NCBI GenBank assembly: GCA_025964695.1
Contig: JAOPYK010000072.1
Span: 1 to 64,000 of the forward strand
DNA from: Streptosporangiaceae bacterium
GTDB taxonomy: Bacteria; Actinomycetota; Actinomycetes; Streptosporangiales; Streptosporangiaceae
Direction of reading: 5' to 3'
Length of the DNA stretch: 64,000 bases
Of this stretch, positions 1 to 64,000 are shown piece by piece. The notes beneath the pieces were generated by a model. It was not told the DNA's origin, ran no database searches, and saw only the letters and a list, made by a program, of their open reading frames with translations. The number at the start of each line of letters is the position of its first letter. Position 1 is the first letter of the stretch. A program made the position numbers and the translations under genes.

Positions 1-46
1 CCGGTTTGCTCAAGGGAGCTGAGACCTCTAAAGTTAAAGCTACCGA

Positions 47-123
47 CGCGGGGTGGAGCAGCTCGGTAGCTCGCTGGGCTCATAACCCAGAGGTCGTAGG
101 TTCAAATCCTACCCCCGCTACCA
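47..123 (+). tRNA. Initiator tRNA-Met (CAU)
   Basis: Cloverleaf of 77 nt with CCA encoded in the gene. The acceptor begins CGCGGGG and its first base cannot pair with the opposing T, the hallmark of a formyl-methionine initiator tRNA. The anticodon stem carries GGG/CCC pairs around CTCATAA, giving anticodon CAT, and the T arm reads GGTTCAAATCC. The three G:C pairs together with the C1-U72 mismatch separate it from elongator tRNA-Met. It charges methionine for translation initiation. A hairpin follows 17 bases downstream. Confidence 0.97.
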
Positions 124-140
124 AGAAGTAGCAGGTCAGA

Positions 141-168
141 GCCCGGTTTCCAGATCTGGAAGCCGGGC
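141..168 (+). terminator. Terminator hairpin after tRNA-Met
   Basis: Inverted repeat GCCCGG-T-TTCC / GGAA-G-CCGGGC around the loop AGATCT, followed by a short TTTC. It is well placed to end the tRNA transcript. Confidence 0.75.
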
Positions 169-618
169 TTTCGATCGTTGTCCGTGGTTTGTCCGTGGTT
201 TGTCCGGGGACGTGAGCGCCACTGAGCGGCCGGATCCGGCCTGAAGAGCTCAGATCGGCACGGCCGACCAAGGTCATTAACGATCCTGTATCGGAATTCC
301 TAGGGATCATCACAGTCTTGCTTTCAATTACTCAAAACCTGCAATCAGATGTCTGGATATTGCATGCATGCGTCGGTGGGGTTACGGTCCCTTTAGCACG
401 ATCCACCCCGTCCCCCTGCCACCCCATCCCCCTGCTGGGGCCCTCGGTCTCAATCACCTCACGTACCGGGCGAACGCACTGGTCCGCGAGGCGATGCCCG
501 GCGTCGGCCCCCGCTCTACCGTGCCGTTTCGTCACCTCCCCCTCGTCACATCGGCGAGATGAGTCGGCCGCTCCATGTCCGTGAACTTTTGGACCCCCCC
601 ACCGAAAGTGAGCAGCGC
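169..618. other. Non-coding stretch between tRNA and secreted enzyme gene
   Basis: I see no convincing gene in these 450 bases. An 11-bp unit (gtccgtggttt) is repeated two and a half times at 180-206. An A+T-richer stretch at 310-365 contains the inverted pair GCAAT/ATTGC (342-364) and may hold the promoter of the downstream gene, although no clear -35/-10 pair stands out. Open frames here are uninterrupted only by chance; the minus-strand frame crossing the tRNA is an artefact. Confidence 0.5.
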
Positions 619-3600
619 ATGTCCATCCGGTACGCGGGACGCAGATCCCGTCTCGGCGCCATCCTCAGCGGCGTGCTCGTCGCCGCCGGCGCCATCGTCC
701 TGTCAGCGAGTCCGGCCTCCGCGGCCGCGACCGGCGGTGTCGGTGCGACACTGCCGTACGTCGAGGTCCAGGCGGAGAACTCGACCACCAACGGCACTGC
801 CATCGGCCCGAGCGCCGACTACGGCACGCTTCCCGCGGAGGCGTCCTATCGCAAAGCAGTGACCCTGCAGGGCAGCGGCAAGTACGTGGAGTTCAAGACG
901 CCGGTCGCCACGAACTCGTTCGTCTTCCGCTACAGCATCCCGGACGCCGCCGGCGGTTCGGTTTACACGGCGCCGCTGTCGTTCTACATCAACGGGGCGA
1001 AGCAGACTGACTTCACGCTGACCAACGCCTACAGCTGGTACTACGGCGGCTACCCGTTCACCAACTCACCGGGCAGCAACCCGCACCACTTCTACGACGA
1101 GACGCACCGCCTCTTCTCGACGACGTACCCCGCGGGCACGACGTTCCGTCTGCAGGTCGATGCGGGGAACACCGCCTCCTCCTACACCATCGACTTCGCC
1201 GACTTCGAGAGCGTCGCGGGGGCCCTGTCCCCGCCCGCCGGCTCGGTCTCGGTGACGAGCAAGGGCGCCGACCCGACCGGTGCCGCGGACTCGACCGCCG
1301 CGTTCAACTCGGCGATCTCCGCGGCCGGTGCCGGAGGCACGGTCTGGATCCCCGAGGGCACCTTCAAGATCCCGGGCCACCTGATCCTCAACAACGTCAC
1401 GATCAAGGGCGCCGGCATGTGGCGCTCGACCATTGTGGGCGCGGCCCCCGGCTTCTACGGCAACTACGCCCCGAACGCGAGCACCGGCGTCCACCTCGCG
1501 GACTTCGCCATCTTCGGCGACGTCCAGGAGCGCAACGACAGCGCCCAGGTCAACGGCATCGGCGGCGCGCTCAACAACTCGACCGTCGACCGTGTGTGGA
1601 TCGAGCACGAGAAGGTCGGCGCCTGGATGGACGGGCCTTTCACCAACCTCGTCTTCACCGGCATGCGCATCCGCAACACCACGGCGGACGGCATCAACTT
1701 CCACAACGGCATCACCAACTCGACGGTCACCAACAGCGATCTCCGTAACCTCGGCGACGACGGCCTGGCCACCTGGGCGGAACAGAACGCCGACGCCAAC
1801 GACTCCTTCGACCACAACACCGTGCAGTACCCGATCCTGGCCAACGGCATCGCGATCTACGGTGGCCACGACAACTTCGTCACCGACAACCGGGTCATCG
1901 ACGCCGGCCTCACCCAGGGCGGCGGCATCCATGTCGCACAGCGCTTCGCCTCGACGACGCTGGGGCGTACGGACGTGCTGCGCAACACGCTCATCCGAGA
2001 CGGCGGCCTCGACCCGAACTGGAATTTCGGTGTGGGTGCACTGTGGTTCGACGCGCGGGATGCGGCGATGACCGGCCAGGTCAACGTCGACAACATCAAG
2101 ATCCAGCAGAGTCCGTTCGAGGCGATCCAGTTCGTCTCGGGTTCCAGCATCAGCAACGTCAGCATTAACAACGCGACGATCCAGAACACCGGTACGTGGG
2201 TCGTCCAGGAGCAGGTCGGCGGTTCGGCCACCATCAGCAACACCACCGCCACCGGGACGCAGGCCCCGGGCCCCATCTACAACTGTGGCGTCGGGTTCAC
2301 GCTGACCGACGGCGGGGGCAACTCCGGTGTCTTCGGCACGCCGAAGTGCACGAACATCACTGCTCCGGTGTTCCCGCCGTACCTGCCGGACGACGGCTCG
2401 GCGCTCTCGATCAGCCCCACCACGCTCGGCTTCGGCTCCGTGGCGACCGGCTCGTCGAGCGCCGCACAGGCCGTGACCGTCACCAACAGCGGCACCGCCG
2501 CCGCCCCGGTCGGCTCGATCGCCACCACCGGTGACTACAGCCAGACCAACACCTGTGGCAGTTCGATCGCCGCTGGCGCGTCCTGCACCGTCAGTGTCAA
2601 GTTCACCCCGACCGCGACTGGATCACGGACGGGCGACCTCACCATCACCGCGTCCGGCATCACCAACACCGTCCCGCTGTCCGGCACAGGCGTGGCACCC
2701 GGGCCGATCCTGACTCCCAACCCGTCCAGCCTGGCCTTCGCCGGCACGATCGTCGCAAGCTCGGCGCCGACGCAGGCCGTGACGGTCACCAACTCGGGCA
2801 CCACGTCGGCCACGATCTCCGGCGTCACCGCGAGCGGTGACTACAGCCAGACCAACAACTGCTCGACCCTGGCGGTCGATGCCTCCTGCACCGTGACCGT
2901 CAAGTTCACCCCGACCACGTCCGGTACCCGCACCGGCAATGTCACGATCACCAGTAACGCCAACAACAGCCCGACGACGATCGCCCTCACCGGCAGTGGC
3001 ATCGGCACCGACACCAACATCGCCCGGGGCAAGACGGCCTCGGCGAGCAGTGAGGTGAACGGCACCCAGACGGCGGCGACCACCACCGACGGCGACGCCA
3101 ACACCTACTGGGAAAGCGCCAACAATGCCTTCCCGCAATGGCTGCAGGTCGACCTCGGTGCCAACTACACCGTCGGCAAGGTGGCCCTCAAGCTCCCGCC
3201 GTCCACCGCATGGGGGACGCGCACGCAGACCCTCTCGGTGGCCACCAGCACCAACGGCACCAACTTCGGCACCGTCGTCAATTCCGCGGCATACACCTTC
3301 ACCTCGCCGACCAACGTCGTGAACATCACGACCCCGGCGACGGACGCCCGCTACGTCCGCGTCAACTTCACCGCCAACTCCGGCTGGCCCGCAGGACAAG
3401 CCTCCGAGCTCGAGGTCTACCCCAGCGGCGGCCCGCCGGCCAACTCCGCGACCCTGAGCACCAACCCCACCTCACTCACCTTCGCGAGCCAGGCACTCAA
3501 CACCACCAGCACGGCAAAGGCCGTGACGATCACCAACACCGGCACGGCGGCGGCTTCGGTCTCCTCCGTCGCGGTCACCGGTGACTACACACAGACCAAC

Positions 3601-4173
3601 ACCTGCGGCAGTTCCATCGCCGCCGGCGCGTCCTGCACCGCCAACGTCAGCTTCCGGCCCACGGCATCCGGTACGCGTACCGGCACGCTCACCGTCAACA
3701 GCAACGCGAGCAACACCCCGACCACCGTCTCGCTCACCGGAACGGGCGCGGGCACCACGTCAACCAACCTCGCAGCCGGCTCGCCCACCAGCGAGTCCAG
3801 CCACACCGGCGGCTACCCGTCGAGCAACGTCACCGACAGCGACCAGAACACCTACTGGGAAAGCGCCAACAACGCCTTCCCGCAGTGGGTCCAGGTCGAC
3901 CTCGGCTCGGCGCAGAGCGCCAGTCGGATCGTCCTGCAGTTGCCGGCGGCATGGGGTACGCGCACCCAGACGCTGTCAGTCCTCGGCAGCACCGACGGCA
4001 CCAACTTCACCACGATCAAGGCGTCGGCGGGCTACACCTTCGACTCCACCACCGGCAACACCGTCACCATCCCCTTCACCGCCACCACCCAGCGCTACTT
4101 CCGACTGAACATCACGGCGAACACCGGATGGCCCGCTGGACAGATCTCCAGCTTCCAGGTCTGGAACAGCTGA
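619..4173 (+). CDS. Secreted modular beta-helix glycosidase, GH87-like (alpha-1,3-glucanase/mycodextranase type)
   Basis: The product (1184 aa) is probably an exported polysaccharide hydrolase. Residues 1-36 form a Sec signal (two arginines, a hydrophobic core, then ASPASAAA). Residues about 40-205 resemble a carbohydrate-binding beta-sandwich. Residues 213-590 form a right-handed beta-helix with the motif DGINFHNG near 357 and a GDD motif at 379-381, which resembles the Asp cluster of GH87 enzymes as I remember it. Next come two choice-of-anchor-D-type domains (about 595-690 and 697-795), a discoidin/F5/8C domain (800-935), a third anchor-D domain (944-1042) and a second discoidin domain (1048-1184). 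An ATG at 559 is also in frame, but the start at 619 puts the signal peptide at the N-terminus. A strong terminator follows. The family call is recognition from motifs; the substrate is inferred, and another beta-helix glycanase is possible. Confidence 0.75.
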   Translation: MSIRYAGRRSRLGAILSGVLVAAGAIVLSASPASAAATGGVGATLPYVEVQAENSTTNGTAIGPSADYGTLPAEASYRKAVTLQGSGKYVEFKTPVATNSFVFRYSIPDAAGGSVYTAPLSFYINGAKQTDFTLTNAYSWYYGGYPFTNSPGSNPHHFYDETHRLFSTTYPAGTTFRLQVDAGNTASSYTIDFADFESVAGALSPPAGSVSVTSKGADPTGAADSTAAFNSAISAAGAGGTVWIPEGTFKIPGHLILNNVTIKGAGMWRSTIVGAAPGFYGNYAPNASTGVHLADFAIFGDVQERNDSAQVNGIGGALNNSTVDRVWIEHEKVGAWMDGPFTNLVFTGMRIRNTTADGINFHNGITNSTVTNSDLRNLGDDGLATWAEQNADANDSFDHNTVQYPILANGIAIYGGHDNFVTDNRVIDAGLTQGGGIHVAQRFASTTLGRTDVLRNTLIRDGGLDPNWNFGVGALWFDARDAAMTGQVNVDNIKIQQSPFEAIQFVSGSSISNVSINNATIQNTGTWVVQEQVGGSATISNTTATGTQAPGPIYNCGVGFTLTDGGGNSGVFGTPKCTNITAPVFPPYLPDDGSALSISPTTLGFGSVATGSSSAAQAVTVTNSGTAAAPVGSIATTGDYSQTNTCGSSIAAGASCTVSVKFTPTATGSRTGDLTITASGITNTVPLSGTGVAPGPILTPNPSSLAFAGTIVASSAPTQAVTVTNSGTTSATISGVTASGDYSQTNNCSTLAVDASCTVTVKFTPTTSGTRTGNVTITSNANNSPTTIALTGSGIGTDTNIARGKTASASSEVNGTQTAATTTDGDANTYWESANNAFPQWLQVDLGANYTVGKVALKLPPSTAWGTRTQTLSVATSTNGTNFGTVVNSAAYTFTSPTNVVNITTPATDARYVRVNFTANSGWPAGQASELEVYPSGGPPANSATLSTNPTSLTFASQALNTTSTAKAVTITNTGTAAASVSSVAVTGDYTQTNTCGSSIAAGASCTANVSFRPTASGTRTGTLTVNSNASNTPTTVSLTGTGAGTTSTNLAAGSPTSESSHTGGYPSSNVTDSDQNTYWESANNAFPQWVQVDLGSAQSASRIVLQLPAAWGTRTQTLSVLGSTDGTNFTTIKASAGYTFDSTTGNTVTIPFTATTQRYFRLNITANTGWPAGQISSFQVWNS

Positions 4174-4184
4174 CCCCGACCGCT

Positions 4185-4224
4185 GCGGTGCCGCTGGCAG
4201 CCCACAAGGCTCCAGCGGCACCGC
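4185..4224 (+). terminator. Rho-independent terminator of the beta-helix glycosidase gene
   Basis: A 13-bp perfect stem, GCGGTGCCGCTGG / CCAGCGGCACCGC, is continued by AGCC/GGCT inside the loop and followed by CTTTTC. It lies 11 bases after the stop codon. Confidence 0.9.
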
Positions 4225-4281
4225 CTTTTCGGCGGAACCAGAGATTGACGATCCCTCGTTTCGCATCACACGACCATGGTC

Positions 4282-4317
4282 GGCCTGGAACACGGCCTGG
4301 AACACGGCCTGGAACAC
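4282..4317. repeat. 12-bp tandem repeat, three copies
   Basis: The unit ggcctggaacac occurs three times without a mismatch between two convergent genes. No function is visible. Confidence 0.9.
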
Positions 4318-4352
4318 TCAAATGTGAGTTCGTGGAGCTGTCCGCTGGGTGT

Positions 4353-5687
4353 TCAGGGGCCTGGGGCGCTGCTGGATTTGGTGGCGTGCCCAGCCGCGCT
4401 GGAATGCGTCGGCGGGGGTGTGGCCGGTGTGCTCGGCGCGAGGGGCGGCCGGCGGCGGACAAGGCGGCGGCCGAGTCGTTGTGCGGGCGCCTCGATGAAG
4501 CGGTGGGCCGCCCAGCTCACGGCCAGGAGCACAAGGACGAAAAGAAGAAGCCGCAGCGGGTCGTCGTGGTCGGGCATGCCGAAGAACTGGTCGAAGAGCA
4601 TCAACAGAACGGAGTGCAACAGGTAGATGGAGAAGCTCATGGTGCCGAGCCCGGTCAGCCACCCCGGTATCGCCCGGTGCCGCAACGCCCATCCCACTGC
4701 GAACGTCATCGCGGCCAGCACGATCGATCCCGACCAGTAGAGCCCGAATCCCTGTGCCTGGGCGGCGGCCATGCTGGAGTGCGCGTTCCAGACACCTGCG
4801 GCGATCGCGCCGGCCAAGACCGCCGCGGCGGTGAGCACCGCAGTGCTCCGGGCGATCTGGTGGCGCTCGGCGCGGTAGAGGGCGGTGCCGGTGAACATCA
4901 CGGCCAGGATGGTCAGCCCTTCCCACGGACCGACGCGGCCGTTCACCAGGACCAGCGCGGTGGCCAGCGTCGCGCCGAGGACGCAGCCCGCGACGCGCAG
5001 CACCGGCCGGCCGGAGACGGCGGCCGCGATCGCCGCCGCGAACACGACGGCGGTGGTCACCACGACCGGCCCGGTGCCCATCGTCCTGGACAGCAGCGTC
5101 ATCGGAAGCAGCCCGCCCGCCAGCACCGCGGCCACCACCAGGAGGACCGCGATCGGCGCGGACCTGCGGTGCATGCCGGTTGCGAACAGTGCGGCGACCA
5201 ACAGGTAGAAGGCCATCTCGTACGAGAGGGTCCACAGCACGTTGATCGCGTTGGGCACGGCCAGGACGTCCTGGAGCATCGTGAGATGCGCGAGCACGGC
5301 GATGACCGGGTCGTACTGTTCCAGCCCGGCCCGCAGCCCTCTGACGCCGAACAGGAACGGCAGCACGTACACAGTGCACGCCAGCAGCAGCAACGGGTAG
5401 ATCCGGAACGCCCGGCTGATCCAGAAGTTGCGCAGCCGGCCGTGCCGTTCGAGCGAGGCCGGCACGATGTAGCCGCTGACCAGAAAGAAGACCAGTACGC
5501 CGTACCTGCCGGGATCGAACCAGTCGACCATCTGGCCGCGCCACTGCGGGGTGTAGTAGTACGTCGCATGGTGCAGCGCCACGACCATGGCCGCCACTCC
5601 GCGCAGCAGGTCCAGCCAGGCCAGCCGACTCGGTTCCGGCGGAGCGCCGGGACGCTCGGGGGCCGGGGTCGAGGGTGGCATCAGCAC
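4353..5687 (-). CDS. Membrane-bound acyltransferase, acyltransferase-3 (OafA/YrhL) family
   Basis: The 444-aa protein has about ten hydrophobic segments and the family opening LAWLDLLRGVAAMVVALHH (near residues 22-40), where Arg and His of the R-x(10)-H pattern are thought to be catalytic. FFLVSGY (about 67-73) and WTLSYEMAFYLL (about 152-163) are two further signatures. Proteins of this family move acyl groups from cytoplasmic donors onto exported sugars, peptidoglycan or antibiotics; nothing here fixes the acceptor. The C-terminal 40 residues are Arg-, Pro- and Ala-rich and cytoplasmic. The gene is convergent with the beta-helix glycosidase and separated from it by a terminator. Another ATG lies two codons inside. 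Confidence 0.85.
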   Translation of the reverse strand: MLMPPSTPAPERPGAPPEPSRLAWLDLLRGVAAMVVALHHATYYYTPQWRGQMVDWFDPGRYGVLVFFLVSGYIVPASLERHGRLRNFWISRAFRIYPLLLLACTVYVLPFLFGVRGLRAGLEQYDPVIAVLAHLTMLQDVLAVPNAINVLWTLSYEMAFYLLVAALFATGMHRRSAPIAVLLVVAAVLAGGLLPMTLLSRTMGTGPVVVTTAVVFAAAIAAAVSGRPVLRVAGCVLGATLATALVLVNGRVGPWEGLTILAVMFTGTALYRAERHQIARSTAVLTAAAVLAGAIAAGVWNAHSSMAAAQAQGFGLYWSGSIVLAAMTFAVGWALRHRAIPGWLTGLGTMSFSIYLLHSVLLMLFDQFFGMPDHDDPLRLLLFVLVLLAVSWAAHRFIEAPAQRLGRRLVRRRPPLAPSTPATPPPTHSSAAGHATKSSSAPGP

Positions 5688-5766
5688 AGACTAGGCGAGC
5701 CTCCACCGGCCCGCACCGGGTGGCCGCGCTACTGGAGCTGCCGGTAGGCCTTGGACGCGGGGCGGT

Positions 5767-5943
5767 TCACCAGGTCAACAGGAGCATGCTGAGGGCGTTG
5801 GTGATGGTGCCCTGTTTGCAGGGCAGCCCTTCGTCCGGGATCGCGAGCCGCAAGCGGGGAAACCTGCGCAGCAGAGCGGCGTACTCCTGCGAGGGCTCGG
5901 GAAGGTGGGTCCGCGGGAAGGGGAAAGCTGGCGGTATGGACAT
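5767..5943 (-). pseudogene. Relic of a cytochrome P450 gene (N-terminal piece)
   Basis: From an ATG at 5943 the frame reads MSIPPAFPFPRTH, then PSQEYAALLRRFPRLRLAIPDEG. This is the usual opening of actinomycete P450s (FPFPR, then P-x-EYA-L). The similarity stops after about 40 residues and the frame ends at 5767 with unrelated sequence, so the heme-binding Cys region and all helices are missing. Only the N-terminal fragment remains, behind a decayed leader with tandem repeats. The family call rests on one short conserved stretch. Confidence 0.45.
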
Positions 5944-5957
5944 GAGCGACTCCAGTG

Positions 5958-6071
5958 TCAGAGCGACGGGCCGGCGTCCGTTCGCCACGCTCGGTCCGCC
6001 ACGCTCGGTCCGCCACGCTCGGTGGGGACGGGTGCCGGCGTGATGACCGCCTCCACCGCGTAGACCATCAC
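5958..6071 (-). CDS. Short reading frame with a good ribosome binding site, probably a gene remnant
   Basis: GTG (6071), or the ATG directly after it (6068), lies behind AGGAG at ideal spacing, 24 bases after the Nudix stop codon. The peptide begins MVYAVEAVITPAPVPTE and then runs into the 14-bp tandem repeat, ending after about 37 residues. No family is recognised. The start signal looks real while the body looks degenerate, so this is likelier the head of a broken gene than a working small protein. Confidence 0.3.
   Translation of the reverse strand: MMVYAVEAVITPAPVPTERGGPSVADRAWRTDAGPSL
5983..6023. repeat. 14-bp tandem repeat, nearly three copies
   Basis: The unit cgccacgctcggtc is repeated at 5983-5996, 5997-6010 and 6011-6023 (last base missing) without mismatches, inside the zone of gene relics. 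Confidence 0.9.
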
Positions 6072-6094
6072 GTGCTCCTGTCGGAACCATGGAT

Positions 6095-6598
6095 TCACTT
6101 GTGCCAGGGGAGCAGAACCGGCTCTCGCGGGATGCGGTGGGCGAGTAGATCCCTCAGCAGGGGAGCCAGCCCGAGCGGATAGATCTCCTCGGCGGTCGCC
6201 GCCAGTTCGTCGACGGTCCACCAGCGGTGACCGGTGATCTGCTCGCTTTCGAATTTCTCCAGTCCGCTGGTGTCGACCTCGTGACCCGCGGTGCGGTGGA
6301 GGAAGAAGTCGTCGCGGAACAGGCCCGCGGCCCAGCCGAGGTCGGCATACCCCTGGGTCGCGGCGATCCTGGGTCCGAGCTCTTCCGGAGCGACGAGCAG
6401 ACCGGTCTCTTCCCACAGCTCGCGGACCGCCGCCTCGTGCAGTGCCTCCCCGTCGTTGACCCCGCCGCCGGGAGTGATCCAGCAGTGGCCGAGCTCCGGC
6501 CGGTGCTGCTCGTTGAGGAACCGGAACAGCAGTAGCCGGCCGGTGTCGTCCAGCAGCAGCACCCGCGCGGAGCGGCGTCGGTACGGTTCCTCAGGCAT
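6095..6598 (-). CDS. Nudix hydrolase
   Basis: The 167-aa protein has a full Nudix box starting at GGGVNDGEALHEAAVRELWE and ending EETGL (about residues 44-68), matching G-x5-E-x7-R-E-U-x-E-E-x-G-U, whose glutamates bind the metal. Such enzymes cleave a nucleoside diphosphate linked to another group; the preceding HCWITPGGG is typical of small nucleotide-cleaning members. The length is that of a single-domain Nudix protein, and the C-terminus is a short helix-rich tail. It is divergent from the MDR oxidoreductase gene. The substrate cannot be read from sequence. Confidence 0.88.
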   Translation of the reverse strand: MPEEPYRRRSARVLLLDDTGRLLLFRFLNEQHRPELGHCWITPGGGVNDGEALHEAAVRELWEETGLLVAPEELGPRIAATQGYADLGWAAGLFRDDFFLHRTAGHEVDTSGLEKFESEQITGHRWWTVDELAATAEEIYPLGLAPLLRDLLAHRIPREPVLLPWHK

Positions 6599-6690
6599 GT
6601 ACTGCAGACTATTCGGCGAGGACCACGCTTGACCTCAACTTCGGTTGGGGTTGCAGGCTCGATCGTGAACCGATCGGAAGAGGTGGCCCT

Positions 6691-7647
6691 ATGCGCGCGG
6701 TGTGGTTGAAGGAGTTCGGTGGCCCGGAGGTGCTCGTCGCGGGCGATGCCCCGGATCCGGTGGCAGGAGCTGGGCAGGCGCTGATCGAGGTGGCGTTCGC
6801 GAACATCACCTTCATCGAGACCCAGTTGCGCGCGGGCGCCGCCGGGCCGTTCAAGGTGGAGTTGCCGATGATCCTGGGCAACGGTGTCGGGGGTGTGATC
6901 ACGGCGGTCGGCGCCGGAGCCGACGAGGGACTCGCCGGCAAGCGGGTGGTCAGCGCGACCGGTGGATCGGGGGGCTACGCCGAGCGCGCCGCGGTGGATG
7001 CCGGTGGGGTCATCGAGGTCCCCGACGGGATGGAACTCGACATCGCGGTGGCGCTGATGGCCGATGGGCGCACGGCGACGTCGCTGGTCCGGGCGGCCGC
7101 GGTACGCGGCGGGGACCGGGTGCTCGTCGAGGCGGCGGCCGGAGGGGTGGGCACCTTGCTCGTACAGCTCGCGAAGTCCGCCGGCGCCAGGGTCGTCGCG
7201 GCCGCCGGGGGCGCACGCAAGACCGAGGTGGCGCGCGGGCTCGGCGCCGACGTGGTGATCGACTACCGGCAGCCGGGCTGGGCGGAGCGGGTACGTGAGA
7301 CCGTCGGCGGCGTGGACGTCGTTTTCGACGGGGTCGGCGGTGCCATCGGCCGATCGGCGTTCGAGTCGCTGGACCGCGGCGGCCGGATGCTCAGTTACGG
7401 CCTGGCGAGCGGCAAGTGGGCGGATATCTCGGAGGAGGACGCCGTGCAGCGTGGAGTGACGCTGGTGCGGCCGCCGGCGTCGCCGGAGGAGATGCGGGCG
7501 TTCACCCTGAGCGCGCTGGCCGAGGCGGCGGGCGGCCGGTTGCGGCCGGTGATCGGGCAGCGGTTCCCGCTGGAGCGGGCGGCCGAGGCGCACGCGGCCA
7601 TCCAGTCGCGGGCGACCGTGGGCAAGACCCTGCTGGAGGTACGGTGA
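6691..7647 (+). CDS. Zinc-independent MDR-family NADPH:quinone oxidoreductase-like protein
   Basis: The product (318 aa) belongs to the medium-chain dehydrogenase/reductase superfamily. The N-terminal GroES-like half begins MRAVWLKEFGGPEVL, and the Rossmann half carries AAAGGVGTLLVQLA (about residues 147-160), the NADPH-binding motif of the quinone oxidoreductase branch. The catalytic-zinc and structural-zinc cysteines of alcohol dehydrogenases are absent, supporting a quinone- or enone-reducing role. The start is an ATG behind AAGAGGTGG. It faces the Nudix gene and is followed closely by recQ, which has its own promoter. The physiological substrate is unknown. Confidence 0.85.
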   Translation: MRAVWLKEFGGPEVLVAGDAPDPVAGAGQALIEVAFANITFIETQLRAGAAGPFKVELPMILGNGVGGVITAVGAGADEGLAGKRVVSATGGSGGYAERAAVDAGGVIEVPDGMELDIAVALMADGRTATSLVRAAAVRGGDRVLVEAAAGGVGTLLVQLAKSAGARVVAAAGGARKTEVARGLGADVVIDYRQPGWAERVRETVGGVDVVFDGVGGAIGRSAFESLDRGGRMLSYGLASGKWADISEEDAVQRGVTLVRPPASPEEMRAFTLSALAEAAGGRLRPVIGQRFPLERAAEAHAAIQSRATVGKTLLEVR

Positions 7648-7706
7648 GCGCTGCAGGCACGGTGGGCGTTTCCCCGCACTCACCGTCGAGGACACCACGA
7701 TCTTCG

Positions 7707-7712
7707 TAGAAT
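7707..7712 (+). promoter_or_regulatory. -10 element of a probable leaderless recQ promoter
   Basis: TAGAAT ends six bases before the recQ ATG, so transcription would start at or next to the initiation codon. No Shine-Dalgarno sequence precedes that ATG, consistent with leaderless translation, which is common in actinobacteria. Confidence 0.5.
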
Positions 7713-7718
7713 ACGCGG

Positions 7719-9554
7719 ATGGCTTCCCCCGAAATCGGCCCCGAGGTGAGCGACGCGTTGCGGGTGCTGCACCGCGTCTTCGGTTACGACTCGTTCCGGG
7801 AAGGCCAGCAGGAGATCATCGATCATGTCATCGGTGGCCGGGACGCTCTCGTGCTCATGCCGACCGGTGGCGGAAAGTCGCTGTGCTACCAGATCCCGGC
7901 GCTCGTACGGGAAGGCGTCGGCGTCGTCATCTCACCCCTGATCGCGCTCATGCAGGACCAGGTCGACGCGCTCACGGCCCTCGGCGCCCGGGCGGGATTC
8001 CTCAATTCCACCCAGGGCCCCGACGAACGCCGCCGGGTCGAGTCCGCGTTCCTCGCCGGTGAGCTGGATCTGCTCTACCTGGCGCCGGAACGGCTGCGCG
8101 TCGAGTCGACGCTGAGGTTGCTCGACCGCGGCAAGATCTCGCTGTTCGCCATCGATGAGGCGCACTGCGTGGCCCAGTGGGGCCACGACTTCCGGCCCGA
8201 CTACCTCGCCCTGTCCGCGCTGCACGAGCGCTGGCCCGAGGTACCCCGGATCGCGCTGACCGCGACCGCCACCGAGGCCACCCACACGGAGATCACGACC
8301 CGGCTGAACCTGCAGCAGGCCCGCCACTTCGTGGCGAGCTTCGACCGCCCCAACATCCAGTACCGGATCGTGCCGAAGAACGAGCCCCGGCGCCAACTGC
8401 TGGAGCTGCTGCGCAACGAGCACTCCGGTAACGCGGGCATCGTCTACTGCCTGTCGCGGGCGTCGGTGGAGAAGGTCGCCGACTTCCTGGTGGACAACGG
8501 CGTCCAGGCGCTGCCGTATCACGCGGGGCTGGACGCCCGCACCAGGGCCGCCAACCAGGCGCGCTTCCTGCGCGAGGACGGCCTCGTCATGGTCGCCACC
8601 ATCGCGTTCGGCATGGGGATCGACAAGCCCGACGTGCGGTTCGTCGCCCACCTCGACCTGCCCAAGTCCGTCGAGGGCTACTACCAGGAGACCGGCCGGG
8701 CCGGACGTGATGGACTGCCCTCCACCGCCTGGCTGGCCTACGGTCTCCAGGACGTCGTGCAGCAGCGCAAGATGATCGACACCTCCGAGGGCGACGACGC
8801 GCACCGCCGCCGGCTGAGCATTCACCTCGACGCGATGCTGGCGCTCTGCGAGACGGTCGAGTGCCGCCGGGTGCAGCTGCTCGCCTACTTCGGTCAGCGC
8901 GGCACCACGTGCGGCAACTGCGACACGTGCCTGTCGCCGCCGGAGTCGTGGGACGGCACGATCGCCGCTCAAAAGCTTCTGTCGGCCGTCTACCGCCTCC
9001 GCAACGAGCGGAACCAGAAGTTCGGCGCGGGCCAGGTCGTCGACATCCTGCTCGGCAAGAAGACGCCCAAGGTCGCCCAGTACGACCACGACTCCCTGAC
9101 GGTGTTCGGCATCGGGACGGAGCTGCGTGACACCGAGTGGCGCGGCGTGGTGCGTCAGCTGCTGGCCCAGGGACTGCTGGCGGTCGAGGGCGACTACGGC
9201 ACCCTGGTGCTCACCGACGGCAGCACCGAGGTGCTGAGCCGCAAGCGTCAGGTTCTGCTGCGGCGCGAGCCGGAACGGCCGGCCCGGGCCGCCAAGGCCG
9301 CCAAGGGCCGCCCGGCCGCCGTCGAATTGCCCGAGGAGGCCGTGGCGGTCTTCGAGCAGCTCCGCTCCTGGCGTGCCGCCACCGCCAAGGAACAGGGCGT
9401 GCCCGCGTACGTGATCTTCCACGACGCGACCCTGCGCCAGATCGCGGCCGAGTCCCCGACGTCCCTCGCCGAGCTGAGCAAGGTGAACGGCGTCGGCGAG
9501 AACAAGCTGGCGAAGTACGGCGAGCAGTTGTTGACTCTGTGCACCATGAAGTGA
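7719..9554 (+). CDS. recQ: ATP-dependent DNA helicase RecQ
   Basis: The 611-aa protein unwinds DNA 3' to 5' during recombination and fork repair. Walker A is [13 protein letters not shown] (about residues 49-61). Walker B with the aromatic-rich loop reads [15 protein letters not shown] (about 148-162). Motif VI is in the stretch ending [12 protein letters not shown]. The RQC zinc-binding part has Cys in CRRVQ, then CGNCDTC (about 405-411). A winged-helix segment follows, and an HRDC domain occupies roughly residues 535-611 after an Ala/Lys linker. The length is normal for actinobacterial RecQ. It stands alone and is convergent with the small HPF-like gene. Confidence 0.96.
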
Positions 9555-9570
9555 ACCGGCACGCCGTGGC

Positions 9571-9600
9571 CTGTCGGCCGTCCAGGGAGATGGCCGGCAG
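9571..9600. terminator. Probable bidirectional terminator hairpin
   Basis: Nine-base arms CTGTCGGCC / GGCCGGCAG (one G-T pair) with a 12-base loop sit in the 66-base gap between convergent recQ and the HPF-like gene. There is no T run, as is frequent in high-GC genomes. Confidence 0.5.
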
Positions 9601-9620
9601 CGCGCATTCGTTGATCGCGA

Positions 9621-9986
9621 TCAGGCCGGGGGATGGTGCGGGGTCCGGTGTTTGGGAGGTTTACGGCGCGACCTCTCGTCCTCGAGTTGGCGGATCAGCT
9701 CCTTACGCGCCTCGATGAGCGCGTGGTCGAGGTCCCGGCTGCGGGCGACGGCGACGAAGTGCGGCCATCCCGCCGGCCAGATCTGCAGGGTGACCTTCTG
9801 GTCCGGACCGTCACGGTCCTTGACCGACACTTCGAGGTCGACCTGATCAGGCTCCCAGCGGGACAGGTGCGATTCGAGGGTGGCCAGGGCCGCCAGGACG
9901 CGCGGCCGATCCTCTTCCTCCAGGCCGGCGCCGAGACGCAGGCTGCTCTCCAGGATCCCCGCGGAGCCGTGCCCGGATTCGCTCAT
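9621..9986 (-). CDS. Small HPF/RaiA-like ribosome-associated protein
   Basis: The 121-aa protein has the order seen in the ribosome-hibernation/sigma-54-modulation family. A beta-rich part (VDLEVSVKDRDGPDQKVTLQIWP, shown here in pieces) is followed by a helix with D-x-AL-x-EA-x-KEL-x-RQLED and a basic tail RSRRKPPKHR. The family binds the 30S subunit and inactivates ribosomes in stress. This member is shorter than the long actinobacterial HPF and lacks its dimerising C-terminal domain. Its ATG lies behind GAGGAAGG. The match is at fold level, so the role is inferred. Confidence 0.6.
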   Translation of the reverse strand: MSESGHGSAGILESSLRLGAGLEEEDRPRVLAALATLESHLSRWEPDQVDLEVSVKDRDGPDQKVTLQIWPAGWPHFVAVARSRDLDHALIEARKELIRQLEDERSRRKPPKHRTPHHPPA

Positions 9987-10059
9987 GGGTGCGCCTTCCT
10001 CTCACCGTCCACCGTACGACGTCGTCCCGTCCCGGCAGAGCCCTGCCCCATGTGACCGG

Positions 10060-10974
10060 CTAGGAGCCCGTCAAACCGAGGCGCACGGCGGCGTGCCAGC
10101 AGACTTCGCGTAGCCATGGGTCACCGAAGCCCAGGCCGGCCAGGCCGGCCAGTTGCTCGGCGTACTGGTGGGGAATGTTGGGGAAGTCGGTGCCGAGCAG
10201 GATCCGTCCGGCCAGGCCCAGATCCCGCAGTTTGGGGAGCAGCCGGGCGGGGAAGGCGCCCATGGCGCCGGAGAAGCCGGTGAAGGCCATCGTGGTGTCC
10301 AGGTACACCCGGTCGTGGCGGTCGGCGAGCGCCAGGAACCCGTCGTACTCCGGGGCGCCCAGGTGCGCGATCACCGCGGTCAGCTGCGGGTGCCGGCCCA
10401 TGACCTCGCCGAACGGTCCGGGACCGGTGAAGCCGTTGGCCACCGGGCCGGAGCCGGCGTGCACCACGACCGGCGTGCCGGCCTCGGCGAGCATCCCCCA
10501 CACCGGGTCGAGCACGTCCAGGCGCGGGTCGAACCCTCCGACCTGTAGATGGACCTTGAAGACCTGGGCGCCCTCCTCCAGGGCGTGGCGAACGTAGGCC
10601 GGCGCATCCGGTTCGGGGAAGAGCGTGGCGGTGGGGACGCACTCCGGGTTCCGCCGGGCGAAGTCGAGAGTCCAGGCGTTGAGCGTTTCCGCCATGCCGG
10701 GCTTATGGGGATAGGCGAGGGACGTGAACGCTCGTACGCCCAGTTTGCGCAGGTGGGCCAGCCGCTCCTCGTCGCTCCAGCGGTAGCGGATCGGCCAGTC
10801 CCGGCCGAGCAGTGGCCCGGCGGCATCGAAGTACTCCCAGACCCGGGCCAGCAGCCGGGGCGGCATGAAGTGGACGTGTACGTCGATGAGGCCGGGCAGC
10901 CCCAGCGCCTGCCAGAACGCGGGGACCTCCGCGTCGTCACCGGGCCCGGAGCTGAGGATGGGGGGCTCGTTCAT
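10060..10974 (-). CDS. Amidohydrolase-2 family metal-dependent hydrolase
   Basis: The protein (about 304 aa) is a TIM-barrel hydrolase of the ACMSD-like amidohydrolase family. The metal-binding HVHF of IDVHVHFMPP lies near residue 33. Further ligands are the His of VVVHAGSG, the His of AVIAHLGAPEYDG and the Asp of ILLGTDFPN. These enzymes decarboxylate or hydrolyse small aromatic or lactone acids; the substrate here is unknown. I take the ATG at 10974; a GTG at 11020-11022 extends the frame by 16 low-similarity residues. It is followed by no partner gene and preceded, in the same direction, by the thioesterase gene. Confidence 0.8.
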   Translation of the reverse strand: MNEPPILSSGPGDDAEVPAFWQALGLPGLIDVHVHFMPPRLLARVWEYFDAAGPLLGRDWPIRYRWSDEERLAHLRKLGVRAFTSLAYPHKPGMAETLNAWTLDFARRNPECVPTATLFPEPDAPAYVRHALEEGAQVFKVHLQVGGFDPRLDVLDPVWGMLAEAGTPVVVHAGSGPVANGFTGPGPFGEVMGRHPQLTAVIAHLGAPEYDGFLALADRHDRVYLDTTMAFTGFSGAMGAFPARLLPKLRDLGLAGRILLGTDFPNIPHQYAEQLAGLAGLGFGDPWLREVCWHAAVRLGLTGS

Positions 10975-11035
10975 CCCCCCGAGACTACGGGCACCACACC
11001 GGGCATCGGCCGGTGAGGTCACCTGAGCCGCTCGC

Positions 11036-11473
11036 TCAGCGACCGGGCAGCGGCTGGTTGAACAGCCGTACCTGGCCCCGGGCGATCAGTTTTCCGCCGG
11101 GGTCGCTGATCTCGACCAGCCAGAGCTGGAGGTTCCTGCCCTGCTGGATGGGGGTCGCGCGGACGTCGAGGCGGCCGGCCGTGAACGGGCGCAGGAAGTC
11201 GGTCTGGTTGTTGACCCCCACCGCGAACCTGCCGTCGTCACGGATCGCGTGGGAGGCGCCGACACTGGCGACGCTCTCGATGACGGTCGCGTACAGGCCT
11301 CCGTGTGTGATTCCCCAGGGCGTGTGGTGCTGCGCGGAGACCTCGAGGTGGGCTCGGACCTCCTGGGCCGACACCGCGTCGTAGTGCAGGCCGACGGCCC
11401 GCAGGAAGTCGCCGGCGTGTGCCGGGTCGAGATCCACTTCGGGTGACGGGTCGGGGGCAGCGGCTTCGGGCAT
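11036..11473 (-). CDS. PaaI-type hotdog-fold thioesterase
   Basis: The 145-aa product has the hotdog signature HHTPWGITHGGLYATVIESVASVGA (in pieces, about residues 41-65): the HGG turn is followed by the long central helix whose acidic residue activates water. Members hydrolyse acyl-CoA thioesters, often of aromatic acids. The open frame runs far upstream, but ATG 11473 is preceded by AGGAG at the right distance, whereas the upstream part is Arg/Ala-rich repeat sequence, so the short start is correct. The amidohydrolase gene follows 61 bases later in the same direction and may be co-transcribed. Confidence 0.82.
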   Translation of the reverse strand: MPEAAAPDPSPEVDLDPAHAGDFLRAVGLHYDAVSAQEVRAHLEVSAQHHTPWGITHGGLYATVIESVASVGASHAIRDDGRFAVGVNNQTDFLRPFTAGRLDVRATPIQQGRNLQLWLVEISDPGGKLIARGQVRLFNQPLPGR

Positions 11474-11691
11474 GATCGCTCCTGACATCGTGAGGGACGG
11501 ATTCCGCAGGTGCGGTCCCGTACCGATGATCCTTCCGGACGTCGGCCGCCGGTTTCCCATCGCACGCCCGCACGCTCGCATGCTCGCATGCCCGCAGGGC
11601 TGCACCCCCGCCGGGCCACCCCCCGCATGCTCGCAGGGCCGCTGGGCGGCGAGCGGGTACATATCCGGGGAGCGTCTGATGGGAGACTCTG

Positions 11692-12612
11692 ATGTCCGAT
11701 GACCGCCCCATCCTGGTGACCGGTGCCGCGGGGAACGTGGGAGCGGTCGGCCGGACCGTGGTCGACTTCCTGCGGCGATGGGATCTGCCCGTCCGCGCGC
11801 TCGTCCGCCGGGAGGACGACCGCGCCGAGGCGCTGCGGGCCGTGGGCGCGGAGGTGGTGGTGGGTGATCTCACCCGCGGCGCCGACGTCATGCGTGCGGT
11901 GGACGGTTGCCGGCGCATGTACTTCGGCATGAGCGTCTCGGCGGCGTACCTGGAGGCCACGGTCACCACGGCGTCGGTGGCCCGCGAGCACGGCGAATTG
12001 GACACGTTCGTCAACATCTCCCAGCTGACCGTCTCGCAGATGGACGTGACGAGCACGGAGGAGTCGCAACAACAGCGTCAGCACTGGCTCTCCGAACAGG
12101 TTCTCGACTGGTCCGGGCTGCCGGTCGTGCACGTCAGGCCAACGGTGTTCATGGAGAACCCGTTGTTCATGATCTATGCGGTGTCCTCGATCATGAAGGA
12201 CGGCACGATTCGGCTGCCGTTCGGCTCCGGCCGTACCTCTCCGGTCGCGGCCCGTGACGTGGCCGAGGCGATCGCGGCGATCCTGCGGGACCCCGGCCCG
12301 CACCTCGGGAAGGTGTACGAACTGACCGGTCCCCGCTCCTACGACCTGACCGCGATGGCCGCGGAGTATTCCAAGGTGCTGGGCCGTCCGGTCACCTACG
12401 TCGATGTGCCGCTCGAAGCATGGATCGATCAGGACCTCGGCCGGCAAGGCCTGCCGGAGCACGTTTTCCAGCACCTCTCCACCATGGCCCGCCTCCATGC
12501 GGACAATCGGTACGACCGCCTGACCCCCGATCTCGAGCTGCTCATCGGCCGGCCGGCATCGGGCGTACGGGAATTCGTCGAGACTCACCCCGGGCTCTTC
12601 GGCAGAGAGTGA
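11692..12612 (+). CDS. NmrA-like atypical SDR, NAD(P)-binding protein
   Basis: The 306-aa protein opens with ILVTGAAGNVGAVGRTVVDFL, carrying GxxGxxG at about residues 11-17, then VRALVRREDDRAEALRAVGAEVVVGDL. That is the NmrA/isoflavone-reductase branch of atypical short-chain dehydrogenases. The usual YxxxK pair is replaced by a diverged stretch around FVNISQ, so it may be a redox sensor or a non-canonical reductase. The start is an ATG behind GGGAG. It is divergent from the thioesterase. The substrate is unknown. Confidence 0.82.
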   Translation: MSDDRPILVTGAAGNVGAVGRTVVDFLRRWDLPVRALVRREDDRAEALRAVGAEVVVGDLTRGADVMRAVDGCRRMYFGMSVSAAYLEATVTTASVAREHGELDTFVNISQLTVSQMDVTSTEESQQQRQHWLSEQVLDWSGLPVVHVRPTVFMENPLFMIYAVSSIMKDGTIRLPFGSGRTSPVAARDVAEAIAAILRDPGPHLGKVYELTGPRSYDLTAMAAEYSKVLGRPVTYVDVPLEAWIDQDLGRQGLPEHVFQHLSTMARLHADNRYDRLTPDLELLIGRPASGVREFVETHPGLFGRE

Positions 12613-12702
12613 GAGCACGCCTCGCGGTCGTTCGATCCGGTCGGGGGGCCTGTCAGGGACTGCACATCATGTATCGCCGCTTGTGACCCGCCTGTCACCC
12701 CA

Positions 12703-12749
12703 CCCCGTGACCCCACCCCGTGACCCCAACCCCGTGACCCCATCCGTGA
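12703..12749. repeat. 13-bp tandem repeat, three and a half copies
   Basis: The unit ccccgtgacccca is repeated three times with one inserted A, then a partial copy. It lies between the NmrA-like gene and the transpeptidase gene. Confidence 0.88.
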
Positions 12750-12762
12750 ATCTCACAGGTGG

Positions 12763-12798
12763 TCTCTCCGGCACTATTGATCTCTCCGGCACTATCGC
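12763..12798. repeat. 18-bp tandem duplication
   Basis: Two direct copies (12763-12780 and 12781-12798) share tctctccggcactat exactly and differ only in the last three bases. They lie about 160 bp upstream of the transpeptidase start and could bear on its promoter. Confidence 0.85.
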
Positions 12799-12959
12799 GA
12801 CTCCCGGCCGCCAACCCGCCCCGACCGCCTACAATCCCCGGATACCGGTGGGCCGGCGGGAGGAGTTCCGGCGGAAAAATACGTGACAAGGTCTAACGAA
12901 TGCGACATTTGTCGTACTGTCATAACCCTGGTCTGCTAGGGGAACGTGGGGGTCGAGCG

Positions 12960-14195
12960 GTGCGACGGGGGCTTGTTGCGGGATTGACGGTGGTGGTCCT
13001 CGCCGTGACGACGGCCTGCGGAGGCGCCGCCGGCGTTGGCGGCGGCAGCGCCGGCGGTGGTGGGGGCGGGGGTGGCACCTCCAAGGGCGGCGACAACGGC
13101 GCCCCGAAGGTGACCATCACTCCCGGGAACGGCGCCCAGAAGGCCAGGCCCGACCGGGGTCTCGTGGTCACGGCGGCCGGTGGCACGTTGCAGAACGTCA
13201 CGGTGAAGGCCGGCAACGCGGACGTGCCGGGGCAGATGTCCGCCGACCACCTGACCTGGCGGTCCAAGTGGACCCTCACGCCGGGAACCTCGTACCAGAC
13301 CTCGGCGAGCGCCGTGGGCACCGGAGGCAAGACGACCACCGCGACCAGCGCGTTCCGCACCCTCAAACCCGCGGTTCCTTTGACGATCATCGACGTGACG
13401 CCCGCTCGCGGCGAGACCGTGGGCGTCGGCATGCCGATCACCGTGCTGTTCAACCGGTCGGTCGGTGACAAGGCCGCGGTCGAGCGGGCCCTGGAGATCC
13501 ACTCCACCAAGGCCACGGTGGGCGCCTGGTTCTGGGTCAATGACCGCGAAGTCATCTTCCGGACCAAGAACGGTCGTTACTGGCCGGCCAACCAGAAGGT
13601 CTCCTTCACCGCGCACCTGGCCGGCGTCAAGTCCGGCGCCGGTGTCTACGGCTCGGGCGATGTCACGCACAACTTCCGCATCGGCGACTCGCACATCATC
13701 ACCGTCAACTCCAAGACAGACCGGCTGGTGGTGAAGAAGAACGGCAAGGTCTTCCGATCCTGGGGCGTCAGCCTCGGGACCGGTGGTGACGTCCAGGCCG
13801 ACGGCGTGGACCATCTCCGCACCACCAGCGGTGTTCATCTGACCATGGCCAAGAGCCGGCTGGAGCGGATGATCTCCCCTGGCAAGAAGAAGGGCCAGAC
13901 CGGCTACTACGACGAGAAGGTCCCCTGGGCCACACGTATCTCCAACAGCGGCGAGTACATCCACCAGAACATGGACGACCCGACGTGCCTGGGCAACCGG
14001 AACTGCAGCCACGGCTGTGTGCGTTCCCCGGCCGCCAGCGCCCAGTGGTTCTTCGGCTGGGCCTACCGCGGGGACGTCGTGGTCATCACCGGGACCGGCC
14101 GCCAGCTGGACTGGAACAACGGCTGGGGCTACTACCAGAAGCCGTGGAACCAGTGGGTGAAGGGCAGTGCGCTCAACGCGCCGGTCACCACCTGA
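12960..14195 (+). CDS. L,D-transpeptidase lipoprotein (YkuD family, LdtMt2-like)
   Basis: The 411-aa protein makes 3-3 cross-links in peptidoglycan outside the membrane. From GTG 12960 a 20-residue lipoprotein signal ends in VTTAC, with Cys20 the lipidation site. A Gly-rich linker follows, then two Ig-like domains (about residues 45-135 and 140-240). The YkuD catalytic domain holds the SHGCVR motif with His351 and nucleophile Cys353. The order matches mycobacterial Ldt enzymes. An ATG at 12900 is in frame but adds 20 residues unlike a signal peptide. A hairpin ends the gene; it is not in an operon. Confidence 0.92.
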   Translation: MRRGLVAGLTVVVLAVTTACGGAAGVGGGSAGGGGGGGGTSKGGDNGAPKVTITPGNGAQKARPDRGLVVTAAGGTLQNVTVKAGNADVPGQMSADHLTWRSKWTLTPGTSYQTSASAVGTGGKTTTATSAFRTLKPAVPLTIIDVTPARGETVGVGMPITVLFNRSVGDKAAVERALEIHSTKATVGAWFWVNDREVIFRTKNGRYWPANQKVSFTAHLAGVKSGAGVYGSGDVTHNFRIGDSHIITVNSKTDRLVVKKNGKVFRSWGVSLGTGGDVQADGVDHLRTTSGVHLTMAKSRLERMISPGKKKGQTGYYDEKVPWATRISNSGEYIHQNMDDPTCLGNRNCSHGCVRSPAASAQWFFGWAYRGDVVVITGTGRQLDWNNGWGYYQKPWNQWVKGSALNAPVTT

Positions 14196-14197
14196 GC

Positions 14198-14216
14198 GCC
14201 CGGGAACCTTCCGGGC
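14198..14216 (+). terminator. Short hairpin after the transpeptidase gene
   Basis: GCCCGG / CCGGGC around GAACCTT begins three bases after the stop codon. It lacks a T run, so its strength is uncertain. Confidence 0.45.
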
Positions 14217-14294
14217 ATGAGATCGTTTGCCCAGATGTACACCGCTGACCGCCAGGAGTGACGTCCTTATACATGGACCCCGGTAATACCCGCG

Positions 14295-14315
14295 CCGCCT
14301 CCCCTGGGGAGACGG
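14295..14315 (+). promoter_or_regulatory. Hairpin covering the ribosome binding site of the first CNNM-type gene
   Basis: CCG-CCTCCCC / GGGGAG-A-CGG folds over a one-base loop and includes the GGGGAG that would serve as Shine-Dalgarno sequence for the ATG at 14320. Such a fold could limit translation. Whether it is regulated is unknown. Confidence 0.35.
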
Positions 14316-14319
14316 TGCA

Positions 14320-15621
14320 ATGATCCTTGATTTCGCGTTCCTTGGGGCCGCGGTCGTCCTCATCGCGGCCAACGCCGTCTTCGTCGCGGCCGAGTTCTCC
14401 CTGGTCACGGTGGACCGCGGCCAAGTTCAGCGGCTGGCGGCCGAGGGTGACCGCAGCGCCAAGGGAGTCCTGGCCGCTGTCCGTCAGCTGTCCTTCCAGC
14501 TGTCCGGTGCCCAGCTCGGCATCACGATCACTTCGCTGTTGCTCGGCATGATCACCGAGCCCGCGCTGGCCCATCTGCTCAGCCCATGGCTGCCCGAGGG
14601 CGTGGCGGTCGTGGCGGCCCTGGCCATCGCCACCGTGGCGCAGATGGTGCTGGGTGAGCTGGTGCCCAAGAACGCGGCACTGGCCAGGCCCCTGGCCGTC
14701 GCCAGTTTCGCGATCCCGGCGCAACGGGCGTTCTCGGCCGTGTTCGGCCCGTTGATCAAGGCCTTCAACGCGATGGCGAACGGCCTCGTACGCAAGCTGG
14801 GGGTTGAGCCGCAGGACGAGTTGGCCTCCGCCCGCTCGGCGGAGGAACTAGGCCTGCTCGTACGGCTGTCGGCTGAGGCGGGGACGCTGCCTCCGGGCAC
14901 CGCGGGCATGCTCCGGCGGGCACTGCGCTTCGGCGACAAGGCCGCGGAGGAGGCCATGACGCCCAGGGTCGACTGCACCACGGTGGCGGCCTCGGCGAAC
15001 CTGGCCGAACTCCTGGAGATCGCCGATGAGACCGGACATCTCCGGGTGCCCGTCCACGGCGAGGACATGGACGACATCATCGGGCTGGGCGTGGTGGCGG
15101 ACGCCTTCGCGGTCGCGGCGGCGGAGCGGGCGACCACGTCGGTCCGCGACATCGCCCGCCCGCCCGTCCTCGTGCCGGAGACACTGCCGCTGGCCACAGT
15201 GCTGGAACGGCTGCGCGCGGCGCACTCCGAACTGGCCATCGTGGTCGACGAGTACGGTGGTTTCGCCGGCATCGTGACCACCGAGGACCTGGCCGAGGAA
15301 CTGGTCGGTGAGATGGCCGACGAGTACGACCAGCCGGACGAGGAGTCGGCCGAGCCGATCCCGACCCTGCTGAGCCCGGGGGAGTCCGCGACCGTGCCCG
15401 GAGGGCTCCGCCCCGACGAGGTGGAGGAGCGTACCGGCTTCGTCATGCCGGAGGGTCCCTATGAGACGCTGGCCGGGCTGCTGCTGGCCAGGCTGGGGCA
15501 CCTGCCGGGCGCCGATGAGGAGATCGTCGAGAATGGATGGCGGTTGACCGCCGCCACCGTCGAGCGGCGCCGCATCGAGCAGGTCACGCTGACCGCTCCC
15601 GCCGTGGACGAGCAGCGATGA
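14320..15621 (+). CDS. CNNM/CorC-type membrane protein with CBS pair (hemolysin C family), first of two
   Basis: The 433-aa protein has the family order: a DUF21/CNNM membrane domain (about residues 1-190, with NAVFVAAEFSLV at the start and ELVPKNAAL near 115), a CBS pair (about 205-335, with VDEYGGFAGIVTTEDL) and a C-terminal CorC_HlyC domain (about 350-430). Members are linked to divalent cation efflux or magnesium and cobalt resistance. The second paralogue follows after 136 bases in the same direction, the usual paired arrangement in actinobacteria. ATG 14320 is preceded by GGGGAGA. Confidence 0.9.
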   Translation: MILDFAFLGAAVVLIAANAVFVAAEFSLVTVDRGQVQRLAAEGDRSAKGVLAAVRQLSFQLSGAQLGITITSLLLGMITEPALAHLLSPWLPEGVAVVAALAIATVAQMVLGELVPKNAALARPLAVASFAIPAQRAFSAVFGPLIKAFNAMANGLVRKLGVEPQDELASARSAEELGLLVRLSAEAGTLPPGTAGMLRRALRFGDKAAEEAMTPRVDCTTVAASANLAELLEIADETGHLRVPVHGEDMDDIIGLGVVADAFAVAAAERATTSVRDIARPPVLVPETLPLATVLERLRAAHSELAIVVDEYGGFAGIVTTEDLAEELVGEMADEYDQPDEESAEPIPTLLSPGESATVPGGLRPDEVEERTGFVMPEGPYETLAGLLLARLGHLPGADEEIVENGWRLTAATVERRRIEQVTLTAPAVDEQR

Positions 15622-15757
15622 AGCCCCGGCGGAGCCGCCGCTCCGGAAAGGCCGCCGAGCGGCCGCCGAGACGGTGCCACGGTGACCGGGCCGCGGGCCC
15701 GGGTGCACGGCCGGGAAGCAATGCCGGCCCGCGCGGCGAGACCGGGCGGGTGGCCCC

Positions 15758-16762
15758 GTGAGCATTCTCAGTGTCGTCGCCATCCCGCTGCTGCTCGCGA
15801 TCAACGGCTTCTTCGTCGCTGCCGAGTTCGCGCTCATCGCCGCGCGCCGCACCCAGATCGAGCCGCTGGCGAGCACGTCCAGAAGGGCCCGTACGGTGCT
15901 GGCCGCGATGGACGCGGTGCCGACCATGCTCGCCGCCGCACAGCTCGGCGTGACACTGGCCTCACTGGCCCTCGGAGCCCTGGCCGAACCCACCATCGCC
16001 AGAGGCCTGCAGTCGGTGTTCCACACGGCGCACGTGCCGGCCGGCCTCACCCATCCGGTGGCGTTCATGCTGGCACTGCTGACCGTGGTGTCGGCGCACA
16101 TCCTGATCGGCGAGATGGTCCCCAAGAATCTCGCGCTCGCCGCCCCCGACAAGGCGGCGCTCTGGCTGGTGCCCCCGCTGCTGGTGTTCGCCCGGCTGAC
16201 CCGGCCGCTCCTGGTCGTCATCAAGGCGCTGTCGACCCTGGTGTTGCGCCTCCTGCGGCTGCCCGTCACCGCGGAGGCGCGGACCGTCTACACCCCGGAC
16301 CAGCTGCCCGCCCTCATCGACGAGTCCCGTGAACACCGGCTGCTGGACGCCGGTGAGCACGAGCGGATGATCGCCACGTTGTCCCTGCACGCGCGCCCGG
16401 TCAGCGATGTGATGGTGCCGATGGAGCAGGTGGTGAGCGTCGGCCCGGACACGACCCCCGCCGCCCTGCAGGAGTTCGCGGGACGATACGGCCACTCTCG
16501 GTTCCCCGTGATGACGGAGAAGGGCGAGCTCCTCGGTTACCTTCACATCCTCGATGCCCTCAACGGCCACCCGCCCGGCCATCCGCTCCCGGTCCGGGCC
16601 ATTCCGCGGGTGCCGCCGAGCACCACCCTGGCCGAGGTGCTCGCTCTGATGCGCCGCAGCCGCGCCCAGGTCGCCGCCGTGATGGCGGGGACCGGCGATG
16701 GCCGCGCGACCGGCGTCGCCACCCTCGACGACGTCCTCGCCGGGCTGCTCAACTCGCCGTGA
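15758..16762 (+). CDS. CNNM/CorC-type membrane protein with CBS pair, second of two
   Basis: This 334-aa paralogue of the preceding protein starts with GTG and has NGFFVAAEFALIAARR at the N-terminus, EMVPKNLAL near residue 126 and a CBS pair at about 205-330. It ends right after the CBS region, so it lacks the CorC_HlyC domain of its neighbour. The two probably act together in the membrane on a divalent cation. The 136-base spacer before it shows no gene and no clear ribosome binding site. Confidence 0.88.
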   Translation: MSILSVVAIPLLLAINGFFVAAEFALIAARRTQIEPLASTSRRARTVLAAMDAVPTMLAAAQLGVTLASLALGALAEPTIARGLQSVFHTAHVPAGLTHPVAFMLALLTVVSAHILIGEMVPKNLALAAPDKAALWLVPPLLVFARLTRPLLVVIKALSTLVLRLLRLPVTAEARTVYTPDQLPALIDESREHRLLDAGEHERMIATLSLHARPVSDVMVPMEQVVSVGPDTTPAALQEFAGRYGHSRFPVMTEKGELLGYLHILDALNGHPPGHPLPVRAIPRVPPSTTLAEVLALMRRSRAQVAAVMAGTGDGRATGVATLDDVLAGLLNSP

Positions 16763-16889
16763 CCGGTGGTGTCGCCGGGCGGCCGGCGGATGTCGGCCAT
16801 CGTCGAAGTGCCGGAGCGGCCCCCGGCACCTGGAGCGGTTCGACGGCCAGTGGTCCGTCCGCGGTCCGCCTGGGGATCCGCTCAGGTAT

Positions 16890-17558
16890 CTAGGACGCGA
16901 CGGGCTGGAAGACCGGCGACAGCCCGGACAGGATCCGGCGGATGATCGGCCGCTGCTCCTGGGGGGTACGGCCGCGCAGGCCGAACACCGCGTCCAGCCC
17001 GTCGTAGTAGGGCGCCAGGGCGAGATGCGGCAGCAGCATGAGCAGCAGGGAGAGCAGGACGGCGTCGTCGGCTTCGGGCCGGATCGCGTCCCGGTCGCGC
17101 CACATCTGGATCAGCGGGCGGATCACCTCGACATAGTGCAGCTCGGCGGTCGCGCGGACCACCGCGCGCACCACGTTGTCGATCTCGAGGTTGGTGGCGG
17201 CGGTGACGGATCGCTCGAGCGGATGATCGGCGAAATAGTCAGACCAGGCGAAGCAGACCTCGGTCAGCCAGCCGGTGAAGGTCTGGTCCAGATCGAGTGT
17301 GGCGATCCGCCGTTCCATGTCCTCGCGGATCCGCCGGGAGGCCTCGTCACAGACGTAGGCGAAGAACTCCTGCTTGTCGGCGAAGTACTGGAACAGTGAG
17401 CCCTTGGCGATCTCCGCTTCGCGGGCGATGGTGTTCAGACTGCCGGTGGAGTAACCGTGCTCGCCGAACTCCTGCATCGCGGCCTGCAGCACCCGCTGAC
17501 GTTTGGCGTCGTCCAGCCGGAACCAGGTCGAGGTAGGCACAGAAATCTTCGCTTTCAT
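16890..17558 (-). CDS. TetR/AcrR-family transcriptional regulator
   Basis: The product (about 222 aa) has an N-terminal TetR helix-turn-helix: RQRVLQAAMQEFGEHGY, then SLNTIAREAEIAKGSLFQYFADKQEFF (in pieces, about residues 18-62). The C-terminal ligand domain is all-helical with SDYFADHPLERSV. I prefer the ATG at 17558; in-frame starts at 17582 and 17600 (GTG) are possible and no ribosome binding site is decisive. The neighbours are the decayed ABC ATPase upstream and the CNNM pair, convergent, downstream. The ligand and target are unknown. Confidence 0.82.
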   Translation of the reverse strand: MKAKISVPTSTWFRLDDAKRQRVLQAAMQEFGEHGYSTGSLNTIAREAEIAKGSLFQYFADKQEFFAYVCDEASRRIREDMERRIATLDLDQTFTGWLTEVCFAWSDYFADHPLERSVTAATNLEIDNVVRAVVRATAELHYVEVIRPLIQMWRDRDAIRPEADDAVLLSLLLMLLPHLALAPYYDGLDAVFGLRGRTPQEQRPIIRRILSGLSPVFQPVAS

Positions 17559-17616
17559 CTCCGATTGTGACCGGATGGTCATTTTCGGTGATGCTTTCAC
17601 CGGCCGGCCGATGCTG

Positions 17617-18075
17617 TCAACGTTCTATCAGTCGGCGACGGCCGGGGGGACCATAGCCGTCACCTCGCTGAGAAAATCTGTGGTCTCGCCGGCCGGTCGG
17701 CCGGGCAGGCTCACAGCCGGCGGGACTCCAGCACGCGCTGCGGGAAACTCGCGGGTGCGGCTCGCGGGGCTCGGTGAAGATCTGCTCGGCCGGGCCGCGT
17801 TCGAGCAGGGCGCCGTCGTGCAGAAAGCACACTGTGCCGGCGATGTCGCGGGCGAAGCCCATCTCATGGGTGGCCAGCACCATCGTCATCCCGGACTCCT
17901 TGAGCTCCCGCACGATGCCCAGCACGTCGGTGACCAGCTCCGGGTCGAGTGCGGAGGTGACCTCGTCCAGCAGCATCAGGCTCGGCCGGGTGGCCAGGGC
18001 CCGGATGATGGCGACGCGCTGGCAGACGACCTCGTGCGGCGGGACAAGGGGGGCCTCCAGGTGGTCGGCAGGACG
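17617..18075 (-). pseudogene. Decayed amino-acid-type ABC transporter ATPase
   Basis: The minus strand reads RVAIIRALATRPSLMLLDEV, then TSALDPELV, KESGMTMVLATHEMGFARDIA and LLERGPAEQIF. These are the Walker B, D-loop and switch regions of GlnQ-type ATPases. The LSGGQ signature is replaced by PLVPPHEVVCQ, a stop codon at 18076-18078 cuts off the whole Walker A half, and the C-terminal EPREPRTREF continues only in another frame, indicating a frameshift near 17765. No permease is nearby. This is a broken gene, not a working ATPase. Confidence 0.8.
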
Positions 18076-18120
18076 TCACGCGGGAACGCGGGTGATCTAT
18101 GGCATTGCGACAGGGAAGTG

Positions 18121-18963
18121 CTAGGCCGTATCGGATGGGCTCTCTGGGGCACGGATGGTGATCAGCTGATTGGTGGCCAGCTCGAACCTGGCCTCGGCGG
18201 AGCCCCGGTTGATCGCCAGACCGAGCCAGCCGGAGGAATCGGTGAACAGCAGCGGCTCACCGAACGGCACCTTGCCGAAGGTCTCCTCGTAGGGCACCCG
18301 TACGGCCCGCGGCCCATCGGTCCCGGTCCAGATCAGCTCCAGCGGAGTGCCGTGCGGCACCGGCCCCAGGGCGGCCTGGAGGTCGGCGGCCTCGCCGGAA
18401 AGGATCAGGCTGCCGAAGTCGTCCGGATAGAGCACGCTCAGGGTCAGTGCCCCGGATCCGATCACAGGGGCGGGCGGCTCCAGCGGGACCAGCGTGTCGA
18501 TCGCCGGGCCGAGTTCGGCGATGTCGACGCCGGTGGCCACATGCCCGGCGGCGGGGGCGAAGAGGTCGCGGCCGTGGAACGTGGTGGACATCGAGGGCAG
18601 CCGGTAGGCCGGGTTCGTCAGCCGGTGCGCCCGGACGACACCGCCGAGCGCCTCCGCGGCCGGGACCAGCAGCCCGTTGTCCGGCCCGATCAGGACGTCC
18701 CCGCGCCCGGTGGCCACCGCCACCGGATGACGCCGGGTGCCCACTCCCGGATCCACGATCCCCACCTGCACCCCGACCGGCAGGTACGGGACCGCCTGGC
18801 GGAGCAGCATCGCGCCCTCGATGATCGAGTACTTGGTGACCTCGTCGCTGAGCACCAGCACATTCGCCTCGGAGGCGATCGTGTAGACGACGCCCGCACA
18901 CGTGGCCGTATAGGCGGCACCGAAATCGGTGGTGAAGCTGACGAACGGGCGGCTGCTGGGCAC
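18121..18963 (-). CDS. SAM hydrolase / SAM hydroxide adenosyltransferase (DUF62 family)
   Basis: The 280-aa product belongs to the family that splits S-adenosylmethionine with water into adenosine and methionine, relatives of the fluorinase and chlorinase. Markers are SFTTDFG at the N-terminus, VGIVDPGVGTRRHPVAVAT (about residues 68-86), IGPDNGLL and STTFHGRDLFAPAAGHVATG (about 127-146). The Asp, Arg and His of the water-activating triad can be placed in these motifs. The extra loop of true halogenases is not evident. It starts with GTG. It stands upstream of the ABC ATPase relic, and family members are often beside ECF or ABC transport genes. Confidence 0.88.
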   Translation of the reverse strand: MPSSRPFVSFTTDFGAAYTATCAGVVYTIASEANVLVLSDEVTKYSIIEGAMLLRQAVPYLPVGVQVGIVDPGVGTRRHPVAVATGRGDVLIGPDNGLLVPAAEALGGVVRAHRLTNPAYRLPSMSTTFHGRDLFAPAAGHVATGVDIAELGPAIDTLVPLEPPAPVIGSGALTLSVLYPDDFGSLILSGEAADLQAALGPVPHGTPLELIWTGTDGPRAVRVPYEETFGKVPFGEPLLFTDSSGWLGLAINRGSAEARFELATNQLITIRAPESPSDTA

Positions 18964-19020
18964 GGCGAGATGCTTTCGGAGGTGCGGAATTAGTGCCGAA
19001 TTCTGGCTCAGGCTATCAAA

Positions 19021-19698
19021 TCAGCACTTCAAGCGCTGTCCGGCGACGCTATCCGGCGAATCGCTGTGCCGGGGGTCGAATCGGCGGGCGGAGGCGTCCT
19101 CCTGGGCCAGCCGGTGCAGCGCGATGAGCACCTGTTCGTAGAGCACCGTCATCACCACGGTGCCCTGCACCACCCGGCCACGCGGGGCGCCGGTGTCCAG
19201 CGCGCCCAGCTCGTGGTCGCCCAGCCGGGTCGCCGCCTCGATGTAAGGGCGCAGCTCGGTGAGGACCACCGGGATGCCGAGCCCGCGCAGCGCGACGAAC
19301 GTCTGGGCCAGCAGATTGCGCGCGGGCGCCGCCGGGGTGATCCGCCAGCCGAGCTCCGTCACGAGGGCGTCCACGTCCTGCTGGGCGGCCCGCCAGTCGG
19401 GGTCGTCGGCCGGCGCCTCCACGTGCGGGCCCAGCGCGTGCCGCGCGGTGCCGAGCAGGTCGTGCAGCCCGACCGTGTCGTCGTCAAGGGCGGCCACGAT
19501 CGGCTTGATGGCCGATACCGGCAGATCGCCGACCCCGCGCAGTGCCCGGATGAGGCGCAGGCGTTCCAGATGGCGGTCGTCGTAGTCGGCCTTGGTCGCC
19601 GCGATCGACGCCCCGCGCGGCATCAGGCCTTCGCGGATATAGAACTTGATCGTTTGTACGGTGAGCCCGCTGCGATCGCTCAGTTCCGAGATCTTCAT
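19021..19698 (-). CDS. MerR-family transcriptional regulator
   Basis: The 225-aa protein has the MerR winged helix at the very N-terminus: KISELSDRSGLTVQTIKFYI, then REGLMPRG and DRHLERLRLIRALRGVGDLP (residues 2-60). The long C-terminal part (about 80-225) is helical, lacks metal-binding cysteines and has no TipAS-like motif I can name, so the inducer is unknown. Two 21-bp palindromes lie directly upstream and probably bind this protein. Confidence 0.85.
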   Translation of the reverse strand: MKISELSDRSGLTVQTIKFYIREGLMPRGASIAATKADYDDRHLERLRLIRALRGVGDLPVSAIKPIVAALDDDTVGLHDLLGTARHALGPHVEAPADDPDWRAAQQDVDALVTELGWRITPAAPARNLLAQTFVALRGLGIPVVLTELRPYIEAATRLGDHELGALDTGAPRGRVVQGTVVMTVLYEQVLIALHRLAQEDASARRFDPRHSDSPDSVAGQRLKC

Positions 19699-19712
19699 CG
19701 GCCGCCCCCTGG

Positions 19713-19733
19713 CTGGATAGCGTCAGTATCCAG
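19713..19733. promoter_or_regulatory. Proximal 21-bp palindrome, candidate MerR operator
   Basis: CTGGATA-gcgtcag-TATCCAG is a perfect 7-bp dyad with a 7-bp centre, 15 bases upstream of the merR start codon. Confidence 0.65.
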
Positions 19734-19743
19734 CTCGTGGCCG

Positions 19744-19764
19744 CTGGATGCCGAAGAAATCCAG
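19744..19764. promoter_or_regulatory. Distal 21-bp palindrome, candidate MerR operator
   Basis: CTGGAT-gccgaagaa-ATCCAG repeats the dyad of the proximal site with the same total length. Start-to-start distance is 31 bp, close to three helical turns, so both sites face the same side of the DNA. Confidence 0.6.
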
Positions 19765-19930
19765 TGAGTGTCCGCCGTCAACCGACGGCCATGGTGTCGA
19801 AGACGCCCCGGCCGGGTCTCCTGAAAGCCGCTCCGGAATCGCGGTCGTTCGGCTACGGTCGGTGACACAAACGTCCATTGCGTGCGGAGCCAGGCCTGAT
19901 GTCCGGCATCGGTGAAGGACGGGTCATTCG

Positions 19931-20374
19931 GTGAACCTCTTTCGTGGGCGGTTGGTGGGTCTCGGGGTCGCGCTCGCGGCCCGTACCGGGTTCACCAGCC
20001 TCACCGTGACCGGCCGGGCGGAGACTGGCGCGCAGGCCGGGTCGTGCCCCGCTCCGGCCGGGCCTGGCGGCCCCGCCGAGGACACGGTGGCCGGTGCGAT
20101 GTCCGCGCTGTTCGTCAGGCATTTCGCCGGCGATTTCGTGGCCGTCGAAATGCTCCTGCGGAAGGGGCGATTCACCCGGGATCAACTGGTCGCAGTGCTG
20201 CGTGAGCGGGATCCGGGGTACGACCCGTACCACTTCGTGCGGGCGCTGGCCGAGCTGCCGAAGATCCCCGATGAGCAACTCCGGCCGTACGGCCTCGACG
20301 ACGACGAGATCGCGGTGGTGCGGGCGCGATTCGCCGACTGGTTCCATGCCCTCATCGGTGACGCGATCGCCTGA
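19931..20374 (+). CDS. Small protein of unknown family, paralogue A
   Basis: The 147-aa protein is not one I recognise. From about residue 53 its core reads VAGAMSALF, then GDFVAVEMLLRKGRFTRDQLV, RERDPGYD, LAELPKIPDEQL and EIAVVRARFADWF. That is a predicted all-helical unit of about 90 residues. The next gene encodes the same core with about half of the residues identical and no gap. The N-terminal 50 residues are hydrophobic, then Gly/Pro/Ala-rich, and shared by nothing nearby. The start is a GTG behind AAGGACG. The shared core shows selection for protein sequence, so the gene is real. Confidence 0.7.
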   Translation: MNLFRGRLVGLGVALAARTGFTSLTVTGRAETGAQAGSCPAPAGPGGPAEDTVAGAMSALFVRHFAGDFVAVEMLLRKGRFTRDQLVAVLRERDPGYDPYHFVRALAELPKIPDEQLRPYGLDDDEIAVVRARFADWFHALIGDAIA

Positions 20375-20616
20375 CCGCCTCGTCGCCAGCACGGCTCCGC
20401 GGTCCCTTCCGCCGATTCACGGGGGGTTTCGGGAAAACCGTCCGCGCCCTGTCACCGATTCGCTACGTTGAGTGGCGCGGTACGTCCCGTATCACCAGGG
20501 TTCACCGTCCAAGCCGCTCCCGGAGTCCGGGCCGCTTCGGACCGTCCGTGTCACGGCCGCATCCATGGCGGAGCCATGCCCGGGTCGGGCTGTGGCCAGT
20601 GGCGGGACGGTCCTCG

Positions 20617-20979
20617 ATGAACCATGTCAGTGATTCCGGCGATGACCCCCGGCGTGCGCACGACCCGGGCGACCCAGGCGACCCGGGCGTGGCGGGCCGG
20701 ATGTCGAGGCTCTTCGACCGGGGCCGCCCGCAGGACTTCGTGGCGATCGGGTCGGTGCTCGGCGAGGGGCGCTACACGCGGGAGCGGCTTGTCGAGCTGC
20801 TGTGCGCACGTGACCCCCGCTGCGACGCCTTCTTCTTCGCGGGGGTGCTTGCCGAGCTGCCGCTGCTGCCCGACGAGCAGTTCACGGCGCTGGGGCTAGG
20901 CGACCTGGAGATCGCGATCCTGCGCGCCCGGTTCGCCGACTGGTACCGCAGCATCCTCGACAGCGGGCCGCCGGGCTGA
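20617..20979 (+). CDS. Small protein of unknown family, paralogue B
   Basis: The 120-aa protein has a 27-residue Asp/Pro/Gly linker (DDPRRAHDPGDPGDPG) followed by VAGRMSRLF, QDFVAIGSVLGEGRYTRERLV, CARDPRCD, LAELPLLPDEQF and EIAILRARFADWY. The core aligns end to end with paralogue A, 242 bases upstream. ATG 20617 is chosen because it directly precedes the linker and has GGGACGG upstream; an ATG at 20548 is in frame. The stop codon lies two bases from the stop of convergent ndgR. Function unknown; no catalytic motif is visible. Confidence 0.7.
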   Translation: MNHVSDSGDDPRRAHDPGDPGDPGVAGRMSRLFDRGRPQDFVAIGSVLGEGRYTRERLVELLCARDPRCDAFFFAGVLAELPLLPDEQFTALGLGDLEIAILRARFADWYRSILDSGPPG

Positions 20980-20981
20980 GG

Positions 20982-21698
20982 TCAGGTCGCCCGCCGCATC
21001 GACTCGGACACCTTCTCGGCGGCGGCGGCCAGCGGGGCGGCGTGCATCCGGCCGGGGGACCGGGTCAACCGCTCGAGCGGGCCGGAGACCGAGATCGCCG
21101 CGATCACCCGTCCGCCGGCACCACGGATCGGGGCGGAGACCGAGCCAACGCCCTGCTCGCGCTCGCCCACGCTCTGGGCCCAGCCCCGGCGGCGTACCGA
21201 GGCCAGGGTGGCCGCGGTGAACTTGGCGCCGCGCAGGCCGCGGTGCAGCCGGTCCGGCTCCTCCCACGCGAGCAGGATCTGTGCCGCGGAACCCGCGGTC
21301 ATGGGAAGCGCCGCGCCGACCGGTACGGTGTCGCGCAGCCCGCTGGCCCGCTCCGCCGCGGCCACGCACACGCGGACGTCTCCCTGCCGCCGGTAGAGCT
21401 GTGCGCTCTCCCCGGTCATGTCGCGCAACTGCGTCAGGATGGGCTGGGCGATGGCCAGCAGCCGGTCCTCGCCCGCCGCCACGGCCAGCTCGGCCAGCCG
21501 CGGCCCCAGGATGAACCTGCCCTGGGTGTCCCGGTGTACGAGGCGATGGTGCTCCAGCGCGACGGCGAGCCGATGAGCGGTCGGCCGGGCCAGACCGGTC
21601 GTCTGGACGAGCTGAGCGAGCGACGCGGGACCGGCCTCCAGCGCATTGAGTACGAGAACCGCTTTGTCAAGTACGCCGACTCCGCTAGAGTTGTCCAT
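20982..21698 (-). CDS. ndgR: IclR-family regulator of leucine biosynthesis (NdgR/AreB-like)
   Basis: The 238-aa protein has an N-terminal helix-turn-helix (SLAQLVQTTGLARPTAHRLAV, in pieces, about residues 26-46) and the IclR effector domain (about 75-235) with GSAAQILLAWEEP and the turn SVSAPIRGAGG. It is divergent from leuC, the position of ndgR/areB in Streptomyces, whose product binds upstream of leuCD and responds to amino-acid status. Orientation and family make the assignment strong. Regulation of leuCD here is inferred from that knowledge and from the dyad at 21714-21728. Confidence 0.88.
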   Translation of the reverse strand: MDNSSGVGVLDKAVLVLNALEAGPASLAQLVQTTGLARPTAHRLAVALEHHRLVHRDTQGRFILGPRLAELAVAAGEDRLLAIAQPILTQLRDMTGESAQLYRRQGDVRVCVAAAERASGLRDTVPVGAALPMTAGSAAQILLAWEEPDRLHRGLRGAKFTAATLASVRRRGWAQSVGEREQGVGSVSAPIRGAGGRVIAAISVSGPLERLTRSPGRMHAAPLAAAAEKVSESMRRAT

Positions 21699-21713
21699 AC
21701 CTCGATATTGCCG

Positions 21714-21728
21714 TCTCGGATTATGAGA
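21714..21728. promoter_or_regulatory. Inverted repeat in the ndgR-leuC gap, candidate NdgR operator
   Basis: TCTC-ggattat-GAGA lies 15 bases upstream of ndgR and 82 upstream of leuC in an A+T-richer patch. It is the only clear dyad of the divergent region. Confidence 0.45.
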
Positions 21729-21810
21729 TGCAAGTCGGCGGGGACGACCGGGCCACCAGGGATCGACACCGAGGTCGACCCGTGACTCGTACTAGGAAAG
21801 GTGTGGAGCC

Positions 21811-23220
21811 ATGGGCCAGTCCGTTGGACGTACGTTGGCCGACAAGGTCTACGACGCACATGTCGTACGACGTGCCGAGGGTGAGCCGGATCTGCTCTAT
21901 ATCGATCTTCACCTGGTGCACGAGGTGACGAGCCCGCAGGCCTTCGACGGCCTGCGGCTGGCCGGCCGGAAGGTGCGGCGGCCGGATCTGACGATCGCCA
22001 CCGAAGACCACAACGTACCGACCACCGACCTGCTCGCGCCGATCGCCGACCCGGTCTCGCGCACCCAGGTCGAGACGCTGCGCAAGAACTGCGCAGAGTT
22101 CGGCATCCGGCTGCACCCGATGGGCGACGCCGGCCAGGGCATCGTGCATGTCATCGGCCCGCAGCTGGGACTCACCCAGCCGGGCATGACGGTCGTCTGC
22201 GGCGACTCGCACACCTCCACTCATGGGGCGTTCGGCGCGCTGGCCTTCGGTATCGGCACCAGCGAGGTCGAGCATGTGCTGGCCACTCAGGCGCTGCCGC
22301 AGATCAAGCCCAAGACCATGGCCGTCACCGTCGACGGCACACTGCCCGAGGGCGTCACGTCCAAGGACCTGATTCTGGCGATCATCGCCCAGATCGGCAC
22401 CGGCGGTGGCCAGGGTCACATCATCGAATACCGCGGCGAGGCGGTGCGCGACCTGTCGATGGAAGGCCGGATGACGGTCTGCAACATGTCCATCGAGGCG
22501 GGCGCCCGGGCAGGCATGATCGCGCCCGACGAGACGACCTTCGAATACCTCAAGGGCCGCCCCAGCGCACCGCAGGGCTCCGACTGGGACACGGCCGTGG
22601 AGTACTGGAAGTCCCTGCGCACCGACGACGACGCGACCTTCGACCGGGAGATCGTGATCGACGCCGGCACGCTCGCGCCGTTCGTGACCTGGGGCACCAA
22701 CCCGGGCCAGGGACTGCCGCTGAGCGCCTCCGTCCCGTCGCCTCAGGACTACGCCGACCCGTCGGCGCGCCAGGCTGCCGAGCGGGCCCTGGAGTACATG
22801 GGCCTGACCGCCGGGACCCCGCTGCGTGAGGTCAAGGTCGACACCGTCTTCGTCGGCTCCTGCACCAACGGCCGTATCGAGGATCTGCGCGCCGTCGCCG
22901 ACGTGCTCAAGGACCGCACGGTCGCCGACGGCGTCCGGATGCTGATCGTGCCGGGCTCCATGAAGGTCAAGGAGCAGGCCGAGCGGGAGGGGCTCCACGA
23001 GGTCTACACCGCCGCCGGCGCCCAGTGGCGTGAGGCCGGCTGCTCGATGTGCCTGGCGATGAACCCGGACAAGCTCGCCGCCGGGGAGCGCAGCGCCTCG
23101 ACCTCCAACCGCAACTTCGAGGGCCGGCAGGGCCCGGGTGGCCGTACCCACCTGGTCTCGCCCGCCGTCGCGGCGGCCACCGCCGTCGCCGGCCACCTCG
23201 CCGCCCCCGCCGACCTGTAG
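21811..23220 (+). CDS. leuC: 3-isopropylmalate dehydratase large subunit
   Basis: The 469-aa protein, with LeuD, isomerises 2-isopropylmalate to 3-isopropylmalate in leucine synthesis. It is an aconitase-type enzyme with a [4Fe-4S] cluster held by Cys of [10 protein letters not shown] (near residue 352) and of [13 protein letters not shown] (near 410). The substrate motif [20 protein letters not shown] (about 129-148) is complete. The length is normal. ATG 21811 is preceded by GGAG. leuD follows after 65 bases in the same direction. Confidence 0.97.
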
Positions 23221-23285
23221 ACCCATTCCCTCCGTGATCACGCGATCGCGTGACGCGGAGGAGGACATGCAACGGAGATCCGATC

Positions 23286-23873
23286 ATGGAAGCCTTCACG
23301 ACCCACACCGGCCGCGCGGTGCCGCTGAGGCGCAGCAACGTCGACACCGACCAGATCATCCCGGCGGTCTGGCTGAAGCAGGTCAGCCGCACCGGCTTCG
23401 AGAAGGGCCTGTTCTCCGCCTGGCGTGAGGACCCGTCCTTCGTCCTGAACGACCCCGCCTACGAGGGCGCCAGTGTCCTGGTCACCGGCCCCGACTTCGG
23501 CACTGGCTCCTCGCGCGAGCACGCGGTGTGGGCGTTGCAGCAGTACGGCTTCCGGGCCGTCATCGCACCGCGCTTCGGCGACATCTTCCGGAACAACTCC
23601 ACCAAGATGGGGCTGCTCCCGGTCATCCTGCCCGCCGAGACGGTCGAGGCGCTGCAGGACGCCGTCGAGCACGACCCGGCGACCGAGATCACCGTCGACC
23701 TGGAGAACCGTGAGGTCCGCGCCGGCCGGATCACCGCGTCGTTCGAGATCGACGACTACACCCGCTGGCGGCTGCTGGAGGGTCTCGACGACATCGGCCT
23801 GACCCTGCGGCACGCAGAGGACATCGGCACGTTCGAAGGGAACCGGGCCTCCTGGTTCCCCGTCACGGCCTGA
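23286..23873 (+). CDS. leuD: 3-isopropylmalate dehydratase small subunit
   Basis: The 195-aa swivel-domain subunit of isopropylmalate isomerase begins [20 protein letters not shown], and has [11 protein letters not shown] and [20 protein letters not shown] (about residues 72-91), the conserved substrate-binding loop. ATG 23286 has CGGAG upstream; an in-frame ATG at 23250 would add 12 atypical residues. It is co-transcribed with leuC. Confidence 0.97.
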
Positions 23874-23881
23874 CCCCTTCC

Positions 23882-23917
23882 GGTGGGTGACGGCGTGATC
23901 TCGCCGTAGTTCCCACC
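23882..23917 (+). terminator. Hairpin after leuD
   Basis: GGTGGG/CCCACC outer arms and CGGCG/CGCCG inner arms, starting nine bases after leuD. There is no T run. Confidence 0.5.
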
Positions 23918-23994
23918 CTGCCGGTTCGAGCGTGTCCCCCCACAGGAGACAATCGTTGTGGGAGACATGCCCGAGCATGCGGGGAGGTAAGGCG

Positions 23995-24261
23995 GTGACG
24001 GCGACTCGGCCCGAGTCATGCTGGACCGGTCCGGCGTGGGAGGACGCCACGTTGATCGTGCTGGCCCGGCAGTTGCGCGACGCGCACAGCAGGGTGGCCC
24101 CACTGCCCGGCCACGAACGCCGCCGACTGCACCGGCATCTGCTCGCGATCACTGATCTGGCCAAGCGTGATCCGGCATTGGCCGCAAGACGTCTCGAATC
24201 ATTCCTAACCGACCTAGAGACCGGGGTGGAGCGGTCCGACTGGGCGGCTGAAACCCGCTAG
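23995..24261 (+). CDS. Conserved small hypothetical protein upstream of HU
   Basis: The product (88 aa) is mostly helical and charged: ATLIVLARQLRDAHSRVA, HERRRLHRHLLAITDLAKRD and ARRLESFLTDLE. No known domain is visible. GTG 23995 is chosen because GGGAGG lies seven bases before it; the frame is open further upstream without a ribosome binding site. It sits between leuD and hup, a place where actinomycetes often have a short gene. Function unknown. Confidence 0.6.
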   Translation: MTATRPESCWTGPAWEDATLIVLARQLRDAHSRVAPLPGHERRRLHRHLLAITDLAKRDPALAARRLESFLTDLETGVERSDWAAETR

Positions 24262-24371
24262 GCGACGAGGAATTCGCATGCGACACAGGAGTTATTGCTT
24301 GCAGGTGATTGTGTACCTGCCGTACGTCCCCTAGTTTCGTGCGGGCAAGGGGGGAACCGGAGGAGCTACCC

Positions 24372-24647
24372 ATGAACAAGCGTGAGCTGGTCGACGCGAT
24401 CTCTGAGCGGCTCGGCAGCAAGAAGGCCGCAGCCGAGGCAGTCGATGCCCTGCTGGACACGATCCAATCGACCGTGGCCAAGGGCGAGAAGGTCGCCATC
24501 ACCGGGTTCGGCTCGTTCGAGAAGGCCGACCGGCCTGCTCGTACGGCTCGCAATCCGGCAACCGGCAAGTCCATCGATGTTCCCGCGACGTCGGTGCCCA
24601 AGTTCAAGGCGGGCGCCGACTTCAAGAACCTGGTGGCCGGCAAGTAG
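24372..24647 (+). CDS. hup: Nucleoid protein HU (short form)
   Basis: The 91-aa protein is a classical HU/IHF-fold DNA-bending protein: MNKRELVDAISERLGSKKAA at the start, GFGSFEKADRPARTARNPATG (about residues 46-66) forming the DNA-gripping arm, and VPKFKAGADFKNLVAGK at the end. ATG 24372 follows GGAGGAG. In Streptomyces the HU at the leuCD locus (HupS) carries a long Lys/Ala tail, as far as I recall; here the protein stops after the HU fold. A strong terminator follows eight bases downstream. Confidence 0.95.
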   Translation: MNKRELVDAISERLGSKKAAAEAVDALLDTIQSTVAKGEKVAITGFGSFEKADRPARTARNPATGKSIDVPATSVPKFKAGADFKNLVAGK

Positions 24648-24654
24648 TACGACA

Positions 24655-24711
24655 ACACGTACGGCGCTCGATGCACGTGCCCAGCGCACGCGCCTCGGGC
24701 GCCGTACGTGT
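24655..24711 (+). terminator. Terminator after hup
   Basis: Perfect 13-bp arms ACACGTACGGCGC / GCGCCGTACGTGT enclose a 31-base loop. Confidence 0.8.
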
Positions 24712-24827
24712 TCCTGCCTCCACCTCACCTTCCACCCCTCACCTCCAGCGCCACCTCAGCGCCACCTCCAGCCCCAGCGAGCGGGTGGGGCGGCGCCTCC
24801 AGTGATCTCGTGAGTAGTCTCGGTGTC

Positions 24828-25046
24828 ATGCAGGGAACGGTTCGGACGTACGACGCCGCGACACGGTCCGGCAGTGTCTTCCTCGACGACGGCAGCCGGC
24901 TGGAGTTCCGGGCCCCGGCCTTCGACGCGGGAGGGTTGCGGCTGCTCCGCCTCGGACAGCGGGTCAATCTCGCGGTGGCCGAGGGTGAGATCACCGCCAT
25001 CACCCTGTCCACCTTCCCGCTTCCCGCCGACCCCTCGGTTTCGTGA
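24828..25046 (+). CDS. Small cold-shock-like OB-fold protein
   Basis: The 72-aa protein starts MQGTVRTYDAATRSGSVFLDDG and continues with a beta-barrel pattern ending LRLGQRVNLAVAEGEITAITL. The opening G-x-V-R-x-(F/Y)D-x-x-x-x-x-G-x-(V/I) resembles cold-shock domains, but the RNP motifs KGFGFI and VFVHF are not conserved, so nucleic-acid binding is uncertain. It follows hup in the same direction behind a terminator and is convergent with the guanylyltransferase gene. Confidence 0.65.
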   Translation: MQGTVRTYDAATRSGSVFLDDGSRLEFRAPAFDAGGLRLLRLGQRVNLAVAEGEITAITLSTFPLPADPSVS

Positions 25047-25089
25047 TCGCGCGGTTCGTGCCGGCGCACGAACCAGCGAGGATCACAGG

Positions 25090-25749
25090 TCAGCCCGTGC
25101 AGAGGGCGGGCAGCCGGGCGGCGACGGCGGCCGTGCGCGGTCCCAGGCCCAGGGCGATGGCCGCCCGCAGATCCTCGAGGGTGTCCACGTCCCGCCGAAC
25201 GCTGGCGATGTCCTCCAACGACGCCAGCTCGCGTGCCCCCTGCGCCCGATGCGCGAGCCGGGAGTCGGTGCCGAACGCGGGGGAGAAGCCGGTGCCCGGC
25301 CCCGCCGCGTACAGCGTGGTGCCCACGCCGAGAGCGTCGGGTACGAACCACAGCGGAGCCTCGGCCGCGGCGTCCAGCACCCTGGTCAGCTCGGCGGGAC
25401 GCAGCGCGGGCAGATCGGCGGACAGCGCGCCGACACCCGCGTCCGGAAACGTCCGGCGGGCGACCGCGGCACCGTGCGCGAGGGCGGGGTTGAGGCCGCT
25501 GTCCGGTTCGTCGGGCACGATCATCGCCCCGAGCGCGGCCAGCTCGCGGGCGGCGAGGGGGTCGTCGGTCACCACCAGCACCCCCCGGACGCGGTCGGTA
25601 CGGAGCGCGGCCGCTACCGTGTCCGCGGCCACGGCCAGGGCCAGGGCCTCACGGTGCGGACCGGCGGTGGGGGCCATGCGGGACTTGGCCCTGGCCAGCA
25701 TCTTGACCGGGACCACCAGCGACCACGAGAGCAGGGGAGTACTGGACAT
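25090..25749 (-). CDS. fbiD: 2-phospho-L-lactate / phosphoenolpyruvate guanylyltransferase of F420 synthesis
   Basis: The 219-aa nucleotidyltransferase activates phosphoenolpyruvate (FbiD) or phospholactate (CofC) with GTP, an early step of coenzyme F420 synthesis. Evidence is VVPVKMLARAKSRM (about residues 12-25), GVLVVTDDP, SGLNPALAHG (about 84-93) and GALSADLPAL (about 107-116), where the Asp binds the metal. The length fits the family. It is transcribed alone on the minus strand; the other fbi genes are outside the window. The start is an ATG with a weak GAG upstream. Confidence 0.88.
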   Translation of the reverse strand: MSSTPLLSWSLVVPVKMLARAKSRMAPTAGPHREALALAVAADTVAAALRTDRVRGVLVVTDDPLAARELAALGAMIVPDEPDSGLNPALAHGAAVARRTFPDAGVGALSADLPALRPAELTRVLDAAAEAPLWFVPDALGVGTTLYAAGPGTGFSPAFGTDSRLAHRAQGARELASLEDIASVRRDVDTLEDLRAAIALGLGPRTAAVAARLPALCTG

Positions 25750-25884
25750 CGCAGCTCGACACTATGCGCACGTAACCGCGACACTTGAGGACACCCCCTC
25801 GCTGAGGGGCGAGGTGGGCGCTCGGTAACACGGGCGTCATGAGCCCGGGCAGGTTCAGTCCGGGCGTTCTAGGGAGGAGGGGGC

Positions 25885-26664
25885 ATGAGTCACGAGTACT
25901 CGCCGGGCTGGCGCAGGTTCTCGATCGCCGTCCTGCGCCCGTTGCTGTTCGGGATGCTCAAGCGGGACTGGCGCGGCAAGGAGAACATTCCGCGGGCGGG
26001 CGGTGTGATCGTAGCGGCCAACCACATCTCGGAGGCCGACCCCCTCGCCCTCGCCCATTTCGTTTACGAGTCCGGTCGGTACCCGGTCTATCTCGCGAAG
26101 TCCACCCTCTTCGACGTCCGGTATCTGCGGCCGATCCTGCGCGGCACCGGCCAGATCCCGGTCTACCGCGACAGCTCCGACGCCTCGCTGGCGCTCCGGG
26201 ACGCGGAGGCGGCCCTGCTGGCCGGCGAATGCCTCATGTTCTATCCCGAGGGCACCTGCACTCGTGACCCCGATCTGTGGCCGATGACCGGGCAGACCGG
26301 CGCGGCCAGGCTCGCCCTGGCCACCGGCGCCAAGGTCGTCCCGATGGCGAGCTGGGGCGCGCACGAGCTGCTGCCCTACCTGAAGGTCGAGCGGCGCGGG
26401 CTGGCGGCCGGGCTGAAGAAGGGCTTCCATCCCTTCCCGCGTAAGAAGATGCACGTGATCGCCGGCCCTCCGCTCGACCTGTCGGCGTACGAGGGCGTCC
26501 CGCCGACCGCGGAGACGTTGCGGGACGCGACCGCCGAGATCATGCGGGCCATCGCCGAGCTCGTCGGAGAGCTCCGCGGTGAGCCGCCCCCGGCGGAGCC
26601 GTACGACCACCACAAGGCCATCGAGCAGCGACGACACAAAGACGAGGGGGCGCAGGCCTCGTGA
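25885..26664 (+). CDS. plsC: 1-acyl-sn-glycerol-3-phosphate acyltransferase
   Basis: The 259-aa membrane-associated enzyme converts lysophosphatidate to phosphatidate. Block I HX4D is NHISEAD (about residues 51-57). Block III is [10 protein letters not shown] (about 120-129). [14 protein letters not shown] is the downstream substrate block. It starts with ATG after GGGAGGAGGGG. Its stop codon overlaps the gpsA start by four bases, so the glycerol-3-phosphate supply gene is translated with it. The C-terminal 35 residues are charged. Confidence 0.92.
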
Positions 26665-27665
26665 CCTTGCGAGCGGCGGTAATGGGAGCGGGTTCGTGGG
26701 GGACCGTGTTCGCCAAGGTGCTGGGTGATGCGGGCTGTGACGTCACGGTATGGGGACGCCGGGCCGAGATCGTTGAGTCGATCAACGAGCGCAGGGAGAA
26801 CCTCGACTATCTGCCCGGGGTGGAGCTACCGGAGCGGGTGCGGGCCACCACCGACCCGGCGGAGGCACTCGACGGGGCGGAGTACGTCGCGCTGGCGGTG
26901 CCGTCGCAGACCCTGCGGACCAACCTGGCCGAGTGGACGCTGCCCGGCGACGCGGTCCTCATCAGCCTGATGAAGGGGATCGAGCTGGGAACCTGCCGGC
27001 GGATGTCCGAGGTCGTCCAGGAGGCCTGCGGTGTTCCCGAGAGCCGCATCGCCGTGCTGTGCGGGCCCAACCTGGCGCGGGAGATCGCCGCGGGCCAGCC
27101 CGGTGCGGCGGTGGCCGCCTGCGCCGACGAGGAGACGGCCCGGCGCGTCCAGATGGCCTGCATGACCCCGTACTTCCGGGTCTACACCAACCCCGACGTG
27201 GTCGGCTGCGAGCTGGGCGGGGCCGTGAAGAACGTCGTCGCCCTGTGCGTCGGCATCGCCGTCGGGCTCGGGTTCGGCGACAGCACCCGGGCGCTGCTCA
27301 TCACCCGGGGGCTGGCCGAGATCGCCCGGCTGGGCGCCGCTCTCGGCGCCGACGAGCACACCTTCGCCGGGCTGGCCGGGCTGGGCGACCTGGTGGCGAC
27401 CTGCAGTTCGCCGCTGTCGCGCAACCGTACGTTCGGGGAGAACCTCGGCCGGGGCATGACCCTGGCGCAGGTCATCGCGGTCACCAAGCAGACCGCCGAG
27501 GGAGTGAAGTCCTCCGAGGCCGTGCTGGAACTCGCCCGCAAGCACAACGTGGAGATGCCGATCACCGAGATGGTGGCGGCCGTCCTGCACCACGGGATGT
27601 CCATCGAAGAGGCGATGCTGAAGCTCATGTCACGCACCCCCAAGCCGGAGCGCTACGGGGTGTGA
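26661..27665 (+). CDS. gpsA: Glycerol-3-phosphate dehydrogenase [NAD(P)+]
   Basis: The 334-aa cytosolic enzyme makes sn-glycerol-3-phosphate for phospholipids. [18 protein letters not shown] (about residues 7-24) is the dinucleotide motif. [17 protein letters not shown] (about 134-150) and [12 protein letters not shown] (about 184-195) contain substrate contacts, with the Lys of AVKN catalytic. [11 protein letters not shown] is also conserved. GTG 26661 overlaps the plsC stop. The length is standard. Confidence 0.96.
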
Positions 27666-27770
27666 CACGCACCCTGCTCGCGGCCCGACCCGTGAGGTCC
27701 ACTACGGCCTCGTCACAGCCGTGTCTGGGCATGGGTGGTTCGCGTAGTTCAAACGGTAGGGTCGTTCATC

Positions 27771-28901
27771 ATGTTCGAGCGCCTTGCTGAGCCCAGCACC
27801 AAGATTCGCGTCGCCGTCGTGTTCGGCGGGCGCAGTTCCGAGCACGCCATCTCCTGCATCACCGCCGGTAGCGTGATGGCAGCCATCGACCGGGACCGCT
27901 ACGAGGTCATCCCGGTCGGCATCGCCCGTGACGGCCGCTGGGTGCTCGCCTCCGGCGATCAGCGCCTGGCCATCGAGGGCGGCCGGTTGCCCGAGGTGTC
28001 GGGGGACGGACCCGCGCTGGCGCTGCCCTTCGACCCGTCGGCTCGCGGGCTGGTGGCCCTCGAACCCGGAGCCATCCCCCGTACGCTCGGCGAGGTCGAC
28101 GTCGTGCTGCCGCTGCTGCACGGCCCGTACGGCGAAGACGGCACCATCCAGGGGATGCTCGACCTGGCGGGGATCCGCTACGTGGGCGCCGGAGTGCTGT
28201 CCAGCGCGGTCGGCATGGACAAGGCCTTCATGAAGCTCGTGTGGCAGGCGCAGGGCCTGCCGGTCGGGCCGTACGTCATCGTCACCGACCGGGAGTGGCG
28301 GCGTGAGCGCAAGCGGAAGATGGACGAGATCAAAGATCTCGGCCGCCCGGTCTTCGTCAAGCCGGCCCGGGCCGGGTCCAGCATGGGCATCACCCGGGTC
28401 GACGGCGACTCCGACGACGTGCTGGAGGCGGCGGTCGAGGCCGCTCGTGAGCACGACCCCAAGGTCATCATCGAGGCGGGCATCGACGGACGAGAGATCG
28501 AGTGCGGCGTCCTGCAGGGACTGGACGACGGCCCCGCGGAGGCCAGCCTGCCCGCCGAGATCCTGATGGCCGGGGAGCACGACTTCTACGACTTCGAGAC
28601 CAAGTACCTCGACGGAGCGACCTCGCTGGTCATCCCGGCGAAGCTTCCGGACCCGGTCATCGAGGAGATCCGCCGGCTTGCCGTGCGGGCCTTCGAGGCG
28701 CTCGACGGGGAGGGCCTCAGCCGGGTGGACTTCTTCTACACCAGCGACTCGCGGCTGCTGCTCAACGAGATCAACACCATGCCCGGCTTCACCCCGACCT
28801 CGGCGTTCCCGCAGATGTGGGCTGCCACCGGCGTGGACTACCCGGCACTGGTCGACCGCCTCATCCGGACCGGCCTGAACAGACCACTCGGTCTTCGCTG
28901 A
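27771..28901 (+). CDS. ddl: D-alanine--D-alanine ligase
   Basis: The 376-aa ATP-grasp enzyme joins two D-alanines for peptidoglycan precursors. VFGGRSSEHAISC (about residues 15-27) holds the Ser and Glu that bind the first D-Ala. PVFVKPARAGSSMGITRV is the ATP-grasp loop. The Tyr of KYLDGA in the omega loop fits a D-Ala-D-Ala rather than D-Ala-D-Lac ligase. LLNEINTMPGFTPTSAFPQMW closes the active site. ATG 27771 is chosen because MFERLAEPSTKIRVAVV is the family N-terminus. Confidence 0.95.
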   Translation: MFERLAEPSTKIRVAVVFGGRSSEHAISCITAGSVMAAIDRDRYEVIPVGIARDGRWVLASGDQRLAIEGGRLPEVSGDGPALALPFDPSARGLVALEPGAIPRTLGEVDVVLPLLHGPYGEDGTIQGMLDLAGIRYVGAGVLSSAVGMDKAFMKLVWQAQGLPVGPYVIVTDREWRRERKRKMDEIKDLGRPVFVKPARAGSSMGITRVDGDSDDVLEAAVEAAREHDPKVIIEAGIDGREIECGVLQGLDDGPAEASLPAEILMAGEHDFYDFETKYLDGATSLVIPAKLPDPVIEEIRRLAVRAFEALDGEGLSRVDFFYTSDSRLLLNEINTMPGFTPTSAFPQMWAATGVDYPALVDRLIRTGLNRPLGLR

Positions 28902-29178
28902 CCCCGGTGGGCGCCGCGCCAGCGCATCCCTGATCCGCGCCTCCAGAGGGCGTCGGTGCTGGTGGACGGCGTGCTCGCTCATGGGCTCCCGGGTTCCCGC
29001 GGCGACCTGGGTGAGGGTCTGCCCCTGGCCACGCCCGCTCGGAGCCGGTTCGCCTCCGAACTGTTTCGCTGGGATCGGTGAGCGGAGAATAACCGGCCCT
29101 TAAGGGGTAGGAAACCAGTCCGAAACAGGTAGGGCGCCATGATGCAGTATCGCTACATCCCGGCAGGAAGGACCTCCG

Positions 29179-29880
29179 TTGGCGCTGTCACTCGCCGCAC
29201 CCGCTTCGCCGGGGTGGATGAGTCCCACCGTTCCGCAGCACACGGCGCGCGCCGTCCCCGGCCACAACCGCTGGCACCCGGACATCCCGGCCGTCGCGGA
29301 GGTGATCTCTGGTGGGTCGGTGCGGATGGACTGCCAGAGCCGCTGGGATCTCGATGACCGGGACCCGCACGCGGACGCCATCCTGTGCGGGCCGCTCTCG
29401 GTCGTGGGCGCGGAGCCGGGAGACGTCATCGTGGTCGACATTCTCGCGATCGGGCGGTCCGACGGCCGCTATTCGGGAGCCGCGCACCCGGGCATCATCG
29501 GTTGCGCTCCCGGCGCGGAGTCCCTTCGTTCGGTGCGGGCCGACCCGGACGGGGCACTGCTCGGGCATGTCCGGCCGGGGCTGGCCGCGTACGAGCCGGT
29601 CGCGGCGCAGGCCGTGCGCTCGGTCAGCCGAGGGCACGAGATCGGTGGTTGCGCCGTCGCCCGGCTCACCGCCGGATCACGCATCATGCTGCCGGTGCGC
29701 GCGCCCGGCGCCAAGCTGTCGGTGGGCGACCTGCACTTCCCGGCCGGGAGAGTCACGGACTGCCAGGAGTCCGCTCTGGCCGGCTGGATCGACCTGCGGA
29801 TCAACCTCACCAAACGCGGCGTCGAACGCTTCCGGGTCACCGGCCCGCTGCTGATGCCCGACCCCGACAGAGCCGCATAA
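29179..29880 (+). CDS. Acetamidase/formamidase family protein, internally shortened
   Basis: The 233-aa protein shows the family in pieces: HNRWHPDIP (about residues 29-37), AEPGDVIVVDILAIG (about 78-92), AHPGIIGCAPG (about 101-111), GHEIGGCAVARLTAGSRIMLPV (about 151-172) and AKLSVGDLHFPAG (about 176-188). Formamidases have about 300-410 residues. Here the roughly 60 residues that normally separate VDILDIG from HPGIIGC are absent, the REHGGNCDIK block is altered, and the C-terminal region is cut short. TTG 29179 is preceded by AGGAAGGA. The frame is intact, so it is either a divergent small enzyme or a decaying one. It is convergent with a TetR gene. Confidence 0.65.
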   Translation: MALSLAAPASPGWMSPTVPQHTARAVPGHNRWHPDIPAVAEVISGGSVRMDCQSRWDLDDRDPHADAILCGPLSVVGAEPGDVIVVDILAIGRSDGRYSGAAHPGIIGCAPGAESLRSVRADPDGALLGHVRPGLAAYEPVAAQAVRSVSRGHEIGGCAVARLTAGSRIMLPVRAPGAKLSVGDLHFPAGRVTDCQESALAGWIDLRINLTKRGVERFRVTGPLLMPDPDRAA

Positions 29881-29890
29881 GGCGTCCGCC

Positions 29891-30520
29891 TCATCGTTGT
29901 GCCGGAGGGCGCCTGGTGGCACCGCTCAGGACCAGTCGAGCCACTTCGGAGAGCCGGTCGGCGATGGCGGTGTAGGACGTGTAGCCCATACCGGCCTGGA
30001 CCAGGGCACCGGCATAGATCATCTCCAGCCCGGCCAGGAGCTTGGGGTCGGAGTCCGTGCCGAGGGCGTCGCGGAGCCGGTGGCGGATGGCCACCCCGAT
30101 GCGCAGCCGCAGTTCCTGGACGTCGGGGTCGGTGCCGAGCATGGCGGTCGTGCATGCCGCCGCCAGCGCGGGTTCGTCGGAGACCAGCAGGGCGATCTCG
30201 CGCAGCACGGCTACCACCCGGTCGGCAGGCGGCTCGGGACTGGGGGAGACCGGGGGGAGCGCGCTCAGCCGCCGCCAGAACACCTCCGTGATGAGGTGGT
30301 TCTTGGAGGCGAAGTAGGTGTACGCCGTCGCCGCCGCGACACCGGCCCGCCGGGCGACGTTGCGCACGGTCAGTCCTTCGTAGCCGGCTTCACGCAGCTC
30401 TTCCACGGCGGCGTCGGTCAGCCGCCGGACGGTGTCGGCCTGCCGTTCGGTGAGCCGCCGCCGGGTGGACTCGTTCAGTAACGGGTCGCTGATCAGTTTT
30501 CCGGACACATGTCCGGACAT
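29891..30520 (-). CDS. TetR/AcrR-family transcriptional regulator
   Basis: The product (209 aa) has a TetR helix-turn-helix, RRLTDAAVEELREAGYEGLT, then VRNVARRAGVAAATAYTYFASK and HLITEVFW (about residues 30-80). The C-terminal domain includes TDPDVQELRLRIGVAIRHRL. The start at 30520 coincides with the palindromic sites, consistent with a leaderless self-regulated gene; the frame is open upstream to 30568. The aldo/keto reductase gene lies upstream in the same direction, and the formamidase-like gene is convergent. Confidence 0.82.
   Translation of the reverse strand: MSGHVSGKLISDPLLNESTRRRLTERQADTVRRLTDAAVEELREAGYEGLTVRNVARRAGVAAATAYTYFASKNHLITEVFWRRLSALPPVSPSPEPPADRVVAVLREIALLVSDEPALAAACTTAMLGTDPDVQELRLRIGVAIRHRLRDALGTDSDPKLLAGLEMIYAGALVQAGMGYTSYTAIADRLSEVARLVLSGATRRPPAQR
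30500..30520. promoter_or_regulatory. Overlapping palindromes at the tetR start, candidate autoregulatory operator
   Basis: TCCGGACA-ca-TGTCCGGA (30500-30517) is perfect, and ATGTCCGGACAT (30509-30520) overlaps it, giving three TCCGGACA-type half-sites across the proposed start codon. Confidence 0.55.
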
Positions 30521-30614
30521 TAGTTCAGGTGGTCGGCCCGCGCAACCATGTGCCTGGCCACGCCCCACTGGGCGCGCGGACCGTACGGTCAGGTCCGCGG
30601 GGGCCGGGACGGCG

Positions 30615-31463
30615 TCAGAGCATCTCGAGCGGTCGTGGCCCGAGCGGAGGCGGGAACGCGGTGTCGAGCGCGCGGAAGTCCTCTTCGGTGAGTTGCAGGG
30701 CGAGCGCGGCGTGATCTTCCCAGACGTGCTCCCGGGTGCCGGCTCTGGGGATGGCGATGACGCCCTCCTGGCGGAGCACCCAGGCCAGCGCCACCTGTGC
30801 GGGGGTCACATCATGCTTGACCGCGATGTCGCGCAGGGTGAGGTTGGTCAGCAGCCGGCCTTGTTCGATCGGCGAGTAGGCCATCACGGGGATGCGCCGC
30901 TCGTGGCACCAGGGCATCAGGTCCCATTCGGGGGCGCGGCGGGTGAGGTTGTAGAGGATCTGGTCGGTGACCACGTCCGAGCCACCGGGCAGGCTCACGA
31001 GCTCCATCATGTCGGCGATGTCGAAGTTGCTGACCCCCCAATAGCGGATTTTGCCTGCGTCCATCAGGCGCAGGAAGGCCTCAAGCGTCTCCTGCAGCGG
31101 TATCCGGCCGCGCCAGTGCAGCAGGTAGAGATCGAGGTGCTCGGTGCACAACCGCCGCAGGCTCTCATCGCACGCGGAGATCGTCCCGGACAGGTCCGCG
31201 TGGTGCGGCAGCACCTTGCTGACCAGGAAGACCTCGTCGCGGCGCCCCTCCAGTGCCTCACCGATGAGCTCTTCGGCACCGCCGTCGGCGTACATCTCGG
31301 CGGTGTCGATCACCGTCATCCCCAGGTCGATACCCAGCCGTAACGCGGCGATCTCTTCGTCGCGGCGCCAGGGACGCTCGGCCAGCCCCCATGACCCCAT
31401 GCCCAGAACCGGGATCGGTTCCCCCGAGGGAAGGCGGGTCCGCCGGACGGTTTGGGTGGACAC
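30615..31463 (-). CDS. Aldo/keto reductase
   Basis: The 282-aa TIM-barrel NADPH-dependent oxidoreductase has the catalytic tetrad in VIDTAEMYADGG (Asp and Tyr, about residues 51-62), VFLVSKVLP (Lys, about 77-85) and LYLLHW (His, about 112-117). GVSNFDIADM and VMAYSPIEQGRL are further family blocks, and the NADP-binding end has AIPRAGTREHVWED. The substrate is unknown. Repeated TTGATCAA-type palindromes 63-97 bases upstream suggest a specific regulator. Confidence 0.9.
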   Translation of the reverse strand: MSTQTVRRTRLPSGEPIPVLGMGSWGLAERPWRRDEEIAALRLGIDLGMTVIDTAEMYADGGAEELIGEALEGRRDEVFLVSKVLPHHADLSGTISACDESLRRLCTEHLDLYLLHWRGRIPLQETLEAFLRLMDAGKIRYWGVSNFDIADMMELVSLPGGSDVVTDQILYNLTRRAPEWDLMPWCHERRIPVMAYSPIEQGRLLTNLTLRDIAVKHDVTPAQVALAWVLRQEGVIAIPRAGTREHVWEDHAALALQLTEEDFRALDTAFPPPLGPRPLEML

Positions 31464-31525
31464 ATCGCACCTCCTCAGCCAGGTCCGCGACGCCGGCCGG
31501 ACCGTGTCCGGCGCCGCCCCTCACG

Positions 31526-31560
31526 TTGATCAAGTCTCGTTGACCAATCTTGATCAAGTC
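31526..31560. promoter_or_regulatory. Three TTGATCAA-type palindromes upstream of the aldo/keto reductase
   Basis: TTGATCAAGTC at 31526-31536 and again at 31550-31560, with TTGACCAA at 31540-31547 between them. Each is an 8-bp (near-)palindrome. The cluster lies where a promoter or operator of the minus-strand gene would be. Confidence 0.5.
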
Positions 31561-31633
31561 CTGTCGGGCAAGTCCTCCCGATCAAGCCTGTCGGCGAGCG
31601 CCCGCCCCCGTATCCCCCAACCGGGTGGCCTGC

Positions 31634-31697
31634 CGGTCTGGTCGTGCCGGCCTGATCACGGCGGCCTCGTCAGACGGTCTGGTCAGGCGGTCTGGTC
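31634..31697. repeat. Scattered cggtctggtc repeats
   Basis: The 10-mer occurs at 31634-31643, 31675-31684 and 31688-31697, in the 430-bp gap between the aldo/keto reductase start and the next gene. I see no gene in this gap apart from hairpins and repeats. Confidence 0.6.
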
Positions 31698-31721
31698 AAG
31701 CTGCCTGACCAGGCGGTGGTG

Positions 31722-31769
31722 CACTCTTCTCGGCGACCTCGGGCGGGGGCGAGGCCGCCGAGAAGAGTG
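31722..31769. terminator. Long perfect hairpin in the intergenic gap
   Basis: Fourteen-base arms CACTCTTCTCGGCG / CGCCGAGAAGAGTG enclose a 20-base loop. There is no T run on either side; it probably backs up the next terminator. Confidence 0.55.
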
Positions 31770-31829
31770 GGTCAGTTGGAGATTGTGAAGAACACGAACG
31801 AGAGAACACGAACGAGGGAGCCAGGGGGT

Positions 31830-31861
31830 GGCCTGCGCGGCGGGTCAGCGCCGCGCAGGCC
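31830..31861 (-). terminator. Terminator of the discoidin/beta-helix gene
   Basis: Thirteen-base perfect arms GGCCTGCGCGGCG / CGCCGCGCAGGCC around a 6-base loop, 33 bases past the stop codon of the minus-strand gene. Confidence 0.75.
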
Positions 31862-31894
31862 GGTCATCCGATCGTCTGTGGACGCTGGATCGGA

Positions 31895-34072
31895 TCAGGG
31901 ATAGCCGGCCAGGTAACTCGGGACGGTGGCAGTGCCGCTCGCCACACCCCCGGTGTTGTTGATGACGTGGCTGATCGTCCCGTTACCGCCCAGTGACACC
32001 GTCAGCAGGTCGTGGAACTTCACGCCCGGTGTGTCGGGGACCTCGAAGCCGCGGGCGGCGTTGATCGAGGGGTCGACGTTGAAGTAGCAGTAGCTGCCCA
32101 CGCCCCACGCTTCGTGGGTGGTGACGTTGTTCGCCACCTTGTAGGCGGCGTAGCCGTTGGTGGACCCGTTCATCCACGCCGCCTGGTTCGGCGGGTCGTA
32201 GGGCATCTCGTTCTGGAAGAACACCGTGCGGCCGCCCTGACCGTTCCAGATCACGTTGTACTTCTGGTAGTGCTCGACGAACAGGCCGTAGGCCATCACG
32301 TTTGCACCGTTCACGATCAGGCCGGTGTCGGCCTTGTTGGTCGTCCAGCCGACCCCGGCGCCGTGGTCGGCCCGCCAGGCCCAGATGTGATCGATGATCG
32401 CGTTGCCGCTGTTCACCACCAGGCTCGTCGTCGCCGAGCCGGCACCGGCTCCGCCGATCCTGAAGAAGACGTCCTGGATGGTCGTCGGGTTGGCGGCATG
32501 ACTCGCCGAGGAGCCGTTCGGGCCGACCTGGAGAAGCGTCGGTGAGGTGACCGTTCCGGCGTCGAAGAGCAGTCCGGCGAGCTTGACGCCGTCGACGTCG
32601 GCGACCGTCATCGGGGTCACCCCGTTGTCCGGCACCAGGGTGGCGTAGCCGAGTCCCATGACCACGGTATTTGCCCGGGTCACGTTGACGGTCTGGTTGA
32701 GGTGGTAGACCCCGGGCGTGAACAGCAGGTTCAGGCCCTGGCTCAGCGCCTGGTTGAGGGTGGCCGCGGAGTCGGTCGGCTTCGCGACGTAGAACTGACT
32801 GAGCGGGATCGAGGAGCCGGCGGTCGCTCCGCCCGCCCAGCTGGTGCCACGCGAGTTCTGCCGCGCGGCCGGGACGAACACGTTGTAGCTACCGGCCTGG
32901 TCGACGTAGAGGTACGGCTTCTCCCGCGTCACCGGGCTCTGGTCGAGGACCGTGTGCGAGGGGTCGGGGAAGTGCTGCGGCGGAGCGCCGTCGACACCCG
33001 AGAACACCATGTTCCACACCGAGCCAGACCAGCTGCCGAACTGGCTGTCGCGCGACAGCCACTGCTGCTGGGAGTACGAGGCCACCTGACCATCGACCTT
33101 GGAGTCGGAGATGTAGCCGCCGCTGGCCCAGCCGTAGCTGGAGGGGGCCAGGTTGAGGCCACCGCGGATGTGCATGCGGCGGAAGGGCGCCGCCTGCGCG
33201 ACGGCCCACCGGTCGGTGCCGCCCGTCGGGTTCACCGCCATGTTCTCGGCCGACCGCCAGAAGTTCTGGGTGGCGTTGCCGTTGAACCATCCGGCGTCGA
33301 CGTTGACGCCGCCGTTGATGGTGACGTCGTCGGGTGAGCGGCCCAGGCCGGCGATGGAGGTGTAGAAGCCGATGTTGGCGGTCGCGCTGTAGCTGCCCGG
33401 CTTGAACAGCAGCGCGTACCGATCCGCACCGAACTGGTTGGTCTCCTGCTTGCTGAAGACGGAGTCCAGCTTGCTCTGGATCGTGGCGCCGGACATCGAC
33501 GGGTCGAAGACCAGTACGTTCGGGCCGAGGTCACCTCCACCCGGCAGCGTCGTACCGCCGGAGCCGGAGTGGACGGTGAACTCCCACAGCGAGTAGCCGT
33601 AGCCGGTGGCCCGGGCCGTGCCGTACATCCGCACGTAGCGGCCGGAGCCGGAGACGTCGAGCGTCTGGGTGCCGCCGGTGCCGGTGGTGGTGGAGTAGAC
33701 GGTGGTCCAGGTGCTCGCGTCATCCGACACCTGGATCTGGAACGCCTTGCCATAGGCGGCCTCCCAGTTCAGCACGACCTGGCAGATCTGCTGGGAGGTG
33801 CCGAGGTCGATCTGGAGCCATTGCGGGTCGCTGAAGGCGCTGGACCAGCGGGTGGTGGTGCTGCCGTCGACGGCGTTGGCCGCACTGTAACCGGCGGCCT
33901 CGGCGGAGGAGGTCGTGGCCGGGCGGTTGAGTGCGACATTGTTCGTGCCGCAGGTGGCGGCCGAGGCGTGCGGGACGGTGCCGGGCAGCGCGAGGCCGAT
34001 CAGGAGGAGCAGCGCGCTGGCGAGGGCCAGCACCCAGGTTCGCTGCGACCGGTTGGCGGGGGCGTTTGTCAT
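31895..34072 (-). CDS. Secreted discoidin-domain plus beta-helix protein, probable polysaccharide-active enzyme
   Basis: The 725-aa exported protein has a signal peptide (WVLALASALLLLIGLAL, ending near HASAAT), an F5/8C discoidin/CBM32-like domain (about residues 42-165: NVALNRPATTSSAE, WLQIDLG, GRYVRMYGTA), a Gly/Thr linker and a long parallel beta-helix (about 180-725) with pectate-lyase-3-like features. ATG 34072 has AAGGAAGG before it. It is divergent from a ROK regulator and two genes away from a sugar ABC importer and GH1 enzyme, so cleavage of a beta-glucan is plausible. I cannot name the catalytic residues or CAZy family. Confidence 0.7.
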   Translation of the reverse strand: MTNAPANRSQRTWVLALASALLLLIGLALPGTVPHASAATCGTNNVALNRPATTSSAEAAGYSAANAVDGSTTTRWSSAFSDPQWLQIDLGTSQQICQVVLNWEAAYGKAFQIQVSDDASTWTTVYSTTTGTGGTQTLDVSGSGRYVRMYGTARATGYGYSLWEFTVHSGSGGTTLPGGGDLGPNVLVFDPSMSGATIQSKLDSVFSKQETNQFGADRYALLFKPGSYSATANIGFYTSIAGLGRSPDDVTINGGVNVDAGWFNGNATQNFWRSAENMAVNPTGGTDRWAVAQAAPFRRMHIRGGLNLAPSSYGWASGGYISDSKVDGQVASYSQQQWLSRDSQFGSWSGSVWNMVFSGVDGAPPQHFPDPSHTVLDQSPVTREKPYLYVDQAGSYNVFVPAARQNSRGTSWAGGATAGSSIPLSQFYVAKPTDSAATLNQALSQGLNLLFTPGVYHLNQTVNVTRANTVVMGLGYATLVPDNGVTPMTVADVDGVKLAGLLFDAGTVTSPTLLQVGPNGSSASHAANPTTIQDVFFRIGGAGAGSATTSLVVNSGNAIIDHIWAWRADHGAGVGWTTNKADTGLIVNGANVMAYGLFVEHYQKYNVIWNGQGGRTVFFQNEMPYDPPNQAAWMNGSTNGYAAYKVANNVTTHEAWGVGSYCYFNVDPSINAARGFEVPDTPGVKFHDLLTVSLGGNGTISHVINNTGGVASGTATVPSYLAGYP

Positions 34073-34153
34073 GGCCTTCCTTAGAACATGAACAAGCGGT
34101 CCGGGAGGAGAAGCGCGATACAAGACATCTCCCAGGGGGTGGGTGGAGATGAA

Positions 34154-34173
34154 TCAGCGCTGGTGAGCGCTGA
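34154..34173. promoter_or_regulatory. Perfect inverted repeat upstream of the beta-helix gene
   Basis: TCAGCGCT-ggtg-AGCGCTGA lies 82 bases before the minus-strand start and may be an operator or a 5'-leader hairpin. Confidence 0.35.
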
Positions 34174-34320
34174 CGACGCGGGCATGGCGAAGTCACCTAC
34201 CGCCCCATCGCGGTGGTGGTCGCCCCGTTCACCGGGATCTGCGTGGTGGGAGGGGGCCCGCGGGCGGACCGGCAATTCCGCTCCACAGGCATCGGCCAGA
34301 GGGCCCGCCCCCTTGCGACA

Positions 34321-34353
34321 TGACTTATTTGATGACGTGATTTAATCCAGTCG
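34321..34353. promoter_or_regulatory. A+T-rich dyad site A beside the ROK gene
   Basis: The site starts TGACTTAT and ends TTTAATCCAGTCG, with inverted ends GACT/AGTC and an A+T-rich middle. A similar 36-bp site lies before the ABC binding-protein gene (36045-36080). It sits between the divergent beta-helix and ROK genes. Candidate ROK operator. Confidence 0.4.
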
Positions 34354-34434
34354 CAATCGCCACGTCAAGGGGGCGCGACCGGAACTTGCTGATGTACTTG
34401 TTATAAGATGTGAACCACGCGAAGGGTGGACGTG

Positions 34435-35661
34435 ATGGAGCGCAAGCGGGGGACTGTCCGGGACCTGCGCCGGGACAACCGGTCCGTGCTGCTGTGGTCG
34501 CTCTATTTCGATCAGCCGCGCAGCCGCCAGGATCTGAGCCAGGCCACCGGGTTGAGCCCCGCGTCGGTCAGCAACGTGATCCGTGAGCTGATCGACGAGG
34601 GCATCGTCATCGAGGCCGGTTCGGTGGACTCCGACGGCGGGCGGCCGCGGGTCCTGCTACAGATGAACTCCGACTACGGGTACGTCGTCGGGGTCGACGT
34701 CGGTGAGACGCGCGTACGCGTCGAGTTGTTCGACCTGACGATGACCGAGCTGGCCAAGGCCGACTACCCGCTGGATCCCCGGGAGCACGGCGTCGAGGTG
34801 GTCGTCGACCGGATTCTGGCCGGGCTCGCCGCGGTGCTGGCCGGTGGCGGCGTTGACCCTTCGGCCATCCTCGGAGTCGGCATCGGCGTTCCCGGAGTCG
34901 TCGAGCAGGGGCCGGAGGTGCTGGTCCACGGGCAGACGTACGGCTGGGACGCGGTCCCGCTGGAGCGGCTGTTGCGGGCCGGCACCGACCTGCCGCTGCA
35001 CATCGACAACGGCGCCAAGACGATGGGCCAGGCGGAGCTGTGGTTCGGTGCGGGCCGGGGGGCCCAGCACGCGGTGGTCGGCCTGATCGGCTCTGGAGTC
35101 GGCGCGAGCATCATCAGCCACGGCTCCACGCACCGGGGTTCCACGTCCAGTGCGGGCGAGTGGGGACACACCACGCTCATGGTCGGCGGACGTCCCTGCC
35201 GGTGCGGCTCGTCCGGATGCCTCGAGGCGTACATCGGCGCCGAGGCGATCCTGGAGCGCTACGGCCGGGAGTTGCCGGGCAACGACCAGGAGTCCGCGCT
35301 CGCCGCCCTGATCCACGAGGCCACCACCTCCGCGGTGGCCGCCGAGGTCCTGGACCAGACCGTCCTCTACCTCGGCGCCGGCATCGCCGACCTGATCAAC
35401 CTGTTCAACCCGGAACGGATCATCCTGGGCGGATGGGCGGGACTGCTGCTCGGTGAGGGGAGGCTCCCGGAGATCCGGGAGGCCGCCCGCCGGCAGTCGC
35501 TGCGGCACCCCTTCGCCGAGACCTCGATCGAGCTGTGCCGCCTGGGTCCCGACGCCGTCGCCCTCGGCGCCGCCACCCTGCCGGTCGAACACTTCCTCAA
35601 CGGCACCACGGCACCCTCCGCCGAACGGAGCCGCGCCACCCGGAGCCGTCCGGAGCGCTGA
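34435..35661 (+). CDS. ROK-family transcriptional regulator (sugar-responsive)
   Basis: The 408-aa protein joins an N-terminal winged helix (SRQDLSQATGLSPASVSNVI, about residues 30-49) to a ROK sugar-kinase-like domain: YVVGVDVGETRVRVELFD (about 83-100), then the zinc motif in GRPCRCGSSGCLEAYIG (about 259-275). LNLFNPERIILGG completes the fold. Such proteins bind a sugar and repress nearby uptake and hydrolase genes. ATG 34435 is taken; GTG 34432 and 34426 are in frame and GAAGGG is upstream. Targets are probably the divergent beta-helix gene and the downstream importer/GH1 operon. Confidence 0.9.
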   Translation: MERKRGTVRDLRRDNRSVLLWSLYFDQPRSRQDLSQATGLSPASVSNVIRELIDEGIVIEAGSVDSDGGRPRVLLQMNSDYGYVVGVDVGETRVRVELFDLTMTELAKADYPLDPREHGVEVVVDRILAGLAAVLAGGGVDPSAILGVGIGVPGVVEQGPEVLVHGQTYGWDAVPLERLLRAGTDLPLHIDNGAKTMGQAELWFGAGRGAQHAVVGLIGSGVGASIISHGSTHRGSTSSAGEWGHTTLMVGGRPCRCGSSGCLEAYIGAEAILERYGRELPGNDQESALAALIHEATTSAVAAEVLDQTVLYLGAGIADLINLFNPERIILGGWAGLLLGEGRLPEIREAARRQSLRHPFAETSIELCRLGPDAVALGAATLPVEHFLNGTTAPSAERSRATRSRPER

Positions 35662-36044
35662 TCGCGGCGAGCGCGTACGCCAGGACGTGTGGGTGCACGC
35701 CGGGCGCGCCGACTCGGCTGGCCGCCGGGCGAACCCGTCGGCCCGCCGCGCTACGGCCGTCACTCCAGAGCACCCGCCAGACCGTCCCGCCCGGACCGTC
35801 CGTCACGCCCAGGCCGTCACCTTCCGGCCGTCACCCTAGGCCGTCCCGCCCGTCTGTCACCCCGTCTGTCACCCGTCTGCCACCGCGTTCAGGAGGTGGC
35901 CGGCGAGGTCGTGCCCGCGGTCCGCCGACGGGGCATCATCGGAGGGCCGGTCCGCCGCAGGTCACGCCTGGTCCGCTTCCCCGCAGGCCCCCGTCTCCCT
36001 CCGCTCACCGCGTGATTCACCCCTCAGAAGCCTTGACGGCCGCT
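35662..36044. other. C-rich non-coding gap after the ROK gene
   Basis: No gene is supported here. The stretch 35755-35885 is C-rich with recurring ccgtc/ccgtcac words. Only the A+T-rich promoter region at its right end (36045-36080) looks functional. Confidence 0.5.
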
Positions 36045-36080
36045 TGACTCATAGCTTAAACCATAACTTAAATTTAGTCG
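36045..36080 (+). promoter_or_regulatory. Promoter and A+T-rich dyad site B before the sugar importer
   Basis: TTGACT at 36044-36049 and TTAAAT at 36068-36073 are separated by 18 bp, a plausible -35/-10 pair. The segment also begins TGACTCAT and ends TTTAGTCG, like site A at 34321, and contains CTTAAA twice at 12-bp spacing. A regulator bound here would cover the promoter. Confidence 0.5.
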
Positions 36081-36120
36081 GGGGCCATGCTGTTCCACCC
36101 CCAGAGAGAGGCCACCGATC

Positions 36121-37437
36121 ATGTTTTCGACCCGTACCACGGCCACTGCGGCCGTCGCCGCCACAGTCCTCGCCGTCCTCGCGGGCTGCGGTGGGGGCAC
36201 CTCGACGGGCGGGGGAGGCGGCAAGGGCCACCCCAAGACGCTCACGTACTGGGCGAGCAACCAGGGCACGAGCCTGGAGGACGACAAGACCAAGCTCACT
36301 CCGGAGCTGCAGAAGTTCGAGCAGCAGACCGGCATCAAGGTGAACCTGGAAGTCGTCCCCTGGACCGATCTGCTCACCCGTATCCTTGCCGCCACTTCTT
36401 CCGGGCAGGGCCCGGACGTCCTCAACATCGGCAACACCTGGTCGGCGTCGCTGCAGGCCACGGGGGCTCTGCTGCCCTTTGACGACAAGAATTTCACGCA
36501 GATCGGCGGCAAGGACCGTTTCGTGGAGTCCACGCTCGGCTCGACGGGCGCGCCGGGCAAGACACCGGCCGCCGTCCCGCTCTACTCGCTGGCGTACGGC
36601 CTTTACTACAACAAGAAGTTGTTCAAGGACGCCGGCATCACGAAGCCTCCGGCCACCTGGGACGAGCTGGTCCAGGACGGCAAGAAGCTTACCGGCGGCG
36701 GCAAGTACGGCCTGGCCATCGAGGGCGCCAACAACTCCGAGAACGCCCACCACGCGTTCGTCTTCGCCAAGCAGCACGGCGCCGACTTCTTCGACGCCAG
36801 TGGCAAGCCGACCTTCGACTCGCCGCAGGTCGTCCAGGCCATCAAGCAGTACATCGATTTCATGGCCAGCGACAAGATCGCCGCTCCCGGCAATGCGGAG
36901 TACGTGCAGAACGAGTCGGTCAGCGACCTGGCAAAGGGCAAGGCGGCCATGCTGCTCTGGCAGGCGGCCGGAGTCCAGCTCAAGGCACGCGGTATGAAGC
37001 CCGGTGACTACGGCGTCGCCCCGGTGCCTGTGCAGTCCGGCACGCCCGGCTCCGGACAGAACGTCAACTCGATGGTCGCCGGGATCAACATGGCGGTCTT
37101 CAAGAACTCCGGCAACCTCGACGGTGCCCTGAAGTTCGTGAAGTTCATGACCAGCGACGCGGAGCAGAAGACGCTCAACACCGAGTACGGCTCGATCCCG
37201 CCGATCAAGTCGGCGCTGCAGGACCCGGCGTTCGCCACCCCCGAGCTCACCGTCCTGCGTGACGCCCTCGCCAAGAGCGCGGCCCCGCTCCCGCAGGTGG
37301 CCAAGGAGTCGCAGTTCGAGGAGCTGGTCGGCACGGCCATGAAGGACCTGTTCGCCGACGCGGCCGCCGGCCGGCCGGTGACCACCGATTCCGTCCAGAA
37401 GCGCCTCGCCAAGGCCCAGCAGCAGATGCAGGGCTGA
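36121..37437 (+). CDS. Sugar ABC transporter substrate-binding lipoprotein
   Basis: The 438-aa extracellular binding protein is of the family-1 (oligosaccharide) type. The signal ends in LAGC with Cys23 lipidated, followed by a Gly-rich spacer. TLTYWASNQG, QKFEQQTGIKVNLEVVPW and GPDVLNIGNTWSASL (about residues 40-115) are the usual first-lobe blocks. PLYSLAYGLYYNKKLFKDAGI is the hinge-region motif. It is the first gene of a four-gene operon with two permeases and a GH1 enzyme. The ligand is probably a beta-glucoside or oligosaccharide, judged from the GH1 partner. Confidence 0.92.
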   Translation: MFSTRTTATAAVAATVLAVLAGCGGGTSTGGGGGKGHPKTLTYWASNQGTSLEDDKTKLTPELQKFEQQTGIKVNLEVVPWTDLLTRILAATSSGQGPDVLNIGNTWSASLQATGALLPFDDKNFTQIGGKDRFVESTLGSTGAPGKTPAAVPLYSLAYGLYYNKKLFKDAGITKPPATWDELVQDGKKLTGGGKYGLAIEGANNSENAHHAFVFAKQHGADFFDASGKPTFDSPQVVQAIKQYIDFMASDKIAAPGNAEYVQNESVSDLAKGKAAMLLWQAAGVQLKARGMKPGDYGVAPVPVQSGTPGSGQNVNSMVAGINMAVFKNSGNLDGALKFVKFMTSDAEQKTLNTEYGSIPPIKSALQDPAFATPELTVLRDALAKSAAPLPQVAKESQFEELVGTAMKDLFADAAAGRPVTTDSVQKRLAKAQQQMQG

Positions 37438-37447
37438 GGCGGCCCGT

Positions 37448-38443
37448 ATGACAGCCACTCTCCGCCGTCACAAGCCCCGGGTCGACAACGTGTCCGGCCC
37501 GGGGCGCGCCCCCAAACGGCGGATACGCGTTCCCGACCGCGTCCGCCGGGGCGGCCTGCCCTACCTGTTCCTGCTGCCCGCGCTGCTGCTGGAGCTGCTC
37601 ATCCATCTGGTGCCGATGGTCGTCGGCGTCGTGATGAGCTTCAAGGAGCTGACGCAGTTCTACATTCGCGACTGGGGTCAGGCGCCCTGGGTGGGTCTGC
37701 ACAACTACCGGGTCGCCGTCGATGTGAACACGCCGATCGGCGCGGCGCTGCTGCATTCGTTTCTGATCACGTGTGCCTTCACGGTGCTGGCCGTCGGCCT
37801 GTCGTGGCTGCTGGGCACCGCGGCGGCGATCCTCATGCAGGACACCTTCCGTGGCCGTGCCCTGCTGCGCGGGATCTTCCTGACGCCGTACGCGCTGCCG
37901 GTCTATGCCTCGGTGATCGTCTGGTCCTTCATGTTCCAGCACGACAACGGGCTCGTGAACCACATCCTGCACGACCAGCTGGGCGTGACCGGCAAGCCGT
38001 CCTTCTGGCTCATCGGGGACAACAGCTTCATCACCCTCGTCGTGGTGTCGGTCTGGCGCACCTGGCCGTTCGCGTTCCTGTGCGTCATGGCCGGGCTGCA
38101 GAACATCCCGCGGGAGATGTACGAGGCGTCGGCGATCGATGGGGCAGGCATCTGGCAGCAGATCCGCCGTATCACCATGCCGTCGTTGCGCTCGATCAAC
38201 CAGGTGCTGGTCCTGGTGCTGTTCCTGTGGACCTTCAACGACTTCAGCGTGCCCTACGTGCTGTTCGGCCGCTCCGCGCCGGACGCCGCGGACCTCATCT
38301 CCATCCACATCTACCAGTCGTCGTTCGTCACCTGGAACTTCGGCTCCGGCTCGGCCATGTCGGTGCTGCTCTTGCTCTTCCTGCTTCTGGTGACGGCCGT
38401 CTATTTGCTGGTGACCTCTCGCCGGAGGAGCAGCGATGTCTAG
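37448..38443 (+). CDS. Sugar ABC transporter permease, MalF type
   Basis: The 331-aa inner-membrane protein has about six membrane segments (first near residues 38-60). The cytoplasmic EAA loop is in MYEASAIDGAGIWQQIRRITMPSL (about residues 224-247), which docks the ATPase. It starts ten bases after the binding-protein stop and overlaps the next permease by eight bases. No ATPase is in the operon; in actinomycetes one multi-task ATPase (MsiK) usually serves such importers. Confidence 0.92.
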   Translation: MTATLRRHKPRVDNVSGPGRAPKRRIRVPDRVRRGGLPYLFLLPALLLELLIHLVPMVVGVVMSFKELTQFYIRDWGQAPWVGLHNYRVAVDVNTPIGAALLHSFLITCAFTVLAVGLSWLLGTAAAILMQDTFRGRALLRGIFLTPYALPVYASVIVWSFMFQHDNGLVNHILHDQLGVTGKPSFWLIGDNSFITLVVVSVWRTWPFAFLCVMAGLQNIPREMYEASAIDGAGIWQQIRRITMPSLRSINQVLVLVLFLWTFNDFSVPYVLFGRSAPDAADLISIHIYQSSFVTWNFGSGSAMSVLLLLFLLLVTAVYLLVTSRRRSSDV

Positions 38444-39299
38444 TGCCCGCCGGTCGCCGAACGCCCCGCCTGCGTCCTTCATCTGGACCCGGCGGATCGT
38501 GCTGACCCTTCTGACCGCCTTCGCGCTGCTGCCCGTCTACGTGATGGCCAGCAGCTCGCTCAAGCCGCTCCAGGACATCTCGGACAGTTTCCGCTGGATC
38601 CCCGACCGGCTCACCGTCAGCCCGTACGTCGACATGTGGCGTACCGTCCCGCTCGGCCGCTATTTCGTCAACTCGCTGATCGTCTCGGGAGCGGCGACGG
38701 GGCTGTCGGTGCTCGTCGCCATCTTCGCGGCGTACGCGGTGAGCCGCTTCCGGTTCCGGGGCAGGCGGCTGTTCACCTTCACCGTGCTGTCGACCCAGAT
38801 GTTCCCGGGGATCCTCTTCCTGCTGCCGCTGTTCCTGATCTTCGTCAACATCGGGAACGCGACCGGGATCGCCCTATACGGGTCGCGTGGTGGCCTGATC
38901 CTCACTTACCTCACCTTCTCGCTGCCGTTCTCGATCTGGATGCTGGTGGGCTACTTCGACTCCATCCCCCGGGGGCTCGACGAGGCGGCGCTGGTGGACG
39001 GGTGCGGCCCGGTCGGCGCGCTGTTCCGCATCGTCGTCCCCGCGTCGCTGCCCGGCATCGTCGCGGTCGCCATTTACGCCTTCATGACCGCGTGGAGCGA
39101 GGTGCTGTTCGCCTCGGTCATGACCAACGACGGCACTCGCACGCTCGCCGTGGGGCTGCGGGGCTACGCCACCCAGAACGACATCTATTGGAACCAGGTC
39201 ATGGCCGCCTCGCTGGTCGTCAGCGTGCCGGTGGTCGCCGGTTTCCTGCTCCTCCAGCGCTATCTCGTCGCCGGTCTCGTCGCCGGGGCCGTCAAATGA
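38436..39299 (+). CDS. Sugar ABC transporter permease, MalG type
   Basis: The 287-aa partner permease has six predicted membrane segments and the EAA loop [28 protein letters not shown] (in pieces, about residues 185-212). Its start lies inside the end of the preceding gene and its stop overlaps an ATG of the next frame, so the four genes are translated as a unit. Confidence 0.92.
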
Positions 39300-39331
39300 G
39301 CGGCCGGATCCCCTCACCAGAAAGGCAGTCC

Positions 39332-40687
39332 GTGAACAACCCCAGCCTCCTCCCCGACCATTTCGTATGGGGCGCGGCCACGTCCGCGTACCAGATCGAA
39401 GGCGCGGTCGCCGAAGACGGCCGGTCGCCGTCCATCTGGGACACCTTCTCGCACACCCCGGGAAAGATCGACGGGGGCGACCACGGCGACATCGCCTGCG
39501 ACCACTACCACCGCTGGCCCGAGGACCTCGAGCTCCTGAAGCGGCTGGGAGTGGACGCCTACCGCTTCTCCATCGCCTGGCCCCGCGTCGTTCCCGGCGG
39601 CGACGGACCGGTCAACCCGCCCGGCCTGGCCTTCTACGACAGGCTCGTCGACGCGCTTCTCGAAGCCGGGATCACCCCGTACCCGACCCTCTACCACTGG
39701 GACCTGCCGCAGGTGCTGCAGGACCGCGGCGGCTGGGCCGTCCGGGACACCGCCGAGCACTTCGCCGCGTACGCCTCGCATGTGGCGCAGGCTCTCGGCG
39801 ACCGGGTCACCCGCTGGTCCACCCTCAACGAGCCGCTGTGCGCCGCCTGGATCGGCCATCTGGAGGGCCGTCACGCGCCGGGCCTCAGCGACATCACGGC
39901 GGCCGTGCCCGCCAGCTACCACCTCCTGCTCGGGCACGGGCTGGCGACGCAAGCCCTGCGGGCCGCCGTCTCCGGTGCCTCGATCGGCATCGTCAACAAC
40001 CTCAGCGCGTGCGAGCCGGCCAGCGACAGTGCGGCCGACGTCGCCGCGGCCCGCCGCATGGACGGTCACAACAATCGCTGGTGGCTCGACCCGATCCACG
40101 GCCGCGGCTTCCCGCAGGACATGATCGAGGTCTACGGGGTGGACCTGCCGGAGCGCCCCGGCGACCTGGCCGTGATGGCCGCCCCGCTGGACTGGCAGGG
40201 TCTCAACTACTACTTCCCGAGCGTGGTCGCCGACGACCCCGCCGCTCCGCCGCCCTTCGTGCGCGGCATCGAGGTGCCGGGAGTACGGCGTACGGCCCTG
40301 GACTGGGAGGTCCGGCCGGAAGGCCTGGAACGGCTGCTCATGCGGCTGACCGAGGACTACGGCGCGCGGGAGATCTACGTCACCGAGAACGGCTCGGCCT
40401 GGCATGACGTCGTCGGGCCCGACGGCCAGATCGACGACCCGGACCGGACACGCTACCTGGAAGAGCACCTGGCGGCCTGCGGCCGGGCGATCCGCCGGGG
40501 TGCCCCGGTGACCGGCTACTTCGCCTGGTCGCTGCTCGACAACTTCGAGTGGGCCAACGGTTTCGACAAGCGGTTCGGACTCGTCTACGTCGACTACGCC
40601 ACGCAGACCCGGACCATCAAGGGCAGCGGTCACTACTTCGCCGACACGATCCACTCCCACCGGCGCCGCAGCCGCGGAGCGGCATAG
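39332..40687 (+). CDS. GH1 beta-glucosidase
   Basis: The 451-aa cytosolic glycosidase opens with [20 protein letters not shown]. The acid/base Glu167 is in STLNEP and the nucleophile Glu352 in [25 protein letters not shown] is the aglycone-side block. It cleaves imported beta-linked disaccharides or oligosaccharides. GTG 39332 is preceded by AGAAAGG at good spacing; an ATG at 39296 overlaps the permease stop and would add 12 residues. The length is standard for family 1. Confidence 0.95.
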
Positions 40688-40748
40688 GCCGGCACCCGGG
40701 AACACCTCGCGCGTGGCGGCGGAGCGTGGAACGTCCCGGGGCGAAGTG

Positions 40749-40783
40749 TTCCCAACCGCTTTCCCAACCGCTTTCCCAACCGC
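40749..40783. repeat. 12-bp tandem repeat, three copies
   Basis: The unit ttcccaaccgct is repeated at 40749, 40761 and 40773 (last base diverged) in the gap after the GH1 gene. Looser C-rich repeats continue to about 40880. Confidence 0.85.
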
Positions 40784-40948
40784 GTTTCCCCGGGCACGTC
40801 CTCAGGGGGCGTTCCCAACCCGTTCCCCGGGCGCATCCTCAAACTGCGCGCCCAGGGCGCGTTCCCCGGGGTGCGGCAGGATAGTCCGCAGAAGGCGGGC
40901 ACCACAGGTCTCCGCGCAGGCCTCCCCGCAGGCCTCCGGCCTGCGGGG

Positions 40949-41410
40949 TCACAGCTCGCCGTCGGCCTTCTCGGGGAGCGCGGCCTTGATCGCATCGGTC
41001 AGCTCGAGGAGGACGTCACCCGGCGGGCTGTGCTCGGTGTACGTCGCAGGAACCGTCACCTCGACGTAGGCCTGCCTGCCGACGGCGGTGAAGGTTACGG
41101 GCCGGTCCGTGGGCTCCGCGAACCAGGCGATCCCGCTCACCGTGACCAGCTGGGACGTGGGCAGGAGTGCGGCGGGACGGCCCACCCCGCAGCGCAGGGC
41201 GATGGCGGGCGATCCCCAGGCCGTCACCAGGGGTGAGTCCGGCCGGGTGGCCCGACGAGCCTGTCCATGCAGCTTCTGCGGCAGCCGCAGTCCCGCGCAG
41301 AGCCGCGCGGCAGCCGGGTCCGGGCCGGGCAGCGGCACCTGGACCGCTCCCGCGCCACATCCCGCGAGCAGGACGAGGTTGGGCAGGAGAATCAGAGTGA
41401 GGCGGCGCAA
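40949..41410 (-). CDS. DUF3515-family lipoprotein
   Basis: The 153-aa protein has a lipoprotein signal (LTLILLPNLVLLAGC, Cys18) and the actinobacterial DUF3515 pattern: ARLCAGLRLPQKLHGQARR, AWGSPAIALRCGVGRPAALLP and VEVTVPATYTEHSPPGDVLLEL. Its two paired cysteines fit an exported protein. The role is unknown; it is usually found beside ddl and thiL, as here. The start is TTG, seven bases after the AsnC-like stop, with GAGG overlapping that gene. Confidence 0.85.
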   Translation of the reverse strand: MRRLTLILLPNLVLLAGCGAGAVQVPLPGPDPAAARLCAGLRLPQKLHGQARRATRPDSPLVTAWGSPAIALRCGVGRPAALLPTSQLVTVSGIAWFAEPTDRPVTFTAVGRQAYVEVTVPATYTEHSPPGDVLLELTDAIKAALPEKADGEL

Positions 41411-41417
41411 GGCATCC

Positions 41418-41651
41418 TCAGATGTGCACGATCGGACAGGTCAGCGTGCGAGTGATCCCTTCGACGGCCTGGATCTGCGCGACGACGAGCTTGCCCAGCT
41501 CGTCCACGCTGCGCGCCTGGGCCCGGACGATGACGTCGTAGGGACCGGTGACGTCCTCCGCCTGAGTCACGCCGGAGATGCCGTCGATCTCGCGGGCCAC
41601 TTCGGCTGCCTTGCCGACCTCGGTCTGGATGAGGATGTAGGCCTGCACCAT
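41418..41651 (-). CDS. Stand-alone Lrp/AsnC-type ligand-binding (RAM) domain protein
   Basis: The 77-aa protein consists only of the RAM domain of Lrp/AsnC regulators: VQAYILIQTEVGKAAEVARE, then DVTGPYDVIVRAQARSVDELGKLVV. The DNA-binding half is absent by nature, not by truncation, because ATG 41651 has GGGGAGG at the right distance. Such proteins form ring-like oligomers that sense amino acids. It is divergent from thiL and forms a pair with the DUF3515 gene. Confidence 0.88.
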   Translation of the reverse strand: MVQAYILIQTEVGKAAEVAREIDGISGVTQAEDVTGPYDVIVRAQARSVDELGKLVVAQIQAVEGITRTLTCPIVHI

Positions 41652-41780
41652 CACGTCCTCCCCGTGTGCTCTGTCAAGGTGGAGAAAATGCCGTTGGACG
41701 GCCACCGTACCCTCTATCACTGAGTTGGGGGGAGTCAGGGGGCCTCTTTGGATGATCTGTGACATTTTCGGAGGTCGGCC

Positions 41781-42695
41781 ATCAAAATCGAAGATCTGGG
41801 CGAGTTCGGTCTTATCGCCCGCATAACCCGGCGTCTGACGCAGGGTGCGGGGGTGGAGTTGGGGCCCGGCGATGATGCGGCGGTGGTGCGGGCCCCCGAC
41901 GGCCGGGTGGTCGCGACCTCGGATCTTCTCGTGCAGGACCGGCACTTCCGGCTGGACTGGTCCGGCGGGTACGACGTCGGGCGCAAGGCCGCCGCGCAGA
42001 ACCTGGCGGACGTGGCCGCGATGGGAGCGCGGCCGACGGGGCTGCTGGTGGGGCTGGGCGCGCCCCCCGAGACCGACGTGGCTTGGGTCGAGGCGCTGTG
42101 CGACGGGCTGCGCGACGAATGTGATCTGGTGGGCGCGTCCGTAGTAGGAGGCGACGTGGTCCGCGCGCCTCTGATCGTCATCGCGATCACCGCGCTGGGT
42201 GACCTGGCGGGGGAGCGGCCGCTGACCCGGTCCGGCGCCCGCTCCGGAGACGTCGTGGCCGTCCGCGGCCGCCTGGGTTTCGCCGCCGCCGGGCTCGCCC
42301 TGCTGGAGGCCGGCGCGGAGGGCCCGGCCGAGTTGATCGCGGCGCATCGCCGTCCGCAGCCGCCGTACGACGCAGGTCCGGAGGCCGTACGGCTCGGCGC
42401 CACGGCATTGCTGGACGTGAGCGACGGCCTGGTGCAGGACCTCGGCCACATCGCCGACGCCAGCGGCGTACGGATCGAGCTGGAGGGGGCTGCCCTTCCC
42501 GTGTCGGCGGTGCTCGGCCCGGAGGGCCGCCACCACGCCCTGACCGGGGGAGATGATCATGCTTTTGCTGGAACGTTCCCCGCGGGCGTGCCGCTGCCCG
42601 ATCGCTGGAGGGTGGTCGGACGGGTCACCGAGGGGACCGGTCTAGTAGTTGATGGCGTTTTGTACGATCGTGGTGGCTGGGATCATTTTAGCTAG
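41781..42695 (+). CDS. thiL: Thiamine-monophosphate kinase, apparently starting at ATC
   Basis: The product (304 aa) phosphorylates thiamine phosphate to thiamine diphosphate. Conserved parts are EDLGEFGLIARITRRL (about residues 4-19), GPGDDAAVV (about 27-35), NLADVAAMGARPTGLL (metal and substrate block) and GGDDHAF near the end. The first ATG or GTG in the frame (GTG 41853) would remove the conserved GEFGLI segment. The in-frame stop at 41760-41762 leaves only ATT, ATC and CTG codons upstream, and ATC 41781 lies behind GGAGG at ideal spacing. A rare start or a sequence error is implied. Confidence 0.88.
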   Translation: MKIEDLGEFGLIARITRRLTQGAGVELGPGDDAAVVRAPDGRVVATSDLLVQDRHFRLDWSGGYDVGRKAAAQNLADVAAMGARPTGLLVGLGAPPETDVAWVEALCDGLRDECDLVGASVVGGDVVRAPLIVIAITALGDLAGERPLTRSGARSGDVVAVRGRLGFAAAGLALLEAGAEGPAELIAAHRRPQPPYDAGPEAVRLGATALLDVSDGLVQDLGHIADASGVRIELEGAALPVSAVLGPEGRHHALTGGDDHAFAGTFPAGVPLPDRWRVVGRVTEGTGLVVDGVLYDRGGWDHFS

Positions 42696-42788
42696 AAAAC
42701 CTGGTAGTTCACGGTCTTTGTGTTGTCTGTCCGGTAGGCATAGCTGGTGTGGTTTTGGTAGAACTTCCTGGACCGATGAGGAAACGGG

Positions 42789-43382
42789 ATGGGACGACAC
42801 ACCAAGCTGATGGAAGATCTTATGGGCGCTGACGCCCCTGTCGAGCAGCCCGAAAAGACCCGAGGCGTGCGCTGGATCGGCAGGGTTCCCCTGCTGCCCG
42901 CGCTCGCCTTGGTGGTCGCCATCGCGCTGGTGGGGTACGCCTGGACCACGAAGCAGATCTCGCTGAACTTCGCCGGTGCCGCGCCTCCTCAGGCCAACAA
43001 GTGTGACGCCACTCCCTGCGACACCTCCGGGGACCAGGGCCGCACGGCCGGTGCACGGGCCGGCCGGGGCAACGGCCGGCAGACGGTGGCCGTCACCGTC
43101 CGGGTGACGCGCCACACGGCCACCGGGTTCACGGGCACCGCCACGCTGGTCAACCGGGGTACCAAGCCGGTCAAGGGCTGGACGCTGGCCCTGCGCTTTC
43201 CCAAGGCGAAGGTGATCGGCGTTTCGGGAGCCGTGCTGCTCAGGGTCGGCTCGGTGACCACGCTCCGCGGTAGCTCGGTGATCGCTCCCGGCCAGGCGGT
43301 CCATCTGGTCCTGACCGCCAGCGGCCGGTTCAGCGCTCCGACCTCCTGCCGGCTGAGCGGAGCGACCTGCCGGGTGGGCTGA
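42789..43382 (+). CDS. Membrane-anchored protein with CBM2-like beta-sandwich
   Basis: The 197-aa protein has a cytoplasmic N-terminus of about 30 residues, one membrane helix ([20 protein letters not shown], about 33-52), a Gly/Arg-rich linker and an outer domain (about 95-197) with [25 protein letters not shown]. That pattern resembles the cellulose-binding CBM2 fold, although several surface aromatics are missing. Four cysteines may form two disulphides. It lies between thiL and thiD with its own A+T-richer upstream region. Function unknown. Confidence 0.65.
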
Positions 43383-43459
43383 ACGCGCCCGTCGTCCGGT
43401 GTTCGAGCAGGCCGCCGGGCTTTCGGCACCCGTGACGGCACCGCACTAAGCTGATCCGC

Positions 43460-44290
43460 ATGGTGGCTCCTCCTCTGGTCCTCACGATCGCGGGCTCCGA
43501 CTCCGGCGGTGGTGCCGGGATCCAGGCGGACCTCAAGACGATGCTCGCTCTCGGAGTGCACGGCATGAGCGTCATCGCCGCTGTGACGGCCCAGAACTCG
43601 CTGGGGGTCCAGGGCTACTGGGAACTGCCCCCCGAGGCCGTACGGGCTCAGCTGGACTCCGTGCTGACCGATATCGGCACACATGCCATCAAGACCGGCA
43701 TGCTCGCCTCCACCGTTCTGGTGGAGACCGTCGCCGAGGTGCTCGCAGGGGTGGACGTTCCCATCGTCGTCGATCCCGTGGGGGTGTCCAAGCACGGCGA
43801 CCCGCTGCTGGCCGCGGACGCGGTCGGCGCGGTCCGCACCGCGCTGCTGCCCACCGCGACCGTCGTCACGCCGAATCTCTGGGAGGTCGAGCAGCTCACC
43901 GGTGTGAAGGTGGTCGAGGAGTCGGGGCTGCGGGAGGCGGCCGAGGCGGTCAAGGCGCTCGGCCCGAGCTGGGTGCTGGTCAAGGGCGGCCATCTGCCCG
44001 GGGAGCCGGTGGACCTGCTGTTCGACGGTACGAACGAGTATCGCTTCGCCGGGACCCGGCACGACAACCTGCACACCCACGGCACCGGATGCACGCTGGC
44101 CTCGGCGATCGCGTCGTACCTGGCGCTGGCGGCGGCGCAGCGCGGCCATCCGGGCGGGACATCCGCCGCGGAGCTGGTCAGTGCTGTGAGCAAGGCCAAG
44201 GAGTACGTTGGCGGCGCGATCGAGCACGGGTTCGCGCTCGGGTCCGGCATCGGCCCGGTCGACCACGCCTGGCGGTTGCGCCGGCCCTAA
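43460..44290 (+). CDS. thiD: Hydroxymethylpyrimidine/phosphomethylpyrimidine kinase
   Basis: The 276-aa ribokinase-fold enzyme phosphorylates HMP and HMP-P for thiamine synthesis. Signatures are [20 protein letters not shown] (about residues 8-27), [30 protein letters not shown] (about 134-148) and [14 protein letters not shown] (about 208-221), whose Gly-Thr-Gly-Cys forms the anion hole. No TPP riboswitch is visible upstream. It starts with ATG and is convergent with rpmB. Confidence 0.94.
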
Positions 44291-44349
44291 GCTCCTGCCT
44301 GTCCTGCGGCCGTCCTGTCCTCAGGCTGTCCTCCGGCGGGCACGCAAAA

Positions 44350-44390
44350 GGCCAGTGCGCGCACAAGCGGAGCTTGCGAGCACACTGGCC
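44350..44390 (-). terminator. Rho-independent terminator of rpmB
   Basis: GGCCAGTG/CACTGGCC arms with further internal pairing; on the minus strand the hairpin is followed by TTTTGC. Confidence 0.8.
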
Positions 44391-44404
44391 CTGGGACTCG
44401 CCCG

Positions 44405-44599
44405 TCAGGCTACGGGGCGCTTGACCTTGCCGGCCTTGATGCACGAGGTGCAGGCGTTGATCCGCTTGGTGCTGCGGCCGACGACCGCACGAACACGCTG
44501 GATGTTCGGGTTCCAGCGGCGCGGGGTGCGGCGGTGCGAGTGGGAGACGCGCATGCCGAACCCGGGTCCCTTGCCGCACACGTCGCAAACGGAAGCCAC
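44405..44599 (-). CDS. rpmB: Ribosomal protein bL28 (zinc-ribbon form)
   Basis: The 64-aa large-subunit protein starts [24 protein letters not shown] and ends [19 protein letters not shown]. The two CxxC pairs mark the zinc-binding C+ form. GTG 44599 is preceded by GGAG at seven bases; the frame is open to an ATG at 44611, which lacks a ribosome binding site. Actinomycetes often carry a zinc-free copy elsewhere under Zur control. Confidence 0.96.
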
Positions 44600-44845
44600 G
44601 GGAAACTCCAAAGGTGTGTCGAAAATCGATGGCCCTGAACGGGCGCTCGCTGAAGAGGTCCCGATCGCGGGACGCTCACGTCAGGGTAGCCGACCCACCG
44701 GCCGGACGGCGAATCGACGGCCGATCGGTGCGGAGCCGGCGGCGGCTCGGCGGATCGTGGCCTCGAAACGCCGGTCATACCGGGATGGTCCGCGCTATGA
44801 AGAATACTTAGCCACATCCAGACGTGCTGAGGCCGGGAGGTTTGC

Positions 44846-46444
44846 GTGCGGGAGGTCCTCGACGTGGCGACCGTACGCCGGTGGTGCAGGCTCGCGGCCG
44901 ACGCGCTCGGCCGTACGCGGGGAGAGATCGACGCTCTCAACGTGTTCCCGGTGCCCGACGGTGACACCGGGACCAATCTGCACCTCACGCTGCTGGCGGC
45001 GGCCGAGGCGGTGGAGGCCCTGCCCGCCGGGGCCGATGCGGCGGAGACCTGGCAGGCGCTGGCCCAGGGGGCGTTGCTGGGAGCCCGCGGGAACTCCGGA
45101 GTGATCGTCAGTCAGGTCTTCCGCGGACTGACCGAGGTCCTCGGCAAGGACGGCGCGGCCAGGGGCGGGGATCTCTTCTACCAGGCGCTCGCGCACTCGT
45201 CGGGGCTCGCCCGGACGGCCGTGGGACATCCGGTGGAGGGCACGATCCTCAGCGTGCTCGACGCCGCCTCCGCCTGGGCGGGCACGCGGGCCTCCACCGA
45301 CCCCGCGCTGGCGAGTGTGGCCCGCGCCGCGGCCGAGGGAGCGCGCGCCGCCCTGCTGCGCACCACCGGGCAGCTGGACGTGCTGGCCAGGCACGGCGTG
45401 GTCGACGCCGGGGCGGCCGGGCTGTGCATCGTCTTCGACGCCCTTGCCGCGGTGGTCTGCGAGGAGTTCCCCGACCACTACGACGTCCCGGGCCGGGTGG
45501 CCGTGGCCGAACGCGAGGCACCGCAGGAGGAACGAGGCCCCGGCTACGAGGTCATGTACCTGCTGGACGCCGCCGAAGCGGTGATTCCGGCGTTGCGCCA
45601 GGAGCTGGACGGGCTGGGCGACTCGCTCGTCGTGGTCGGCGGTGACGGCCTGTGGAACGTCCACGTGCACGTCGACGACGTGGGGGCGGCCATCGAGGCG
45701 GGACTTGCGGCGGGGCGGGCGCACCGCATCCGGGTGACGTATCTGCGGGCGTCCGGCGAGCACGAGCTGCGGCAGGCCCCGTGCACCGGCCGGGGGGTGG
45801 TCGCGGTGACCGCGGCCGACGGGCTGGCGGAGCTGTTCGAGAGCGGCGGCGCCCGGGTCGTCCGGCGCGAGTCGGGCACGGTCCCGCCGCTCGCGGTGCT
45901 GCTGGAGGCGATCCTGAGCGCCGGCGACGAGGTCGCGGTGCTGCCGAATGAGCCGGAGGTGCTCGCGATCGCGCTGGCCGCCGCGGACGGCGCCCGGGAC
46001 AGCGGAGTCCGGATCGCGGTGGTGCCGACCAAGGCGTCGGTCCAGGGGCTGGCGGCGCTGGCCGTGCACGACCCGCTGCGGCGTTTCCACGACGACGTGA
46101 TCGCGATGACCAGGGCGGCGGGGGCCACCAGGTTCGGTCACCTCCAGATGGCCGTCCACGAGGCCTTCACAAGTGTCGGCATCTGCCAGCCCGGCGACGT
46201 CCTGGGCCTGATCGACGGCGATGTCCGTGTGATCGGCACGGATCTGGTCCAGGTGGCGACGGAGGTCCTCGACCGGATGCTCTCGGGCGGCGGCGAGCTT
46301 GTCACCCTCATCCCCGGGCTCGCGGCCTCCACCGAACTGCCGGCGATGCTGGAGGAGCACCTGCACGTCAGGCGCCCCGACGTCGAGGCGGCCGTCTATG
46401 AAGGCCGCCAGGAGCTCTACCCCCTGCTCATCGGGGTGGAATAG
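44846..46444 (+). CDS. DAK2-domain protein (YloV/FakA-like kinase)
   Basis: The 532-aa protein has a DAK2 phosphotransfer domain in its N-terminal 200 residues: LNVFPVPDGDTGTNLHLTL (about 31-49), whose three Asp bind Mg-ATP, and GARGNSGVIVSQVFRG. The rest (about 230-532) resembles FakA, the ATP-binding component of fatty acid kinase, including VHVHVDDVGAAIE and VAVLPNEPEVL. It may phosphorylate fatty acids with a FakB partner not seen here. GTG 44846 follows GGGAGG. The gene end is part of an 18-bp tandem repeat. recG lies downstream beyond one minus-strand gene. Confidence 0.86.
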   Translation: MREVLDVATVRRWCRLAADALGRTRGEIDALNVFPVPDGDTGTNLHLTLLAAAEAVEALPAGADAAETWQALAQGALLGARGNSGVIVSQVFRGLTEVLGKDGAARGGDLFYQALAHSSGLARTAVGHPVEGTILSVLDAASAWAGTRASTDPALASVARAAAEGARAALLRTTGQLDVLARHGVVDAGAAGLCIVFDALAAVVCEEFPDHYDVPGRVAVAEREAPQEERGPGYEVMYLLDAAEAVIPALRQELDGLGDSLVVVGGDGLWNVHVHVDDVGAAIEAGLAAGRAHRIRVTYLRASGEHELRQAPCTGRGVVAVTAADGLAELFESGGARVVRRESGTVPPLAVLLEAILSAGDEVAVLPNEPEVLAIALAAADGARDSGVRIAVVPTKASVQGLAALAVHDPLRRFHDDVIAMTRAAGATRFGHLQMAVHEAFTSVGICQPGDVLGLIDGDVRVIGTDLVQVATEVLDRMLSGGGELVTLIPGLAASTELPAMLEEHLHVRRPDVEAAVYEGRQELYPLLIGVE

Positions 46445-46480
46445 CTGATAGGGGTGGAATAGCTCATCGGGGTGGATCAG
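46427..46480. repeat. 18-bp imperfect tandem repeat spanning the DAK2 gene stop
   Basis: Three copies (46427, 46445 and 46463) share the pattern ctSatMggggtggaWYag. The unit is six codons, so the terminal LIGVE-stop is encoded twice in tandem before the third copy changes. Confidence 0.88.
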
Positions 46481-46522
46481 CCCACCTGGAATGGCTCAGC
46501 GGGGCGGAGCGGCCCCGCCGTC

Positions 46523-46822
46523 TCAGACGCCCACTCCCAGGACCCGGCGGATGGTGTCGACCGCGCGGCCCAGGTCGCTGGCCGGCGCGATCTCCTCGGC
46601 CCAGCCCCACCGCAGCCACCACTCGCCCCGATCGCAGCGCTCAATGATCACGTGCTCCTCGAGCCCCAGCGCGGGGTTGAGCACGTGCAGGCTCGGCGGT
46701 CGGCCGATCGGCAGGTTCACCCTGGCGTACAGTCCCGCCCCGCAAAGCAGCACGGCCAGTTCCTCCAGGCAGGCGCTGGCGGCACGCGGCTCGGCGACGG
46801 TCTCTTCCAGGTGGGCGATCAC
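46523..46822 (-). CDS. Small hypothetical protein
   Basis: The product (99 aa) is not recognised. It contains ACLEELAVLLCGAGLYARVN, ALGLEEHVIIERCDRGEWW and LRWGWAEEIAPASDLGRAVD, with a C-terminal helix IRRVLG. The composition and alternating beta/alpha pattern look like a real folded protein. GTG 46822 is chosen because GGAG lies six bases before it; GTG 46834 abuts AAAGGA. It is divergent from recG across an A+T-richer promoter region (46835-46935). Confidence 0.6.
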   Translation of the reverse strand: MIAHLEETVAEPRAASACLEELAVLLCGAGLYARVNLPIGRPPSLHVLNPALGLEEHVIIERCDRGEWWLRWGWAEEIAPASDLGRAVDTIRRVLGVGV

Positions 46823-46990
46823 AACTATCTCCACTCCTTTGTGGTGATTTAGGACTTACTCATAGGCTGTGTCGGCTTTACCCAACTATGCAAGCTATGG
46901 TCCGATTCTTTACCATTACGCGCTCTCTCGGTGATCCGTCGGTGATCCGATCGAAGCCGATGGCCGCCTGTGTCGGCGGGATGGGCTGTA

Positions 46991-49189
46991 ATGGGGACCG
47001 TGGCGAAACCCGACGAGCCGCTGCGCAAGGTGCTCGGTGACAAGACTGCCAAAGTGATGAGCGGCGGCCTCGGCCTCGACACGGTCGGGGACCTGTTGCA
47101 TCACTATCCGCGGCGTTATGCGCACCGTGGCGAGCTGACCGATCTGGCCGGGCTGCAGGACGGCGAGCACGTCACCGTGATGGCCGAGGTGGTGAAGGTC
47201 CAGGGGCGGACGCTCACCCGCAAGCCGGACTACGTGCTGGAGATCACCGTCACCGACGGGACCGGTGAGCTGAAGCTGAGTTTCTTCGGCCGCAAGGGCT
47301 CCTACCGGCCCGAGAAGGAGCTCTCGCCCGGGACCCGTGGCCTGTTCTCCGGAAAGATCTCCACGTACTTTCCGAGAACCGGCCGGCCGCAGCGGCAGCT
47401 GGCCCATCCGGAGTACCGCGTCGTGGCGGCCAAGGGGGCCGCCGAGGCGGCTCAGGAATGGGCCGAGGAGATGATCCCGGTCTATCCGGCCACCAAGGGG
47501 CTGGACACCTGGACGATCCAGGAGTGCGTGAAGCTGGTCCTCGACACCCTGGACCTCGGCCCGGACCCGATGCCGGCGACGACCCTGAAGCGGCATGGCT
47601 TCGTCGGCCTGCGCCAGGCCTGCGAAGGCATTCACCGCCCCAAGGACCAGGACGAGCTCAGGCAGGCGCGCAGGCGGCTGAAGTGGGACGAGGCGTTCGT
47701 GCTCCAGGTCGCGCTGGCCCAGCGCCGGCGGGCCGCGAGCGCACTGCCCGCCAAAGCCCGGCCCCTCGCCGAGGGCGGCGTGCTCGGGGACTTCGACCGG
47801 CGGCTGCCGTTCACGCTCACCGAAGGTCAGGTGTCGGTCGGCGACGAGATCGCGGCCGACCTGGGCCGTGAGCACCCCATGCACCGGCTGCTTCAGGGCG
47901 ACGTCGGCAGCGGAAAGACCGTGATCGCTCTGCGGGCGATGCTGCAGACCGTCGATTCGGGCGGGCAGGCCGCGCTGCTGGCGCCCACCGAGGTGCTCGC
48001 CCAGCAGCACTACCGCTCGATCATGAACATGCTCGGGCCGCTCGCCCAGGCCGGCCAGCTCGGCGGGGCGGACAACGCCACACGGCTCGCGCTTCTCACC
48101 GGATCACAGGGTGCCAAGGCCCGGCGGCAGGCGCTGCTGGACGCGGCCTCGGGAGCCGCCGGCATCGTCGTCGGCACCCACGCGCTGCTGGAGGAGCACG
48201 TGCAGTTCGCCGACCTGGGCCTGGTCGTGGTGGACGAGCAGCACCGCTTCGGCGTCGAGCAGCGAGACGCGCTGCGCGAGAAGGTGGCCGGCGGGCGCCC
48301 GCACGTGCTGGTGATGACCGCGACGCCCATCCCCCGCACGGTCGCGATGACAGTGTTCGGGGATCTGGACACCTCGGTGCTGGCGCAACTGCCCGCCGGC
48401 CGGGCCGAGATCCAGACCCATGTTGTGCCGCCGGAGAAACCCGCCTTCTTCGCCCGGGCGTGGGAGCGGATCCGTGAAGAGGCCGGCAAAGGTCACCAGA
48501 TCTACATCGTGTGCCCGCGGATCGGGGAGCAGGAGGGGGACGAGGGTGACGTCGTCCCCGCTGAGAGCGAGGAGGGCAGGCCGATGCGGGCCGTCCTGGA
48601 GGTCGCGCCCAAGCTCGAGGAGTGGCTGCCGAATCTGCGCGTCGGGGTGCTGCACGGCAAGCTGCACCCCGACGAGAAGGACGCCGTGATGCGCCGGTTC
48701 ACCGAGCGGCAGCTCGATGTGCTGCTCGCGACCACCGTCATCGAGGTCGGTGTCGACGTACCCAACGCCACCGTGATGGTGATCATGGACGCGGATCGCT
48801 TCGGAGTCTCCCAGCTGCACCAGCTGCGCGGCCGGGTCGGCCGGGGCGGCCTGCCGGGACTGTGCCTGCTCGTCACCGACGCGGCCGAGGGGACCAAGGC
48901 CCGTGAACGGCTGGCCGCCATCGCCTCCACCACCGACGGCTTCGAACTGTCCCGGCTCGATCTCGAACAGCGCCGCGAGGGCGACGTGCTCGGGGCGACC
49001 CAGGCCGGCCGCTCCTCTAGTCTCCGGCTGCTGACGCTGATCTACGACGAGAAGGTCATCCTGAAGGCCAGGGACGAGGCGGCCGCGCTGGTGGACGCCG
49101 ATCCCGATCTGGCCGACCATCCGCTCCTGGCCGCCGAGCTGGCGGCGCTGGTGGACGCGGACCGCGCGGAGTACCTGGAGAAGACCTGA
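46991..49189 (+). CDS. recG: ATP-dependent DNA helicase RecG
   Basis: The 732-aa helicase remodels stalled forks and Holliday junctions. The wedge (OB) domain occupies about residues 50-160 (TVMAEVVKVQGRTLTRKPDY). Walker A is in LLQGDVGSGKTVIALRAML (about 297-315). The DEQHRFG box lies near 415. TATPIPRTVAMTVFGDLD and VGRGGLPGLCLLV are motifs III and VI. The TRG-like end has LSRLDLEQRREGDVLGATQAG. ATG 46991 is taken; a GTG at 46970 is in frame. Confidence 0.95.
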   Translation: MGTVAKPDEPLRKVLGDKTAKVMSGGLGLDTVGDLLHHYPRRYAHRGELTDLAGLQDGEHVTVMAEVVKVQGRTLTRKPDYVLEITVTDGTGELKLSFFGRKGSYRPEKELSPGTRGLFSGKISTYFPRTGRPQRQLAHPEYRVVAAKGAAEAAQEWAEEMIPVYPATKGLDTWTIQECVKLVLDTLDLGPDPMPATTLKRHGFVGLRQACEGIHRPKDQDELRQARRRLKWDEAFVLQVALAQRRRAASALPAKARPLAEGGVLGDFDRRLPFTLTEGQVSVGDEIAADLGREHPMHRLLQGDVGSGKTVIALRAMLQTVDSGGQAALLAPTEVLAQQHYRSIMNMLGPLAQAGQLGGADNATRLALLTGSQGAKARRQALLDAASGAAGIVVGTHALLEEHVQFADLGLVVVDEQHRFGVEQRDALREKVAGGRPHVLVMTATPIPRTVAMTVFGDLDTSVLAQLPAGRAEIQTHVVPPEKPAFFARAWERIREEAGKGHQIYIVCPRIGEQEGDEGDVVPAESEEGRPMRAVLEVAPKLEEWLPNLRVGVLHGKLHPDEKDAVMRRFTERQLDVLLATTVIEVGVDVPNATVMVIMDADRFGVSQLHQLRGRVGRGGLPGLCLLVTDAAEGTKARERLAAIASTTDGFELSRLDLEQRREGDVLGATQAGRSSSLRLLTLIYDEKVILKARDEAAALVDADPDLADHPLLAAELAALVDADRAEYLEKT

Positions 49190-49208
49190 TCGTCGGAGTC
49201 TCCGCCAC

Positions 49209-49304
49209 CTGACGGAGCGGCTGACGGACCGGCTGACGGACCGGCTGACGGACCGGCTGTCGGACCGGCTGTCGGACCGGCTGTCGGACCGGCTGTCGGA
49301 CTTG
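49209..49304. repeat. Minisatellite: eight 12-bp units after recG
   Basis: Eight consecutive 12-bp units begin 19 bases after the recG stop. The first four are ctgacggaccgg (first unit with one change) and the last four ctgtcggaccgg (last unit diverged), showing block-wise amplification. Confidence 0.95.
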
Positions 49305-49340
49305 CGGCACCTCGCACGCGGCCGGCCCGCCCTCTCCTAG

Positions 49341-49566
49341 ATCGAGGACCATCTCCGCGACCAGGACCCGGCCGTCCGGCGAACCGCCGTGGCGTTGCTC
49401 GCCGACACCAATCACCAATCCGCAGGGTGCCGGAGACGCCTTCACCTGGGCCTCGCCGATCCGACGATCAGGTACGGCGGATCGCCGCCGACGCGCTGCG
49501 ACTCCTCCCCGAGGTCTACATCGCGGCGGACGGGTTCAAGGCGCTGCTGCAATGGTGTCGGGACCA
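49341..49566 (+). pseudogene. Relic of a HEAT-repeat protein gene
   Basis: One frame reads IEDHLRDQDPAVRRTAVALLAD and ends in LGLADP; after a shift near 49463 another frame reads DDQVRRIAADALRLLPEVYI and DGFKALLQWCRDH. Both are HEAT-type helices (D-P-x-VR-x-x-A-x-x-AL). A stop codon directly precedes the first piece. No start is visible, so this is a frameshifted fragment between recG and rsmD. Confidence 0.5.
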
Positions 49567-49628
49567 CTGCAGGACCACGTGCGTGATCATGATGTGCGGA
49601 GGTCGCGGGAGGCGGCAGACTGGATGCC

Positions 49629-50192
49629 GTGAGCAGGGTCATCGCGGGTAGCGCGGGCGGGCGGCGGCTGGCCGTGCCGACGGGACGGGACACCAGGCCG
49701 ACCAGTGACCGGGCCAGGGAGGGGCTGTTCGCCACGGTGCTGGCCCTCCTCGGCCCTCTCCAGGGCTGCCGGGTGGCCGACCTCTTCGCCGGATCGGGGG
49801 CGGTCGGGCTCGAGGCGCTGTCCAGGGGGGCCGAGCACGCGTTGCTCGTCGAATCCCACCCACGGGCCGCCAGGGTCATCCGCGAGAACATCGCCTCGCT
49901 GGGACTGCCCGGAGCCCTGCTGACCACCGACCGGGTGGAACGGGTCGTCCAGCGGCCGCCCGCCGAGCCGTTCGACCTGATCTTCGCCGACCCGCCCTAC
50001 GCCCATCCCGCCGAAGCTGTGACCGGCCTGCTGGAGTCCCTGCGAGACCACGGCTGGCTCGCCGCCGACGCCCTCGTCGCGGTCGAGCGGGCCACCCGGG
50101 GCGGCGAGCTGATCTGGCCGGCCGGCTACACCTCCGAACGGCACCGCACTTATGGCGAGGCCACCTTCTGGTACGGCCGCGCGGAGGGGTGA
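49629..50192 (+). CDS. rsmD: 16S rRNA (guanine(966)-N(2))-methyltransferase RsmD
   Basis: The 187-aa methyltransferase modifies G966 of 16S rRNA in the assembled small subunit. RVIAGSAGGRRLAVP at the start, RPTSDRAREGLFATV, VADLFAGSGAVGLEALSRG (SAM motif, about residues 49-67) and LIFADPPYAHP (catalytic DPPY, about 116-126) are diagnostic. GTG start. coaD follows after 140 bases, the usual neighbour. Confidence 0.95.
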   Translation: MSRVIAGSAGGRRLAVPTGRDTRPTSDRAREGLFATVLALLGPLQGCRVADLFAGSGAVGLEALSRGAEHALLVESHPRAARVIRENIASLGLPGALLTTDRVERVVQRPPAEPFDLIFADPPYAHPAEAVTGLLESLRDHGWLAADALVAVERATRGGELIWPAGYTSERHRTYGEATFWYGRAEG

Positions 50193-50332
50193 ACCCGCTC
50201 CTCCGGCACGGCCGCGGGGTCGCAGGCCGGCTCGCGCAGGGGCCGGGAGAAAGGTGCACCGCGCGCATTTGGTACGGTCACGCCCGCAGGCCTTTGCCGG
50301 ACCAATTCGCCGGACCAAGGGGGATTCACCTC

Positions 50333-50812
50333 GTGCGTCGTGTCGTCTGTCCGGGGTCCTTCGACCCCGTCACACATGGGCACCTCGACATCATCAGCCG
50401 GGCCTCCCGGCTCTACGACGAAGTCGTTGTCGCCGTATTGATCAACAACACCAAGCAGGGGCTCTTCACCGTCGACGAGCGGATCGAGATGCTCGGCCTG
50501 GTGACCAAGGAGTACGGCAACGTCAAGGTGGACAAGTTCCACGGCCTGCTCGTGGACTACTGCAGGCAGAACGACATCCCGGTTATCGTGAAGGGCCTGC
50601 GGGCCGTCAGCGACTTCGACTACGAGTTGCAGATGGCGCAGATGAACCATCGGCTGGCCGGGGTGGAGACCCTGTTCATGTCCACCAACCCGCTGTACTC
50701 CTTCCTCTCCTCGAGCTTGATGAAAGAGGTCGCCAAGCACGGCGGGGATGTCTCCGGGCTGGTCCCGGACATCATCCAGCAGCGGCTGGTGGAGCGTCTC
50801 GCGCAGAAGTGA
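50333..50812 (+). CDS. coaD: Phosphopantetheine adenylyltransferase
   Basis: The 159-aa enzyme joins ATP and 4'-phosphopantetheine to dephospho-CoA. VVCPGSFDPVTHGHLDII (about residues 4-21) has the nucleotide-binding HxGH. IVKGLRAVSDFDYELQMAQMN (about 85-105) and YSFLSSSLMKEVA (about 122-134) complete the site. GTG 50333 is behind AAGGGGG; the longer open frame upstream is not family-like. Confidence 0.96.
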   Translation: MRRVVCPGSFDPVTHGHLDIISRASRLYDEVVVAVLINNTKQGLFTVDERIEMLGLVTKEYGNVKVDKFHGLLVDYCRQNDIPVIVKGLRAVSDFDYELQMAQMNHRLAGVETLFMSTNPLYSFLSSSLMKEVAKHGGDVSGLVPDIIQQRLVERLAQK

Positions 50813-50912
50813 TCCCGCCCCCGATCCGGGCGGCCGTGTGGTCCCGAGTTGGGTCGGCGACCCGCATTTCGGTACGCTGGTCATCGGCCATGCCCGACGG
50901 CGGTGTTTCGTC

Positions 50913-51497
50913 GTGCCTCACGAAAGCAGGAAAGCTCTGAATCGTCGCGATCCCAACGGTCCCCTGGCGCTCGATACCCGAGCCCTGGGCCGGCGACCGG
51001 GATCCATGCGGACGGAGCACCTGGTCGTGCCGGCACCGGCGGATCTCGGCGTCGAAATGGTCGGCGTCCCCAAGGACGCGGACCTCGAGCTGGACATCCG
51101 GCTCGAGGCGGTGATGGAGGGCGTGCTGTTGTCGGGCACGACGCGCGTACCCCTGGTGGGGGAGTGCGCGCGGTGCCTGGAACCTTTCAACTCGGAATTC
51201 GAGGTGGAGTTCCAGGAGCTCTTCGTCTACTCGGACACCCGCTCAGGCGGGGAGGCCGAGGAGGACGAACGCCGCCTCGAAGGAGATTTCATCGATCTCG
51301 AGCCGGTGCTCCGGGACGCGGTGGTGCTCGCGCTACCGTTGTCCCCGCTGTGCCGGGACGACTGTCCCGGCCTGTGCTCGGAATGTGGTGTAAAGCTGGC
51401 GGATGCCGGTCCGGACCACCATCACGACGCCGTTGACCTCCGGTGGGCGGCTCTGCAGGGCATCACTGACCTACGAGAAGAAAGCCAGGAGGGCTGA
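50913..51497 (+). CDS. YceD/DUF177-family protein, upstream of L32
   Basis: The product (194 aa) is the DUF177 protein that nearly always precedes rpmF and is linked to 23S rRNA accumulation. It shows [13 protein letters not shown] near the N-terminus, [30 protein letters not shown] (in pieces, about 57-86) and [18 protein letters not shown] with four cysteines near the end. GTG 50913 is the best start, without a strong ribosome binding site. It ends one base before rpmF, implying translational coupling. Confidence 0.88.
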
Positions 51498-51498
51498 A

Positions 51499-51675
51499 GT
51501 GGCCGTCCCGAAGCGGAAGAAGTCGCGCAGCAACACGCGGCACCGGCGTTCGCAGTGGAAGGCCACTGTGCCGACCCTGGTCGCATGCCCGCAGTGCCGG
51601 GAGCAGAAGCTGCCGCACACCGCGTGCGCCAACTGCGGCACGTACGACCGGCGTCAGGTCATCGAGGTGTCCTGA
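51499..51675 (+). CDS. rpmF: Ribosomal protein bL32 (zinc-ribbon form)
   Basis: The 58-aa large-subunit protein begins [19 protein letters not shown] after the GTG start and has CPQC and CANC pairs that bind zinc. AGGAGG stands at ideal spacing inside the end of the DUF177 gene. Confidence 0.97.
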
Positions 51676-51690
51676 CTCATGGACAGCGGC

Positions 51691-51727
51691 AGGATTGCAT
51701 GATCGCGTCACGTGGTCGTGCAATCCT
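51691..51727 (+). terminator. Hairpin after rpmF
   Basis: AGGATTGCA/TGCAATCCT nine-base arms starting 16 bases after the stop, with no T run. The following 264 bases up to rnc hold no gene that I can support. Confidence 0.6.
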
Positions 51728-51991
51728 TCCGTCCTCGCATTAGGGGCCGGATTCGCGTTCTTTGCGGACCTGTCCCCGACGCGACCTCATCCCGTCGAGC
51801 GGGTGACGGGGCCGGCCCGAGGCCGTGGTGCACGCCGGAGCATCGGCTCACCGGCGTGGACCTCGTCTTCGCGGAACCCCTTTCACGTGCGTCGTCTTCG
51901 GTTCTCCGGCGGGAGCACCGAAACGCTGTCGTACATGTCACTCGCCGTAGCGACTGGCCCACGATGTGGCGCCGACCTACGAGGAGGACAC

Positions 51992-52747
51992 GTGAACACC
52001 AAGTTTCCCGAACCCCTGTCCGACCGCGCCGAGCTGGAACGCGGCCTGGGCGCGAAGCTCGACCCGGCAATGCTCGAGCGGGCGCTGACCCACCGCTCGT
52101 ACGCCTACGAGAACGGCGGACTTCCCACCAACGAGCGCCTGGAGTTCCTCGGCGACTCCGTGCTCGGCCTGGTCGTCACCGACACCCTGTACCGCGGGCA
52201 TCCCGACCTGCCCGAGGGGCAGCTGGCCAAGCTCCGGGCCGCGGTGGTCAACATGCGGGCCCTCGCGGGAGTGGCCCGCGGCCTCGGACTCGGTTCCCAC
52301 ATCCGGCTGGGACGGGGCGAAGAGGGCACCGGAGGCCGTGACAAGTCCTCGATCCTCGCCGACACGCTCGAAGCGCTCATCGGCGCGGTCTATCTCGACC
52401 TGGGGCTCTCCGAGGCCTCGGATCTCGTCCACCGGCTGTTCGACGGGCTGATCGACAGATCCGCCAGCCTGGGCGCCGGGCTCGACTGGAAGACCTCGTT
52501 GCAGGAACTGACCGCCACCGAGGAACTCGGCGTCCCCGACTATCACGTGGACGAGAGCGGCCCCGACCACCAGAAGACCTTCCGCGCCTCGGTACGGGTC
52601 GGCGGGCAGAACTACGGGTCCGGCGAGGGGCGCAGCAAGAAGGAAGCCGAGCAGCACGCGGCAGAAGCCGCGTGGACCGCCATCCGTGAGTTCGCCCTCC
52701 AGCGGGAGCGTGAGCGCGGCCCGGGATCCCAGGCCGCCCCCGACTGA
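51992..52747 (+). CDS. rnc: Ribonuclease III
   Basis: The 251-aa double-strand-specific endonuclease processes rRNA and regulatory RNA. The signature [15 protein letters not shown] (about residues 46-60) and [14 protein letters not shown] (about 125-138) hold the catalytic Asp and Glu residues. A dsRNA-binding domain fills about 165-240 ([30 protein letters not shown]). GTG 51992 is behind GAGGAGG. mutM follows. Confidence 0.96.
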
Positions 52748-52934
52748 CGCCACCCCACCGTGAGCACGCCGTACGCGTCCGCACGAATGGCACGATCACG
52801 GCCGGAGTCGCCTGATACCCGGCCGCGAATCTGTGGACAACCGCGAACGTGCCGGGTCCCCGCAATCGCCACAGCGGGCGCTGAGGACCCCCGGCACGTT
52901 TGCGACTCACCAGAGAACCTGAGGAGAGCTTGCC

Positions 52935-54080
52935 GTGCCCGAACTGCCCGAGGTCGAAGTCGTGCGCCGGGGGCTGGAGAGATGGGCCGGTGGCCGCACG
53001 GTCGAGTCGGCCGAGGTTCTGCATCCCCGGGCGATCCGGCGGCATCCGGCCGGTCCCGGCGACTTCGCCGCCCGGCTCACCGGCCGCCTGCTGCTGCCGC
53101 CCCGCCGCCGTGGCAAGTACCTCTGGATCCCGCTCGGAGATCCCTCCCCTGCCGCGCTCCTGCGACCGGCCGGCGAGGGATCACCTGATCGCGCGGAGGC
53201 TGGAGAGGCGTTGCTGGCGCATCTGGGAATGAGCGGGCAGCTGCTCGTCGGAGAGGCCGGGCGGCCCTTCGAGAAGCACCTGCGGGTACGCATCACCTTC
53301 ACCGACGGCCGGCTGGACCTGCGCTTCGTCGACCAGCGGACCTTCGGCCATCTCATGATCGACGACCTGGTCGACGACGTCTTCGGCGGTACCGCTCATA
53401 CCCCCGGAGGCAAGGCGCCCAGTCGGACCGGGACGGCCCACGGGACCGCCGGTGGGACCGGCATCCCCGCCGACACGGCCAGTGGCGCCATATGTGCGGC
53501 TCCCGCCCCGGACAACCCTGTTCCCGCCCCGGACAACCTGCTTTCCACCCCGGACAGCCTGGTTCCCGCGGCGGTCGGTGCCGTTGCCGTGTCCGCGGCG
53601 GACCACACGGTGCCGCGGGCCATCGCGCACATCGCACCGGATCCTCTCGAGGACGCCTTCGACGAAGAGACGTTCTTCCAGTCGCTGCGCCGGCGGCGTA
53701 CCGGGATCAAGCGGGCGCTACTCGACCAATCGCTGATCAGCGGCCTGGGCAACATCTATGCGGACGAGGCCCTGTGGCGGTCCAGGCTGCACTGGGCTCG
53801 CCCGACCGAGACCATGACCAGGGCGGAGGCCGCCCGGGTACTGACGGCCGCACGAGAGGTCATGGCGGCGGCCCTGAACGTCGGTGGCACGTCCTTCGAC
53901 AGCCTCTACGTCAACGTCAACGGGGAGAGCGGCTACTTCGACCGGTCGCTCAACGCCTACGGGCGCCGGGACGAGCCCTGTGGGCGGTGCGGCACCCCGA
54001 TCCGCCGCGACGTGTTCATGAACCGCTCGTCCTACAGCTGCCCCAGCTGCCAGCCGCGACCCCGCCGCCCTCGGCTCTGA
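52935..54080 (+). CDS. mutM: Formamidopyrimidine-DNA glycosylase with an added insertion
   Basis: The 381-aa protein excises 8-oxoguanine. The N-terminal [14 protein letters not shown] provides Pro2 and Glu3, Lys of RRGKYLW the second catalytic lysine, NIYADEALW the helix-two-turn-helix, and CGRCGTPI with CPSC the zinc finger. MutM is usually about 270-290 residues. The excess is a 20-residue stretch near 68-88 and about 75 Ala/Thr/Pro-rich residues at about 150-225, between the catalytic lobe and the helical lobe, built partly from PAPDN repeats. All catalytic parts are intact. GTG start behind GAGGAG. Confidence 0.95.
53502..53564. repeat. 21-bp tandem repeat inside mutM
   Basis: Three in-frame units start at 53502, 53523 and 53544, each encoding a seven-residue PAPDNxx-type repeat. 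The third is diverged (STPDSLV). Confidence 0.88.
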
Positions 54081-54368
54081 TCCTGTCCTGCCCCCCTTTC
54101 CCCCTTGCCTCCCTGTCCTCCCTGTCCTCTGTCCTCCCTGTCCCCCCGTCTTCCACCATGCCCTTCATGCTTCACCCTGCTCTTCTCCCTTCACCCCAAC
54201 CCACCCTCACCCTGCCCTTTCACCCGACTTGTCCTTGGCGCCGCCCCTGACCTGATCATGTCTTTGACCGTGATCATGCAATCGCCGGGGGCCCGATCTG
54301 CTCGCCGGGTCCTACGATCGTTGGCCATGGACATCGGTTCGGGCGGAACTCGCGGGGAAGGGGTCCGG
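54081..54368. other. Pyrimidine tract and short non-coding gap before acyP
   Basis: From 54081 to about 54235 the plus strand is almost pure C and T with few purines and repeated ctccctgtc words. The rest carries no gene, although an ATG at 54327 is in frame with acyP. Confidence 0.7.
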
Positions 54369-54668
54369 ATGGACGCCGTGGCGGACGGCCCCGACGAGGC
54401 GGTTCGGCTGACCGCGTGGGTGCGGGGGCAGGTGCAGGGGGTGGGGTTCCGCTGGTGGGTCCGGGCGAGGGCTCTGGAGCTGGGCCTGGTGGGGTCGGCC
54501 GCCAATCTGCGGGACCGCCGGGTCGAGGTGGTCGCCGAAGGATCACGGATGGCCTGTGAACGGCTGCTGGAACTGCTGCGATCGCCGGGGACCCCGGGTC
54601 AGGTCTCCGGAGTGGTCGAACAGTGGGGCCGCCCCCGCGGTGACCTGGTCGATTTCCTGGAAAGGTGA
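54369..54668 (+). CDS. acyP: Acylphosphatase
   Basis: The 99-aa enzyme hydrolyses carboxyl-phosphate bonds. [21 protein letters not shown] contains the phosphate-binding loop and its catalytic Arg, and [17 protein letters not shown] the catalytic Asn. The end [21 protein letters not shown] fits the family. ATG 54369 is preceded by AAGGGG; an ATG at 54327 would add 14 Gly-rich residues. It lies upstream of smc with one small gene between, as in other actinomycetes. Confidence 0.92.
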
Positions 54669-54697
54669 CCCGGTACGGGAATCGGCTTCGTAAGTGC

Positions 54698-54809
54698 TAA
54701 ACTCGGGGAGACATGTTGTTACCGGCATGTGATGTCCGTCTTGACCGACACACCAGCTGGTGCGACTCTAGATGATACGCGCATCGACTTGAAATTCTCT
54801 TCATGCGCG
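54698..54809 (+). promoter_or_regulatory. Leader of the small coiled-coil gene: -10 box, upstream peptide frame, hairpin
   Basis: TAAACT at 54698-54703 fits a -10 box. An ATG at 54713 directly after GGGGAG opens a 20-codon frame (MLLPACDVRLDRHTSWCDSR) that includes a rare TTA leucine codon. A perfect hairpin CGCGCAT/ATGCGCG spans 54778-54809. This arrangement could control the downstream gene; it is inference. Confidence 0.35.
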
Positions 54810-54846
54810 GTTCCTGCTGGTTACTCAGCGTGGAGGACCCTTAATC

Positions 54847-55038
54847 ATGGCGAAGGCTCTACTTGGCCACGTCGGCGGTCCCGACCCCCGGATCGTCGCA
54901 GAGATGCGACGTCTCCAGCGGCGTGTACGGGACCTTGAGGCCGAGCTCGTACGGCTTCAATCGGAGAACGACGTACTGGCATCGGTTGATCAGGACGATG
55001 TGCTGATCTTGAAGGACCGTGAACCGGCGCTGACTTAA
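54847..55038 (+). CDS. Small conserved coiled-coil protein between acyP and smc
   Basis: The 63-aa protein reads MAKALLGHVGGPDPRIVAEM, then a heptad-like helix RRLQRRVRDLEAELVRLQSEND (in part), ending DREPALT. I recognise it as a short protein conserved in streptomycetes and relatives at this position; its function is not known. A coiled coil beside smc hints at a chromosome or cell-division link, but that is a guess. GGAGG lies 11 bases upstream. A textbook terminator follows. Confidence 0.82.
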   Translation: MAKALLGHVGGPDPRIVAEMRRLQRRVRDLEAELVRLQSENDVLASVDQDDVLILKDREPALT

Positions 55039-55072
55039 CCGTCCGCGCACGACACAAGAATCGCACAACACT

Positions 55073-55093
55073 GGGACGCCGCTCCGGCGTCCC
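55073..55093 (+). terminator. Rho-independent terminator after the coiled-coil gene
   Basis: GGGACGCCG-ctc-CGGCGTCCC followed by TTTTGTTTT, the clearest intrinsic terminator of the window. Confidence 0.95.
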
Positions 55094-55249
55094 TTTTGTT
55101 TTGTCCAACGATGTCCGATTTTTTGGTCTTATCTATCACGATCCGTAACGGTCCGGTCGAGAGCGGTTCAACTTCTGGTCGAGGGAGATTCAAAGACGGA
55201 TCGAAAGACTGATCGAAACGGCGCAGCGGGTCGTCAGAGAAAGGCCACG

Positions 55250-56152
55250 TCAGGCCAGGTGCCGGCCGAGAAAGGAAAGCTGATCCTGGGCGCGCCTGCC
55301 CCAGTACGACCCGTCGTGGCAGCCCTCGTACAGCCCTCCGGCCGGCCCGTGCAGCCGAGAGCGGAGCCGTTCGGCGGTGTGGGCGAAGGGATCGCTGTGG
55401 CCACAGTCGATCCAGGTGGCGACCCCCCGCAGTCGCCCCAGCCCGGCCATCACGTCGTGACGCGCGAAGTCCGCCGCGTCGTCGAAGGCCCCGGCGTTGG
55501 TCGCCTTGGCGTTGGGGTAGGACGAGAAGATCGCCGGTGACGAGGCCACGATGGCGGTCACCCGCGAGGATCCCAGCGTCTGGGCGAGCAGCAGCGCGCC
55601 GTATCCGCCCATCGACCAGCCCATCAGGCCGATCCGGTCCGTCCGGAAACCGCGTTGGTGCAGCCGAGGCAGTACCTCATTGGTGATCATCTTCTGTGGA
55701 TCGTCGCCGCTCGACCGCAGATGCCAGTACGTATCGTCACCGTCCACTCCGACCAGCGCGAAGGGTGGCGTCCCCTGGGCGGCGACATGCGCGAGATGGC
55801 GGTCGAGACGATGGCCCAGACCCGCGCGGGCGTTCCCGCCCAGGCCGTGCAGAAGGATCACCACCGGCAGCCCCCTGCCGGCGCCCGGCGGCGTCATCAC
55901 CAGCAGGTTCACGTTTTTGCCGCGGGCGGCCGATCGGAAGGTCTGGTCCTGCAGGACCGCGTTCTCCGCGGGTACCGGCGGGGCGGCGCCGCACCGGCCC
56001 AGTGCGTGGTCGAGCCTGAGCTTGCCCGGCAGCACCTCGGCCTCCACCAGGCCCGCACCGAGCCCGGCGGTGCCCAGGACGCCAAGCCCGGCGAGTCCGG
56101 TGACGAGGAGGCCACGCCGTGACATCACTGTTTGCCGGGATAGACCGCTCAT
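55250..56152 (-). CDS. Exported esterase, alpha/beta hydrolase (esterase D / antigen 85-like)
   Basis: The 300-aa protein starts with a Tat-type signal (SRRGLLVTGLAGLGVLG, then small residues). The hydrolase body has VVILLHGLGG (oxyanion region), nucleophile motif GWSMGGYGALLLAQ (about residues 176-189), Asp near WIDCGHSDPF and His in EGCHDGSYW. That makes a serine hydrolase outside the membrane; mycolyl transfer is possible in the fold but not implied. It is divergent from smc. The start codon lacks a clear ribosome binding site; an ATG nine codons inside is possible. Confidence 0.82.
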   Translation of the reverse strand: MSGLSRQTVMSRRGLLVTGLAGLGVLGTAGLGAGLVEAEVLPGKLRLDHALGRCGAAPPVPAENAVLQDQTFRSAARGKNVNLLVMTPPGAGRGLPVVILLHGLGGNARAGLGHRLDRHLAHVAAQGTPPFALVGVDGDDTYWHLRSSGDDPQKMITNEVLPRLHQRGFRTDRIGLMGWSMGGYGALLLAQTLGSSRVTAIVASSPAIFSSYPNAKATNAGAFDDAADFARHDVMAGLGRLRGVATWIDCGHSDPFAHTAERLRSRLHGPAGGLYEGCHDGSYWGRRAQDQLSFLGRHLA

Positions 56153-56338
56153 GACGGCGGATCATGGCACATTGGGAACGCGGGCCGCAGCTGGAATCCC
56201 CGGTGTGCGGTCCGACGACCGGTATCGTTCGACCTGCTGAGGCAGGCCGCCGGACCGAGCGGCCACGAACCGGGGGAGTGCGGGGGGTACGACCCGCTCC
56301 GCACGCTCCCACGGCATGAGGACGAGGAGAGCGCGCGG

Positions 56339-59300
56339 GTGTATCTCAAAAGCCTGACGCTGCGCGGTTTCAAGTCCTTCGCGTCTTCGACCACGTTGCG
56401 CTTCGAGCCCGGTATCACCTGCGTGGTGGGCCCCAACGGCTCGGGTAAGTCCAACGTCGTCGACGCGCTCGCCTGGGTGATGGGGGAGCAGGGCGCCAAG
56501 TCGCTGCGCGGCGGCAAGATGGAGGACGTGGTCTTCGCCGGCACCGCCAGCCGGCCGCCGCTGGGCCGCGCGGAGGTCATCCTCACCATCGACAACGCCG
56601 ACGGCGCACTGCCGATCGACTACTCCGAGGTGACGATCAGCCGGCTGCTGTTCCGGTCGGGGCAGAGCGAGTACTCCATCAACGGGGACGCCTGCCGGCT
56701 GCTGGACGTACAGGAACTGCTCTCGGACTCCGGCATCGGCCGCGAGATGCACGTGATCATCGGCCAGGGGCAGCTCGACGCGGCCCTGAACTCCGGGCCG
56801 GAGGGCCGGCGCGCGGTGATCGAGGAGGCCGCCGGTGTCCTCAAGCACCGCAAGCGCAAGGAAAAGGCGCTGCGCAAGCTGGACGCCATGCAGGCCAACC
56901 TGACCCGCGTCCAGGACCTCACCGGTGAGCTGCGCCGCCAGCTCAAGCCGCTCGGCAAGCAGGCCGAGATCGCCCGCAGGGCCGCGGTGATCCAGGCCGA
57001 GCTGCGCGACTCGCGGCTCCGGCTGCTCGCCGACGATCTGCTGACGATGCGCGGCAAGCTCGAAGAGGAGGCCGCGGACGAGGCGGCGGTGCGGGAACGG
57101 CGCGCCGCCGTCGAGAAGGGCCTGCACGACGCGCAGACCCGGGAGACCGAGCTGGAGGCCGAGGCGCACGCCGAGGCGCCCCGGCTGGCCGGCGTACAGG
57201 ACACCTGGTTCCAGCTCTCCTCGCTCAAGGAACGACTCAAGGGCGTCGCCGGCGTCGCCGCCGAACGGCACCGGCACGCCGCCGAGAACCAGGGCGAGGC
57301 CGTGCGCGGCCGCGACCCGGAGGACATGGAGCGTGAGGCCGCCGAGATCCGCGCGCAGGAGGAGGTGCTGCGCGAGCTGCTCGAGGATGCCCAGGAGTCG
57401 CTGACCGGAGCCGTAGGCGAACGCACCCAGGCCGAGGGGGCCCTCAAGGAGGAGGAGCGCCGGCTGCAGGCCGCCGCCCGGGCCGCCGCCGACCGCCGGG
57501 AGGGACTGGCCCGGCTGCGCGGCCAGGTGGAGGCGCTGCGCAGCAAGGTCCAGGCGGGGGAGTCCGAGATAGGGCGGCTCACCACCGCCCGGGTCGAGGC
57601 CGAGGAGCGGGCCGGCGCCGCCCAGGCCGAGTACGAGGCGTACGACACGAAGGCCGTCGAGGACCCTGAGCTCGTCGCCGACCACGAGATGGCCCAGGAG
57701 GCCCTCGCCGAGGCCAGGAACGGCGCCGACACGGCACGCGAGTCGGTCAACGGCCCGAAGGACGCGGTCCGGCAGGCCCGCGAGGCCATCGCCGCCGCCC
57801 GGTCCGCGGACCAGCAGGCGCAGCGTCAGTTGGCCGCCCTGCAGGCGCGGATCGAGGCGCTCGAACTGACCCTGGGCAGCGCCGCCGATGGTGGAGAGGT
57901 GCTGCTCGGAGCCGGTCTGGAGGGCGTGCTCGGCACCATGGCCTCGCTGCTCACCGTACGGCCCGGCGCCGAGGTGGCGGTCGCCGCCGCGCTGGGGGCC
58001 GCCGCCGAGGCCGTCGCGGTCGGCTCGCTCGATACCGCGGAGGCCGCGCTGACCCTGCTGCGCGACCGGGAGGCCGGGCGGGCCGGCCTGGTGGTCGGGG
58101 CCGGCCCGGCGCCCGAGCGGCCGCCGGCCGCGCTTGCGGGCGGAGCGGAGTACGCGCTGGACCTGATCACGGTGCCGGAGTCCGTACGGCCCGCGCTGGG
58201 GCATCTGCTGCACGGCGTGGTCGTCGTCGGGGACCTCGGGACGGCCAGGGCGCTGGTGGCGGCCCAGCCGGGGCTGCGGGCGGTGACCCGCGACGGGGAC
58301 CTGCTCGGCGCGCACTGGGCCCAGAGCGGCGGGACGGGCGGCGGACAGAGCCTGCTGCAGATGCGCGCCACCCTGGACGAGGCTTCCAAGGATCTGCTCA
58401 CCGCCCAGGCGGCGGCGACGCGGACCGCGGGCGCGCTGACCGAGGCGGCCGCCGACGATCAGCGGGCGCAGGCCGAGCTGGAAGCCGCCCAGACGGCGGT
58501 CGGCCAGGCCCAGTCTGTCGTCAACCAGGCGCAGTCCGCTCTGGACCGGGTGCGGTCCCGGCTCCGCGACGCGGACGCCAAGGCCGCTCAGGAGGCCAAG
58601 GCCGCGGCGCGGCTGGAGGCGGGGGTCCGCGCCGCCCGGGGTGAGGTCGAACGCCTGGCCAAGGCCGCGGAGACGGCAGGGCAGGCCCGCGAGCGTGACG
58701 TCCAGGCCATGGACGAGCTCGAAGAGCGGCTCGCCATGGCCGAGGCGGAGACCGAGACCTTCGACGAGTTCGACGGTGGCGACCGGGACGAGCTGAACGC
58801 CCGTTGCCAGGAGCTGCGCTCGGCCGAGATGGAGGCGCGGCTGTCTGTCCGTACGGCCGAGGAGCGGGTCAAGGCCATCGCCGGGCGTGCCGACGCGCTC
58901 GAACGCGGCGCCCGCCGCGAGCGGGAGGAGCGCTCCAGGGCGCAGGCTCGCAGAAAGCGACTGGAGCGCGAGGCCCGCATCGCCAAGGCGGTCGGAAGGG
59001 CCGGCCGGCTGGCACTGGACCGGATCGAGGTGTCGCTGGGCGTTGCCGTCGCCGAGCGGGAGGCCGCCGAGCAGGCCCGGGCGGGCCGGGACGCCGAGCT
59101 CAGGGTGGTGCGGACCCAGGTACGCGAGCTGTCGACCCAGCTGGAGCGGCTCGTCAACGTCGTGCACGGCAGCGAGGTGGCCCGCGCGGAACAGCGCCTG
59201 CGGCTGGAGCAGATGGAGGAGCGGGCGCTGGAGGAGTACGGCATGGAGGTCGCGGGCCTCATCGCCGAGTACGGGCCCGACCAGCTCATCCCGCCCGGTC

Positions 59301-59998
59301 CCGAGGCGGGTCCGGACGCTCTACCGGAGCCGTACGACCGGGCCGTCCAGGAGAAGCGCGCCAAGGCCGCCGACCGCCAGATGACGCTGCTGGGCAAGGT
59401 CAACCCGCTCGCACTGGAGGAGTTCGCCGCGCTGGAGGAGCGGCACGCCTTCCTCACCTCGCAGCTGGAGGATCTCAAAAAGACCCGGCGGGACCTGCTG
59501 ACCGTGGTCAAGGAGGTCGACGACCGGGTACAACAGGTCTTCGCCGCGGCCTTCGAGGACACCGCGCGGGAGTTCGAGCGGGTCTTCGCCCGGCTCTTCC
59601 CGGGTGGTGAGGGGCGGCTGACCCTGACCGAGCCGCAGGACATGCTCACCACCGGAGTGGAGGTCGAGGCCCGGCCGCCGGGCAAGAAGGTCAAGCGGCT
59701 GTCGCTGCTGTCCGGCGGGGAGCGGTCCCTGGTGGCCGTCGCCATCCTGGTGGCGATCTTCCGCGCCCGGCCCTCGCCGTTCTACGTCCTCGACGAGGTC
59801 GAGGCGGCGCTGGACGACACCAACACCCAGCGGCTGCTCGGCGTCCTGGAGGAGTTGCGCGAGTCCTCGCAGCTGATCATGATCACCCACCAGAAGCGGA
59901 CCATGGAGGGCGCGGACGCCCTCTACGGGGTCAGCATGCGCGGGGACGGCGTCACCCAGGTCGTCAGCCAGCGGCTCCGCGAGCCCGAGCCCGCCTGA
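56339..59998 (+). CDS. smc: Chromosome segregation protein SMC
   Basis: The 1219-aa condensin ATPase compacts and segregates the chromosome with ScpAB. Walker A VVGPNGSGKSNVVDALAWV lies near residues 29-47. Two long coiled coils (about 170-510 and 680-1010) flank a hinge (about 520-670: GLEGVLGTMASLL, HGVVVVGDLGTARALV). The C-terminal head has LLSGGERSLVAVAILVAIF (signature) and YVLDEVEAALDDTN (Walker B). GTG 56339 follows GAGGAG. The length is near that of other actinobacterial SMCs. ftsY is downstream after a gap with a gene relic. Confidence 0.97.
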   Translation: MYLKSLTLRGFKSFASSTTLRFEPGITCVVGPNGSGKSNVVDALAWVMGEQGAKSLRGGKMEDVVFAGTASRPPLGRAEVILTIDNADGALPIDYSEVTISRLLFRSGQSEYSINGDACRLLDVQELLSDSGIGREMHVIIGQGQLDAALNSGPEGRRAVIEEAAGVLKHRKRKEKALRKLDAMQANLTRVQDLTGELRRQLKPLGKQAEIARRAAVIQAELRDSRLRLLADDLLTMRGKLEEEAADEAAVRERRAAVEKGLHDAQTRETELEAEAHAEAPRLAGVQDTWFQLSSLKERLKGVAGVAAERHRHAAENQGEAVRGRDPEDMEREAAEIRAQEEVLRELLEDAQESLTGAVGERTQAEGALKEEERRLQAAARAAADRREGLARLRGQVEALRSKVQAGESEIGRLTTARVEAEERAGAAQAEYEAYDTKAVEDPELVADHEMAQEALAEARNGADTARESVNGPKDAVRQAREAIAAARSADQQAQRQLAALQARIEALELTLGSAADGGEVLLGAGLEGVLGTMASLLTVRPGAEVAVAAALGAAAEAVAVGSLDTAEAALTLLRDREAGRAGLVVGAGPAPERPPAALAGGAEYALDLITVPESVRPALGHLLHGVVVVGDLGTARALVAAQPGLRAVTRDGDLLGAHWAQSGGTGGGQSLLQMRATLDEASKDLLTAQAAATRTAGALTEAAADDQRAQAELEAAQTAVGQAQSVVNQAQSALDRVRSRLRDADAKAAQEAKAAARLEAGVRAARGEVERLAKAAETAGQARERDVQAMDELEERLAMAEAETETFDEFDGGDRDELNARCQELRSAEMEARLSVRTAEERVKAIAGRADALERGARREREERSRAQARRKRLEREARIAKAVGRAGRLALDRIEVSLGVAVAEREAAEQARAGRDAELRVVRTQVRELSTQLERLVNVVHGSEVARAEQRLRLEQMEERALEEYGMEVAGLIAEYGPDQLIPPGPEAGPDALPEPYDRAVQEKRAKAADRQMTLLGKVNPLALEEFAALEERHAFLTSQLEDLKKTRRDLLTVVKEVDDRVQQVFAAAFEDTAREFERVFARLFPGGEGRLTLTEPQDMLTTGVEVEARPPGKKVKRLSLLSGGERSLVAVAILVAIFRARPSPFYVLDEVEAALDDTNTQRLLGVLEELRESSQLIMITHQKRTMEGADALYGVSMRGDGVTQVVSQRLREPEPA

Positions 59999-60041
59999 CC
60001 AGCCCGGCCCGTCTGAACCGTCCAGCCTGCCTGGACTGTCC

Positions 60042-60075
60042 GGACTCCCTGAGCTGCTGGACTCCCTGAGCTGCT
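60042..60075. repeat. 17-bp tandem duplication after smc
   Basis: ggactccctgagctgct occurs at 60042-60058 and 60059-60075 without mismatch. Confidence 0.88.
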
Positions 60076-60221
60076 GGCCTGCCTGCCGCAGCCCCGTGCC
60101 CGCCTGCCAGGGCCCAGCGCCGGTGAGCCGGTCGCGCAAGACCCGGGCCCGGCCCCGGGCCTGGCGCTACCTGTCGATGGCCAACGCCCCATGGCCCGAC
60201 CACACAGGCCGCGGCGGTTCC

Positions 60222-60393
60222 CGTGTCCGCGGCCCAGGACCCTGCGAACCGGCGGAAACTGGAGCGTGAGCTCGCCTAACTGCGTACCTACAGCGAGGTC
60301 TACCGCACCGATCTGTGGTCGTACCTGGAGGCGCTGCTGCACGACGTCGACGAGTGGGAAGGTTCGCAGCGCGGCGCCTTGACCTCCGACTGA
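60222..60393 (+). pseudogene. Relic of a DivIVA-like or similar coiled-coil gene
   Basis: The frame reads VSAAQDPANRRKLERELA, a TAA at 60274-60276, then LRTYSEVYRTDLWSYLEALLHDVDEWE to a TGA. The second piece resembles the FRTEYRTRLKSYLE-x-L-RDLD end of Wag31/DivIVA-type proteins. One codon change in TAA would restore a continuous reading frame. It lies between smc and ftsY. I call it a broken gene with moderate doubt. Confidence 0.45.
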
Positions 60394-60432
60394 CCATGGC
60401 AGGGCGTCTCGTCTGAGAGACTTGAGGGCGCT

Positions 60433-61581
60433 ATGGAATATGTGATCCTCATCGTCGCCTTGGCCGTGCTCGCCGTCGTCGTCGTCGGAGGCGCCGTGCT
60501 GCTGCTGCGGCCCGGCCGCCGCACCCTTCCGCCGCCCCCCGCTCAGCCTCCTGTGCAGACGCGCCCCGGTGGGACGGTCACCGAAGACGACCAGGTGGCC
60601 CCGGCCAGCACGGCGCCCGTGGTGGAGGCGCCGCCCGCGCCGGAGATCGAGCTGCCGCCGCCGTCGGCTGGCCGGCTGGTCCGGCTGCGTGCGCGCCTGG
60701 CCCGCTCGCAGAGCGGTTTCGGCAGGACCCTGCTGGCGGTGCTCTCCAGGGACTCGCTGGACGACGACGCGTGGGACGAGATCGAGGACACACTCATCAC
60801 CGCCGACGTGGGCGTCGTGCCGACCCGGCTGATCGTCGACGACCTCCGTACCAAGGTCAAGGTGCTGGGCAGCCGCGGCCCGCAGGAGATACGCGAGCTG
60901 CTCAAGAACGAGTTGGTGACGCAGATCGGACCCGATCTGGACCGGACCCTGCACACGGAACCGCACGGGAACCGGCCCGCGGTCGTGCTCGTCGTCGGAG
61001 TCAACGGCACCGGCAAGACCACCACCTGCGGCAAGCTGGCCAGAGTGCTGGTCGGGGACGGCCGCACCGTGCTGCTGGGCGCCGCCGACACGTTCCGGGC
61101 CGCCGCCGCCGACCAGCTCGTCACCTGGGGCACCCGGGTGGGGGCCGAGGTGGTCCGTGGTCCGGAGGGATCGGATCCCGCCAGCGTGGCCTTCGAGGCC
61201 GTTAAAATGGGGATTGAGAGCAAGGTCGACACCGTCATCGTCGACACGGCGGGACGGCTGCACACCAAGACCGGCCTGATGGACGAGCTCGGCAAGGTGA
61301 AGCGGGTCGTCGAGAAGCAGGCCGAGGTGGACGAGGTGCTGCTCGTCCTGGATGCGACCACCGGGCAGAACGGCCTGCAGCAGGCCCGGATCTTCGCCGA
61401 GGTCGTCAACGTCACGGGGATCGTGCTGACCAAGCTCGACGGCACCGCGAAGGGCGGCATCGTCATCGCCGTCCAGCGCGAGCTCGGCGTCCCGGTCAAG
61501 CTGGTCGGGCTCGGTGAGGGGCCGGACGATCTCGCGCCGTTCGAGCCCGAGGCCTTCGTCGACGCCATTCTCGGAGACTAA
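60433..61581 (+). CDS. ftsY: Signal recognition particle receptor FtsY
   Basis: The 382-aa GTPase docks SRP-ribosome complexes at the membrane. The first 25 residues form a membrane helix (VILIVALAVLAVVVVGGAVLLL), a Pro-rich linker follows, and the NG domain spans about 80-382. G1 is VVGVNGTGKTTTCGKLA (about 188-204), G3 VDTAGRLHTKTGLMDEL (about 271-287) and G4 VLTKLDGTAKGG (about 334-345). The ATG start lacks a strong ribosome binding site. amtB follows after 202 bases. Confidence 0.96.
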   Translation: MEYVILIVALAVLAVVVVGGAVLLLRPGRRTLPPPPAQPPVQTRPGGTVTEDDQVAPASTAPVVEAPPAPEIELPPPSAGRLVRLRARLARSQSGFGRTLLAVLSRDSLDDDAWDEIEDTLITADVGVVPTRLIVDDLRTKVKVLGSRGPQEIRELLKNELVTQIGPDLDRTLHTEPHGNRPAVVLVVGVNGTGKTTTCGKLARVLVGDGRTVLLGAADTFRAAAADQLVTWGTRVGAEVVRGPEGSDPASVAFEAVKMGIESKVDTVIVDTAGRLHTKTGLMDELGKVKRVVEKQAEVDEVLLVLDATTGQNGLQQARIFAEVVNVTGIVLTKLDGTAKGGIVIAVQRELGVPVKLVGLGEGPDDLAPFEPEAFVDAILGD

Positions 61582-61656
61582 ACGTCGATCTCTTGAGAGA
61601 GAACACACGAAAATTGGGAACTCTTCCGAGTGGAACGTGCCAGTTGTGAGCGGTAT

Positions 61657-61703
61657 GAAACATATTCGAAACACACGATGATGTGGTTTCACACCACCGA
61701 AAC
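61657..61703 (+). promoter_or_regulatory. Candidate GlnR binding region upstream of amtB
   Basis: Two pairs match the GlnR pattern gTnAC-n6-GAAAC: GAAAC-atattc-GAAAC (61657-61672) and TTCAC-accacc-GAAAC (61688-61703). The pairs start 31 bp apart rather than the standard 22 bp, but the half-sites and internal spacing fit. GlnR activates amtB-glnK-glnD in streptomycetes under nitrogen limitation. Confidence 0.65.
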
Positions 61704-61783
61704 ACGAGAGCCTCGCAGGTGAAACCGCGACACCGGAATCTCTGAGCAGTCCAAAAACCGCGTCAGGGAGGGCTCTCTCCGAG

Positions 61784-63453
<1,670 letters not shown>

Positions 63454-63509
63454 ACGCACTCTGCGTGATCGGGGGAGAGACCGACCGCCGGACGCGAAAC
63501 CGGACAGGG

Positions 63510-63588
63510 GCGCCCTGAGCCGAATCCCCGTCGTGATCATGTGATCGACGACCGATCGCATGATCACGGGGGATCGGGCTCAGGGCGC
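63510..63588 (+). terminator. Large terminator between glnB and glnD
   Basis: Outer arms GCGCCCTGAGCC/GGCTCAGGGCGC and inner arms GTGATCATG/CATGATCAC, followed by TCTTTTC. Confidence 0.88.
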
Positions 63589-63698
63589 TCTTTTCGGTTG
63601 TGCGGGAAACATCTCGGTAACGGCACCGTGACATGCTCGGGGGACACGGTGGACGGCCGGACACAGGCGCGATCGCCCGGGGGGTGAAAGGAGAGCAG

Positions 63699-64000
63699 GT
63701 GCACAATGAAGCGATGGCGCCCAGTACCGATGAGCCGGCGGAGGAGGCCGGAAACACGTTCGACCGCACGGTCCGGGCGCGTCAGCAACGTCAGGGCGCC
63801 CGCGCGGCCCGCGCGGACGAGCTGGACCGGTGGCTCGCGGAGCTGCTCGGGGCGGAGCCCGGCGTCGCACTGATCGCGGTGGGCAGCCACGCCCGCCGGG
63901 AGCTCACCCCCGGAGGCGACCTGGACCTCGTGCTGCTGCACCGGGGCCGGGCGGACGTCGCCGCGGTCGCCGACCGCATCTGGTACCCCGTCTGGGACTC
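63699..64000 (+). CDS. glnD: PII uridylyl/adenylyltransferase, N-terminal part (cut by window edge)
   Basis: The first 100 codons are visible. VRARQQRQGARAARADELDRW precedes the nucleotidyltransferase core VALIAVGSHARRELTPGGDLDLVLL, with the Gly-Ser and Asp-x-Asp of the catalytic centre. GTG 63699 is preceded by AAAGGAG; GTG 63684 and ATG 63714 are in frame. The enzyme modifies the PII protein encoded just upstream. The frame is open to the last base, so the gene continues beyond the window. Confidence 0.88.
   Translation, partial: MHNEAMAPSTDEPAEEAGNTFDRTVRARQQRQGARAARADELDRWLAELLGAEPGVALIAVGSHARRELTPGGDLDLVLLHRGRADVAAVADRIWYPVWD

Follow-up and report, generated by a model that had tools for sequence, protein, structure and literature searches.

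Two small genes beside ndgR in a Streptosporangiaceae bacterium are probably reduced, catalysis-dead tails of an AbiEii/MenT-type nucleotidyltransferase

What are the two small, adjacent genes that lie between a MerR gene and ndgR in a 64,000-nucleotide stretch of a Streptosporangiaceae contig (hereafter the window), and what could their products do? An earlier note, made from the sequence, had described them as neighbouring paralogues with an ungapped core of 89 residues, 47 of them identical, and we reproduced exactly this count in the best ungapped 89-residue alignment of the two proteins, for which BLASTP reported 50 identities over 98 ungapped positions (E 4e-31). Both frames are supported as coding, with third-position GC high inside them and a clear drop in between. 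The neighbours that had been claimed are also present. A MerR gene (Pfam MerR_1) lies on the minus strand on one flank, with twin dyads beside it, and the other flank carries ndgR, which encodes an IclR-type regulator, followed by leuC, leuD and HU; a SAM hydroxide adenosyltransferase gene is also found near the pair. The features on which the analysis turns are the following.

19713-19764 (19713-19733 and 19744-19764), no strand: two MerR-type dyads, CTGGAT-N9-ATCCAG, read from the sequence.
19931-20374, plus strand: gene 1, GTG start, 147 amino acids; apparent AbiEii-type nucleotidyltransferase (NTase) C-terminal domain with the catalytic core deleted.
20087-20353, plus strand: gene 1 copy of the 89-residue core (residues 53-141).
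20617-20979, plus strand: gene 2, ATG start, 120 amino acids; stand-alone C-terminal domain with same-site orthologues in five other genomes.
20689-20955, plus strand: gene 2 copy of the 89-residue core (residues 25-113), with six predicted helices.
20982-21698, minus strand: ndgR, convergent with gene 2 and a marker of the conserved site; given for context, outside the proposed mechanism.

Direct searches with the window proteins gave no significant match in Pfam, NCBIfam or PADLOC, nor among PDB sequences, for which gene 2 only was searched. Neither protein matched the Pfam AbiEii profile itself at E values up to 10, whereas the full-length relatives do. Foldseek with the model of stand-alone gene 2 alone returned nothing at E ≤ 0.001, and Foldseek and VIA-align with this model gave weak helical matches only, the best being AerR (Z 5.5). 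The identity of the core emerged from the relatives. A third homologue in the window's own genome, a 228-residue protein on contig C73, is an AbiEii NTase (PF08843, E 1e-15), and the core of gene 1 and gene 2 aligns to its C-terminal ~95 residues. A profile of the seven stand-alone proteins matched that of 29 full-length relatives with an hhalign probability of 99.7 (E 1.4e-26, 103 columns). The AlphaFold model of gene 2 consists of six helices (mean pLDDT 84.7), in keeping with the all-helical fold proposed earlier, and these correspond to the last six helices of the model of a full-length NTase (pLDDT 96.3), whose best PDB matches were H. pylori JHP933 and MenT3 and MenT4, two of the tRNA NTase toxins of M. 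tuberculosis. As judged from these alignments and models, the shared core represents the helical domain at the C-terminal end of an AbiEii (DUF1814, PF08843) nucleotidyltransferase of actinobacteria, a known domain that is recognisable in an unusual reduced form. The earlier note had called the family unrecognised and had said that its reading would fall if a characterised family was clearly matched; for the domain, there is such a match.

Given this parentage, the catalytic motifs of the family provide a direct comparison. Motifs I to IV have been defined as hG[G/S]...DhD, a motif III lysine and a motif IV +DxxD (PMC3985639). Motifs I and II, which belong to the Pol-beta NTase fold, are absent from the open frames and from the alignments of all seven stand-alone copies. 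The position of motifs III and IV is shared with AbiEii, and six of the seven proteins still have the motif III arginine (K+7); however, the motif III lysine and the motif IV R-D-x-x-D, present in 29/29 full-length proteins, occur in 0/7 stand-alone ones. The lysine, the motif IV arginine and the second aspartate are replaced in every stand-alone protein; just five alignment columns are nearly invariant among full-length proteins yet replaced in the stand-alone set, and these residues account for three of them. Mutants of motifs III and IV in AbiEii are non-toxic (PMC3985639), and alanine mutants of MenT1 K137 and D152 lose toxicity (PMC10435456). The lysine-to-aspartate spacing of the full-length relatives, 15, equals that of MenT1 K137/D152, whereas the window proteins have neither the catalytic lobe nor these two positions, which are essential in MenT1. 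Because the GG...DxD half is missing and the motif III lysine and the motif IV arginine and aspartate are replaced, nucleotide transfer by the window proteins should be impossible, and the absence of a catalytic motif noted earlier is borne out.

Where did the two genes come from? In genome G002, from a sister genus, the same site is occupied by a full-length NTase of 210 amino acids (L103:3385-4014; PF08843, E 7e-10), tail-to-tail with ndgR-leuC-leuD and with a SAM hydroxide adenosyltransferase gene on its other side. Its catalytic motifs are intact, which sets it apart from the window genes, and the C-domains of gene 1 and gene 2 are 48% and 45% identical to it, respectively. Beyond the chromosomal site, it shares leader blocks with gene 2 and the first helix with gene 1, as located below.

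19854-19859, plus strand: TACGGT, -10-like element of gene 1, read from the sequence; the block is conserved upstream of the paralogue and the orthologues.
19931-19993, plus strand: first 21 residues of gene 1, MNLFRGRLVGLGVALAARTGF, a putative remnant of NTase helix 1.
20464-20616, plus strand: leader of gene 2, with a -10-like TACGTT and the blocks CGCGGTACGTC and CACGGCCGC...GGGACGGTC.

The blocks of the gene 2 leader are common to gene 2, its orthologues and the full-length G002 NTase. A promoter and terminator scan found no consensus promoter and no terminator, and an Rfam search of the window locus and five orthologous loci gave nothing close to gathering score. Over six sequences, RNAalifold folded the leader at -7.6 kcal/mol with next to no contribution from covariation, and we therefore claim no structured RNA. 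Upstream, a frame of 23 codons (20565-20633) runs over the start of gene 2 and has a counterpart in G001.

The 21 N-terminal residues of gene 1 match the N-terminus of the G002 enzyme, MSPFQRRLTRLGLKVLSRRGF, at 9/21 positions (BLASTP), and the score of this match was reached by 0/20000 position-locked shuffles; the match to the family profile is weaker, with 8 of ~4800 scored shuffles as high. Since gene 1 appears to retain the parental helix 1, an internal deletion is indicated, and gene 1 resembles an NTase from which most of the sequence between helix 1 and the C-domain, GG...DxD included, has been lost. The N-termini of the two genes had been described as different and of low complexity, and this holds for them as sequence; the idea of one module attached to variable tails does not, as the tail of gene 1 would be what is left of helix 1 of the enzyme. 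A sister relationship between the G002 NTase and the stand-alone clade is neither supported nor rejected by the tree (p-AU 0.53), so that descent in place rests on the shared site, the leader and helix 1. The origin of both genes from a full-length AbiEii/MenT-type NTase is well supported.

The seven stand-alone copies form one clade (support 96/98), spread over six genomes of three genera, all at the same ndgR site and with a single copy in each genome except the window's, which has two. The frames are thus not missing from close relatives, the other outcome that the earlier note had regarded as damaging, and the copy-number survey, with one copy at the site in the other genomes, does not fit the modular system of many tandem copies that it had envisaged. 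With gene 2 alone as query, a scan across named genomes gave no match; the alignment-based query recovered the five orthologues, Actinomadura alba among them. No further members of the clade turned up when 395 genomes of the class were scanned, and the known distribution is small, at six genomes. Gene 1 is an early-branching duplicate present only in the window's genome. A recent tandem duplication was considered and rejected, with gene 1 and gene 2 as sisters excluded at p-AU 0.0016, which leaves either an old duplication whose second copy was lost elsewhere or fast divergence of gene 1.

Are these genes then maintained, or are they decaying pseudogenes, that is, C-terminal leftovers of a dead NTase whose frames stay open by chance in GC-rich DNA? 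The loss of the catalytic residues would fit decay, and breakage of full-length NTase copies is frequent in this bacterial family, with frames split by stops or shifts (L078, L079, L081-L085); in L086, an in-frame internal deletion joins helix 1 to the C-terminal part, much as in gene 1. However, none of the seven copies across three genera contains an internal stop, whereas stop codons arose in 39-74% of neutral simulations, and in 5/5 pairs tested the amino-acid identity exceeded that of all 2000 neutral simulations. In contrast to the clade, the broken copies examined still have catalytic residues and fragments of the NTase in other frames. The stand-alone clade is under purifying selection, and we consider decay an unlikely account of it. 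Gene 1 has one feature that would fit decay: where the other six copies are unanimous, its differences fall evenly over the codon positions (9/43, 13/58 and 5/24), a count that cannot tell the branch of gene 1 from the stem shared by those six. Relaxed evolution would give such a pattern, and the branch of gene 1 may be under relaxed constraint.

A maintained domain might serve as an RNA-binding protein that retains the face with which the parent enzyme docked on tRNA. MenT relatives use tRNA as their substrate (PMC10435456), and the C-terminal part lies near the active site; yet the stand-alone cores are acidic, with net charges of -1 to -8, and six of the seven proteins contain no lysine, which together speak against RNA binding and make this reading rather improbable. 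The missing lysine may be of interest in its own right where lysine is tagged (pupylation).

Alternatively, the domain could act as an antitoxin or decoy that binds the partner or the target of full-length AbiEii NTases and thereby neutralises or tunes them. The domain copies half of such an enzyme, and the window's genome does carry the C73 NTase together with a partner gene. Elsewhere, a gene for a protein of ~93 amino acids almost always precedes full-length NTases of this group. This protein, which belongs to no Pfam family, is a candidate antitoxin (L003:2133-2411 and ~40 other loci). The window locus differs from AbiE-type toxin-antitoxin pairs in having no bicistron with the 93-residue partner, for which no significant match was found there, the neighbours being MerR and ndgR, both on the minus strand. 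Moreover, four of the six genomes with a stand-alone gene (G001, G021, G075 and G076, some assemblies being incomplete) have neither a PF08843 match nor the partner; G075 alone of the four holds a relative from another AbiEii subfamily. Action as an antitoxin or decoy is thus unlikely to be what these genes do in general, and we regard it as very doubtful overall.

The twin dyads beside MerR likely reflect MerR autoregulation; they do not evidently belong to the stand-alone genes, and similar dyads occur in G001. The MerR gene is divergent from the stand-alone gene in three genomes and co-directional with it in two, and it was found neither near the stand-alone gene in G076 nor near the NTase in G002. 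As this arrangement is not conserved, MerR was set aside as a functional partner. The proposal that the protein regulates or assists the leucine genes (ndgR-leuCD) or the MerR gene has the lowest probability of all, since adjacency to ndgR is conserved in 6/6 genomes but the gene is convergent to ndgR and has a promoter-like block of its own, relatives without it still have ndgR-leuC, and the placement of MerR varies.

The best explanation overall, and in our view the probable one, is that both genes encode the reduced, catalysis-dead tail of an NTase, kept as a non-catalytic binding protein. A full-length AbiEii/MenT-type NTase at the locus would be the ancestor of both; its N-terminal nucleotidyltransferase half would have been lost, in gene 1 through an internal deletion, with the six-helix C-terminal domain remaining. 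Purifying selection has kept this domain in the form of a small, acidic protein made of helices, which would dock, without catalysis, on a protein partner once touched by the parent enzyme. Retention of the tail at a single chromosomal position in several genera of actinobacteria makes an independent, non-enzymatic function probable. The binding or adaptor role suggested in the earlier note is plausible, and protein binding by the stand-alone domain is the possibility that we favour, if tentatively; LAELP and RARFADW, among the most conserved segments of the clade, are candidate contact sites.

The reduction at the ndgR site has a parallel. A second AbiEii lineage that consists of the C-domain only lies beside a GntR gene (L080:1549-1944 in G184 and L033:5328-5732 in G026). 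Its proteins resemble those of the window in having no partner gene and a replaced motif III lysine, here by arginine, but they belong to a different AbiEii subfamily and a different locus, which marks a separate reduction. Other matches in the same search lie mostly inside longer open frames, and several of those examined have the NTase motif. It is conceivable, although we would not yet favour it, that the C-lobe of AbiEii/MenT enzymes has a binding function of its own, selectable after the enzyme is lost, and that at least two independent reductions took place in one bacterial family.

AbiEii/MenT enzymes are widespread NTases of phage defence and toxin-antitoxin systems, and research on them has, to our knowledge, centred on catalysis; a limited literature search found no report of a comparable case. 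In the present case both the catalytic half and the catalytic residues have disappeared, yet what remains has been conserved at a single locus in several genera. Should this be confirmed, the C-terminal lobe would have a separable interaction, perhaps the recognition of the target or of the antitoxin, and nature would have supplied a 90-residue variant with which to look for it. If true, it would also point to a class of non-catalytic proteins derived from defence toxins.
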